The notes beneath the pieces were generated by a model. The model was not told where the DNA came from and did not search any database. It saw only the letters and a program-made list of their open reading frames with translations. Positions 1-39,161 of a stretch of DNA of 39,161 nucleotides are shown in pieces (position 1 is the stretch's first letter; each line of letters starts with the position of its first letter). Source of the stretch: Sulfurovum sp. (GTDB taxonomy: Bacteria > Campylobacterota > Campylobacteria > Campylobacterales > Sulfurovaceae); assembly GCA_021647715.1 (NCBI GenBank), contig JAKIUE010000008.1, forward strand, positions 1 to 39,161, written 5' to 3'. A program made the translations under genes and the position numbers.

Positions 1-645
1 CTTCTCCCTCTTCCGTCTCCGGTCTCCATTCTTCTTCCGGTCTCCAGTCTCCCATCCCGCCCTGTTTCTTAAATTCAGGCACATCAGGGATTTCCGCAGT
101 AAAAAACAACGGAGTCTCAGGATTACTCTCCCGTCTCCCTTCTTCCTCATCCTGTATCTCCCTGCTCCCCGAAGGTCCGGGAAGCCGAAGAGTCCCTCCT
201 ACCACCACTGCGCCTCTTCTGAACAACTCAGAAAACTTTAATCCGATAACAAAGAGGACAAGAATCTCTACAAGAAAAACAAGAAAGATAAGAAAAGCGC
301 CCTCTCTAATTCCAAACCTTGCAACAATAGCTGATGAAAGAGACAACTTTGAACCGGAAAGTACATGGAAGAATAAAGCAAGTGTTAAAAAAGGTATGAA
401 GGACAAAAGGAGAAGGACACTGGAGAAAATTTTAAAATGGTCCCTTATAAGGAGCACAGCCGCAATAATAAAGTATATAGGAATATAGAAAGATGCATAT
501 GAGAAACTTTGAAATAAAAAAGTACCAAAAGCTCCCGATGGTATTAATTTCCCCATATATTCAGAAGCCATGGGGGGTATGAGCAGTAAGAGTGTAATGC
601 CTGCTGAAACCACAAGAAAAATTGCAATAAGAAATGAAAAAATCT
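1..645 (-). CDS. FtsK/SpoIIIE-like DNA translocase, N-terminal membrane region (partial, runs off left edge)
   Basis: Reading leftward from about 645, the frame stays open to base 1 and encodes several hydrophobic segments, then a hydrophilic acidic and proline-rich linker. A segment of the form G-x-x-G-x-F then FSYASFYIPIYFI resembles the third and fourth membrane-helix region of the FtsK 4TM domain, which anchors the translocase at the division septum. The linker (GGTLRLPGPSGSREIQ, then repeated E/R/P-rich stretches) also fits the low-complexity region between the FtsK membrane domain and its motor. The motor domain lies beyond the window. GC content and codon use (CCG, GGG, AGG) are clearly higher than in the sequence to the right. 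The 5' end is not native: the frame runs without a break into an archaeal primase start at about 620-650. FtsK is the best guess; a spirochaete source is only an impression. Confidence 0.5.
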
Positions 646-871
646 CTCTTTCAAGAATATATGGTTTTGATGCCTGACCATCAATAATATCAGATTTGTA
701 AATTCCTCCCTCTGTAGATACTTTGAGCCTATGAAATGCTTTTTCAACTGATGATTTGAGATCAGGATCTGTACCAAATTGAACTAGAGGAAATCCTTTG
801 TCTTTTAGATACTGGCCAGCATCAGTCAAGAAAGGATATTTTGCTTTTTCATCTGGTCCAAGTTCTAGCAT
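626..871 (-). CDS. priL: Archaeal DNA primase large subunit, N-terminal fragment
   Basis: The minus-strand ATG at 871 starts a protein beginning MLELGPDEKAKYPFLTDAGQ and continuing through YLKDKGF, QFGTDPDL and LEREIFSFLIAI (residues 73-84). This resembles the N-terminus of thaumarchaeal PriL, the iron-sulfur regulatory subunit of the archaeal/eukaryotic primase that makes RNA primers with PriS. Only about 80 residues survive before the frame passes into an unrelated bacterial membrane protein, so the Fe-S cysteines are absent. A TTTAAGTAAA element 27 nt upstream of the ATG fits an archaeal promoter with a leaderless transcript. The gene is divergent from endonuclease IV. The identification is from memory of the family and was not searched. 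Confidence 0.6.
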
Positions 872-957
872 AATAGTGATTAACCTAATTTACTTAAAAA
901 TCTGGGTTTGATATATTGAATGCTGGTTTAAATTATGTTTTAAAGAAAATGTTACAT
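872..957. promoter_or_regulatory. Divergent archaeal promoter region between priL and nfo
   Basis: This 86-bp AT-rich spacer separates two divergent archaeal starts. On the minus strand TTTAAGTAAA begins 27 nt before the priL ATG (871). On the plus strand TTTAAATTATG (927-937) is centred about 28 nt before the nfo ATG at 958. Both match the distance of an archaeal box A from the start codon in leaderless or near-leaderless genes, and neither gene has a convincing Shine-Dalgarno sequence. The transcription starts are inferred. Confidence 0.45.
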
Positions 958-1797
958 ATGCAGATTGGCTGTCATGTCTCAATATCAGGATCAATTGACA
1001 AAGCAGTAGATAATGCAGTCGAGAGAAAATGCTCTGCTTTTCAGATTTTTACTAGAAATCCAAGAGGATGGAATGCAAAAGAACTCACCAAAGAGGATAT
1101 TGCTAATTTTAAATCAAAACTAAAAGAAAGTAAAATTGATAGACTGGCAACTTGTGCACATATGCCATATTTACCAAATCTGGCATCGCCAAAAGTAGAT
1201 GGATTTGAAAAGTCAGTTAAAACTTTGATTGATGAGATTGAGAGATGTGTACAATTAGGAATTCCATATCTTGTGACACATCTTGGTAGTCATTTAGGAA
1301 CAGGTGAGGAAGGTGGAATTAAGAGACTAGTTGAGGGTTTGAGTAGAGCAGGTAAAACATCAAAGGATGTAATGATTCTATTAGAAAATACTGCAGGTCA
1401 GAAAAATTCTGTTGGTTCTAATTTTAAACAACTAGGAGAAATTTTTAATAAGTTAAAACCTGCAAAAAAATTTGGTATTTGTTTTGATACATGTCATGCA
1501 TTTGTTTCAGGATATGATTTAAGAAGTAAAGAAAAAGTCAAAGAAACTTTTGAAGAATTTGAAAAATATGTAGGAATAAAGAATTTGAAAATTCTTCATC
1601 TAAATGATGCTAGAGGAGAGATTGGATGTAATCTTGATAGACATTATCACCTAGGATTAGGAGGAATTGGAGAAAAAGGAATTTCTGCAGTTGTAAAGTT
1701 TGCAAACAAGGAAAAAATTCCTATAATTTTGGAGACTCCAATTGATAAAGACCGAGATGATTTTGAGAATGTTAGAAAAGCAAAGGAATTTGCGTAG
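958..1797 (+). CDS. nfo: Endonuclease IV (AP endonuclease)
   Basis: Endonuclease IV cleaves the backbone 5' of abasic sites in base-excision repair, using a TIM-barrel fold with three zinc ions. The protein begins MQIGCHVSISGSIDKAVDNA and carries family hallmarks: IFTRNPRGW, HMPYLPNL, VTHLGSHLGTG, LLENTAGQ, GICFDTCHAFVSGYD, LHLNDARG (it aligns with the usual LNDS) and the C-terminal PIILETP. The metal-binding His, Glu and Asp residues of these motifs are present. The length of 279 residues is normal. An in-frame ATG at 916 exists, but 958 is preferred because it starts at the conserved MxIGCHVS and lies a box A distance from TTTAAATT. GlyRS follows 31 bp downstream. Low GC and A-rich codons (AGA, ATA, GGA) fit a thaumarchaeon. 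Confidence 0.93.
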   Translation: MQIGCHVSISGSIDKAVDNAVERKCSAFQIFTRNPRGWNAKELTKEDIANFKSKLKESKIDRLATCAHMPYLPNLASPKVDGFEKSVKTLIDEIERCVQLGIPYLVTHLGSHLGTGEEGGIKRLVEGLSRAGKTSKDVMILLENTAGQKNSVGSNFKQLGEIFNKLKPAKKFGICFDTCHAFVSGYDLRSKEKVKETFEEFEKYVGIKNLKILHLNDARGEIGCNLDRHYHLGLGGIGEKGISAVVKFANKEKIPIILETPIDKDRDDFENVRKAKEFA

Positions 1798-1828
1798 AGA
1801 TTTATTTCATGAGTGAGGAAATATAGCA

Positions 1829-3286
1829 ATGAATTATGAGACAGTAATGAAATTAGCACTTGAGCGTGGATTCTACTTTCCTAGTTGTGAAGTTTATTCA
1901 GATGCTCAAGCAGGATTTTGGGAATATGGACCAACAGGAGTTGGATTAAAAAATAAATTTCTAGAGTTATGGAGAAGAGAATTAATCAGAAGAGATGGAA
2001 TGCTTGAGATTGATGGTTCTCAGATAATGTCAAAATCAGTTTTTGAAGCATCAGGACATTTAGGAAACTTTGCTGATCCAATAATCAAATGTACAAAATG
2101 TAATTCAACATTTAGAGCTGATAGAACAATTGCTGAAATAACAAAAATAGAAATTCCTGAAAGTGCTGATTTAGTAGAATTTGATAATGCAATTTTACAA
2201 AATAATATCAAATGTCCAAAATGTAAAGGTGATTTTGATAAAACAAAGAATTTCAACATGATGTTTAAAGTTGGCATAGGTCCTGAAGAAGAAGAGGCAT
2301 ACCTTAGACCTGAAACATGTCAATCAATCTTTGTTGATTTTCCAAGACTCTACAAAACCATGAGAGGAAAACTTCCTTTAGGAATTGGTCAAGTTGGTAA
2401 AAGTTTTAGAAATGAGATAGCACCAAGACAAAGTTTACTTCGTCTCAGAGAGTTTTATCAAGCAGAAATTGAAGTATTTTGTAATCCTACAAAACTAGAT
2501 CAAGTAGAAAAATTTGCTGAAATTCAAGATACTATTCTCAGAATACAAACAGATTCTGATCCAGTCGCAATGACATGTAAAGAGGCAGTAGAATCAGGAG
2601 TAGTTCCAAACAAATTAGTCGCATATTACTTGGGAATTTTAACTGAATTTTATGAGAAAACTGGAATTGATATATCAAAAAGTAGATTTAGAAAATTAGG
2701 AGATAAAGAAAAAGCATTCTATGCTGAAGTTGCATTTGACTTTGAAGTTGAAACTACAATAGGGTGGCTTGAATTAGTTGCATGTAATTATAGATCAGAT
2801 TATGATTTGTCTAGTCACTCAAAGAAGAGTAAAGAAAAGTTTGAAGTTATGGATAATGATGAAAAGGTTCTACCACATGTATTTGAGATTTCAATGGGAA
2901 TTGATAGAAGTCTTTACACAATTTTGGAGCATTCACTCAAAGAGGATAAAGAACATGAAAGAATTGTTTTATCTTTAAAACCATATTTGTCACCAACACA
3001 TGTCGGAATTCTTTCTCTAGTTAAAAAAGATGGATTAAAAGAAAAAACAGATGAAATTTATCTAAACATTAAGAGAAAATTTGATGCATTTTTAGATCAT
3101 TCAGGAGCAATAGGTAGAAGGTATCGAAGACTAGATGAAATTGGTGCACCGTTTGCAATTACAGTAGATCATCAAACATTAGAAGATGATACCATAACGA
3201 TTCGAAAAAGAGATTCTATGGAACAAACTAGAATTAAGATTTCTGAATTAGATTCAATTCTTTCTGAATCAGTTGCATTTCCTTAG
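1829..3286 (+). CDS. glyS: Glycyl-tRNA synthetase, archaeal type
   Basis: This class II aminoacyl-tRNA synthetase charges tRNA-Gly. The N-terminus (FYFPSCEVYSDAQAGFWEYG, residues 15-34) is that of the archaeal/eukaryotic dimeric enzyme. An insert with two zinc-ribbon pairs, CTKC (88-91) and CPKC (129-132), follows. Motif 2 is FRNEIAPR (193-200) with LREFYQAEIEVF after it, and the motif 3 arginine is in GIDRSLYTILEHS (357-369). The C-terminal anticodon-binding domain includes IGRRYRRLDEIGAPFAITVD (428-447). At 485 residues it is shorter than many archaeal GlyRS but appears complete. It starts 31 bp after nfo, so co-transcription is possible; a GAGGAA lies about 10 nt upstream of the ATG. It is not the alpha/beta bacterial GlyRS, which supports an archaeal origin. 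Confidence 0.95.
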   Translation: MNYETVMKLALERGFYFPSCEVYSDAQAGFWEYGPTGVGLKNKFLELWRRELIRRDGMLEIDGSQIMSKSVFEASGHLGNFADPIIKCTKCNSTFRADRTIAEITKIEIPESADLVEFDNAILQNNIKCPKCKGDFDKTKNFNMMFKVGIGPEEEEAYLRPETCQSIFVDFPRLYKTMRGKLPLGIGQVGKSFRNEIAPRQSLLRLREFYQAEIEVFCNPTKLDQVEKFAEIQDTILRIQTDSDPVAMTCKEAVESGVVPNKLVAYYLGILTEFYEKTGIDISKSRFRKLGDKEKAFYAEVAFDFEVETTIGWLELVACNYRSDYDLSSHSKKSKEKFEVMDNDEKVLPHVFEISMGIDRSLYTILEHSLKEDKEHERIVLSLKPYLSPTHVGILSLVKKDGLKEKTDEIYLNIKRKFDAFLDHSGAIGRRYRRLDEIGAPFAITVDHQTLEDDTITIRKRDSMEQTRIKISELDSILSESVAFP

Positions 3287-3450
3287 TATGAATAAAAGAT
3301 ATTCATTTTTGAATTCTTTGTATATTTTATTTGAAGTCAAAAATATGAAACAAATTTCTATCATTTTCTAAAGAAATAATCAAATGGTCTAAAAAGGTCA
3401 TGTTGAAGAATTAAGGTTTAATATCTATCAAATTTTGTGGTTGAATAGAT
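3287..3450. promoter_or_regulatory. Archaeal intergenic region with box A for the glycosyltransferase
   Basis: This AT-rich spacer follows glyS. Its left part has T-rich stretches that could terminate archaeal transcription after glyS. A TTTAATATC element (3417-3425) is centred about 31 nt before the ATG at 3451, with no evident ribosome-binding site, so a short-leader archaeal promoter is likely. Nothing else was recognised. Confidence 0.4.
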
Positions 3451-3815
3451 ATGCTAAAGCAAGTAGAGGCTGAAAAAAGTCAGATTTCAATAATAATTCC
3501 TACGTACAATGAATCTGAAAATATAATTAATATTTTACATTCAATTAGAGAAATCATACCAAGAAATATTTCATCTCAAACTATTGTAGTAGATGATAAT
3601 TCACCAGATGGAACAGGGAAATTAGTAGAAGATTATTTAAAAAATGTAAAAAAAATTGCTGATAACACTATAGAAATTATTCATAGAAAAGCTAAGAATG
3701 GTTTAGGTTCTGCAATTCTTAAAGGAATTCAACAATCAAAAGGTGACACAATTGTTGTTATGGATTGTGATTTTTCTCACCCACCTCAAATTATTCCAAA
3801 ATTAATTGAATCAAA
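3451..3815 (+). CDS. Dolichol-phosphate mannosyltransferase-like family 2 glycosyltransferase, N-terminal fragment
   Basis: GT-A fold glycosyltransferases of the DPM1 type transfer mannose or glucose from a nucleotide sugar to a polyprenyl phosphate at the membrane. The first about 122 residues contain ISIIIPTYNESENI, IVVDDNSPDGT (the nucleotide-binding aspartates) and VVMDCDFSHPP (the metal-binding DxD region), which fit DPM1-like proteins. The authentic sequence ends near PQIIPKLIES. The apparent C-terminal residues (KKSFISRLITIYFFV onward, to a stop at 3921) are the antisense of a bacterial reverse transcriptase gene and do not belong to this protein. The gene is therefore truncated by a contig joint, and its catalytic and C-terminal membrane parts are missing. 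Confidence 0.8.
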
Positions 3816-3818
3816 AAA
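3795..3818. other. Chimeric joint: archaeal glycosyltransferase to bacterial reverse transcriptase
   Basis: Within this interval the plus strand still reads P-K-L-I-E-S of the glycosyltransferase, while the minus strand still reads D-S-I-N-F-G of a reverse transcriptase. To the left only the archaeal gene makes sense and to the right only the reverse transcriptase does. The shared stretch of about 17 nt, GATTCAATTAATTTTGG on the minus strand, marks the joint. A short-overlap assembly error or amplification chimera is the simplest explanation. Confidence 0.65.
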
Positions 3819-4151
3819 ATCTTTTATATCAAGATTGATAACTATATATTTTTTTGTATGCATGTTTGCATTCGAGACTATTGATTTTTTGTTATTTTCA
3901 TCTGCTTTTATAAATCCATGAACAGGTTTAGGTGCTATATATTGTGTCTGTAAAAGTTCATTGACTTTTTTTTGCATAGTTTTTACAAAACTAGGAGGTA
4001 TATTTAATTCTCTTGCAGTACCATTTTTTTTGGTGATTTTTTTACTTTTATATCCATGCTTTCTGATATTCCATAATGCATATTCAAAGTTTTTTGTATG
4101 TAGTAAATAGAATTCTTCTAATTTATTCAATAGAAACCTTATTATTTTCAC
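3796..4151 (-). CDS. Retron-type reverse transcriptase, N-terminal fragment in an integron cassette
   Basis: The fragment contains the early motifs of bacterial retron-type reverse transcriptases: KKNGTARELNIPPS (residues 41-54), PVHGFIK (76-82), SIVSNANMHTKKYIVINLDI (90-109) and KDFFDSINFG (110-119). This order matches RT0 to RT2, where families usually continue NFGRVRG. Here the next codons belong to an archaeal glycosyltransferase, so the gene is cut off before the YxDD catalytic box. The start is GTG at 4151, with an in-frame TAA immediately upstream. The gene lies on the minus strand, 165 nt inside a cassette that begins at the attC R' box near 4317. Retron RTs make msDNA from a cognate non-coding RNA and act in anti-phage defence. 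Abi-type or orphan RT is possible because the downstream motifs are missing. Confidence 0.65.
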
Positions 4152-4316
4152 TTAAACTTCAGACGCAGAATCATCAAGAATCAATCCGCACTGTAACGAA
4201 GGAATTATTTAGAGAAGAATGTTACTATTCATTTTCTACTCATTACCGGTTCAGTAATGAAAAGTTAAATCAATAAGGTTCTTCCGTATTCTATCTAATT
4301 TTCATCTGATATACAA
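4152..4316 (-). ncRNA. 165-nt leader of the reverse transcriptase cassette; candidate site of a retron msr-msd RNA
   Basis: Between the cassette boundary and the RT start there is no open gene on the minus strand. Retron operons place their non-coding RNA exactly here, 5' of the RT. Small inverted repeats are visible: TCATTAC and GTAATGA around a 7-nt loop (4260-4240), and GTAAC with GTTAC (about 4225 and 4195). No long msd-like stem or clear a1/a2 pair can be made out by eye. The call rests on position more than structure. Confidence 0.22.
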
Positions 4317-4378
4317 CGACTGAAGATAGCCAATAAATTTCCGCTAGGTAATTTATTGGCTACTCTGTTTTGTTATAA
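4311..4378 (-). other. attC: attC recombination site (short, 68 bp)
   Basis: Read on the minus strand, the site runs from R'' TTATAAC (4378-4372) to R' GTTGTAT (4317-4311). Between them is a near-perfect stem, AGCCAATAAATT (4361-4350) with AATTTATTGGCT (4339-4328) around a 10-nt loop. The outer L boxes are AGAGTAGCC and GGCTATCT, with one extra base on the L'' arm, and unpaired spacers separate L from R. The R'' box CTTATAAC exactly complements the first bases of the same cassette (GTTATAAG at 5324-5317), a defining property of integron cassettes. The MarR stop codon lies only a few bases upstream. Confidence 0.72.
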
Positions 4379-4382
4379 GACA

Positions 4383-4832
4383 TCATAGTAAAAGTTCACT
4401 AAATAATGAATTAAGCTTATCTTTATTTTCTGTATTTAATTTTGAGAAAAATTTACTATCAATATCTTCAACAATTTTTACAGATTCGATTGCTAATTTT
4501 ATACCATTTTCTGTTAGTATAATTGTTTTTGCTCGTGTATCTATTTTATTTTCAGTTCTCAAAACAAAACTATTTTTTTCTAAAGTTTTTAAACTTTTAG
4601 ATACAGTCATTTTATCTAATTTAGTATGTTCAATTATTGTTGTTTGTGTAACGATAATTTTTTGCTCTTTAAACCATAATAACGAAGCTAATATTACAAA
4701 TCTTGAATGACTTAAATTAACAATGTCTAGTGCATTTTTTATTTCTCGTTGCCAAAGTGTTGTAACTTGCCACAATAAAAAGCCAGAACTATGTTCTGCT
4801 TTTTTAACTTGAAAATTACTTTTGTTTTTCAT
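4383..4832 (-). CDS. MarR-family transcriptional regulator
   Basis: This 149-residue protein has the size and layout of a MarR winged-helix repressor. An N-terminal helix (FLLWQVTTLWQREIKNAL) is followed by a helical core (LSHSRFVILASLLW), the helix-turn-helix with recognition helix around TTIIEHTKLDKMTVSKSLKT (residues about 64-83), and the wing (LEKNSFVLRTENKIDTRAKT), where the D-x-R of the MarR wing is conserved. The C-terminal helices serve dimerisation. Its start overlaps the end of the SRPBCC gene by 17 bp, so translation is coupled. The TATAGTA palindrome upstream of the operon is a plausible autoregulatory operator. The inducer is unknown; control of the SRPBCC partner is an inference from the operon. 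Confidence 0.85.
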   Translation of the reverse strand: MKNKSNFQVKKAEHSSGFLLWQVTTLWQREIKNALDIVNLSHSRFVILASLLWFKEQKIIVTQTTIIEHTKLDKMTVSKSLKTLEKNSFVLRTENKIDTRAKTIILTENGIKLAIESVKIVEDIDSKFFSKLNTENKDKLNSLFSELLL

Positions 4833-5247
4833 TTTGAATTAACTGTATTAATTTATCCATATCATGCCCCAACTTGTCAGCTACACCTTGTGCAACTATC
4901 TTCTTCCATAAGAAAGACAAAAATCCTTCGATTTTTATAGTCGCTCTCATCTCTATCTTGCCATCTTTTTCTATGACTTCATGAATGCCATACATTTTGG
5001 CTAATGGAAATTTAGTTAAATCAGTAAAGCTTTTATTCTTTTCAATCTTTAAAAGTTGTATTTTAACTTTTTGTCCACCTTTTAAGCCTAAAATGAAAAA
5101 ATTACCTTCCTTAAATTCTCCATCAAGTTTTGCATATTCAATATCATCGTTGAATGTATGCCAGTTGTTTATATCTGACCATTTATCGTAAATATCCTCT
5201 TTTGAAATATTTTCAACTTCTCTCGTATCTGTTCCTACTGTTTGCAT
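4816..5247 (-). CDS. SRPBCC-fold (START/polyketide cyclase-like) protein
   Basis: This 143-residue protein looks like a single SRPBCC domain, a hydrophobic-pocket fold used for small-molecule binding or for polyketide cyclase-type catalysis. Visible signs are the early KEDIYDKWSDINNWHTFN (the usual W-x-x-W/N at the end of helix 1), a run of alternating beta strands (GEFKEGNFFILGLKGGQKVK), then EVIEKDGKIEMRATIKIEG and a long C-terminal helix (WKKIVAQGVADKLGHDMDKL). No catalytic residues can be assigned. It is the first gene of the cassette, translated from ATG 5247 behind an AAAAGGAAC ribosome-binding site, and overlaps marR. SRPBCC genes paired with MarR or ArsR regulators are common, but the ligand here is unknown. 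Confidence 0.7.
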   Translation of the reverse strand: MQTVGTDTREVENISKEDIYDKWSDINNWHTFNDDIEYAKLDGEFKEGNFFILGLKGGQKVKIQLLKIEKNKSFTDLTKFPLAKMYGIHEVIEKDGKIEMRATIKIEGFLSFLWKKIVAQGVADKLGHDMDKLIQLIQNEKQK

Positions 5248-5272
5248 TTGTGTTCCTTTTAGTAAAATAATA

Positions 5273-5294
5273 TATAGTATGCAAGTTTACTATA
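5273..5294 (-). promoter_or_regulatory. Palindromic operator upstream of the SRPBCC-marR cassette operon
   Basis: A perfect 7-bp inverted repeat, TATAGTA (5273-5279) and TACTATA (5288-5294), is separated by 8 bp. It lies 26 bp upstream of the SRPBCC start in AT-rich promoter-like sequence. Its size and symmetry fit a MarR-type dimer site, and the operon encodes a MarR protein. Binding is inferred. Confidence 0.45.
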
Positions 5295-5317
5295 ATAATC
5301 TTAAAAGGTTCTTTGAC

Positions 5318-5420
5318 TTATAACGCTCGCATCACAGGCTGCCGTGAGTGGCGTAAATTTTGCGTCTTTTTGCAAAATTTGTGACGCTTACGGCAGTCCT
5401 AGTGGATGCGATTGTTAGCC
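5318..5420 (-). other. attC: attC recombination site (103 bp) with extrahelical bases
   Basis: On the minus strand the site starts with R'' GGCTAAC (5420-5414) and ends with R' GTTATAA (5324-5318). The arms CGCATCCACTAGGACTGCCG and ACGGCAGCCTGTGATGCG pair through three helical blocks if three extra bases (C, T, A) on the L'' arm bulge out. The bottom strand then exposes G, A and T, close to the G and T extrahelical bases that mark the recombinogenic strand of real attC sites. An inner stem pairs AAATTTTGC with GCAAAATTT. Spacers AAT and AGC separate the L and R boxes. The asymmetry fixes the array orientation as leftward, matching the gene direction. Confidence 0.82.
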
Positions 5421-5428
5421 ATTTTTTC

Positions 5429-5683
5429 CTACACACAAAAGTTTTCATTCCATAAAAAGTAAGCGCCAAAACGTCCTTTTTTACTCTCACCACCTGCTTG
5501 CTTGCCTTTCTCTGTTAGTTCCTCTTTCTCATCATTTATTTCCAAATACCCTTTAGACACAAATTCTTCGCTAAGTTGGTCTGTTGTTTTACCAAGTTTT
5601 TTTGCTAACTTAGAGGTCGTGAGCTTGCTGTAATTTTCATTTTTTACCTCTGGAAAAATAGGTGTCAGGTGAACGTAATCGTA
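5429..5683 (-). pseudogene. C-terminal remnant of an unidentified cassette gene
   Basis: The minus strand is open for 84 codons ending at a TAG nine bases before the attC at 5420, the usual spacing of a cassette gene. There is an in-frame TGA at 5686-5684 and no start codon near the 5' edge. The peptide reads YDYVHLTPIFPEVKNENY, then a likely helix-turn-helix or winged-helix stretch (TSKLAKKLGKTTDQLSEEFV, LTEKGKQAGG), ending GAYFLWNENFCV. Its own cassette start, which should read GTTAGCC to match R'' of the attC, is absent to the right. The gene appears truncated where the array meets Campylobacterota DNA. Function not recognised. Confidence 0.5.
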
Positions 5684-5755
5684 TCATATGCCCTCACACT
5701 ACTCTAGCAAACATTGATAAGGCTTTAGTGCATTTACTATCCAGAGAATAAGCGA

Positions 5756-5761
5756 TATAAT
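5756..5761 (+). promoter_or_regulatory. -10 element of tetR, possible leaderless transcript
   Basis: A perfect TATAAT ends only 6 bp before the tetR ATG (5768), and no Shine-Dalgarno sequence is visible in front of that ATG. If this is the working -10 box, transcription would start at or next to the start codon. The spacer to the left (5684-5755) holds no recognised gene. Confidence 0.35.
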
Positions 5762-5767
5762 ACATCT

Positions 5768-6355
5768 ATGAAAAAACAACCCACCAGAGAAAAACTCTTA
5801 GACATTACCTTTGAAGAGGTATACATACATGGTTACAATGCTACATCAGTAGATGCCATACTCAAAAAGGCTGGCGTACCTAAAGGCTCTATGTACCATC
5901 ACTTTAAGGGTAAAAAAGAGCTTGTTCTTGCTATGGTACAAGAGCGGCTCTTTCCTAAGATGGATATGTTTTTTAAGTATGAAGTAAAAGAGGGTAGCTC
6001 TGTATATGATAGCCTGAAATTTACTCTGCTAACAGTGAGTAGAAATAAGATGCTAGTCACGTATGGTTGTCCACTTTATCGGCTCATGGTAGAATTATCT
6101 GCTACAGATAAAGAATTCGATGCACTGTTAAGCACCAAAGCCACACAGATGAAAGATGGCATTACATCTTTACTACAAAGCGGACAAGCCAGTGGTGAGT
6201 TCATTGATGCGTTAGATACTGATACTTTTGCAGCATATATGCTCAATGCTGTATGGGGAATACTCTCTGTATCTCCTAGTCTCTCTTCTTCTAAACAATT
6301 TCTAAAACAAAGCAACTATATATTAAAAGAACTCAAAACATATAAATTAGACTAA
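5768..6355 (+). CDS. TetR/AcrR-family transcriptional repressor
   Basis: The N-terminal 50 residues have the TetR layout: REKLLDITFEEVYIHGYNAT, then the helix-turn-helix TSVDAILKKAGVPKGSMYHHF (27 onward, ending YHHF with the conserved Y and F) and KGKKELVLAMV. The C-terminal ligand and dimer domain is helical and variable, with GCPLYRLMVELSATDKEF. Length (195) is typical. Two TAGACT...AGTCTA palindromes lie at its 3' end and just before the next gene, so it probably represses the AhpD-like and hot-dog genes. It is related to TetR proteins that control small stress or quinone-response operons; the inducer is unknown. It is the first gene clearly belonging to the Campylobacterota part. Confidence 0.88.
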   Translation: MKKQPTREKLLDITFEEVYIHGYNATSVDAILKKAGVPKGSMYHHFKGKKELVLAMVQERLFPKMDMFFKYEVKEGSSVYDSLKFTLLTVSRNKMLVTYGCPLYRLMVELSATDKEFDALLSTKATQMKDGITSLLQSGQASGEFIDALDTDTFAAYMLNAVWGILSVSPSLSSSKQFLKQSNYILKELKTYKLD

Positions 6356-6363
6356 TCAGTCTA
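6348..6363. promoter_or_regulatory. TetR-type operator 1
   Basis: TAGACT and AGTCTA arms form a perfect 6-bp inverted repeat around 4 bp, overlapping the last codons and stop of tetR. A second copy with 7-bp arms lies 45 bp downstream. Repeat sequence, spacing and position suggest sites for the adjacent TetR protein. Confidence 0.55.
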
Positions 6364-6392
6364 GTTTAAGATAATTTCTCCTACACTATGAC

Positions 6393-6408
6393 TAGACTAA
6401 ATAGTCTA
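6393..6408. promoter_or_regulatory. TetR-type operator 2
   Basis: TAGACTA and TAGTCTA form a perfect 7-bp inverted repeat around AA, ending 20 bp before the AhpD-like start at 6429. It shares both half-sites with operator 1 and sits where a bound repressor would block transcription of the two downstream genes. Confidence 0.6.
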
Positions 6409-6428
6409 ATATGAAAAAAGGAAATATC

Positions 6429-6953
6429 ATGTTCATGTATCAAAAAAATGAATCACAAAAAGAGAGATTGGAAAAACTCTATAAAAAAATAAAACTCTTT
6501 TATGGTGCAGTACCTCCTCAGATGGAGTTCTTGGGCAATATAGAAGCAGACTATTTAGAAGACTTTATCACCGCGATATTGCGTATAGCCAAACATCCTC
6601 GTATAGACCCTAACTGGTTTGGGTTTGTGCGTTTGCATATTGCATTTAAAGAAGACTATGCCTATTGTAAAGCGTTTAATACCAAGTATTTACTCACAAA
6701 AGAATATACACAAAATCAGCTAGATGCTACGATAAAAGATATAGATGCCATGCCTTTTGATGACAAACACAAAGCTTTGGCACAATATGCCCTAAAAGTG
6801 ATTTATGAGAGTAAATCTTGTACCCAAAATGATTTGGATGCACTTTACACTATGGGATGGACTCAAAAAGATGTTTTTGATGGGGTAGAGCATGCGTGTA
6901 CACTCTTTAGAAATGGGCGTATACTTACAGCCTATAGTGAGAAAGAGGCATAA
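6429..6953 (+). CDS. Carboxymuconolactone decarboxylase / AhpD-like protein without CxxC
   Basis: The protein is all-helical and resembles the CMD/AhpD superfamily, with a core of FVRLHIAFKEDYAYCKAFNT followed by a second helical half (HKALAQYALKVIYESKSCTQ, LYTMGWTQKDVFDGVEHACT). Family members include peroxidase partners with a catalytic C-x-x-C; here only a single Cys occurs in the corresponding YAYC position, so a disulfide peroxidase role is doubtful. An ATG at 6411 exists, but the start at 6429 is preferred because an AAAGGA ribosome-binding site precedes it, and it leaves 174 residues. The stop overlaps the next start by one base (TAATG). Probably repressed by the upstream TetR protein. 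Confidence 0.6.
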   Translation: MFMYQKNESQKERLEKLYKKIKLFYGAVPPQMEFLGNIEADYLEDFITAILRIAKHPRIDPNWFGFVRLHIAFKEDYAYCKAFNTKYLLTKEYTQNQLDATIKDIDAMPFDDKHKALAQYALKVIYESKSCTQNDLDALYTMGWTQKDVFDGVEHACTLFRNGRILTAYSEKEA

Positions 6954-7363
6954 TGAACGTCACGCAGATTCCATTTGCCAAACATATTGGTATAGAGAAG
7001 GAAGAAGAGGGTGGTCTAAAACTAGAACCCACAAACAAGGTACAAAACCATATGCAAACCATTCATGCCGCTGCACAGTTTGCCCTAGCAGAGACACAAA
7101 GTGGACTCACCTTGCAGAAGAGTTTTCCTGAACTAGAAGGCAAAGTAGTAGCGTTACTGCGTGGTTCTAGTGTCAATTACAGAAGACCTGCTAGTACCAC
7201 GCTCACAGCGTATGCCACACTAGGTGAAGAGATGAAAGAGAATTTTATCACACGCTTTGAGAAAAAAGGCAGAGCGAGTATTACAGTGGATGTGGAATTA
7301 AGAGATGAGAAGGATATACTCATTATGATAGGTAGTTTTGATTGGTTTGTGCATAAAGTATAA
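6953..7363 (+). CDS. Hot-dog-fold thioesterase-like protein (DUF4442/PaaI-like)
   Basis: This 136-residue protein fits the single hot-dog domain of the DUF4442 and PaaI-like group, which bind or hydrolyse acyl thioesters. A long helix, NHMQTIHAAAQFALAETQSG (residues about 31-50), precedes strands ending in SSVNYRRPASTTLTAYATL (the conserved Y-x-R/K-P after the strand) and RASITVDVELRDEKDILIM. The H in the helix start and the acidic residue (E) in ALAETQSG are in the positions where related proteins place their catalytic or substrate residues. It is translationally coupled to the AhpD-like gene. The substrate cannot be inferred. Confidence 0.68.
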   Translation: MNVTQIPFAKHIGIEKEEEGGLKLEPTNKVQNHMQTIHAAAQFALAETQSGLTLQKSFPELEGKVVALLRGSSVNYRRPASTTLTAYATLGEEMKENFITRFEKKGRASITVDVELRDEKDILIMIGSFDWFVHKV

Positions 7364-7440
7364 ATAATACTTGAATTTTATTTTTTTTTAAAGTTTAAGG
7401 GTATATAATGACTCTCATTAAAATTATATATGGAGAAACA

Positions 7441-7905
7441 ATGAAAAAAACATTAGTAACATTATCGGTAGTAGCAATCGCAGCAACAGCAACATTCGCA
7501 GCGGATACAGCAGCGTGTGTAGCTTGTCACGGGGCTAACTTTGAAAAAGCAGCACTTGGTAAATCTAAAATCGTTAAAGATATGACATCAGCTGACATCG
7601 TAACTGCACTTAAAGGATACAAAGATGGTTCTTATGGTGGAGCAATGAAAGCAACTATGAAAGGTCAAGTAGCTAAACTTTCTGATGCAGATATCGATGC
7701 AATCGCTGCACAAATCACTGGCGGTGAAGCACCAAAAGCAGCAGCAGAAGCACCAAAAACTGAATCAAATGCTTCAGTAGCAGATAAAGTTGTAGATGCA
7801 GCAAAAGATAAAGCAACAGAAGCAGTTTCTGGTGCAGCATCAAGTGCAGTAGATGCAGTAAAAGAAAAAGCAGTAGAAGCAGTAACAGACACATCTGCAA
7901 AATAG
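7441..7905 (+). CDS. Periplasmic monohaem cytochrome c (c553-like) with Ala/Lys-rich tail
   Basis: A signal peptide (MKKTLVTLSVVAIAATATFA) with Ala-x-Ala-like cleavage precedes a class I cytochrome c domain: haem site CVACH at 26-30, and a likely Met ligand at 73 in MKGQVAKLSD. Such cytochromes shuttle electrons in the periplasm between the bc1 complex and terminal oxidases or reductases. Residues 95-154 form an extra tail of Ala, Lys, Glu and Val with heptad-like repeats (DKVVDAAKDKATEAV, VDAVKEKAVEAV), probably an amphipathic helix. An earlier in-frame start at 7408 exists, but 7441 has a GGAG ribosome-binding site and begins the signal peptide. A TATAAT lies at 7404-7409. A terminator hairpin follows. 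Confidence 0.9.
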   Translation: MKKTLVTLSVVAIAATATFAADTAACVACHGANFEKAALGKSKIVKDMTSADIVTALKGYKDGSYGGAMKATMKGQVAKLSDADIDAIAAQITGGEAPKAAAEAPKTESNASVADKVVDAAKDKATEAVSGAASSAVDAVKEKAVEAVTDTSAK

Positions 7906-7927
7906 TAAAATAATCTATTTATTTCTT

Positions 7928-7947
7928 GTGTGGGGTTAACCCCACAC
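7928..7947. terminator. Perfect palindromic hairpin terminator after cytochrome c
   Basis: An 8-bp GC-rich stem, GTGTGGGG (7928-7935) with CCCCACAC (7940-7947) around TTAA, lies 23 bp after the cytochrome stop and is followed by CCTTATATTT. A modest T-rich tail makes it a plausible intrinsic terminator. Confidence 0.65.
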
Positions 7948-8053
7948 CCTTATATTTACACAACTTCATCATTAAAATATTTTCTTCTTACTTTCCTTAC
8001 AAAAATTTATAATTATATATACTATAATAGTGACAAAATATATAGGATTAATT

Positions 8054-8422
8054 ATGGATGAATCAATTAATGTATTGGGGGAACCTTTGGAACCTTGTTC
8101 TTTAAAGCCATTAACAGGGTTCCATAGGGATGGATCATGTAATACGGGTGATCATAACCCAGCTGTACATGCGGTGTGTATCTATGCGACTAAAGAGTTT
8201 TTGGAATATAGTAAAAAAGTAGGCAATGATCTATCTACCCCAATGCCTCAGTATAATTTTGCAGGGGTACAACCTGGACAGAGTTGGTGTTTGGGCGGAC
8301 ACTCTTTTGTAAAAGCAGTACATGATGGTATGGCACCACAAATATTTATACATGCAACACATATAAAGATGTTAGAACTTATAGATTTGGAAACACTTAA
8401 AAAATACGCCATTGATCTTTGA
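8054..8422 (+). CDS. DUF2237 family protein
   Basis: This 122-residue protein matches the DUF2237 pattern throughout: NVLGEPLEPCS near the start, GFHRDGSCNTGDHNPAVHAV, EFLEYSKKVGNDLSTPMPQY and PGQSWCLGGHSFVKA. Function is unknown for the family; conserved Cys and His residues suggest metal binding or redox chemistry, but this is inference. The GTG at 8030 is in frame, but 8054 is preferred: AGGA lies 7 bp upstream and the product begins where family members begin. Its TGA overlaps the ATG of the next gene by one base, so the two are translationally coupled. A TATACTATAAT promoter-like element lies just upstream. Confidence 0.85.
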   Translation: MDESINVLGEPLEPCSLKPLTGFHRDGSCNTGDHNPAVHAVCIYATKEFLEYSKKVGNDLSTPMPQYNFAGVQPGQSWCLGGHSFVKAVHDGMAPQIFIHATHIKMLELIDLETLKKYAIDL

Positions 8423-9021
8423 TGTTTGAAATAGCAGAGTATATAGGGACTATAGCATTTGCCATGTCTGGATTTTTCGTGGCTGTACGAAGTAAATTAG
8501 ATTTTTTAGGTACGCTTATTGCTGTGTTTCTCACCGCTTTTGGTGGGGGAATCATCCGTGATGTGATAGTAGACAAAACCCCTTTTGCCTTTAGCTATGA
8601 TATGCCTGCGATTATGGTAAGTCTTATGATGCTTTTTCTTATATTATTTAAGTTTCATAAACGACAAGATATCGAAAATAAAGCATTTTTTATTCTCTCT
8701 GATTCTATAGGTTTGGTCTCTTTTAGTATTACTGGTGCGATGATTGCCCTGGAGCATGGACTGAACTTTACAGGTGTGTTGGCACTCTCTTTTATCACCG
8801 CTGTGGGTGGAGGAATTACCAGAGATATCATCATCAACGAAGTACCTTTTGTGTTTAAAACAGGGTTTTATGGTACGGTTGCATTGCTTGTAGGTGCTTT
8901 GATGTATCTACTTCATACATTTGAAGTAGAAGGTTTTTATGCTACTTTGGGTATTTTTATTATAGGTGTCTCTTTGCGTGTTATTGCGTATTATAAAAAG
9001 TGGTCAGTACCACTGATTTAA
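8422..9021 (+). CDS. TRIC/UPF0126 family membrane channel-like protein
   Basis: This 199-residue protein is almost entirely hydrophobic and made of two homologous halves. Each contains the family signature: TAFGGGIIRDVIVDKTPF (residues about 40-57) and TAVGGGITRDIIINEVPFVF (about 126-145). Bacterial homologues of trimeric intracellular cation channels have this duplicated three-helix design with glycine-rich kinks and conduct monovalent cations; some relatives transport glycine. A TTG at 8419 is in frame, but ATG at 8422 is the likely start. It is coupled to the DUF2237 gene, with no functional link known to me. Four residues separate its stop from the convergent YcxB-like gene. Confidence 0.88.
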   Translation: MFEIAEYIGTIAFAMSGFFVAVRSKLDFLGTLIAVFLTAFGGGIIRDVIVDKTPFAFSYDMPAIMVSLMMLFLILFKFHKRQDIENKAFFILSDSIGLVSFSITGAMIALEHGLNFTGVLALSFITAVGGGITRDIIINEVPFVFKTGFYGTVALLVGALMYLLHTFEVEGFYATLGIFIIGVSLRVIAYYKKWSVPLI

Positions 9022-9026
9022 ATTTT

Positions 9027-9509
9027 TTACAGGTATCTTTCGAGGTACTTTTCTAGTTCTTTCATTTGCTCTTGAGACAGCACTCTTTTGGGTATGACAT
9101 TAAACTGGTAAGTATTGGTATAGAGTAGATAATACTTGTCATTTTGTTTCCATTTTGGTATAGCATCCCAACGTAAGAGATGCTTCTTTTGGTTTTGCTT
9201 ATATTGTATGCCTTTTTTAGAAATCTCTAGTGTCACTTCAGTCGATAGCATAGGGCTTTTTTCATAGACTTTTCTTGCTTGGTAGGCTGTTAGCATACGT
9301 ACAAAAAGTAGGTAAAATGATATCGCAAAGAAAACAGTCAGAATATTGGTAATGACTTCTCGTGTATTGTTAAAGTCAGTACCAACAAGTATAAAAAAGG
9401 TAGCAAGTCCTAAAAATACAGAGATAACCAAGGGACGCTTCCCTGATTTGTAATGATAGTATACAGCCTCTTGGTATTCATTTGTTGTGAGTGTATAGTT
9501 GATATGCAT
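9027..9509 (-). CDS. YcxB-like membrane protein
   Basis: The 160-residue protein starts MHINYTLTTNEYQEA, has two closely spaced transmembrane helices (about 27-44 and 53-72), and ends in a cytoplasmic beta-rich domain with LEISKKGIQYK, LLRWDAIPKWKQNDKYYLLYT and FNVIPKRVLSQEQMKELEKY. This combination is characteristic of YcxB-like proteins, whose C-terminal domain ends with a P-K-R-x-F/L segment. Function is unknown. It converges with the TRIC-like gene and diverges from the FNR-type regulator across 100 bp of AT-rich promoter DNA. Confidence 0.78.
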   Translation of the reverse strand: MHINYTLTTNEYQEAVYYHYKSGKRPLVISVFLGLATFFILVGTDFNNTREVITNILTVFFAISFYLLFVRMLTAYQARKVYEKSPMLSTEVTLEISKKGIQYKQNQKKHLLRWDAIPKWKQNDKYYLLYTNTYQFNVIPKRVLSQEQMKELEKYLERYL

Positions 9510-9609
9510 AAGTACTCCTAATAGAATTTTATTGTATTATATTAAGTATTATAGATTGATGTAAAAGAAAAAAAGGTAAGGTTTATAGGTATTCATGTTA
9601 TAGTTTCCC

Positions 9610-10242
9610 ATGCAAGATAAAACGATTAAAACGATACTTAGTGAAGTGAAGATGTTCTCTGGGTTAAAAGAGAATGAACTTCAACAACTAGAAAAAATTT
9701 CTCGTATCTATGAGTATGCGGAGGACAGTACGCTTTTTTTACAAGGTGATATGAGTGATTCGTTGATGATTCTTGTAGATGGTGTTGTGAGTATCTTTAA
9801 GCATGATGCTAAAGGCAATGAGATAGTCATTGGGTACTTTAAAGGTTATGCACTTTTAGCAGAAGCTGCAACGCTTCGGCATACGCCACTGCCATCAACA
9901 GCTTCTTTTAAAACAGACGGTAAAATTTTAAAAATAGACATAGAAGCTTTTGAGAAACTTTTTATGACACATCCAGGTATCTCTTATGCGCTTATTCAAT
10001 CATTACTGGAGAAGGTAGAACTTTTACAGCAAAATATACATTTTAACATAGCCTCTTCTGCAATTGAAAAGATATTACATTTTTATGAAAAAAATCCAGC
10101 ACTTAGTTTAGATTTAAAGCAGTATGAGATAGCCTCTTTACTTGGCATGACACCAGAGACTTTTTCTAGGAATGTGGTTAAACTATTAAAAGAGGGTAAA
10201 CTTATAAAAGTGGCAACAGGATTTCGCTTTGTTAAACAGTAG
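9610..10242 (+). CDS. Crp/Fnr-family transcriptional regulator with FNR-type recognition helix
   Basis: An N-terminal cyclic-nucleotide-like sensor domain (residues about 13-130, with EDSTLFLQGDMSDSLMILVDG) is joined by a long dimer helix to a winged helix. The HTH is KQYEIASLLGMTPETFSRNV (170-189). E183, S186 and R187 reproduce the E-x-x-S-R signature with which FNR-type proteins read TTGAT half-sites. No N-terminal cysteine cluster is present, so it is not a [4Fe-4S] oxygen sensor and may respond to NO, haem or another signal, like Dnr or NssR proteins. FNR-like boxes found at 17168 and 29683 are candidate targets. The DUF1289 gene overlaps its end. Confidence 0.88.
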   Translation: MQDKTIKTILSEVKMFSGLKENELQQLEKISRIYEYAEDSTLFLQGDMSDSLMILVDGVVSIFKHDAKGNEIVIGYFKGYALLAEAATLRHTPLPSTASFKTDGKILKIDIEAFEKLFMTHPGISYALIQSLLEKVELLQQNIHFNIASSAIEKILHFYEKNPALSLDLKQYEIASLLGMTPETFSRNVVKLLKEGKLIKVATGFRFVKQ

Positions 10243-10429
10243 TTCAAACATACATAAACCTTGTATAAGGCAATGCTGTCTTGATGAGCATGATGTGTGC
10301 ATGGGATGTTACAGAACCTTAGATAATATGCGTGCATGGCATAGCTCATCGGACAAAGAGAAGATAGAGATGTTGCGACTGGCTAAAGAGAGAAAAACTA
10401 CTTATAACGCAAAAAAGAGTTGTGGTTAG
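10229..10429 (+). CDS. DUF1289 small cysteine-rich protein
   Basis: This 66-residue protein carries the DUF1289 pattern PCIRQCCLDEHDVCMGCYRT (residues 11-30), then WHSSSDKEKIEMLRLAKERK. The four to five cysteines probably bind a metal, as generally assumed for the family; the role is unknown. No ATG is available before the conserved region. The TTG at 10229 is used, with an AGGA seven bases upstream inside the regulator gene. It overlaps that gene by 14 bp, so the two are probably co-expressed. Its TAG interlocks with the stop of the convergent esterase gene. Confidence 0.8.
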   Translation: MLNSSSNIHKPCIRQCCLDEHDVCMGCYRTLDNMRAWHSSSDKEKIEMLRLAKERKTTYNAKKSCG

Positions 10430-11070
10430 TTAGAATACTTTTTTATCCACTGGTATATCATTGTTATTTCTTCTTTAGTGATTTCGTGGGCTTTATCAAA
10501 ACTTTCAAAAGTGATGGTAAAACCACCTTTTTGTAGAATCTTTATTTGTTCTTTTGTTTTATGGTAATCTAAAGCTTCGTCTTTTGTACCATGTGTGCAG
10601 AGCCAGTTAGCATTTTTAAGTGTAGCAGGTGTCTCTTTCAGTATATGTTCTGGGTTATAGAGGTATCCACTCATAGCGATATATCCTGCCATTTTTTTTG
10701 GATATCTCGCCCCAAACTCAAAGGTAAGCAGTGCCCCTTGAGAAAATCCTATAAGGAAACTTTGTGAGGCATCAAAATCTTTTGCATAAAGTATGTCAAA
10801 GGTTTTTGTGAGTAGTTTCGAGATATTTTGCATGCTTTGCAAATCATGACACCATGAGTAACCTTCTTCATAAGTATTGGGTGCATCAAGTAGTAGGTAG
10901 TGCATATCATCAAAATCAAAAGTCTCAGGTATCCAGCTAAAATCTTCTGACTTGCCACCCCTACCATGCAATACGACGATAAGTTTATTTGAAGGCACTT
11001 CCGCAGGGAAAAAACTATTTTTCAAAGGAAGGTAGTCTAGTGTTGTGAGGTAATGTGGAAATGTAGTCAT
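10426..11070 (-). CDS. Alpha/beta hydrolase, phospholipase/carboxylesterase type (copy 1)
   Basis: A cytoplasmic serine hydrolase of the YpfH/carboxylesterase group. The oxyanion loop is HGRGG (35-39), the nucleophile elbow GFSQG puts Ser at 110, the acid is likely D164 in HGTKDEALDYH, and the catalytic His is 195 in FDKAHEI. There is no signal peptide. Length is 214. A second copy, similar at every motif, lies 330 bp away at 11399-12031, with a small exported protein between. Substrates of the family include short acyl esters, acyl thioesters and lysophospholipids; none can be chosen here. Its stop codon shares four bases with the stop of the convergent DUF1289 gene. Confidence 0.87.
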   Translation of the reverse strand: MTTFPHYLTTLDYLPLKNSFFPAEVPSNKLIVVLHGRGGKSEDFSWIPETFDFDDMHYLLLDAPNTYEEGYSWCHDLQSMQNISKLLTKTFDILYAKDFDASQSFLIGFSQGALLTFEFGARYPKKMAGYIAMSGYLYNPEHILKETPATLKNANWLCTHGTKDEALDYHKTKEQIKILQKGGFTITFESFDKAHEITKEEITMIYQWIKKYSN

Positions 11071-11104
11071 GTCCTAAGTCTACTACAATAGCATTAGGTT
11101 TACT

Positions 11105-11320
11105 TTAAACTTTATTTTCGCTCCATCTATGCATGAGTTCAACACCCATTTCAAAGGGAAGTGTTCCTTTAAGGCTTAGTTCTTCGACTTGTTCCTGGAG
11201 CTCTTGTGTACTCATTGTATGATAAGATTTTACTTGGGGTGTAAATGCACCTGAAGCATATACCATACTTGTTGCGAAAAATGATCCAATAATTATTTTG
11301 AGAAAAGTTTTTTTATTCAT
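11105..11320 (-). CDS. Small exported hypothetical protein (71 aa)
   Basis: MNKKTFLKIIIGSFFATSMVYA is a convincing Sec signal peptide (basic n-region, hydrophobic core, A-x-A-like end at about 22). The mature 49 residues are hydrophilic and include STQELQEQVEELSLKGTLP, a likely short amphipathic helix, and end in HRWSENKV. It has no cysteine. The gene is short but has the composition of real coding DNA and a ribosome-binding site (AGGACATCATA). It sits between two paralogous esterases. I do not recognise the family. Confidence 0.65.
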   Translation of the reverse strand: MNKKTFLKIIIGSFFATSMVYASGAFTPQVKSYHTMSTQELQEQVEELSLKGTLPFEMGVELMHRWSENKV

Positions 11321-11398
11321 TATGATGTCCTAATAATTTTATTAGTTCGAAGCATAGTACAAAAATGTCAAAAAATGTCAAAATAAAATATTTACAAA

Positions 11399-12031
11399 TT
11401 ATAGTTTATTTTGTACCCATGTTTTTATCATGCGTAGTTCATCTTCTACAATGGTATGTGCTTTGTCATAACTTTTAAACTCTATATTAAATCCTGCATT
11501 TTGAAGCGTTTCTACTTGGGTTTTAGATGTGTCGTAAGGGAGTACTTCATCGCTTGTACCATGTGTACAGAGCCAGTTGGCATTTTTGAGATCAGGATTC
11601 ATCTCTTTGAGTAACAGTTCGGGGTCGTAGATATATCCAGATATAGCCAGATATCCTGCCAGTTGTTTTTCATATCTGGCACCAAATTCAAAAGTAAGTA
11701 GTGAACCTTGAGAGAAGCCAAAGAGAAAACTCTGACTTGCATCAAACTCTTCTTCAAAAAGTTCATCTAAAATATCTGCAAGTATACTAGACGAATGGGC
11801 TATACCTATGAGTTGGTTAGGGGGTAAGTCATACCACGAGTTCCCACCAAAGTATTCATAAGGTGCATCAAGTAGAAGATAGTTCATCTCGTCGATATTG
11901 AAAAACTCTGGTATCCATGTAAAACCTTGTGAAGAATCACCTCTACCGTGTAGGACTATCATGATTTTTTTAGAAGGTGTTTTTGAGGGGTAGAATATGT
12001 TGTTGAGTATGATGTCTCTTTGACTTGGCAT
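11399..12031 (-). CDS. Alpha/beta hydrolase, phospholipase/carboxylesterase type (copy 2)
   Basis: A paralogue of the esterase at 10426-11070. It has HGRGDSSQGF (28-37), GFSQG with Ser at 107, D161 in HGTSDEVLPYD and His 192 in YDKAHTI. Shared stretches such as LLTFEFGARY and LKNANWLCTHGT indicate a local duplication. At 210 residues it lacks a signal peptide and is probably cytoplasmic. The two copies diverge most in the loop after the LDAP motif (EYFGGNSWYDLPP against YEEGYSWCHDLQ), near the active-site entrance, which suggests altered substrate choice. Unlike copy 1 it has no cysteine in that loop. Confidence 0.87.
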   Translation of the reverse strand: MPSQRDIILNNIFYPSKTPSKKIMIVLHGRGDSSQGFTWIPEFFNIDEMNYLLLDAPYEYFGGNSWYDLPPNQLIGIAHSSSILADILDELFEEEFDASQSFLFGFSQGSLLTFEFGARYEKQLAGYLAISGYIYDPELLLKEMNPDLKNANWLCTHGTSDEVLPYDTSKTQVETLQNAGFNIEFKSYDKAHTIVEDELRMIKTWVQNKL

Positions 12032-12144
12032 GTGTTGTCTCCATTAGGGTTAATTTTTTATTGTATTATAGTAGATTTATAGTGAGTTGTACAAGTTTAT
12101 TTTATTTTAAAAAGATTAAGTGGAGGAGAGTATAAAAATTAGAG

Positions 12145-12170
12145 CTATGAGAAGAGGACTCTTCTCATAG
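12145..12170 (-). terminator. Intrinsic terminator after the DUF533 gene
   Basis: A perfect 12-bp stem, CTATGAGAAGAG (12145-12156) with CTCTTCTCATAG (12159-12170), is separated by GA (so a few inner pairs will open into the loop). On the minus strand it follows the DUF533 stop by 5 bp and is trailed by CTCTAATTTTTATA. Size and T tail fit a rho-independent terminator for the minus-strand gene. Confidence 0.75.
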
Positions 12171-12175
12171 GATTT

Positions 12176-13057
12176 TTAAGCAAATATTTTAGGGATGCCA
12201 AATTTGTCGTGTATTTGGTTTGCAACCTGTGTTGGAAGACTTAAACCTTTTGCAAGTTCAGCCAAGTAACGTGCTTCTTCATTTTTGTCTAAATCTATTG
12301 ACATAAGTGAAACCATATAAATTTGTTGCTCCATGCCTTTAGGAATGCTACGAGCAAAACTTTCTACGTCTAAAGGTGCTGCAAATTCTTTTTTAATGAA
12401 ATCAATTTCTTCTTGTGTAATATCTCCAAGTTTTGCTAGCACTTTATCTTGTTCACTTTGATCTATACTTCCATCAGATTTTGCAGCATTTACCATAGCA
12501 CGTATAATAAGTGTTGCATGATCAACAGCTTCTTTTTTATCTGTTTCTAAAGGTAAAAAACTATAGTCATCTGCTGGAACATTAGGAACGTTTTTATTGT
12601 TTTGTTGTGCATGTTTTGCAAGTGCACCAGTTAAAAGTCCACCAAGACCACCAGCGCCACCTAATCCAGCGTTATTGCTTTTCCCAACGCCAAGTAAATC
12701 TTCTAAGTCACTGGCACTTGTGGGTACTCGTCCTGTTGATTGGCTCTGTGGAGCACTTCCACCTACCAGAGAACCTAGTAAATCACCAAGACCTCCTCCT
12801 GTACTACTGGAAGTAGAAGCACCACCAATAAGTGACCCTAGTAAATCACCAAGTCCTCCAGCACCATTTCCAGATGAGGGATTACCCGCACCTATGAGTG
12901 AACCTAATAGGTCACCCATACTACCGCCACCTTGCGTTTGTTGGTTTTGAGACCCACCAAGTGCACCACCTATAATACTTCCTAAAACATCTCCACCTGA
13001 GCCTTTAGAGAGTGCACCACTTGCAATTAAACTGCCTAGTACTTTGATTAAATCCAT
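12176..13057 (-). CDS. DUF533/TerB-like protein with repeated Gly/Leu-rich N-terminus
   Basis: Residues 1-150 are low complexity. A block of the form G-D-x-L-G-S-x-I/V-G recurs at about 23-30, 48-56, 70-79 and 91-100, with a weaker copy at 117-123, each separated by Ser/Gly/Asn/Gln linkers. Residues about 175-293 form a helical domain with DHATLIIRAMVNAAKSDGSI, MVSLMSIDLDKNEEARYLAE and LPTQVANQIHDKFGIP, typical of the DUF533/TerB-like group (E. coli YebE). Function is unknown. The reading frame extends upstream to 13099, but ATG 13057 is preferred because AAAGGATAATAAT gives it a ribosome-binding site and MDLIKVLGSLIASG is a normal family start. No signal peptide is present. Confidence 0.83.
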   Translation of the reverse strand: MDLIKVLGSLIASGALSKGSGGDVLGSIIGGALGGSQNQQTQGGGSMGDLLGSLIGAGNPSSGNGAGGLGDLLGSLIGGASTSSSTGGGLGDLLGSLVGGSAPQSQSTGRVPTSASDLEDLLGVGKSNNAGLGGAGGLGGLLTGALAKHAQQNNKNVPNVPADDYSFLPLETDKKEAVDHATLIIRAMVNAAKSDGSIDQSEQDKVLAKLGDITQEEIDFIKKEFAAPLDVESFARSIPKGMEQQIYMVSLMSIDLDKNEEARYLAELAKGLSLPTQVANQIHDKFGIPKIFA

Positions 13058-13202
13058 ATTATTATCCTTTTTAAATGTAATGTAAATATATCTTAGCATA
13101 GTTTTATATAGCTTATCGAATCCTCTGATGTGAACGAATATATATATTTACACTTTTATGAATAGTATTTTAGTTACAATGTCGAAAAATATTTAGGAGT
13201 CT

Positions 13203-14213
13203 ATGATGAAAGTAGTGTTTATGTTTATTTTTGTAGTATTTTCGTTACATGCAAAGGACTATACGAAAAATAAAGAGGTAAAAACATTTATTTCTATGCT
13301 TGTGAAAGAGTATACAATGGATAGAGAATATCTAGAAACGCTTTTTTCATCGGTAGAGGAATACAAAGCGCCATTGCGTGCATTTAGACCTAGGAAAATA
13401 AAGAAGCGTACACCTAAGCAAATAGCCAGGCTGAAGCGATTGTATCCTAAATATGGTGATTGGGATAGATACAAAAGATATAAAGTGAATCCTCTTAGAG
13501 TAAAGCAGGGGATTGAATTTCTAGAAAAACATAAAACTATCTTTGAAAATGTAGAAAAAAAATATGGTGTACCTAAAGAGTATTTGGCAGCTATCATTGG
13601 GATTGAAACTGTTTATGGTGGGAATGTTGGAAAATATCTTGTGTTTGATAACTTAGTGACACTTGCATTTGAGAAAAATAGAAGAAATAAGTTTTTTAAA
13701 AATCAACTTAAAAAATTTATACATTTAATTAAAACTGAAAAATTTAACCCTAAATATGTAAAAGGTTCCTATGCAGGAGCCATAGGCTTAGGACAGTTTA
13801 TGCCTAGTAATTACGAAGCGTATGGTGTAGATTATAATGGTGATGGTTATATTACTTTACATAAAGCAGGTGATTCAATAGCGTCTGTTGCTAACTATTT
13901 TGTAAAAAATGGTTGGAAGTCTGGTGAGCCAGTAGCAACAAGAGTAAACTATAAAGGCAATAGATTTAATAGGCTTGAAACAGGGTATACGAAAACATAT
14001 AACCGACGTGTACTTAAAGGTATTACTCCTAAGCAAAAATGGGATTATACTGGGAATATAAGGCTTATTAAACTGAATAGAAAAAGTTATGATGAACTTT
14101 GGTATGGGGCGAGAAATTTTCGTGTAATTACCCGATACAATCATAGTGCTTATTATGCTATGGCAGTACATCAATTGGCAGTGAAGATAAAAGAAAAGTT
14201 AGATGAAGATTAA
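13203..14213 (+). CDS. mltB: Lytic murein transglycosylase B-like (MltB family)
   Basis: Membrane-targeted enzyme that cleaves the MurNAc-GlcNAc bond of peptidoglycan with formation of 1,6-anhydro-MurNAc. An N-terminal hydrophobic signal (VVFMFIFVVFSLHA) is followed by YGVPKEYLAAIIGIETVYGG (121-140), with Glu 135 as catalytic acid, and by AGAIGLGQFMPSNYEAYGVD and NGDGYITLHKAGDSIASVAN. These are the signature of the SLT_2/MltB fold. No lipobox cysteine is visible, so it is probably periplasmic or signal-anchored and not a lipoprotein. Length (336) is normal. Two ATGs are adjacent (13203 and 13206); the second has better spacing to AGGAG. It overlaps rlmH by 11 bp. Confidence 0.9.
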   Translation: MMKVVFMFIFVVFSLHAKDYTKNKEVKTFISMLVKEYTMDREYLETLFSSVEEYKAPLRAFRPRKIKKRTPKQIARLKRLYPKYGDWDRYKRYKVNPLRVKQGIEFLEKHKTIFENVEKKYGVPKEYLAAIIGIETVYGGNVGKYLVFDNLVTLAFEKNRRNKFFKNQLKKFIHLIKTEKFNPKYVKGSYAGAIGLGQFMPSNYEAYGVDYNGDGYITLHKAGDSIASVANYFVKNGWKSGEPVATRVNYKGNRFNRLETGYTKTYNRRVLKGITPKQKWDYTGNIRLIKLNRKSYDELWYGARNFRVITRYNHSAYYAMAVHQLAVKIKEKLDED

Positions 14214-14664
14214 TGTTATCATTATTGATAAAAAAGCTAAACATGATTTATACCATGGACTTATTGAGCATTATAAAAAAATATCAAAACCATTTGCTAA
14301 AGTAGAAGTGATTGAAGTATTTAGCAAAGAGATAGCAAAGGCACAAGAGATTTCACCTCAGGCTGCACAAATCTCCTACACAAAAGCCTTGGAAAAGTAT
14401 ATGAAAAATGGCATTAATATCGCTTTAGACCCTTCATCAAATGAGGTTGATAGTCACGATTTTGCAAAATTACTTAAGAATTGCATGCAGGTAAATCTTT
14501 TTATTGGCGGTGCTTACGGCTTTGAGAGCAGTTTTTTGGCTAAATGTAATAATGCTGTATCATTTGGTAAAATAACGCTTTCACATAAATTAGTGAAAGT
14601 GGTTTTGTTAGAACAAATCTTTAGGGGTTTAGCTATTAATCATAACCATCCATATCATAAATAA
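14203..14664 (+). CDS. rlmH: 23S rRNA pseudouridine-1915 N3-methyltransferase
   Basis: RlmH is a SPOUT-class enzyme that methylates pseudouridine 1915 in helix 69 of 23S rRNA. The knotted SAM-binding region is FIGGAYGFES (100-109), followed by SFGKITLSHKLVKVVLLEQI and the invariant ending NHNHPYHK, whose Tyr and His contact the RNA. The 153-residue length is right. The start lies inside mltB, giving an 11-bp overlap, and the pair is probably translated together. Confidence 0.94.
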   Translation: MKINVIIIDKKAKHDLYHGLIEHYKKISKPFAKVEVIEVFSKEIAKAQEISPQAAQISYTKALEKYMKNGINIALDPSSNEVDSHDFAKLLKNCMQVNLFIGGAYGFESSFLAKCNNAVSFGKITLSHKLVKVVLLEQIFRGLAINHNHPYHK

Positions 14665-14685
14665 ATAATTAGGAAAATATATACA

Positions 14686-15042
14686 ATGTTAACAAAAATC
14701 GAACTAGAAGATTTTCAAAATAAATTATTAGACAGAAGAGTACAAATAGAAAAAAACCTTAGAGGTACATCTATGGAATTAGAACAAATGAGGGGACAAG
14801 AACTCAAAGATGAAGGGGATCATGCTTCAGTCTCAGCAGAAGCTATTGTGGACAATGCTATTTTGATACAACAACGTAAAGAATTAAACGAACTTGAACT
14901 TGCTTTAGATAAAATTAGAGAAGGTACTTATGGTACGTGTGAAATGTGTGAAGAACCTATAGGTAAGCCACGTTTAGAAGTGAAGAACTTTGCACGATAT
15001 TGTATCACTTGTCGTGAAATTACTGAAAAAGAAATGAAGTAA
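14686..15042 (+). CDS. DksA/TraR-family zinc-finger protein
   Basis: A helical N-terminus with a coiled-coil hairpin (residues about 8-78, including ELEQMRGQELKDEGDHASVS) leads to a zinc finger, C85-x2-C88 in TCEMCEEPIG and C106-x2-C109 in YCITCRE. DksA-type proteins bind in the RNA polymerase secondary channel and modify ppGpp-dependent transcription. At 118 residues it is shorter than E. coli DksA (151), as is usual in Campylobacterota; the tip carries D-E-G-D-H in place of the DxxDxA motif, so the activity may differ. Located 21 bp after rlmH, with AGGAAAATATA upstream. Confidence 0.88.
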   Translation: MLTKIELEDFQNKLLDRRVQIEKNLRGTSMELEQMRGQELKDEGDHASVSAEAIVDNAILIQQRKELNELELALDKIREGTYGTCEMCEEPIGKPRLEVKNFARYCITCREITEKEMK

Positions 15043-15082
15043 TTTTAGTCAATAGTATTATTACAACTATAAAGGATATTTT

Positions 15083-16135
15083 ATGAGATTAGGTCTATAT
15101 ATTTTTGCAGGGCTTGCACTTATGGCAATGGTAGGAGCATTTACCTATACAATTACACCAGATAATTTTATTATAGAGTTAATGGGTGTTAATTTTAATT
15201 TCCCTATTGCTGTTTGGGTAGTTTTACCTATGTTACTTTTGTTTTTATTTACAATAGGACATATGCTTTTTTATGGAGTACGAAATTACTTTAAACTTAA
15301 AAAGTGGGAAAGAGACACAGATACACTTGAAGATGCACTTTACTGGTCTTTGGTTAATGAACCAAAAGAGCAAAAATATGCGATAGAAAATATAAAAAAT
15401 AGAGCAGTATTGTTAAGTAAAGCATCTTTAAATATGTCTGATAATATAGAAGGACTTACGCCTCGTCTAGCAAAGGTTGTGAATATTATTCAAAAGATTA
15501 AAAATGGTGAATATATTGACCTTAAAGATGAGAAGATGCATAAAGTCTTTAATGAAGGTAATCCTATTTTAATACAAAATAGGTTAAATCAACTTACTGA
15601 AGGTGATAAGTTTGTAGAAGATGTGATGAAGGCATCATCTGACTATTCACTGCCTGTACAAAAAGAGGCATTGACGCTATTTGCCCAAAAAGAAGATTTT
15701 GAAAGTGCACGTAAATATGCAAAGGTGTTTGATGTTGAAAGCTTTTTCTTGATGTTAGATCGTGTAAATAGTGAAGATGATATTGGATTAACAAAAGAAA
15801 TTTTAAATGATTTTGTAGAGGCACTTAAGTTTTCTTGTGCAGATTTTATAAAAATTGCTCAAGTGACTAAAAAATACTTTAAACCTGATGAGAACTTGGC
15901 ACTTTTTAGAACCTACCAAAAAGAAAACCCTAAAGCACAAAATGCGTATCTTTATCTTCTTTTTGAGTATGAGCTATTAGATCAGGTATCTTCTTACTTA
16001 GAAGAACACGAGCCTAATGAATTTATAAAATTCAGAGCATTTTATAAGCTTAAACGTCAAAACAGTAAATATAGAATGAGAGATATCATAGATATAGACC
16101 ATGTATGTAATGATGCAAAATATTTAGCTAAATAA
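15083..16135 (+). CDS. Inner membrane protein with two N-terminal helices and a long cytoplasmic domain (unknown)
   Basis: The 350-residue protein begins with two hydrophobic segments (about 3-22 and 41-66) joined by a short loop. A hydrophilic, helix-rich domain of about 280 residues follows, with lysines right after helix 2 (FKLKKWERD), placing the bulk in the cytoplasm. Features include SLVNEPKEQKYAIENIKNRA, KASLNMSDNIEGLTPRLAKV and FRTYQKENPKAQNAYLYLLF; some of these resemble tetratricopeptide-like helical pairs. I do not recognise a named family; such proteins occur in Campylobacterota next to dksA/dus. AAAGGATATTTT gives a ribosome-binding site, and the gene follows the DksA-like gene by 40 bp. 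Confidence 0.72.
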   Translation: MRLGLYIFAGLALMAMVGAFTYTITPDNFIIELMGVNFNFPIAVWVVLPMLLLFLFTIGHMLFYGVRNYFKLKKWERDTDTLEDALYWSLVNEPKEQKYAIENIKNRAVLLSKASLNMSDNIEGLTPRLAKVVNIIQKIKNGEYIDLKDEKMHKVFNEGNPILIQNRLNQLTEGDKFVEDVMKASSDYSLPVQKEALTLFAQKEDFESARKYAKVFDVESFFLMLDRVNSEDDIGLTKEILNDFVEALKFSCADFIKIAQVTKKYFKPDENLALFRTYQKENPKAQNAYLYLLFEYELLDQVSSYLEEHEPNEFIKFRAFYKLKRQNSKYRMRDIIDIDHVCNDAKYLAK

Positions 16136-16200
16136 TGTCATTTGTAAGACAACATAAGCTCTTATATGATGTGTGTAGTTGTATTGTTTAGGACTTTAAA

Positions 16201-17157
16201 ATGCCTTCACTTGACTTCTCTAAACCTCTTTATGCATTAGCCCCTTTGGCGGGCTTTACTGATCTTCCTTTTCGTTCTGTGGTCAAAAAATTTGGGGTTG
16301 ACCTTACTATTTCTGAAATGATATCTTCAAATGCCTTGATACATAACTCTAAAAAAACACATAGAATGTTAGAGCGTTCACCCATAGAAAACCCTTATAG
16401 TATACAGATTGCAGGCTCTGACCTCGAAGTTATCAAACGTGCTGTAGAAATCATTAATGAGCGTGAAGATGTAACGGGTATAGACTTAAACTGTGGTTGT
16501 CCTGCACCAAAGGTTGTCAATAATCTTCAAGGCTCTTCTTTACTTACGGACTTACCGCAGATGGCAAAAGTTATTGAAACTATCAAGAAATACTCAAATA
16601 AAGAATATACTTCAGTCAAGTTTCGTTTAGGTTTTAATGAGAAAAATCATGTGGACATAGCAAAGCTCTGCGAAGAGGCAGGGGCAGATTATATTGCAGT
16701 GCATGGTCGTACTAGAGCAGGGCGGTACAAAGCAGCAGTTGATTATGATGCACTGGCTGAGATTAAGCAGCATGTACGTATTCCTATGTTTGCTAATGGC
16801 GATATAGATAGCCCTCAAAAAGCAAAATGGGTACAAGAATACACTGGAGCCGAAGGTGTGATGATAGGACGAGCGGCTGTGGGTAAGCCATGGATATTTA
16901 GGCAAATCAAAGAGGGTATGGATGAGGCTACTCCTGAGCTTATAAAAGAGGTAGTTTTAGAACATTTTGATCAAATGATAGAACATTATGATAGTTATGG
17001 TGCGATTATTTTTAGAAAAAATTTACACTCTTATTCTAAAGCAGGGTATAGTGGTGCATCACTTTTTAGAAATGAAGTAAATACCATTGAAGACCCTAAA
17101 CAAATGAGAGATGTAATCGAATCATTTTTTTCTCAAAATTTTATAGGTACTACTTAG
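16201..17157 (+). CDS. dusB: tRNA-dihydrouridine synthase, DusB-like
   Basis: FMN-dependent reductase that converts uridines in tRNA D-loops to dihydrouridine. The TIM barrel starts YALAPLAGFTDLPFRSVVKK (11-30); the active-site loop GIDLNCGCPAPKVV holds catalytic C100; HGRTRAGRYKA and GVMIGRAAVGKPWIF bind FMN phosphate. A C-terminal helical domain recognises tRNA (FRKNLHSYSKAGYSGASLFR). The 318-residue length is in range for the family. DusB is the usual sole or main Dus of Campylobacterota, but the motif set does not by itself separate DusB from other Dus subfamilies. Confidence 0.92.
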   Translation: MPSLDFSKPLYALAPLAGFTDLPFRSVVKKFGVDLTISEMISSNALIHNSKKTHRMLERSPIENPYSIQIAGSDLEVIKRAVEIINEREDVTGIDLNCGCPAPKVVNNLQGSSLLTDLPQMAKVIETIKKYSNKEYTSVKFRLGFNEKNHVDIAKLCEEAGADYIAVHGRTRAGRYKAAVDYDALAEIKQHVRIPMFANGDIDSPQKAKWVQEYTGAEGVMIGRAAVGKPWIFRQIKEGMDEATPELIKEVVLEHFDQMIEHYDSYGAIIFRKNLHSYSKAGYSGASLFRNEVNTIEDPKQMRDVIESFFSQNFIGTT

Positions 17158-17167
17158 TGAAGGAAGC

Positions 17168-17209
17168 TTGACATAAATCAAAATGCCTGTATCTAAAATT
17201 GATTATAAT
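17168..17209 (+). promoter_or_regulatory. FNR-like box and -10 element (class II arrangement) for the CopD-like gene
   Basis: TTGAC-ATAA-ATCAA (17168-17181) matches TTGAT-N4-ATCAA with one mismatch. A perfect TATAAT lies at 17204-17209. If transcription starts 7 bp after it (17216), the box centre is at -41.5, the classic position for activation by an FNR/CRP-family protein. An AGGAAG ribosome-binding site precedes the ATG at 17233. Confidence 0.5.
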
Positions 17210-17232
17210 CGTTTAAAATTTTAGGAAGTATT

Positions 17233-17649
17233 ATGACCTTTATCTTGATTAAGACTATTCATCTTTTTGCAGCTTTTATCTATGGTGGTTTTCTTATTGT
17301 GGATAACTTGTTTCTTGTGCATATAAAAAAATCCTATAGTGAAGATGAGCATAAGAAGATACGTGAATCTTTTATGAAGGTTGTAAGAAAGGTGGTGCCT
17401 CCTAGCCTTTTAGTTGCGGTGATTACTGGGTTATATCTTATCACACAAGTCTTTGGTGTCATAGATGAAGAGGGGATGAGCCGTTTTCAAATACTCTTAG
17501 CACTTAAAGCATTTTTAGGTATTTGGTTAGGAGTTAGAGGATTCTTGCAAGTTTATGTAGGTGTTCAACCTTTGGTTTTTAAAAGCCATGTATTACCATT
17601 TACTTTTGTACTTACTATTATCTTCCTCTCACAGTTTATGTATATTTAG
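17233..17649 (+). CDS. CopD/DUF2269-like four-helix membrane protein
   Basis: The 138-residue protein has four hydrophobic segments (about 3-24, 54-76, 84-106 and 115-137). The first contains TIHLFAAFIYGGFLI with a His facing the membrane, and the second follows a basic loop ending KVVPPSLL, both features of CopD and DUF2269-like proteins, some of which bind haem or copper in the membrane. The assignment is by overall pattern only. Its promoter holds an FNR-like box at -41.5, suggesting control by oxygen, NO or respiration. Its TAG shares bases with the TAA of the convergent PqiA-like gene. Confidence 0.55.
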   Translation: MTFILIKTIHLFAAFIYGGFLIVDNLFLVHIKKSYSEDEHKKIRESFMKVVRKVVPPSLLVAVITGLYLITQVFGVIDEEGMSRFQILLALKAFLGIWLGVRGFLQVYVGVQPLVFKSHVLPFTFVLTIIFLSQFMYI

Positions 17650-18932
17650 TCTCTCTTATGCTTGTATTCAACCATAAGAGAGAGTACAAAACTTGTGAGT
17701 ACAAAGCCTAAAAATAAAAAGAAACCTACTTCCAAGTGTGTGCCATTGGTTGTGATGATATTGATAGGATTGGCTTGAGATTCAAGTTGTTTTAGCTCAT
17801 TACTTACTACGCCATCAAGCCCTAAGTATGCCATAAAGATAGAAACCACAAATACATCTGCCATAGACCATTTTGTTGATTTTAATGCAAAGAATCGGGT
17901 AATAGGGTTATCTCCTATGATACTTTTACTATAAAAGTACATAGTTGTTGCTATAAGTTTTAGTACAGGAAAGATGATGGAAAACATTACAAGTAAAATA
18001 CCTACAAATATCATACGTGTTTCATCAGACTCCATAAGAAGTCTCACTAAGTCTGAGATACTTTTGCTTTGAAAAAAGAGAATTTGGTTTTCAAATATGA
18101 CTTGTTTGTCTAGTATGGTAAAGGTGAGTTTGTTTATCTTTGCTTCGATGTCTAGCATTGGTAACATCAGTCCTGAGATAAGCAAAGCGATGGTTGTTCC
18201 AGAGAGTATCCAAAGCGTAAAGCTTGAAAGTACTCCAGAGAGTAGAACAAGAAGTATGATGCCTCCAGCTAAGAAGAGTATAATGTTCATGGCACCATTC
18301 ATTAATGTATGGTTCTCTTTTATTTTACTGTCTAAGAGTGTATTGCATGTCTCTGGTGTTGTTGCGTTATACTTTTTTAGTACAGTATTGTATGCAAGCA
18401 TATCAGTGTTTCTTTGAAATTTTTCAGCCATAAATGCTTTGAGTTTTTGTCGAATGAGTTTTTTTGCACGTGCTTGGTTTTTTGGTTTTTCTACTTCTGT
18501 CATGACAGCATCGGTGAATTCTGGAACACGTCTACGTAAATCTCTAAAGTCTATGAGTGAATCTGTAATCATCTGTTTTGTTGAGCCAAGGATGGAGTCA
18601 AAGAATCCTCTATTGCCACGGTTTCTCTCTTTTACTACACGTTCTGCTTCAAGAACAAGCGTGTCTATGACTGTTTGGATATAGCCTTTAACTTCTTCTC
18701 TATTGGTGGTATTGAGGTTAAAGGTTTCTATTTTTTTGTCTATAATTTCTGTAATTTTAGCTGTCCAAATGTCGGAATTAAACATACCATATTGGACAGA
18801 GTGAAGGGTGGCATAATCAGATTTATATGTTTTGGCACTCTCTCCAAACTGTATAAGTTTGACAGAAAAATAGATGAGAAATATAAGTAGAGTAATGCTG
18901 AGCATAGCTAGTATTTTTTTGTACAAATTCAT
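17646..18932 (-). CDS. Paraquat-inducible protein A-like membrane protein
   Basis: The C-terminal about 160 residues match a PqiA/YebS membrane domain: FQSKSISDLVRLLMESDETR, then VGILLVMFSIIFPVLKLIAT and KSTKWSMADVFVVSIFMAYL, with the conserved P and the W-S-M-x-D-V-F-V motif. The N-terminal part has one membrane anchor near residue 12 and a long periplasmic helical region (residues about 30-190, including VVKERNRGNRGFFDSILGST). This is an unusual layout: PqiA proteins normally have a paired or CxxC-bearing membrane domain. The second ATG (18932) is preferred over 18947 because it has GAGGAA seven bases upstream. PqiA-type proteins act with MCE proteins in lipid transport; no MCE gene is adjacent. 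Confidence 0.7.
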   Translation of the reverse strand: MNLYKKILAMLSITLLIFLIYFSVKLIQFGESAKTYKSDYATLHSVQYGMFNSDIWTAKITEIIDKKIETFNLNTTNREEVKGYIQTVIDTLVLEAERVVKERNRGNRGFFDSILGSTKQMITDSLIDFRDLRRRVPEFTDAVMTEVEKPKNQARAKKLIRQKLKAFMAEKFQRNTDMLAYNTVLKKYNATTPETCNTLLDSKIKENHTLMNGAMNIILFLAGGIILLVLLSGVLSSFTLWILSGTTIALLISGLMLPMLDIEAKINKLTFTILDKQVIFENQILFFQSKSISDLVRLLMESDETRMIFVGILLVMFSIIFPVLKLIATTMYFYSKSIIGDNPITRFFALKSTKWSMADVFVVSIFMAYLGLDGVVSNELKQLESQANPINIITTNGTHLEVGFFLFLGFVLTSFVLSLMVEYKHKRD

Positions 18933-19110
18933 AAATGTATTCCTCATTTTTTTAATTAAATAGTATATCTAAATTATGTTATGGGAATTGTTAGATTAAC
19001 TATATCAATATGATAATAATAAATTAAATTTAAGTAATATACCGATATCATATAAGTATTATTTATTATTTATTATAATATTTAAAACTATTATATTGAG
19101 GAGGCTGTAG

Positions 19111-20550
19111 ATGAAAAAGAAAAGTATAGGGTTGCTGAGTATGGTTTTAGCAACAGAGTTGCTTATCTCTGGAGGGAATATAGGTGCACCAAAAGGTGTA
19201 GATGAAAAAAATATAAATGCGTTAACAGAGGGAGATCTCATTGCACCGGTATTTACAAAAGCAAAATATAAATATATACCAAAGCCTATTACGGTTGATG
19301 ATGGTAGTTTTCATGGATATGTAAGAATGCATCATATCTTTGATGGTGAAGATAATGGGTTTGACCCTGTTACTGGGAGTACTTTAGGTTTTGGCTTAGG
19401 GTATGGAGCAGAAATTATAAAAGGGCTTAAAGTTGGTGTCGAAGTTTACGGGGTTATGGATTCGGGACTTACAGATACAGATGAAACAGCCATAGCTTAT
19501 GGTCAATTTCTTAATGAAGTAAAGAAACCAGGTGAGTTAGATGCTGGTATGGCATGGGGTGCTCACATTAGGTACGAAGGTGAAGGCTTTAAAGCACAGA
19601 TAGGAAGAAGTCAGTTTACATCTCCGATGACAAAGATACAAATAACGCATGTTCCTAACCTTTATGAGTATGCAAGATTTGATACAAAGTTATTTGGTGG
19701 AAATGCTTCTGCTTCCTTCATTACTAAAATGTCATATGGTTCACGTGCTGCAGCTGATTTTGGACTTATAGGTGAAAAAACAGGCACAGCAGGTATGGCT
19801 CTTTCACCGTTTACCAATCCTAAGGTATTTAGACATAGAGGTACGTATTATGATATCTCAGATACAGTTTTAAAAAATGATTCAAATGGTATATTTGTTT
19901 TAGGGTATGAGAAAAAAATAAGAAGATTTGATTTAAGGGTATGGGATTTTTATGTAGATGATGTAGCAAACAACCTTTATGCAGATGTTTCTTATAAAAA
20001 ACCTTTTGGAGGAGGTATTGGTATGAAACTTTCCGCTCAAGTTTGGAATCAACAAATAGACAATCTTTTTTATGAGAAGAAGTATGGTGGTACAATGTTT
20101 GGTGCAGAAGTTATATTAAAATGGGGTAATGTCATTGGGAAACTAGCCTACACAACAAAAGATGAAGGTGGATTACTTAACGCATGGGGAGCAAACCCTG
20201 GATATACTTCTTCTATATTCTCTCGTAATGAATACCGTGGAGATGTTGATGCTTACAAAGCGACACTTGTTTATAAACCACTTAAAAATCTTAAGTTTAT
20301 GGTTTCATATGCTGACTATGGACAGTCTGATATGAGTTTAAAAGTGAAAAAACCAGGAAAACCTGCATTTACACTAAATCCAACTACAGATGCGACTGAA
20401 AGAGATTTTGCTATAGTCTATAATCCACTACCAGAATTAACAATAAAGTTATTTAATGCCAATAGAACTTCTGAGTTTCATGGTGCTAAAAATGGTAAAG
20501 TGAAAAAAACGCAAAACCATACGCGTTTAATATTAAACTACGCGTTTTAA
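19111..20550 (+). CDS. OprD-like outer membrane porin
   Basis: A 479-residue outer membrane protein with an N-terminal hydrophobic export signal (SIGLLSMVLATELLISGG, unusually Ser- and Glu-containing). Amphipathic beta strands follow, built of alternating aromatic and Gly residues (HGYVRMHHIFDGEDNGFD, LGFGLGYGAEIIKGLKVGVE), and the last strand ends LILNYAF with a terminal Phe, the signal read by the BAM complex. Strand patterns and the conserved early HGYVRMHH region fit OprD/campylobacterial major outer membrane porins. The GAGGAGG ribosome-binding site is very strong. A multihaem cytochrome begins 15 bp downstream, so the two are probably one operon. A pore that supplies a substrate to the cytochrome is a reasonable inference. 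Confidence 0.82.
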   Translation: MKKKSIGLLSMVLATELLISGGNIGAPKGVDEKNINALTEGDLIAPVFTKAKYKYIPKPITVDDGSFHGYVRMHHIFDGEDNGFDPVTGSTLGFGLGYGAEIIKGLKVGVEVYGVMDSGLTDTDETAIAYGQFLNEVKKPGELDAGMAWGAHIRYEGEGFKAQIGRSQFTSPMTKIQITHVPNLYEYARFDTKLFGGNASASFITKMSYGSRAAADFGLIGEKTGTAGMALSPFTNPKVFRHRGTYYDISDTVLKNDSNGIFVLGYEKKIRRFDLRVWDFYVDDVANNLYADVSYKKPFGGGIGMKLSAQVWNQQIDNLFYEKKYGGTMFGAEVILKWGNVIGKLAYTTKDEGGLLNAWGANPGYTSSIFSRNEYRGDVDAYKATLVYKPLKNLKFMVSYADYGQSDMSLKVKKPGKPAFTLNPTTDATERDFAIVYNPLPELTIKLFNANRTSEFHGAKNGKVKKTQNHTRLILNYAF

Positions 20551-20565
20551 ATAAAGGATTAAAAA

Positions 20566-21669
20566 ATGAAAAAGTTATTTATATATTGTATGTTAACTGG
20601 TTTTGCATTTGCAAATATGCAATTTGCAAAAAACAAAGAGTGTAGCTCTTGTCATCCGACTATCTACAACGAGTATAAAACTTCTCAACATGCCAAGGCA
20701 ACTATATTTGATGACCCTATACATGCAGCAGTTTATGACAAGCACCCTCAGTATAATAAAAAAGATATGTATCGTTGTGGTCATTGCCATACACCCACAG
20801 CAGACAACTTAAGTGCATTAGTAGGGAAAGATGGACCTACACCTGATTCGAATAATGAAACACAAAACGAAGCAGTGGCTTGTGCGTATTGTCACCGTAT
20901 TGAAGATGTCAAACATGGTGTTACCATGAATAAAAATGTTATTTCCTTAAAAGAAAAAGTATACATGACAGCTAAATCAAACCCTGGCACTTCTCCATTT
21001 CATGGTTTAAAAACAAATAAAGCCATTTTTAAAGATGGAAAAATGTGTATGGGTTGTCACTCGCATAAGTCAAACAAAGAAGAGTTTCAAGTATGTGCAA
21101 CAAATATCAATAATAATGCATCTAAAAAATCCTGTATAGAGTGTCATATGCATAAAGTAGATGGTGCCCCTTCCACTATGAGTAGTGCTAAAAAGCATAC
21201 TTTCCATGGTTTTCCTGGACTTCATGGTGACTTAACACACTTGTCTCAGTATGTAACTATAGATATTAGCACAAAAGAAGCTAATTCCATGTTCACTGTA
21301 GTTGTAAATCATGATGTACCACACCCCTCATTGCTACACCCACTACGTTCATCGGAACTTCGTGTAAGTGTAAACAGTGGTGGAAGTATTACAAAAATGG
21401 AAACTAGAAAGATTATTAAAAAAATTGGAACAAAAGGTAAACCCTCTGCACCATGGTTAGCCACACAAATAGTACATGATACTAGAATACCAGCAAATAG
21501 TAAAAAAGTATATCCATACAAATGGGATGTGAAAAGTGGCGATATAATTACAGCTGAATTTGGTTATTTTTTGGTAAAACCCGAAGCATTAAAAAAGTTT
21601 GATTTGCTAGAAAATAAAGAGGCTAAGAAATTTAGAGTTATTAGAAAAGAGACATTTACAGTTAAGTAA
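20566..21669 (+). CDS. Periplasmic pentahaem cytochrome c (cytochrome c554-like)
   Basis: Five CxxCH haem sites: CSSCH (26-30), CGHCH (71-75), CAYCH (106-110), CMGCH (161-165) and CIECH (190-194). The first half is haem-packed, and residues about 210-367 have no haem site but contain beta-rich stretches (HPSLLHPLRSSELRVSVNSG, VYPYKWDVKSGDI). The layout is close to cytochrome_C554-type multihaem proteins. A signal peptide (MKKLFIYCMLTGFAFA) targets it to the periplasm. Such proteins move electrons or reduce/oxidise nitrogen or sulfur compounds; the substrate cannot be assigned. Its position 15 bp after an OprD-like porin suggests functional coupling. A hairpin terminator follows the stop. Confidence 0.88.
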   Translation: MKKLFIYCMLTGFAFANMQFAKNKECSSCHPTIYNEYKTSQHAKATIFDDPIHAAVYDKHPQYNKKDMYRCGHCHTPTADNLSALVGKDGPTPDSNNETQNEAVACAYCHRIEDVKHGVTMNKNVISLKEKVYMTAKSNPGTSPFHGLKTNKAIFKDGKMCMGCHSHKSNKEEFQVCATNINNNASKKSCIECHMHKVDGAPSTMSSAKKHTFHGFPGLHGDLTHLSQYVTIDISTKEANSMFTVVVNHDVPHPSLLHPLRSSELRVSVNSGGSITKMETRKIIKKIGTKGKPSAPWLATQIVHDTRIPANSKKVYPYKWDVKSGDIITAEFGYFLVKPEALKKFDLLENKEAKKFRVIRKETFTVK

Positions 21670-21690
21670 AAGTGTTAGTAATATGTAAGT

Positions 21691-21715
21691 AAGGGTAGGT
21701 TTTATGCCTACCCTT
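21691..21715. terminator. Hairpin terminator between the cytochrome and small peptide genes
   Basis: AAGGGTAGG (21691-21699) pairs with CCTACCCTT (21707-21715) around a 7-nt loop. It lies 21 bp after the pentahaem cytochrome stop and about 20 bp before the end of the convergent small gene, so it may serve both. The T tail is short (TTTAAAG). Confidence 0.6.
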
Positions 21716-21734
21716 TAAAGAACGTCTGCTAGTC

Positions 21735-21893
21735 CTAGCAAAAACATCCATCAACATCGTAAGAGTCTGTACCAAAATCAGTCTCTACTTCTTCTACCCA
21801 TTCAGTAGTATTCTCTGTTTGTGTTTCTTCTGCCATTGTCACTGTAGAGAATAGTAGTGCTAATATCGCGGATGTCGTTAATAAATTTTTCAT
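21735..21893 (-). CDS. Small exported peptide ending in Cys-x-Cys
   Basis: The 52-residue product begins MKNLLTTSAILALLFSTVTM-A, a good Sec signal peptide. The mature part is acidic (about 32 residues: EETQTENTTEWVEEVETDFG and SYDV) and ends DGCFC, with two cysteines in the last three residues. The frame extends to 21920, but 21893 is chosen because it begins the signal. It is convergent with the pentahaem cytochrome gene. The family is unknown to me. The C-terminal CxC pair could bind a metal or form a disulfide; this is a guess. Confidence 0.5.
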   Translation of the reverse strand: MKNLLTTSAILALLFSTVTMAEETQTENTTEWVEEVETDFGTDSYDVDGCFC

Positions 21894-22059
21894 TTTGTAT
21901 CTTTTTAAGTTAATGTACAAATGTATTATATATTACTTTAGATTAATTTAAACATAATGTATTGTAATTATATTTTTACTAGAACTTATAATAATGGACA
22001 TTACATATAATATGAAATAGAATAATGATATACTTTCAAGTTAATTTTTGGAGTCTAGA

Positions 22060-22800
22060 ATGGTTATGGAACTTATACTTGTTGGTATCTTTGTAGGAAC
22101 GATGTCAGGATTTTTTGGCATAGGTGGGGGAATGATACTCACCCCGATACTCTTAGTCTTAGGCTTCGATATCAAGACAGCTATTGGTATATCTATCATG
22201 CAGATGGTGTTTTCTTCTATTTTTGGCTCTTACCTAAACTACAAAAAAGGTTTACTACTCTTAGGAGAAGGTTTATTCATCGGTTCTGGTGGATTTATAG
22301 GTGGGTACATAGGTGGATACGTAACTGGTTATGTTTCTGATGCAGTGTTACAAGGGCTCTTTTTTGGTTTATTGTTTTTTGCACTTTTTAGGCTATTTTT
22401 CTCTAAAAATTATGACGATAGTTGCCAAACAAAATCTTTGCCAAAAGTAGTACTGTTTTTGATAGGTTTATTGACTGGTATCTTTGCTATGACATTGGGT
22501 ATTGGTGGGTCTATTATTTTAACGCCACTACTTGTTGGTATGCTTTGTTACCCTATAAAAAAAGCAGTGAGTGTGGGGCTATTTTTTGTGGTGTTTTCAT
22601 CTATCGCAGGACTTATAAGTAGGCTCAGTACGGGCACTATAGATTTTGAAAATGGGCTTTACGTTGCTGTTGCATCATTGGTAGGTGTGGTACTGGGGAT
22701 ATGGCTAAAAGATGTTGTGACATCAAAGAATCATAAAATAGCACTTATGGCACTGTATGTGTTTGCTATTTTGATGTTAGCAAAAAACATTTGGCTATGA
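22060..22800 (+). CDS. TauE/SafE-family membrane transporter
   Basis: A 246-residue, seven- to eight-helix protein of the TauE/SafE (DUF81) family, predicted exporters of sulfite, sulfoacetate or other organic or inorganic anions. It has the duplicated core with Gly-rich helices: GTMSGFFGIGGGMILTPIL near the start and GIFAMTLGIGGSIILTPLL in the second half. The frame starts at TTG 22048, but ATG 22060 is preferred because GGAG lies at the right distance upstream. It is followed by uvrA after 52 bp. Proximity to a multihaem cytochrome and porin invites a link to sulfur chemistry, but a terminator and an opposing gene lie between. Confidence 0.88.
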   Translation: MVMELILVGIFVGTMSGFFGIGGGMILTPILLVLGFDIKTAIGISIMQMVFSSIFGSYLNYKKGLLLLGEGLFIGSGGFIGGYIGGYVTGYVSDAVLQGLFFGLLFFALFRLFFSKNYDDSCQTKSLPKVVLFLIGLLTGIFAMTLGIGGSIILTPLLVGMLCYPIKKAVSVGLFFVVFSSIAGLISRLSTGTIDFENGLYVAVASLVGVVLGIWLKDVVTSKNHKIALMALYVFAILMLAKNIWL

Positions 22801-22851
22801 TAGAACTAAAAATTTAAAAGAAAAATTATAAACTAAAAATTAGGGAATTTA

Positions 22852-25683
22852 ATGGCAATCAAACAAGATATGATACATGTGTACGGTGCAAGAGAAAATA
22901 ATTTAAAAAATATCGATATAAGTATCCCTAAAAATAAGCTGGTAGTGGTTACAGGTATCTCAGGTTCTGGTAAATCTACACTTGCCTTTTCAACACTCTA
23001 TGCAGAGGGTCAAAGACGCTACATAGAGTCACTATCAAGTTATGCAAGACAGTTCTTAGGACGTGTGGGTAAACCTGATGTTGATAAGATAGAAGGATTA
23101 ACACCTGCTATAGCAATAGACCAAAAAACTACGTCTAAAAATCCACGTTCTACAGTAGGGACGATAACAGAAATTTATGACTATTTACGTCTGCTTTTTG
23201 CAAGAGTGGGTGAACAACACTGTCATGAGTGTGGTAAGCCTATCTCTTCTATGTCTGCTTCAGATATCATCGAAGAGGTACTACGTTTACCTGATGGAGC
23301 GAAACTTGTCATCATGGCTCCTTTAGTGAAAGAAAAGAAGGGTACCTTTGTAGATATGTTAGAGTCACTTCGTCATAAAGGTTATATAAGAGCCATGATA
23401 GATGGTGTGATGGTACGATTAGACGATGAAATAGAACTAAGTAAAACAAAAAAACATACCATAAAAGTAGTCATAGACCGTGTCGTTATAAAAGAAGAGA
23501 GCCGTGATCGTATAGGGCAGGATGTAGAAAAAGCACTAAAAGAATCTTATGGTGAACTTGAGATAGAAGTACTTAACCATGAAGAAGTAGATTTCCCTCG
23601 ACAGCATATGCATTACTCTGAGCATTTGGCATGTTTTGATTGTAAACTCTCTTTTGAACCACTTGAACCTGTAAGTTTTTCATTCAATTCTCCAAAGGGA
23701 GCATGTCCCACATGTGATGGACTAGGGATACGCTATGCTATTGACCTTAAAAAAGTGATTAGTTCAGAATTGAGCATAGACAAGGGTGCTGTAAGGATAA
23801 TGTATGGATTTAATAAAAGCTACTATACAAAGTTCCTCAATGCATTTTGTGAGCAAAATGATATAGATATAAAAATACCTTATGGAGAGCTAGAAACCCA
23901 TCAGCAAAAAGCCATACTTTATGGAAATGCTGGTGTAACAGACTTTACTTGGAAACGTCATAAGCTTAAACGTGAATGGCCAGGCGTGGTGAAGTTTGCC
24001 CATGATATGTTCAAAGAAGAAAAAGACCTTACAGAATATATGACTGAAAAAGTGTGTGATAAATGTGATGGACATAGACTACGTCCACGTTCACTTTCTG
24101 TTAAGATAGATGGGTTTAACATTGCAGATATTATCAATATGCCTATTGAAAAATCGTATGCTCTTTTTGCAGATGAAAAGGGTTTTTCAAAGCTTAACGA
24201 GCAACAAAAATTGATAGCAGAATCCATACTTAAAGAGCTGTATGAAAGACTTTATTTTTTATATGATGTCGGACTTGGGTATATTACACTCTCCCGTGAT
24301 GCTCGTAGTATATCAGGTGGTGAAGCACAGCGTATACGTATTGCATCACAGATAGGCTCTGGGCTTACAGGCGTGATGTATGTATTAGATGAACCGAGTA
24401 TTGGGTTACATGAGCGTGACACAAGGAAACTCATCCGTACATTAAATTCACTACGTGACAAAGGCAACTCTGTCATTGTGGTCGAACATGATAAAGAGAC
24501 GATACTTGCGGCTGATTACATCATAGATATTGGTCCTGGGGCTGGTGCTTATGGTGGAGAAGTTGTGTTTGCTGGAGAGGCTAAGAAACTTGAAAAAGCC
24601 AAAACGCTTACAGCAGACTATATGTATGGGAGAAAAGATGTTTCATATTCTCACGATAATCCTCAAAAAGAGTGGATAGAGATAAAAAATGTCACACTTA
24701 ATAATATTAAAAATCTTGATACAAAAATACCACTGCAAAATTTTGTGTGTGTAACGGGGGTCAGTGGTTCGGGTAAAAGTTCTTTGATACTTCAGACTTT
24801 ATTGCCAGTGGCACGTGAGTTACTTAATCGTGCAAAAAAAGTCAATAAAGTAGAAGGTGTGGAAATCACGGGGCTTGATAAAGTAGATAAGGTCATCTAC
24901 CTAGACCAAAGTCCTATAGGACGAACACCACGTTCCAACCCAGCAACCTATACAGGTATTATGGATGAAATTCGTAAACTTTTCGCACAGACAAAAGAAG
25001 CTGAACTTCGCGGTTATAAGATTGGACGTTTTTCTTTTAATGTGAAAGGTGGACGATGTGAGACATGTCAGGGAGATGGTCAGTTAAAAATAGAGATGCA
25101 TTTTTTACCAGATGTATTGGTAGAGTGTGATGTGTGTGAGGGTACACGGTATAATGCACAAACAAGAGAAGTACTCTATAAAGGTAAGTCTATATCAGAT
25201 GTCTTGGCTATGTCCGTAGCTGAAGCACTAGAGTTTTTCAAAGCCATTCCTATGATAGCAGTAAAGTTAAAGACACTCACGGATGTAGGACTTGACTATA
25301 TTACCTTAGGACAGAATGCTACGACACTCTCTGGTGGTGAAGCACAACGTATTAAGCTTTCTAAAGAGCTTAGCCGAAAAGATACAGGACAAACACTTTA
25401 TATATTAGATGAACCTACTACAGGGCTACATTTTGCAGATGTAGATAGACTGACAGGTGTATTACATCATTTGGTGGAACTTGGTAACTCTGTTGTGGTG
25501 ATAGAACATAATCTAGACATGGTAAAAAATGCTGATTATATTATAGATATGGGACCAGAAGGTGGAAATAAGGGAGGACTTATCATTGCTACGGGTAGTC
25601 CTGAAAAACTTGCTAAAGATTATAAAAAGACGGGTTCTTATACAGGGGAGTATTTGGTTAAAGAACTAGAGGAAATATCATGA
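22852..25683 (+). CDS. uvrA: UvrABC nucleotide-excision repair ATPase, subunit A
   Basis: UvrA recognises bulky DNA lesions and loads UvrB. It contains two ABC ATPase halves: Walker A GISGSGKST (35-43) and a second GVSGSGKSS at about 638, with signatures SGGEAQRIR at about 487 and LSGGEAQRIKLS at about 826. Zinc-site cysteines occur at about 123 (CHECGKP), 284 (CPTCDGLG), 401 (CDKCDGH), 736 (CETCQGDGQ) and 759 (CDVCEGTR). Length (943) is that of typical bacterial UvrA. The gene overlaps polA by 4 bp (ATGA), giving a repair/replication operon. No damage or LexA-type operator was recognised upstream, as expected in Campylobacterota, which usually lack LexA. Confidence 0.97.
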   Translation: MAIKQDMIHVYGARENNLKNIDISIPKNKLVVVTGISGSGKSTLAFSTLYAEGQRRYIESLSSYARQFLGRVGKPDVDKIEGLTPAIAIDQKTTSKNPRSTVGTITEIYDYLRLLFARVGEQHCHECGKPISSMSASDIIEEVLRLPDGAKLVIMAPLVKEKKGTFVDMLESLRHKGYIRAMIDGVMVRLDDEIELSKTKKHTIKVVIDRVVIKEESRDRIGQDVEKALKESYGELEIEVLNHEEVDFPRQHMHYSEHLACFDCKLSFEPLEPVSFSFNSPKGACPTCDGLGIRYAIDLKKVISSELSIDKGAVRIMYGFNKSYYTKFLNAFCEQNDIDIKIPYGELETHQQKAILYGNAGVTDFTWKRHKLKREWPGVVKFAHDMFKEEKDLTEYMTEKVCDKCDGHRLRPRSLSVKIDGFNIADIINMPIEKSYALFADEKGFSKLNEQQKLIAESILKELYERLYFLYDVGLGYITLSRDARSISGGEAQRIRIASQIGSGLTGVMYVLDEPSIGLHERDTRKLIRTLNSLRDKGNSVIVVEHDKETILAADYIIDIGPGAGAYGGEVVFAGEAKKLEKAKTLTADYMYGRKDVSYSHDNPQKEWIEIKNVTLNNIKNLDTKIPLQNFVCVTGVSGSGKSSLILQTLLPVARELLNRAKKVNKVEGVEITGLDKVDKVIYLDQSPIGRTPRSNPATYTGIMDEIRKLFAQTKEAELRGYKIGRFSFNVKGGRCETCQGDGQLKIEMHFLPDVLVECDVCEGTRYNAQTREVLYKGKSISDVLAMSVAEALEFFKAIPMIAVKLKTLTDVGLDYITLGQNATTLSGGEAQRIKLSKELSRKDTGQTLYILDEPTTGLHFADVDRLTGVLHHLVELGNSVVVIEHNLDMVKNADYIIDMGPEGGNKGGLIIATGSPEKLAKDYKKTGSYTGEYLVKELEEIS

Positions 25684-28373
25684 TGAAAACGATAACTATC
25701 ATAGACACCTTCGGCTTTTTCTTTCGCTCATACTTTGCTCTTCCTCCCTTACGAAATTCAGATGGCTTTCCTACAGGATTATTGACTGGTTTTGTAAATC
25801 TTGTCGATACTTTGCGACGTGACCACAGTACAGATTATTTGGTCTTTGCACTCGATGCAAAAGGTAAAACTTTTCGTAATGAAATGTTTCCAGCCTATAA
25901 AGACAACCGTGATGAAGCACCTGATGACCTCAAAAAGCAACTTCCCGTGGCTATTGAATGGATAGAACAGATGGGTTTTCCTAATCTTACGCGTGAAGGG
26001 TATGAGGCAGATGATATTATCGCTACCGTGACAAAGTTTGCTAGGCAGAAGAACTTAAAAGTACGTATTGTCTCTCATGATAAGGATTTGTATCAGCTCA
26101 TAGATGATGGTGAAGTTGTGATGTATGATGCTATAAAAAAGCAAGAGGTGGATGAAGAGGCGTGTATCGCTAAGTTTGGGGTACATCCTAAAGACTTTAT
26201 TAATTTTCAGGCAGTTATTGGGGATAGTTCAGACAATGTACCAGGAGTAAAAGGCATAGGAAAAGTTGGTGCTTCAAAACTGATAAATAAATACCATACC
26301 CTTGAAGCTATTTATTCTGATATTGAAAATGCAGGTACACCACGTATACAAACACTTCTCTTAGAGGGTAAAGAGATGGCATTTCTCTCACGAGAACTTG
26401 TTCGTATGACAGATGAAGTGTTTAAAGATATGGATGTAGAGTCTTTTGTCTTTGAAGACAAAAACTACCTTTCTTGTTTACTAGAAGAGTTTGAACAGTA
26501 TGAAATGAAACAAGCCATACGTAAAGCAAAAGTTGGAATGGATGCTGATTGTGAGCGTGAATATGTGGAACCCAAAAGACCTACGTTAAGCTTTGAGGCT
26601 ATTACCCTTGATAGCAAGGAAAAGCTAAATAGTGTTATAGATAGTATAGACAAAGATGCCATAGTGGCATTCGATACAGAGACTACTGGTCTCGACACGA
26701 AAGTAGCTAAGATGGTTGGTTTCTCTTTTTGTCTTGAGCGAGATAAAGGGTATTATGTACCTGTAGGACATAGCTATTTGGGTGTGGAACAGCAAGTAAG
26801 TATAGATGATGCCATAGAAGTATTAAAAAAACTGATGACATTTAATGTCGTAGGACAAAATCTAAAGTTTGACTTTTCTTTGCTTTCAAATCAATATAAT
26901 ATAAGTCCAGTTATCCCCTATGCTGATACCATGATTATGGCATGGCTCTCAAATCCTGGATCTAAAATAGGGCTAGATACACTGGCGAAACAGTACTTTA
27001 AGTATGAGATGAAACCGTTTAAAGAGATGGTGAAAAAAGGCGAAGACTTTTCCTCAGTTGCTATAAACGATGCCACCTTTTATGCAGCAGAAGATGCATG
27101 GATGACATTTATGCTTCATGGAGCTATAAAGAAAAAGATGGAATTATCATCTTTAACACATTTACTTAAAGAGGCAAAAAATGTAGAATACCCTTTTATG
27201 AATGTATTGTTACGTATGGAGCGTTTAGGGATTAAGATAAACCCTTCTAAGTTAGAGTCACTACAAAAAACATTGAGTGAAGATTTACTGCTACTTACTA
27301 AAGATATTCATACTCTTGCCAATTCAGAGTTTAATATTAAGTCTCCTAAACAACTAGGGGACGTGTTGTTCCAACATTTGGGCCTTAAAGGTGGCAAGAA
27401 AACGAAAACAGGGTACAGTACTAATGAAGCAGTATTGTCCTCGTTGCTTCATGAACATGACATCATCCCTAAAATTTTAGAGTATCGTGAGTACCAAAAG
27501 ATACTCTCTACCTATGTTGAACCACTTTTAAAACTTGCAAATGCAGATGAGCACTCTCGTATTTATACAAGTTTTGGGCAGACAGGAACGGCTACAGGGC
27601 GTTTAAGTTCGCGTGATCCTAACCTTCAAAACATCCCTGTACGTTCAGTTTTGGGACGTTCTGTACGTGAAGCGTTTGTGGCTAAAGAAGGGTATAAATT
27701 AGTGTCTATTGACTACTCTCAAATAGAATTACGTTTACTAGCACACTTCTCACAAGATGCTGCACTATTAGAAGCATTTAAAAATGGTGTTGATATTCAC
27801 TTGGCTACTTCTATCGTACTCTTTGGAGAAGAAGAGGCAAAAGAGAAAAGAAGTTTTGCAAAATCCGTTAACTTCGGACTCCTTTATGGTATGGGTCCGA
27901 AGAAACTCTCTGAAGAGTTAGGCATCAGTACGAGTGAAGCCAAAGAGATTATCACCAACTATTTTGCCTCATTTCCTACAGTGAAGAATTTCTTAGAAGG
28001 CATACAAGAACGTGTGAAAATAGATGGCTATGTTGAGACGATACTTAAACGTAGACGTATTTTTGACTATGAATCTGCCAATGGCATGCAAAAGGCTGCC
28101 TTTATGCGTGAGTCTGTAAATACCGTATTTCAAGGAAGTGCAGCGGATCTCATAAAGCTCTCTATGAATCAGATAGACACTATGATACGCGAAGAAGAGC
28201 TAGATGCCTTTATGCTCCTACAAATTCACGATGAACTCATCTTTGAAGTGAAAGTTGAAAAAGTAGAAGAGATAAGTAAACGATTTGTACATACGATGTC
28301 TAATGTCTTAGAACTTGATGTGCCTTTGGAGTGTTCAGTGAGTGTTGGGGATAGTTGGGGGGAGTTGAAATGA
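25680..28373 (+). CDS. polA: DNA polymerase I
   Basis: Family A polymerase with three domains. The N-terminal 5'-3' exonuclease (residues 1 to about 290) contains GYEADDIIAT and VSHDKDLYQL. The 3'-5' proofreading domain has FDTETTGLD at about 330, NLKFDFSLL and YAAEDAWMTF, so its acidic residues appear intact. The polymerase domain has motif A SIDYSQIELRLLAH (about 675), motif B KRSFAKSVNFGLLYG (about 724) and motif C QIHDELIFEV (about 848). Length is 897. Pol I fills gaps in excision repair and removes RNA primers. It is translationally coupled to uvrA (ATGA) and to the SUMF1-like gene downstream, which makes a tight repair operon. Confidence 0.97.
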   Translation: MMKTITIIDTFGFFFRSYFALPPLRNSDGFPTGLLTGFVNLVDTLRRDHSTDYLVFALDAKGKTFRNEMFPAYKDNRDEAPDDLKKQLPVAIEWIEQMGFPNLTREGYEADDIIATVTKFARQKNLKVRIVSHDKDLYQLIDDGEVVMYDAIKKQEVDEEACIAKFGVHPKDFINFQAVIGDSSDNVPGVKGIGKVGASKLINKYHTLEAIYSDIENAGTPRIQTLLLEGKEMAFLSRELVRMTDEVFKDMDVESFVFEDKNYLSCLLEEFEQYEMKQAIRKAKVGMDADCEREYVEPKRPTLSFEAITLDSKEKLNSVIDSIDKDAIVAFDTETTGLDTKVAKMVGFSFCLERDKGYYVPVGHSYLGVEQQVSIDDAIEVLKKLMTFNVVGQNLKFDFSLLSNQYNISPVIPYADTMIMAWLSNPGSKIGLDTLAKQYFKYEMKPFKEMVKKGEDFSSVAINDATFYAAEDAWMTFMLHGAIKKKMELSSLTHLLKEAKNVEYPFMNVLLRMERLGIKINPSKLESLQKTLSEDLLLLTKDIHTLANSEFNIKSPKQLGDVLFQHLGLKGGKKTKTGYSTNEAVLSSLLHEHDIIPKILEYREYQKILSTYVEPLLKLANADEHSRIYTSFGQTGTATGRLSSRDPNLQNIPVRSVLGRSVREAFVAKEGYKLVSIDYSQIELRLLAHFSQDAALLEAFKNGVDIHLATSIVLFGEEEAKEKRSFAKSVNFGLLYGMGPKKLSEELGISTSEAKEIITNYFASFPTVKNFLEGIQERVKIDGYVETILKRRRIFDYESANGMQKAAFMRESVNTVFQGSAADLIKLSMNQIDTMIREEELDAFMLLQIHDELIFEVKVEKVEEISKRFVHTMSNVLELDVPLECSVSVGDSWGELK

Positions 28374-29065
28374 TGAATGACAACTTCATAAAACTACCAC
28401 GTGGGAAATTTGTAATGGGTACAGATAATATAGATGCCCTACAAAAAGAAAAACCAGCACATGTTGTGGTGATAGACTATGACATAGCAATGTCTAAATA
28501 TTTAGTAACTGTTGAGGACTATATGCTCTATGCGCAAGCTACAGGTGCAATAGTGCCAGAAGAACGTCATGAACATTTGGGTTTTGATGTACCTGTACGT
28601 CGGGTGCGTTGGACAGATGCCCATGCCTATACTACATGGAAAAGTAAGCGTGAGGGCAAAAAGTACAGACTACCTACAGAAGCTGAGTGGGAGTATGCTT
28701 GTCGTGCTGACTCAGAGGCTCAGTTCTGCTTTGGTGATGATGAAGGTTTGTTAGGGGAGTATGCTTGGTATGCAAAAAATGCAGAGGGCGTTACCCATGA
28801 TGTGGGGACTAAGAAATCTAATGACTGGGGACTCTATGATATGCATGGTAATGTTTGGGAGTGGTGTTTAGATAGATATGCAGAAGATTACACTGATACT
28901 CCTATCGATGGTTCTGCTTATGGTATCGCTAGTGAAAAAGGTAGGGTACTTAGAGGTGGGTCATATAATGCAGGTATGGACAAATGTAGCTGTACTTCAC
29001 GGATTAATCTTGGCTCTGGTGGGAAGAATTATTTTATAGGATTTAGGTTAGTTGAAGAGTTGTAA
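28370..29065 (+). CDS. SUMF1/formylglycine-generating-like (FGE-sulfatase domain) protein
   Basis: A 231-residue C-lectin-like FGE-sulfatase fold. Hallmarks are PRGKFVMGT, RLPTEAEWEYACRA, GLYDMHGNVWEWC, then LRGGSYNAGMDKCSCTSR and FIGFRLV. True formylglycine-generating enzymes use a Cys pair near the C-terminal end (S-W-x-C and the R-x-x-C region). Here the first of these is missing (GGSYNAG) and the second is replaced by KCSC, so FGE activity is doubtful; many domain relatives have other or unknown roles. ATG 28370 overlaps the polA stop (ATGA), with GGGGAG upstream. Its place in a uvrA-polA operon is unexpected. Confidence 0.83.
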   Translation: MMNDNFIKLPRGKFVMGTDNIDALQKEKPAHVVVIDYDIAMSKYLVTVEDYMLYAQATGAIVPEERHEHLGFDVPVRRVRWTDAHAYTTWKSKREGKKYRLPTEAEWEYACRADSEAQFCFGDDEGLLGEYAWYAKNAEGVTHDVGTKKSNDWGLYDMHGNVWEWCLDRYAEDYTDTPIDGSAYGIASEKGRVLRGGSYNAGMDKCSCTSRINLGSGGKNYFIGFRLVEEL

Positions 29066-29108
29066 ATCTATCTTTCCCTTAGAAGGAAAGAAGATTTAGA
29101 GATTTGTT

Positions 29109-29510
29109 TTACTTTGAAATGTCACACATAAGCCCAAAACTTTTAACAAATGGCACTGCCATAGATGGGTTTTTTATCATCGCTTTAAAGTCACCCGTCT
29201 TAAACTTGAGTTTCCCCATAGTAAAGGCAACACCCATGGTTGCCATATTTAGGGGTGTTTGGGTCCATTTAGCCCAGTTTTTTTCATCTGCTCTCATGTC
29301 CCAGTCAGGCGTTTCTCCATCATAAAGTCCTGCACGTGTTGCCACACCATTTTCTACAACAAATACACATCTTGGTGTATCTTCATTTTTGTAGCCACAT
29401 GTGATGGTTGAGCAAAAATCTATTTTTGCTAGGGCATCTGATACCTCAGGTTCGTTATTCCATGCATCTTTTAAGTCGTTTATCCATTTGTCTGTGAAAA
29501 GTTCTGCCAT
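29109..29510 (-). CDS. SCP-2-like sterol/lipid-binding domain protein
   Basis: This 133-residue single-domain protein fits the SCP-2 fold, which binds lipids, fatty acyl-CoA or other hydrophobic molecules. The N-terminal helix is LFTDKWINDLKDAWNNEPEV, the middle strands include RCVFVVENGVATRAGLYDGE, and the C-terminal amphipathic region is GDFKAMIKNPSMAVPFVKSF. No enzymatic residues are evident. It is transcribed leftward, away from ccsBA, across a 242-bp intergenic region, and converges on the SUMF1-like gene. Confidence 0.72.
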   Translation of the reverse strand: MAELFTDKWINDLKDAWNNEPEVSDALAKIDFCSTITCGYKNEDTPRCVFVVENGVATRAGLYDGETPDWDMRADEKNWAKWTQTPLNMATMGVAFTMGKLKFKTGDFKAMIKNPSMAVPFVKSFGLMCDISK

Positions 29511-29752
29511 AATTTCTCCTATGTGTATGTTTTAGATTAGTATTAATCTTCAAATACTTTAACATAATTATTGAATATATTTATAGTTATTCATTTATTT
29601 TTTTGATAACATATGATTGTAATTACACAAATAGTAACACATGCTTAAGATAAAATAACACTTTGTAGCGTATAACTTTTTATTGATTTAAATTAACAAT
29701 AGGTTAACAAATATTAGATACAATCACTAAATTAAATTCTCAAGGATTTTGA
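29511..29752. promoter_or_regulatory. 242-bp divergent intergenic region upstream of ccsBA with FNR-like box
   Basis: This AT-rich spacer drives the SCP-2-like gene leftward and ccsBA rightward. TTGAT-TTAA-ATTAA (29683-29696) matches the FNR consensus with one mismatch. A TACAAT -10-like element is at 29719-29724; with a start 7 bp on (29731), the box is centred at -41.5. A second symmetrical element, TTAAC-N5-GTTAA, follows at about 29694-29708. An AAGGA ribosome-binding site precedes the ATG at 29753. No gene was seen inside. Confidence 0.45.
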
Positions 29753-32700
29753 ATGAAATACATATTTTCTATGAAAATGGCAGTGTTAATGCTGTTTTTG
29801 TTTGCTGTAATAGCTGGTGGAGCTACATTTATAGAAAATGACTATGGGACTCAAACAGCTCAAGCTTTAGTCTATAAAACAAGATGGTTTGAAGTTTTTC
29901 TAGCGTATTTTACTGCTATTGTTGTGTATCATATATTTAAAAACAAAACATACAAGTCTAAGCCAGCTGTGGCACTTTTTCACTTTTCATTTCTCATTAT
30001 TGCTATTGGTGCGGCACTGACACGTTATATCGGATATGAGGGTATTATGCACATTCGTGAAGGTGAGACTAGTAATACAATGGTCTCGGCAGAAAAAGTA
30101 CTTCAGGTTGTCGTGAGTGATGGCGAAACACAAAATGAGTTTGAAAAAATTCTCTTTCTTTCAAGTATGTCAAAAAATAGCATGAATGAGACACTCACAC
30201 TTAAAAATGCACAAGTGGAGATAGAACTTTTAGAGTATCTACCTACTGTAGAAGAGAAGATTGTTCCTGACCCTAAGGGTAAAACGATGCTAGAGATGAA
30301 AGTCTCAGCAGGAGGACAAGGTAAAGTACATTATTTCTCTAAAGGAGACACAAAAGACTTTGGTTCATTTTATATCGCGTATGAACCTACAAAAGAGCTA
30401 AAAGACAAACCAGTGTTTCTCATAAAAGGTGAAGTAGGGGCTTTGAATTTTGATTTTCCATTTAAAATAAAAACACTCAATATGGACACCAAAGAACCTG
30501 GCGAAATAAAAGATGGTAAGGCAGCATTGACTAAACGTATGTTGTTTCAGTTTGGTCCAAATGCAGTGGTACTTAAAGATATCCATGAAAAATCACGTTT
30601 AAAAATATTTTCAAATAGCTATAAAACACAATCAAGTATGCCAGAGTTTATTAAGTTAAAAGTATCTGTGGGTGATGAAAGTAAAATCATTGACTTTAAA
30701 CCTTTTAGCGGTAGAACAGGTGGGTTAGAAAAGTTTACACTAGGTGGAGTAGATATCAATATGCGTTTGGGCGCAAAAATCATAGATGTACCTTTTTCTA
30801 TAAAGCTTGAAAAGTTCACTATGGACCGATACCCTGGTTCTATGACTCCTGCAGCGTACTCTTCAGATGTAGTGCTCATCGACAAAGAAGAAGATATAAA
30901 CATGCCCTATAAAATATTTATGAACCATGTACTCGACCATAGAAACTATCGTTTTTTCCAGTCTTCGTATGACCCAGATGAAAAAGGTACAGTGCTTTCA
31001 GTGAACCATGACCCTGGTACTTGGCCAACGTATATAGGATACATCTTAATGACTCTTGGGATGTTATGGTCGCTCTTTGCTCCAAGTGGACGTTTTGTAA
31101 AGTTATTGAAAAAGACAAGAAAACTTCAAAGTGCCGCAGTGTCTGTAATGTTCATAGCATTGCTTTCCAGTATGCCAAATAATTTACAAGCAGCAACGCC
31201 TACAGCAAGTGCAGAACTGACAAAAATTATAGAAAATTATGATGTGGAGCATGCAAAAAACTTTGGAAAGTTAGCAGTGCAAGACCCTAGAGGTCGTATG
31301 AAACCTATGGATACTATGGCTCATGAGATGATATCTAAGATTACAGGCAGAACATCCGTACTTGGGCTTAACCCAAATCAAGTGTTATTGGGTATGATTA
31401 CAAATCCTGCCAAATACCAAGAAGTGGAGATGATTAAAATTGGGCATGAGAAGATTGCTCTTGATATAGGACTGCCTAAAGAGACAAAATTTGCCAAGTT
31501 TTCAGACTTCTTTACAAAAGAAAGTAGCTATAAAATCTATGATGCCATTGTAGAATCTGGGCGTAAAAAGCCATTAGAACAGTCCAAATACGATAAAGAA
31601 CTTCTAAAAGTAGATGAACGAGTGAATGTAGCTTTCATGGCATATCAAGGTTCTATTTTACGTATATATCCTAAACCAAATGATGTAAACAATAAATGGA
31701 TGGCTCCTATGGATGCCCTTAAAACTTTTCCAAAAGAAGAGGCATCAGAAGTTAAAATAAGTATTTCTGCTTACTTTCAAATGGTAGAAAAAGGTTTAAG
31801 TACAGGTAATTGGGCTGATGCCAACCTTGCCTTAAAAGGGTTACATAAGATACAGAAAAAATATGGCTCAGAGGTACTTCCAAGCCAAAGTCATGTAGCG
31901 ATGGAGATTTGGTATAACAAACTGGGTCTCTTTTCTAAACTAGTGCCTTTGTATTTATTTATGGGACTCATACTTTTGGTCTTTGCATTTATCAATGTGT
32001 TAAAACCAAATTTCCCTATGAAACGAATCATGCAAGGTGCATGGGCGATACTACTTATAGGCTTTGCTTTACATATCATAGGACTTGTACTTAGATGGTA
32101 TGTTGCAGGGCATGCTCCTTGGTCCAATGCCTATGAATCCATAGTAGTCATCGCAGCGTCAACTGTACTTGCAGGCATATTACTTGCAAGACGTTCACCT
32201 TTTGCCTTGGCTGGTACGGCTATCCTCGCGGGTATCACTATGGGTGTGGCTCACATGAATTTCATTAATCCTGAGATTACCACGTTGGTGCCCGTACTTA
32301 ACTCGTACTGGCTTATGATACATGTTGCAACCATCATCTCTGGTGATGGATTCTTTGGACTTGGATTTATCTTATCCTTTTTAGTATTGATTCTTTATGT
32401 CATGAGAGGTAAAGAAGGACATGAAAACATAGACCGTGCTATAAAAGAATTGACAAACCTTTCTGAAATGTCACTTATCATTGGAATTTTCATCTTCACT
32501 ATAGGGAATTTCCTTGGTGGTGTATGGGCAAATGAATCCTGGGGACGTTACTGGGGTTGGGATGCAAAAGAGACTTGGGCAGCAGTGACTATCTTAGTGT
32601 ATGCAACAGTGTTGCATTTAAGATTTGTACCTTCATTAAAGTCTAATTTTGTGTTTAACATGGCTACAACATGGGCATATTTTTCGGTAATTATGACATA

Positions 32701-32842
32701 TTTTGGAGTAAATTATTATCTCTCAGGACTACACTCTTACGCAGCAGGTGATCCTGTACCTATCCCTATGTGGGTGTATTATGCTGTAGCTAGTCTTTTT
32801 GTCCTTACCGTGCTTGCAGCTAGAAATAGAAAGTTAAGCTAG
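29753..32842 (+). CDS. ccsBA: CcsBA cytochrome c synthetase (fused ResB/ResC, system II)
   Basis: This 1,029-residue protein fuses both halves of the system II cytochrome c maturation haem lyase, which exports haem and attaches it to apocytochromes c in the periplasm. The N-terminal half is ResB/CcsB-like with four membrane helices and a large periplasmic domain (about 100-430, including EGIMHIREGETSN and NYRFFQSSYDPDEKGTVLSV). The C-terminal half (about 690-1029) is CcsA, with the WWD-type haem motif WGRYWGWDAKETWA at about 930. The fused form is characteristic of Campylobacterota. It would serve the cytochromes at 7441 and 20566. An FNR-like promoter precedes it. Confidence 0.95.
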   Translation: MKYIFSMKMAVLMLFLFAVIAGGATFIENDYGTQTAQALVYKTRWFEVFLAYFTAIVVYHIFKNKTYKSKPAVALFHFSFLIIAIGAALTRYIGYEGIMHIREGETSNTMVSAEKVLQVVVSDGETQNEFEKILFLSSMSKNSMNETLTLKNAQVEIELLEYLPTVEEKIVPDPKGKTMLEMKVSAGGQGKVHYFSKGDTKDFGSFYIAYEPTKELKDKPVFLIKGEVGALNFDFPFKIKTLNMDTKEPGEIKDGKAALTKRMLFQFGPNAVVLKDIHEKSRLKIFSNSYKTQSSMPEFIKLKVSVGDESKIIDFKPFSGRTGGLEKFTLGGVDINMRLGAKIIDVPFSIKLEKFTMDRYPGSMTPAAYSSDVVLIDKEEDINMPYKIFMNHVLDHRNYRFFQSSYDPDEKGTVLSVNHDPGTWPTYIGYILMTLGMLWSLFAPSGRFVKLLKKTRKLQSAAVSVMFIALLSSMPNNLQAATPTASAELTKIIENYDVEHAKNFGKLAVQDPRGRMKPMDTMAHEMISKITGRTSVLGLNPNQVLLGMITNPAKYQEVEMIKIGHEKIALDIGLPKETKFAKFSDFFTKESSYKIYDAIVESGRKKPLEQSKYDKELLKVDERVNVAFMAYQGSILRIYPKPNDVNNKWMAPMDALKTFPKEEASEVKISISAYFQMVEKGLSTGNWADANLALKGLHKIQKKYGSEVLPSQSHVAMEIWYNKLGLFSKLVPLYLFMGLILLVFAFINVLKPNFPMKRIMQGAWAILLIGFALHIIGLVLRWYVAGHAPWSNAYESIVVIAASTVLAGILLARRSPFALAGTAILAGITMGVAHMNFINPEITTLVPVLNSYWLMIHVATIISGDGFFGLGFILSFLVLILYVMRGKEGHENIDRAIKELTNLSEMSLIIGIFIFTIGNFLGGVWANESWGRYWGWDAKETWAAVTILVYATVLHLRFVPSLKSNFVFNMATTWAYFSVIMTYFGVNYYLSGLHSYAAGDPVPIPMWVYYAVASLFVLTVLAARNRKLS

Positions 32843-32897
32843 ATTTTTAACGTTTTTGATTACAATCATCTGGTAATTTAATTAAAAAGGAAAAAGA

Positions 32898-33302
32898 ATG
32901 TTAGAAGAGTTTAAAAAGTTTCTCATCGGTGGAAACATGGTAGATATGGCGGTAGGTTTTATATTTGGTGGTGCTTTTGGTACTGTGATTAAATCATTTG
33001 TAGATAACGTCATTATGCCACCAGTAGGTATGCTTATGGGTGGTGTAGATTTTTCACAATTATTTGTTAACTTGGGTGATAAAGAATATGCTACTATGGA
33101 AGCCTTAGATAAAGCTGGTGCTCCAGCGATTAAATATGGGCAATTTGTACAAGACACTATATCATTTATCATACTTGGTTTTGTATTGTTTATGATGATA
33201 AAAGCCTATAATAAACTTAAAGCAGCCGAGCCAGAAGAAGCACCTGCAACACCTGCAGATGAAGTTTTACTTGGAGAAATTAGAGATTTACTTAAAAAGT
33301 AA
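32898..33302 (+). CDS. mscL: Large-conductance mechanosensitive channel
   Basis: MscL opens under membrane tension during osmotic downshock. The protein has the family start FKKFLIGGNMVDMAVGFIFG (residues 5-24), helix 1 with AVGFIFGGAFGTVIKSFVDN, the conserved loop MPPVGMLMGGVDFSQLF, helix 2 (DTISFIILGFVLFMMIKAYN) and a charged C-terminal helix. The length of 134 is typical. An AAAAGG ribosome-binding site precedes it, and a strong bidirectional hairpin terminator follows the stop. Confidence 0.96.
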   Translation: MLEEFKKFLIGGNMVDMAVGFIFGGAFGTVIKSFVDNVIMPPVGMLMGGVDFSQLFVNLGDKEYATMEALDKAGAPAIKYGQFVQDTISFIILGFVLFMMIKAYNKLKAAEPEEAPATPADEVLLGEIRDLLKK

Positions 33303-33306
33303 AAAC

Positions 33307-33336
33307 AAAAACTTAAACCTCTTGGTTTAAGTTTTT
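33307..33336. terminator. Bidirectional terminator between mscL and tcdA
   Basis: A perfect 13-bp stem, AAAAACTTAAACC (33307-33319) with GGTTTAAGTTTTT (33324-33336), surrounds a TCTT loop. A-run on one side and T-run on the other let it stop transcription of mscL (plus) and of tcdA (minus). The tcdA stop codon lies inside the right arm. Confidence 0.85.
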
Positions 33337-33965
33337 AAAATTCGTTTTATCACTTCTGAACACACAGTTAATCCCACAGCACCCGTTACAGCAACACACG
33401 AACCCTTTTCTTTACATTTATCAACTTCCGGAGAGAATACTACTGTAAAATTTCTATCGAACTTTACTTTTTTTAATTCATTACGTATTTTACGAGCTAG
33501 GGCATCACCATGTGTTTTCCAGATGGAGGCTACTTCTATCTTAGATGCATCATAGCGTTTAGCAGAGCCTAAAGCCATGATGAGTTTTTTGTAACACTTC
33601 TTCGCAATTTCTATTTTGACTCTAGTGCTATCAGCTGCGTCTATCACGATGTCAAAGGGGGAAAAATCAAAGCTTTCTACCCATGACATGTCCATGCGCT
33701 GATTGATGGTCTTAACACTAGGGTAGAGCTCTTTAAGTCTATCTACTTTGACCATCCCCACAGCCTCAGAGCCTATCTGTCTGTTTTGGTTGGTCTCGTC
33801 GTAAACGTCAAAGTCCAGTATAGTGATGTCACTCACTCCTGACCGATAAAGGCAGTCAAGCGCATAAGAACCTACACCACCTACACCTAATATGAGTATT
33901 TTGGCTTTTTGAAGTTTTGCAAAGTCTTCATCTCCAAAGAGCATACGACAACGTTCATATCTCAT
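33327..33965 (-). CDS. tcdA: tRNA threonylcarbamoyladenosine dehydratase (TcdA/ThiF-like)
   Basis: E1-like ATP-dependent enzyme that cyclises t6A37 of tRNA to ct6A. It begins with RYERCRMLFGDEDF, has the nucleotide-binding GVGGVGSYALDCL (27-39), LDFDVYDETNQNRQI (with the acidic and arginine ligands) and IVIDAADS, then an end with GSCVAVTGAVGLTVCSEVIK. At 212 residues it is shorter than E. coli TcdA (268) and lacks the extended C-terminal region, as in some related bacteria. Other ThiF/MoeB-like proteins are possible but usually have zinc-binding CxxC pairs, absent here. ATG at 33965 overlaps the surE stop by one base (TAATG). Confidence 0.85.
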   Translation of the reverse strand: MRYERCRMLFGDEDFAKLQKAKILILGVGGVGSYALDCLYRSGVSDITILDFDVYDETNQNRQIGSEAVGMVKVDRLKELYPSVKTINQRMDMSWVESFDFSPFDIVIDAADSTRVKIEIAKKCYKKLIMALGSAKRYDASKIEVASIWKTHGDALARKIRNELKKVKFDRNFTVVFSPEVDKCKEKGSCVAVTGAVGLTVCSEVIKRILKT

Positions 33966-34744
33966 TAGAACCATTCACTTAAAGATTTAATGTCATCATG
34001 TGAAGTCATATCGAGATGAACAGGAGTGACTGAGACATAGCCGTCACTCACAGCTTCAAAGTCAGTAGTATGTCCCTTTGTCTCTAGCCACTCTAGTCTG
34101 GGGAGCCCTATCCAGTAGTATTCTTTTCCTCTGGGATTGTGATGTACTTCTGCATGAAAGCCGTACTTTTTGTTTCCTGCACGTGTGACTTTAAAACCTT
34201 TGCACTCGTCAGAGGCCATGGGAGGTATATTTACATTGAGAAACTTACGTTCAGGCAAAGGAAAATTACCGTCAAATATTTTCTTTACTAGGGTTGCTAT
34301 GCTTTCCTTAGCTAAGTCATATCCAAGGGTTTTTATGGTCTCTCCACCGTTGTTATATACTTGGCTGATAGCTATGGCAGGGATGTCTTGTAGTACCGCT
34401 TCCATGGCAGCCGATGCCGTACCCGAGTAGGTGATGTCCTCTCCCATGTTCGCACCTATGTTAATGCCTGAGATGACAATATCCGGCTTGTTATCTTTGT
34501 CATAAATCTTGTTTAGGGCTAGAAACACACAGTCTGTGGGTGTACCATCATCAAGTTTGTAGAAGTCTGGTTGTATTTCTACAAAAGAAAGTGGGCGAGT
34601 GAGGGTGAGTGAATGTCCACAAGCAGATTTTTCAGTAGTAGGTGCTACGACAGTGACATGTCCTAAAGGTTTAAGAGCGTCAACAAGAGCCAAAAGCCCT
34701 TTGGAGTCAAAGCCATCGTCATTAGTGACTAAAATATGTTTCAT
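33965..34744 (-). CDS. surE: 5'/3'-nucleotidase SurE
   Basis: Metal-dependent phosphatase active on nucleoside monophosphates, often linked to stationary phase survival. The N-terminus MKHILVTNDDGFDSKGL supplies the metal ligands N8, D9 and D10; APTTEKSACGHSLTL contains the conserved Ser, and SGINIGANMGEDITYSGTAS holds the active-site N and the family signature. The length of 259 is usual. It is followed by tcdA with a one-base overlap, and the two form a minus-strand operon divergent from greA. Confidence 0.96.
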   Translation of the reverse strand: MKHILVTNDDGFDSKGLLALVDALKPLGHVTVVAPTTEKSACGHSLTLTRPLSFVEIQPDFYKLDDGTPTDCVFLALNKIYDKDNKPDIVISGINIGANMGEDITYSGTASAAMEAVLQDIPAIAISQVYNNGGETIKTLGYDLAKESIATLVKKIFDGNFPLPERKFLNVNIPPMASDECKGFKVTRAGNKKYGFHAEVHHNPRGKEYYWIGLPRLEWLETKGHTTDFEAVSDGYVSVTPVHLDMTSHDDIKSLSEWF

Positions 34745-34830
34745 TGAAATTCTTTAATTTTAAATTTATAATTGCTATTATAACTAATTTGCTATAATAC
34801 CTATAATGAATAACTAAACAAGGATAAAAC

Positions 34831-35319
34831 GTGCAAAAAGAGCCGATGTTAGAAATAACATATAAAAAATTATCAGAAGAATTAGAACAACTTAAAACAC
34901 ATGAACGAGGAAACATAGCAGCCATCATAGATGAAGCAAGAGCACAAGGTGATTTAAAAGAAAATGCGGAGTATCATGCAGCCAAAGATGAACAAGGACT
35001 TATGGAAGCACGTATTGCAGAACTTACAGACATTGTAGGTAGGGCACAGGTTGTTGACCCCTCAACTTTAGGGCATGACCGTGTAAGTTTTGGTTCGACA
35101 GTAGAGCTTATAGATCAAGAGTCAGATGAAGAACTAACCTATGCGATAGTAGGTGGTCAAGAGTCAAACCCTAGTCAAGGGCTTATCTCTATTCAGTCTC
35201 CGATGGCAAAGGCACTTTTAGGGAGAGAAGAGGGTGATGAAGTGAGTATTACATTACCAGCAGGTACAAAAATGTATGATATTGAAAAAATATCGTATGT
35301 TGAAATAAATTTAGATTAA
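34831..35319 (+). CDS. greA: Transcription elongation factor GreA
   Basis: GreA rescues backtracked RNA polymerase by stimulating transcript cleavage. Its coiled-coil N-terminus includes YKKLSEELEQLKTHERGNIA and RAQGDLKENAEYHAAKDEQG, whose acidic tip (D and E residues in DLKENAEY) acts at the polymerase active site. The globular C-terminal domain contains FGSTVELIDQES, IVGGQESNPSQGLISIQSP and GREEGDEVSITLPAG. The start is GTG at 34831, with AGGA seven bases upstream, giving 162 residues. ArgC follows 11 bp downstream, an unusual but simple operon. Confidence 0.96.
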   Translation: MQKEPMLEITYKKLSEELEQLKTHERGNIAAIIDEARAQGDLKENAEYHAAKDEQGLMEARIAELTDIVGRAQVVDPSTLGHDRVSFGSTVELIDQESDEELTYAIVGGQESNPSQGLISIQSPMAKALLGREEGDEVSITLPAGTKMYDIEKISYVEINLD

Positions 35320-35330
35320 AGTGAGATAGC

Positions 35331-36338
35331 ATGATAAATGTAGGTATAGTTGGTGCGAGTGGATACACTGGCTTAGAACTGGTAAAAATGCTAATCACGC
35401 ATAATGGATTTAAACTAACCTATCTAGCCACTACGCAAGGTGATATAAGTGTAGAGGAGTTACATCCTTCACTTGTAGATGTGATAAGCCTTCCTGTAAA
35501 AAAAGCAGATGTCAATATAGTGGCTGAGCGTTGTGAACTTGTCTTTCTGGCACTTCCTCATAAAGCTTCTATGGGGTTTGCAAAAGAATTACTTGATCGG
35601 GGTGTCAAAGTAGTAGACCTCTCTGCTGATTATCGTCTGGAACTAGATACTTATGAAGAAAACTATTGTCCTCATGAAGATAAAGAGAATTTAGATGCGT
35701 CTGTGTATGCTCTAGTAGAGTACTATCGTGAAGCATTAAAGAAGACGAAGCTAGCAGCAGGACCTGGGTGTTATCCAACTGCCACGTTACTGGGTATATT
35801 ACCTTTTGTCCCATATTTAGATATAAATGCACCTCTTTTTGTAGATGCGAAGTCAGGACTTACAGGTGCGGGTAAAAAGCTCTCTGAAGATTCACACTTT
35901 GTAAATATGAATGAAAATATCTTTGCCTATAAAGCGATGGATCACCGTCATCAGCCTGAGATTACAGAGAAGATTGAGAAGATTCACGGAGTAAAGCTCA
36001 ATGTAAACTTTGTACCACATCTCATACCTGTGACACGTGGTGAACTTGTATCTGTCTATGGAACACTCAAAGAGGACATTGACCCACTAGCCATACTAAA
36101 AGAACACTACAAAGATGACCCATTTATACGTATACGTGAAACACCAGTAGACATCAAAAGTACGGCGGGTACGCACTTTTGTGACATCTATGCAAAAAGA
36201 AAAGGCAATGCGTTGTTTGTCTCTTCTGCCATAGATAATTTGCTACGAGGTGCATCATCTCAGGCATTGGCTGCGGCGAACCTCATGTGTGGGTATGATG
36301 AGGGGATGGGATTGCCAGTGATTCCTTACATGCCGTAA
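35331..36338 (+). CDS. argC: N-acetyl-gamma-glutamyl-phosphate reductase
   Basis: Third step of arginine biosynthesis: NADPH-dependent reduction of N-acetylglutamyl phosphate to the semialdehyde. The Rossmann loop is GASGYTG (8-14), and the catalytic Cys is 147 in AAGPGCYPTATLLG. Other family segments are VVDLSADYR, KSGLTGAGKK, HRHQPEI and the C-terminal VSSAIDNLLRGASSQALAAA. The protein is 335 residues, normal for the type 1 enzyme. It follows greA closely. Two identical-stem hairpins lie between it and the next gene. Confidence 0.97.
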   Translation: MINVGIVGASGYTGLELVKMLITHNGFKLTYLATTQGDISVEELHPSLVDVISLPVKKADVNIVAERCELVFLALPHKASMGFAKELLDRGVKVVDLSADYRLELDTYEENYCPHEDKENLDASVYALVEYYREALKKTKLAAGPGCYPTATLLGILPFVPYLDINAPLFVDAKSGLTGAGKKLSEDSHFVNMNENIFAYKAMDHRHQPEITEKIEKIHGVKLNVNFVPHLIPVTRGELVSVYGTLKEDIDPLAILKEHYKDDPFIRIRETPVDIKSTAGTHFCDIYAKRKGNALFVSSAIDNLLRGASSQALAAANLMCGYDEGMGLPVIPYMP

Positions 36339-36350
36339 CTTATAGGTATA

Positions 36351-36372
36351 GGTGTTGTCCCATTACAACACC
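36351..36372. terminator. Hairpin 1 of a tandem pair after argC
   Basis: GGTGTTGT (36351-36358) pairs with ACAACACC (36365-36372) around CCCATT; TTTT follows directly. It lies 13 bp after the argC stop and fits a short intrinsic terminator. Confidence 0.5.
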
Positions 36373-36394
36373 TTTTAGAGTTATATAATTATTT

Positions 36395-36416
36395 GGTGTT
36401 GTGAGGGCACAACACC
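36395..36416. repeat. Hairpin 2, the same stem as hairpin 1 with a different loop
   Basis: GGTGTTGT (36395-36402) and ACAACACC (36409-36416) repeat the first hairpin's stem exactly, with loop GAGGGC. The two hairpins are separated by 22 bp, mostly T and A. The second has no T run and lies about 20 bp before the next start codon. Confidence 0.5.
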
Positions 36417-36435
36417 CTACAAAAGAGGCTAGTTA

Positions 36436-37119
36436 ATGATACAGATACAAGAAAATGCCATCTTCATAGCAGACTCCCATTACCCTCATCATGGAGATGA
36501 TTTTCGCCAACTGCTTCAAAAGATAAACAATAAAGAGATACTTACCCAGCAACTCTTTTTGATGGGTGACAACTTTGATTTACTCTTTGGGCATAACGAC
36601 CATATACAAACTTTTTCCAAAGAAGTCATAGATTTACTCCAAACACTTTCAAAGACCATAGAGATATATTATTTTGAAGGTAATCATGACTTCTGTCTAT
36701 CTAATATATTTACAAATATGAATGTCTATAGCAGAGATGAGCAACCCGTAGAGTTTTCACTGGGTGGTAAAAAAGTAGCACTATCTCATGGTGATAAATA
36801 TACGACAGGCTTTGCTTATGACTTTTATTGTAAGGTGTTACGTAACAAAATCACACTCACACTTTTAAGACCATTTGAAAAAATTATTATCAATCACCGT
36901 ATAAAAAAACTCTCAGAAAAAAAGATATGTCACACTTTTAAAGGTTTTGACAAACGTGTGGAATCGATACTTGAACATTATAAAGATGTAGACCTAGTCA
37001 TAGAAGGGCATTTCCACCAGTCTAAAGTGATAGGAAAATACATCTCTTTACCTTCACAGGCATGTCAAGGCTTAGTTGGAGTGGTAGAAGAGGGTGAAGT
37101 GGTATTTAAAAAGCTCTAA
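36436..37119 (+). CDS. UDP-2,3-diacylglucosamine hydrolase-like metallophosphoesterase (LpxH-like)
   Basis: A calcineurin-like phosphoesterase with all five metal motifs: D13-x-H15 in IADSHYPHH, GDNFDLLFG (D45), GNHDF (82-86), SHGDK (H118) and GHFH (191-194). Motif set, size (227) and the loop after GDNFDLLFG resemble LpxH, which hydrolyses UDP-2,3-diacylglucosamine to lipid X in lipid A synthesis. LpxH-like enzymes are found in Campylobacterota, but other phosphoesterases with this motif order cannot be excluded. It overlaps the next gene by one base (TAATG), so they are translated together. Confidence 0.78.
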   Translation: MIQIQENAIFIADSHYPHHGDDFRQLLQKINNKEILTQQLFLMGDNFDLLFGHNDHIQTFSKEVIDLLQTLSKTIEIYYFEGNHDFCLSNIFTNMNVYSRDEQPVEFSLGGKKVALSHGDKYTTGFAYDFYCKVLRNKITLTLLRPFEKIIINHRIKKLSEKKICHTFKGFDKRVESILEHYKDVDLVIEGHFHQSKVIGKYISLPSQACQGLVGVVEEGEVVFKKL

Positions 37120-37541
37120 TGACATACATTACACTCTTTGTAGTCTCTTTCTTGGCTGCGACATTACTTCCATTAGGGAGTGAAGCATTATTTGTCTATG
37201 ATATCTCACAAAATTATCCTTTGATATTTTTATGGATTGTTGCAACGGTGGGTAATACTATGGGTTCTATATTTAACTACTGGCTAGGTTGTAAAGGTGA
37301 GGCATATCTGATAAAAAAAGGACATGTAACAGAAAAAAAGATGGATAATGCTAAAGGATTATTTGATAGGTATGGTGGATGGATGCTACTCTTGTCATGG
37401 GTTCCCATCATTGGTGACCCCTTGACCTTTGTAGCTGGAGTGTTACGTTATAACTTTAAGTACTTTGTTTTTATCGTTTTTATTGCTAAAGGCACACGCT
37501 ACGCAGTGGTTAGTTTTTTAGCAAGTTCTTTGTCTGTGTAA
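37119..37541 (+). CDS. DedA/YqaA-like small membrane protein
   Basis: A 140-residue protein with three to four hydrophobic segments. It contains the DedA-type pattern VATVGNTMGSIFNYWLGCKG (residues about 41-60), a likely re-entrant loop, and later FDRYGGWMLLLSWVPIIGDP, in which G-x-x-x-x-x-x-W/R-x-P-x-x-x-D-P follows the family. YqaA-type proteins are short relatives of DedA flippases linked to undecaprenyl phosphate or phospholipid movement. It is coupled to the LpxH-like gene, suggesting an envelope role. Its end overlaps the end of the convergent DUF3817 gene by 43 bp. Confidence 0.82.
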   Translation: MTYITLFVVSFLAATLLPLGSEALFVYDISQNYPLIFLWIVATVGNTMGSIFNYWLGCKGEAYLIKKGHVTEKKMDNAKGLFDRYGGWMLLLSWVPIIGDPLTFVAGVLRYNFKYFVFIVFIAKGTRYAVVSFLASSLSV

Positions 37542-37792
37542 AAACTTCCAAAAGGAATAAGTGAAAGTAGCGTATATTTTCCCATCTCTTTCCATGTGAG
37601 TCCCGCTTCTTTTTTTGCTTCAAAAATTTGGTAAATAAATGCAAAGACAAGTAGGCCATGAAGCATACCTACTATTTTAGTGGCCATTGGTATATCTAGC
37701 ATATATTTCATAGGCATTGCTATAAAGAGTAAGATTAGGAATGAAATTCCCTCTATTTTGTTGATTAGTTTAAATCTTTTTAATTCGGGCAT
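37499..37792 (-). CDS. DUF3817 family membrane protein
   Basis: This 97-residue protein has the DUF3817 layout: FKLINKIEGISFLILLFIAM, then PMKYMLDIP, a second helix (ATKIVGMLHGLLVFAFIYQI) carrying the conserved G-x-x-H-G, and a third near KYTLLSLIPFGSFY. Three transmembrane helices are likely. Function is unknown for the family. The last 43 bp overlap the convergent YqaA-like gene, so each strand uses a different frame there; both proteins look normal in that segment (SFYTDKELAKKL here, AVVSFLASSLSV there). Confidence 0.85.
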   Translation of the reverse strand: MPELKRFKLINKIEGISFLILLFIAMPMKYMLDIPMATKIVGMLHGLLVFAFIYQIFEAKKEAGLTWKEMGKYTLLSLIPFGSFYTDKELAKKLTTA

Positions 37793-37845
37793 TTTTTATC
37801 CTATTTTAAATTTTAGAGAGTATATCGTAACTAGATTAATATGCT

Positions 37846-38766
37846 TTACCCAATCAACTTGGCACACAAATCAAACCTATTATGCGTCATTAAATGTACC
37901 TTACCATGTTCTTTCATCACATCATCAAAAATAGATTTTGAAAGGTTGTATCCTATTTCTTTCTCTTTTTCTATGCCGTCCATAGAGGCTAGATTCATAT
38001 CATCTATAATACTTTTAGGTACAGAGATACCTGGTACTTTATCGTTGATGAAGTTAGCAGTTCTTGCACTTACTATGGGAAACTGTCCAAGGACTAGTTG
38101 AGCTTGTTTTGCTGTATCTCTAATGCTTTGGTGTTTTGCTTCTTCAAAAACCTCTAAGAGTTCTTTTGCACCTTCTAAGTCATAGACAGGTTGAGTAATA
38201 ATGGCACGTGCCCCATAATTTAATTTTTTAACCATACGTTTTTGCAGTTTTTTCATATCTCTTGCATAAGAGTTTGCTACTGCAAAAGGATAGATGGGTT
38301 TGGGTGCAGGGTTTAGGAGCTTATTTGAATAGGATACCCCATTATTTAAGTGATAAATAATGCTTAATAATAGTGTAGAATCACGTTCTACAACACCTTT
38401 AACTTCTGGTTGATCTGAATACTTTGCAGGGTCACCTGTGAGTGCAAGGATGCATCGTAAATCAAAGTCATTTGCTCCAAGTAAAGTTGACTGTAGTGAG
38501 AGCTTGTTCTTATCTCTCATACTCATGGTAGCGATGACAGGCTTACCAAACTCTTGTTGTATCTTGATAGCAGAAAGAACCCCTGACATTTTTAGTTTGG
38601 CTAGTGGGTTGTCCGTACATGAGAAGCCTGATACCTTTTCATGTAACTTGTGTTTACGTATATCTTCTATGAGACCATCTATAGATGCTCCATGTGGGGG
38701 ATTGACTTCAATGGTTATAAATTTTTCTGTCTTATGACATAGAAAATCACAAAATTCTTTAAACAT
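37846..38766 (-). CDS. metF: Methylenetetrahydrofolate reductase-like protein
   Basis: TIM-barrel flavoprotein of the MetF family (306 residues), reducing 5,10-methylene-THF to 5-methyl-THF for methionine synthesis. Features include the early ITIEVNPPHGA with the catalytic-type Glu, VSGFSCTDNPLAKLKMSGV, HMSMRD-like VIATMSMRDKNK, LALTGDPAKY, VANSYARDMKKLQKRMVKKL, GARAIITQPVYD and QFPIVSARTANFIN. The order is that of MetF. N-P-P-H-G in place of the usual F-F-P-P-K marks it as a divergent member (the type common in some bacteria without E. coli-like MetF). It is divergent from serB across 67 bp. Confidence 0.85.
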   Translation of the reverse strand: MFKEFCDFLCHKTEKFITIEVNPPHGASIDGLIEDIRKHKLHEKVSGFSCTDNPLAKLKMSGVLSAIKIQQEFGKPVIATMSMRDKNKLSLQSTLLGANDFDLRCILALTGDPAKYSDQPEVKGVVERDSTLLLSIIYHLNNGVSYSNKLLNPAPKPIYPFAVANSYARDMKKLQKRMVKKLNYGARAIITQPVYDLEGAKELLEVFEEAKHQSIRDTAKQAQLVLGQFPIVSARTANFINDKVPGISVPKSIIDDMNLASMDGIEKEKEIGYNLSKSIFDDVMKEHGKVHLMTHNRFDLCAKLIG

Positions 38767-38833
38767 GATAATACTCTTTATATTTTTATTTTATTGTTAT
38801 AATTCTATCTAAAAAATACATAGAGGTATACAT

Positions 38834-39161
38834 ATGTCTAAACTAGCAGTGTTTGATTTTGATTCTACATTAATGGATGGAGAGACGATTGACTTTTTTG
38901 CAGAGGTGCTTGGGTTTAAAGATAAGGTTGTTGCTATCACGGAACGTGCTATGGCTGGAGAGCTTGACTTTTATACTTCTCTTGTAGAACGTGTGGCATT
39001 ATTAAAAGGATTACCCCAGTCTAAAGTAGAAGCAATATGTACTACGTTACCTATGATGCCTGGAGCTAAAGAAGTTGTGTTAGGACTAAAAGAACGTGGA
39101 TATACGGTAGTTTGTTTTTCTGGTGGTTTTAGAGATGCAACAAAGCCAGCATGTAAAGCGT
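38834..39161 (+). CDS. serB: Phosphoserine phosphatase (partial, runs off right edge)
   Basis: HAD-superfamily phosphatase for the last step of serine biosynthesis. It begins MSKLAVFDFDSTLMDGETID, with nucleophile D8 and general acid D10 in DFDST; residues E and R of the SerB cap (ETIDFFAEV, ELDFYTSLVERVALLKG) follow, then MMPGAKEVVLGLKERGYTVV and CFSGGF (motif II S-G-G-F). The first about 109 residues are visible. Good AGAGG ribosome-binding site. SerB is the best fit, though short HAD phosphatases with the same pattern exist. Confidence 0.88.
   Translation, partial: MSKLAVFDFDSTLMDGETIDFFAEVLGFKDKVVAITERAMAGELDFYTSLVERVALLKGLPQSKVEAICTTLPMMPGAKEVVLGLKERGYTVVCFSGGFRDATKPACKA

Follow-up and report, generated by a model that had tools for sequence, protein, structure and literature searches.

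A chromosomal integron cassette array fragment in Sulfurovum sp. with a type I-C retron as probable cargo

The 39,161-nucleotide stretch of DNA analyzed here (the window; contig JAKIUE010000008.1 of the Sulfurovum sp. assembly GCA_021647715.1) contains two inverted repeats that a preliminary description, made from the sequence alone, had read as integron attC sites, raising the question of whether an integron cassette array is present and, if so, what it carries. We conclude with high confidence that positions 3820 to ~5650 represent part of a chromosomal integron cassette array: from right to left, they comprise the 3' end of cassette A, the whole of cassette B and the first part of a cassette C with a retron. 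It is an ordinary integron fragment, and a real one, with unusual cargo, the retron being the interesting part. What was observed in the window, and is summarized in Table 1, comprises both attC sites with their direction, the boundaries and genes of the cassettes, the predicted retron ncRNA and the first part of the reverse transcriptase (RT). Neither the retron nor the probable join to archaeal DNA on its left had figured in the preliminary description. Genomes, contigs and loci of relatives are denoted by G, C and L numbers, respectively.

Table 1. Coordinates of the features in and around the array fragment, with the evidence for each.
Feature	Position	Strand	Basis
Probable chimeric join, ~20 nt common to archaeal glycosyltransferase and bacterial RT genes	3800..3819		TTGATTCAATTAATTTTGGA; end of homology; both genes truncated
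Cassette C (retron) start, cut by the contig join	3800..4316	-	follows R' of attC 2
Type I-C (RT-Toprim) retron RT, N-terminal part, truncated	3800..4151	-	PADLOC, NCBIfam, relative with 61% identity
Predicted retron ncRNA (msr-msd), 146 nt	4135..4280	-	a1 4262-4280, a2 4135-4153; inverted repeat; conservation
attC 2, short type, closes cassette B	4311..4379	-	R'' CTTATAAC 4372-4379, R' GTTGTAT 4311-4317; R1 model
Complete gene cassette B, 1,007 bp between two G^TT points	4317..5323	-	R'/R'' boxes; same rule in relatives' arrays
MarR-family regulator, 149 aa	4383..4832	-	Pfam MarR E 1.5e-6, above gathering score
SRPBCC-like protein, 143 aa	4816..5247	-	weak tblastn match (24% identity) to a plasmid gene with an SRPBCC family protein annotation
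Inverted repeat TAGTAAA...TTTACTA	5260..5292		upstream of first gene; short, chance possible
attC 1, long type, closes cassette A	5318..5420	-	R'' GGCTAAC 5414-5420, R' GTTATAAG 5317-5324; R2 model, fold, relatives
Cassette A remnant with 3' end of reading frame	5421..5653	-	open frame, stop near 5430
End of dispersed repeat, REP-associated-transposase type	5654..5685	+	core found 9 times in the assembly, up to 3 mismatches

Both hairpins claimed for 4311-5420 are present where they had been placed. Folded as single-stranded DNA, the minus strand gave a z of -7.2 for the hairpin at 5320-5420 and of -5.3 for that at 4311-4381, and in each case 0 of 200 shuffles equaled it. A scan of arm scores returned attC 1 as the top TAAC...GTTA hairpin of the window; it scored 16.2 (minus strand) and 19.0 (plus strand), whereas the best score in 60 dinucleotide shuffles of positions 3820-39161 was 15.0. 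The AAC/GTT core of the R''/R' boxes is present around an imperfect palindrome in both sites. Relative to the full attC R-box consensus, RYYYAAC/GTTRRRY, the outer R-box bases of attC 1 and attC 2 deviate, as in GTTATAA and GGCTAAC; identical deviations run through the integrase-anchored arrays of the genus, making the consensus non-discriminating here. The plain GTTRRRY pattern was uninformative, with 43 matches vs a chance expectation of 95. Rfam, which to our knowledge holds no attC family, returned zero matches at the gathering threshold and chance matches only at E<=5, and a plasmid search with attC 1 as the query gave no match.

We built two covariance models exclusively from attC sites of relatives, leaving the window sites out. 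Model R1 comprises seven short attC sites, and R2 the arms of three long attC sites, its structure being the RNAalifold consensus; two of the R2 members adjoin integrases, and the third, L201, belongs to an attC array in which no integrase was seen. In this check, which the preliminary description had proposed, both window sites were matched on the minus strand. R1 matched 4311-4378 with 69.4 bits (E 6.2e-14; 26.7 bits on the plus strand) and R2 matched 5318-5420 with 51 bits (E 2.8e-12), these E-values being rough because the calibrations were shortened. Each model found only its one window site in the whole 2.15-Mb assembly. The genus is rich in integrons: R1 matches are present in 51/78 of its genomes, many as arrays, and an integrase above the NCBIfam cut-off was detected in 36/175 genomes of the family, with 23 genomes of the genus displaying an integrase match at E<=1e-60. 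The arrays that adjoin an integrase (L132, L126, L141, L147, L142 and others) contain two kinds of hairpin, and these match the two of the window in sequence as well as structure: attC 1 has close relatives in L201, L141 and L147, and attC 2 has near-copies in L132 and L126, both of which are integrase-anchored arrays. Taken together, the integrase-anchored homologues of the same genus and the covariance models settle the identity of the two hairpins as attC sites.

The array had been described as running leftward, in the same direction as its genes, based on three bulged bases on one arm only of the longer attC. Read by eye, three bases (C, T and A) are indeed unpaired in the 5' arm of attC 1 in the minus orientation, with none in the other arm, and the integrase-anchored attC of L141 can be drawn with closely similar extra bases on the same arm. 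The integron integrase is known to recombine folded bottom-strand attC, with imperfections of the palindrome setting the strand (PMC8946536). In the integrase-anchored arrays, the attC strand leading away from the integrase is the counterpart of the minus strand of the window. Since the strand matches these arrays, and the unpaired bases lie on the R'' arm of attC 1, we conclude that the array runs leftward, in agreement with the scores of attC 2 on its two strands (69.4 vs 26.7 bits). Thus, the attC structure and direction read without tools proved correct. As judged from their sequence, the window sites possess the anatomy needed for integrase recombination.

Cut at G^TT, the minus strand between the two sites spans 5323-4317, which is exactly the 1,007-bp block reported earlier. 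Its first bases complement the R'' box at its other end at 8/8 positions (GTTATAAG/CTTATAAC, located on the plus strand at 4372-4379 and 5317-5324, respectively), again as reported. Scoring of R''/R' complementarity, another check suggested at that stage, indicates that the rule is real in the arrays of relatives, where R' and the next R'' are perfect 7/7 complements in 35/52 neighboring attC pairs, compared to a mean of 4.3 and a maximum of 12 in 2,000 pairing shuffles. The complete arrays of the same genus share this boundary complementarity with the window. The chain of R'/R'' matches is mostly broken at attC sites with R' GTTGCAC. Complementarity had been put forward as a stronger argument than hairpin similarity, but it proved to be the weaker one: since GTTA/TAAC is common to most boxes, shuffled pairs reach 7/7 ~8% of the time, and complementarity therefore carries less weight than the covariance models and homology.

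Cassette B holds two genes, both of which read toward the attC, in the array direction, with the stop of the MarR gene lying 4 bp ahead of R''. The SRPBCC-like protein lacked a Pfam match, and its relatives are rare in the phylum, being found in 3/397 genomes besides its own at 27-37% identity. The TAGTAAA/TTTACTA repeat might possibly serve as an operator of the MarR protein.

On the right, one end of a dispersed repeat breaks into the array. Elsewhere in the same assembly (G000:C1:16762-17608), two copies of this repeat flank a 267-aa ORF that, judging from its sequence, looks like a REP-associated transposase. The start of cassette A, expected as GGCTAAC on the plus strand, was not found rightward of the remnant; the sole plus strand occurrence to the right, at 7533, was rejected as it lies inside an ORF. 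Homologues of the TetR and peroxidase-like genes of the window (5768-6953) also adjoin an attC array in G408:C8 (L190, L108).

The absence of an integrase from the window, as noted previously, extends to the entire 2.15-Mb assembly, in which no integron integrase (intI) exceeded the TIGR02249 cut-off, so that the locus falls short of a complete integron. Two partial TIGR02249 matches belong to ordinary tyrosine-recombinase-like proteins in which positions about 180-250 are unmatched. With two attC sites and no nearby integrase, the locus fits the definition of a CALIN (>=2 attC sites without a nearby integrase), albeit as a fragment on a probably chimeric contig. The expectation of a larger array or a CALIN at this locus was thus borne out insofar as the array continues leftward into the retron cassette and constitutes a two-attC CALIN, but only these two sites were found assembly-wide by the two models. 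Like a CALIN or a sedentary chromosomal integron, the window displays two attC sites in the same direction, G^TT boundaries and genes oriented toward the attC; it differs in showing only two attC sites, the array being cut on the left by a probable misjoin and on the right by the transposase-type repeat. A review lists Campylobacterota among the integron-bearing phyla (PMC8618304), and both an In0 and a CALIN have been reported for Sulfurimonas autotrophica (PMC10295459). These are elements of the same kind as ours, whose cassette contents are specific to this genome. By analogy with integron biology, the array would have been built by an integron integrase recombining folded bottom-strand attC hairpins at G^TT. 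With the integrase absent from the assembly, the cassettes may now be a CALIN, or the contig bearing the integrase may have gone unassembled or unbinned.

Cassette C begins with a putative retron, whose ncRNA starts ~30 bp beyond R' of attC 2 in the array direction. The ncRNA region carries one arm of an inverted repeat at each end, and slightly overlaps the start of the RT frame. When aligned across six genomes, this region displayed highly conserved a1/a2 repeats, an invariant GAGTAGAAA motif and an msr stem in which two base pairs have undergone compensatory changes; on account of these three properties, we assign the region upstream of the RT as a predicted retron ncRNA. The best PADLOC match of the RT fragment was RT-Toprim_I-C (E 8.5e-46), and it matched the NCBIfam retron families at E 2e-23. 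Relatives of the RT are 568-609 aa long, and those scanned matched the RT-Toprim model over nearly its full length, though Pfam gave only a weak Toprim match in one relative. In the window, the RT frame breaks off at the contig join, beyond the first RT motifs. The window copy thus resembles type I-C (RT-Toprim, Ec67-like) retrons in its RT N-terminus and in having, ahead of the RT gene, both the a1/a2 repeats and a conserved msr stem; it differs from them in being cut before the Toprim part and in its probable location in an integron cassette. A second reverse transcriptase gene, above the Pfam cut-off, is present in the same assembly (G000:C87:5796-6482).

Retrons of relatives bear on whether the retron is cassette cargo. 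An intact type I-C retron is present in G074 (L228 6149-8136; G074:C1), which belongs to another family of the same order. It has GTTGTGCTA at 6149, and the R'' box of an attC, TAGCACAAC, starts at the stop codon of the RT (8077); the start of the cassette and this R'' contain a 9-bp complement, and GTTGTGCTA and TAGCACAAC each occur once in the 16 kb of the locus. No attC hairpin was recognized ahead of the start of the G074 cassette. From these features, the G074 retron looks like an integron cassette made up of a single retron. Because the window retron starts directly behind an attC, and the intact retron of G074 is a cassette of this appearance, we consider it likely that, in this group of bacteria, type I-C retrons move in the form of integron gene cassettes. 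The principal alternative is that the window retron is a chance chromosomal neighbor past the last attC rather than cassette cargo. The attC that would close the window retron is not in the contig, and attC sites are absent near most of the other retron loci examined, both of which fit such a neighbor. Nevertheless, a chance neighbor would have to begin just ~30 bp after R', in the array direction, and in G074 the intact relative has GTTGTGCTA at one end and, where the RT stops, an attC whose R'' is TAGCACAAC; we therefore regard this alternative as distinctly less likely, albeit deserving of consideration.

Among the other retron loci of the family (L204-L224), an R1 attC was seen close by only in L204, where the cassette boundary is ambiguous. 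Since most of the loci examined are without a nearby attC, location in a cassette appears to be optional for these retrons, and not a rule. In L225 (5283-8286; G447:C46), an attC and a 267-aa ORF lie upstream of a full-length type I-C retron, both flanks of which carry similar short sequences, and a remnant resembling the left arm of an attC follows the RT, leaving the boundary ambiguous.

If the retron is cargo, it would, judging from its family, represent an antiphage defense unit captured as a cassette. The RNA, reverse transcriptase and effector of a retron have to stay together, which is achieved by placing them in one cassette. According to a review (PMC12409362), antiphage systems in the cassettes of Vibrio chromosomal integrons and of mobile integrons are well documented. 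The window resembles those cassettes in that a defense system is predicted from sequence as cargo, and differs from them in phylum; no retron is named in the consulted passages of that review. The retron is thus probably carried by an environmental chromosomal integron of a bacterium other than Vibrio and, if this is true, integrons outside Vibrio also carry antiphage defense, among it an RNA-templated system contained whole in a single cassette. A search of the accessible literature found no paper describing a retron as an integron cassette.

The left edge of the array is formed by archaeal DNA. Positions 1-3819 of the window are of Nitrosopumilus type and encode PriL, endonuclease IV, GlyRS and part of a glycosyltransferase; the GlyRS is 99% identical to that of the archaeal MAG NORP47, and the archaeal part, which extends to the contig end, matches an archaeal MAG over 3.2 kb at 96% nucleotide identity. 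Homology to many archaeal relatives stops at 3819-3820. The archaeal glycosyltransferase and bacterial RT genes meet head-on at the join, each of them truncated, and the ~20 nt that they share (TTGATTCAATTAATTTTGGA) are found with one mismatch in NORP47. The rest of the contig is bacterial, since archaeal ribosomal protein L21e is absent from the assembly, pieces of 5756-9510 are matched in genomes of the same genus, and the window encodes UvrA, PolA, MltB and a fused CcsBA. The best PDB match of the last of these is 7s9y, which we take to be a Helicobacter hepaticus protein. Taken together, these findings indicate that the contig is almost certainly chimeric, with the archaeal DNA left of ~3819 joined to it by a probable assembly error: head-on truncated genes sharing ~20 nt are what a k-mer misjoin would give. 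Because the join cuts the RT gene, the C-terminal part of the retron and its attC would have been lost.

That the junction near 3810 is instead genuine, arising from horizontal transfer or rearrangement and leaving the truncated RT as a real pseudogene at the array end, is very improbable. The contig sequence is continuous through the junction, as a real event requires, but both genes at this point are truncated head-on, the archaeal part is nearly identical to an archaeal MAG over 3.2 kb and continues to the contig end, and the ~20 nt at the junction are common to both parents. We accordingly rejected a real archaeal transfer. With the misjoin as the preferred reading, users of the first 3.8 kb of this public genome would credit archaeal genes to this bacterium.

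Two further alternatives have almost nothing left to recommend them. The RT fragment could in principle belong to a group II intron targeting attC (group IIC-attC type), as it lies directly beyond an attC and is matched weakly by group II RT families (E 2.8e-8). We rejected this as extremely improbable since retron models score far better (PADLOC E 8.5e-46, NCBIfam 2e-23), the gap between attC and RT is only ~160 nt and holds the a1/a2 repeats as well as the conserved msr stem, and the relatives of the RT are full-length RT-Toprim retrons. Equally remote is the view that both hairpins are rho-independent terminators or unrelated inverted repeats whose cassette-like boundary is coincidental: although a scan of the plus strand listed stems resembling terminators within the longer hairpin, and good folding is expected of any strong inverted repeat, the whole sites, R boxes included, were matched by covariance models from integrase-anchored arrays, and near-copies of them delimit cassettes in many arrays of the same genus.

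Two other elements were observed in relatives. A longer repeated block (GGGGGCG-GGGCTGAACACCC...) with attC-like arms of its own recurs inside the arrays of several genomes (L191, L197, L203 and L142), and another long GC-rich attC-like palindrome (GTGCAACGGGCGCGCTGATC...) is present in two genomes (L201, L128).
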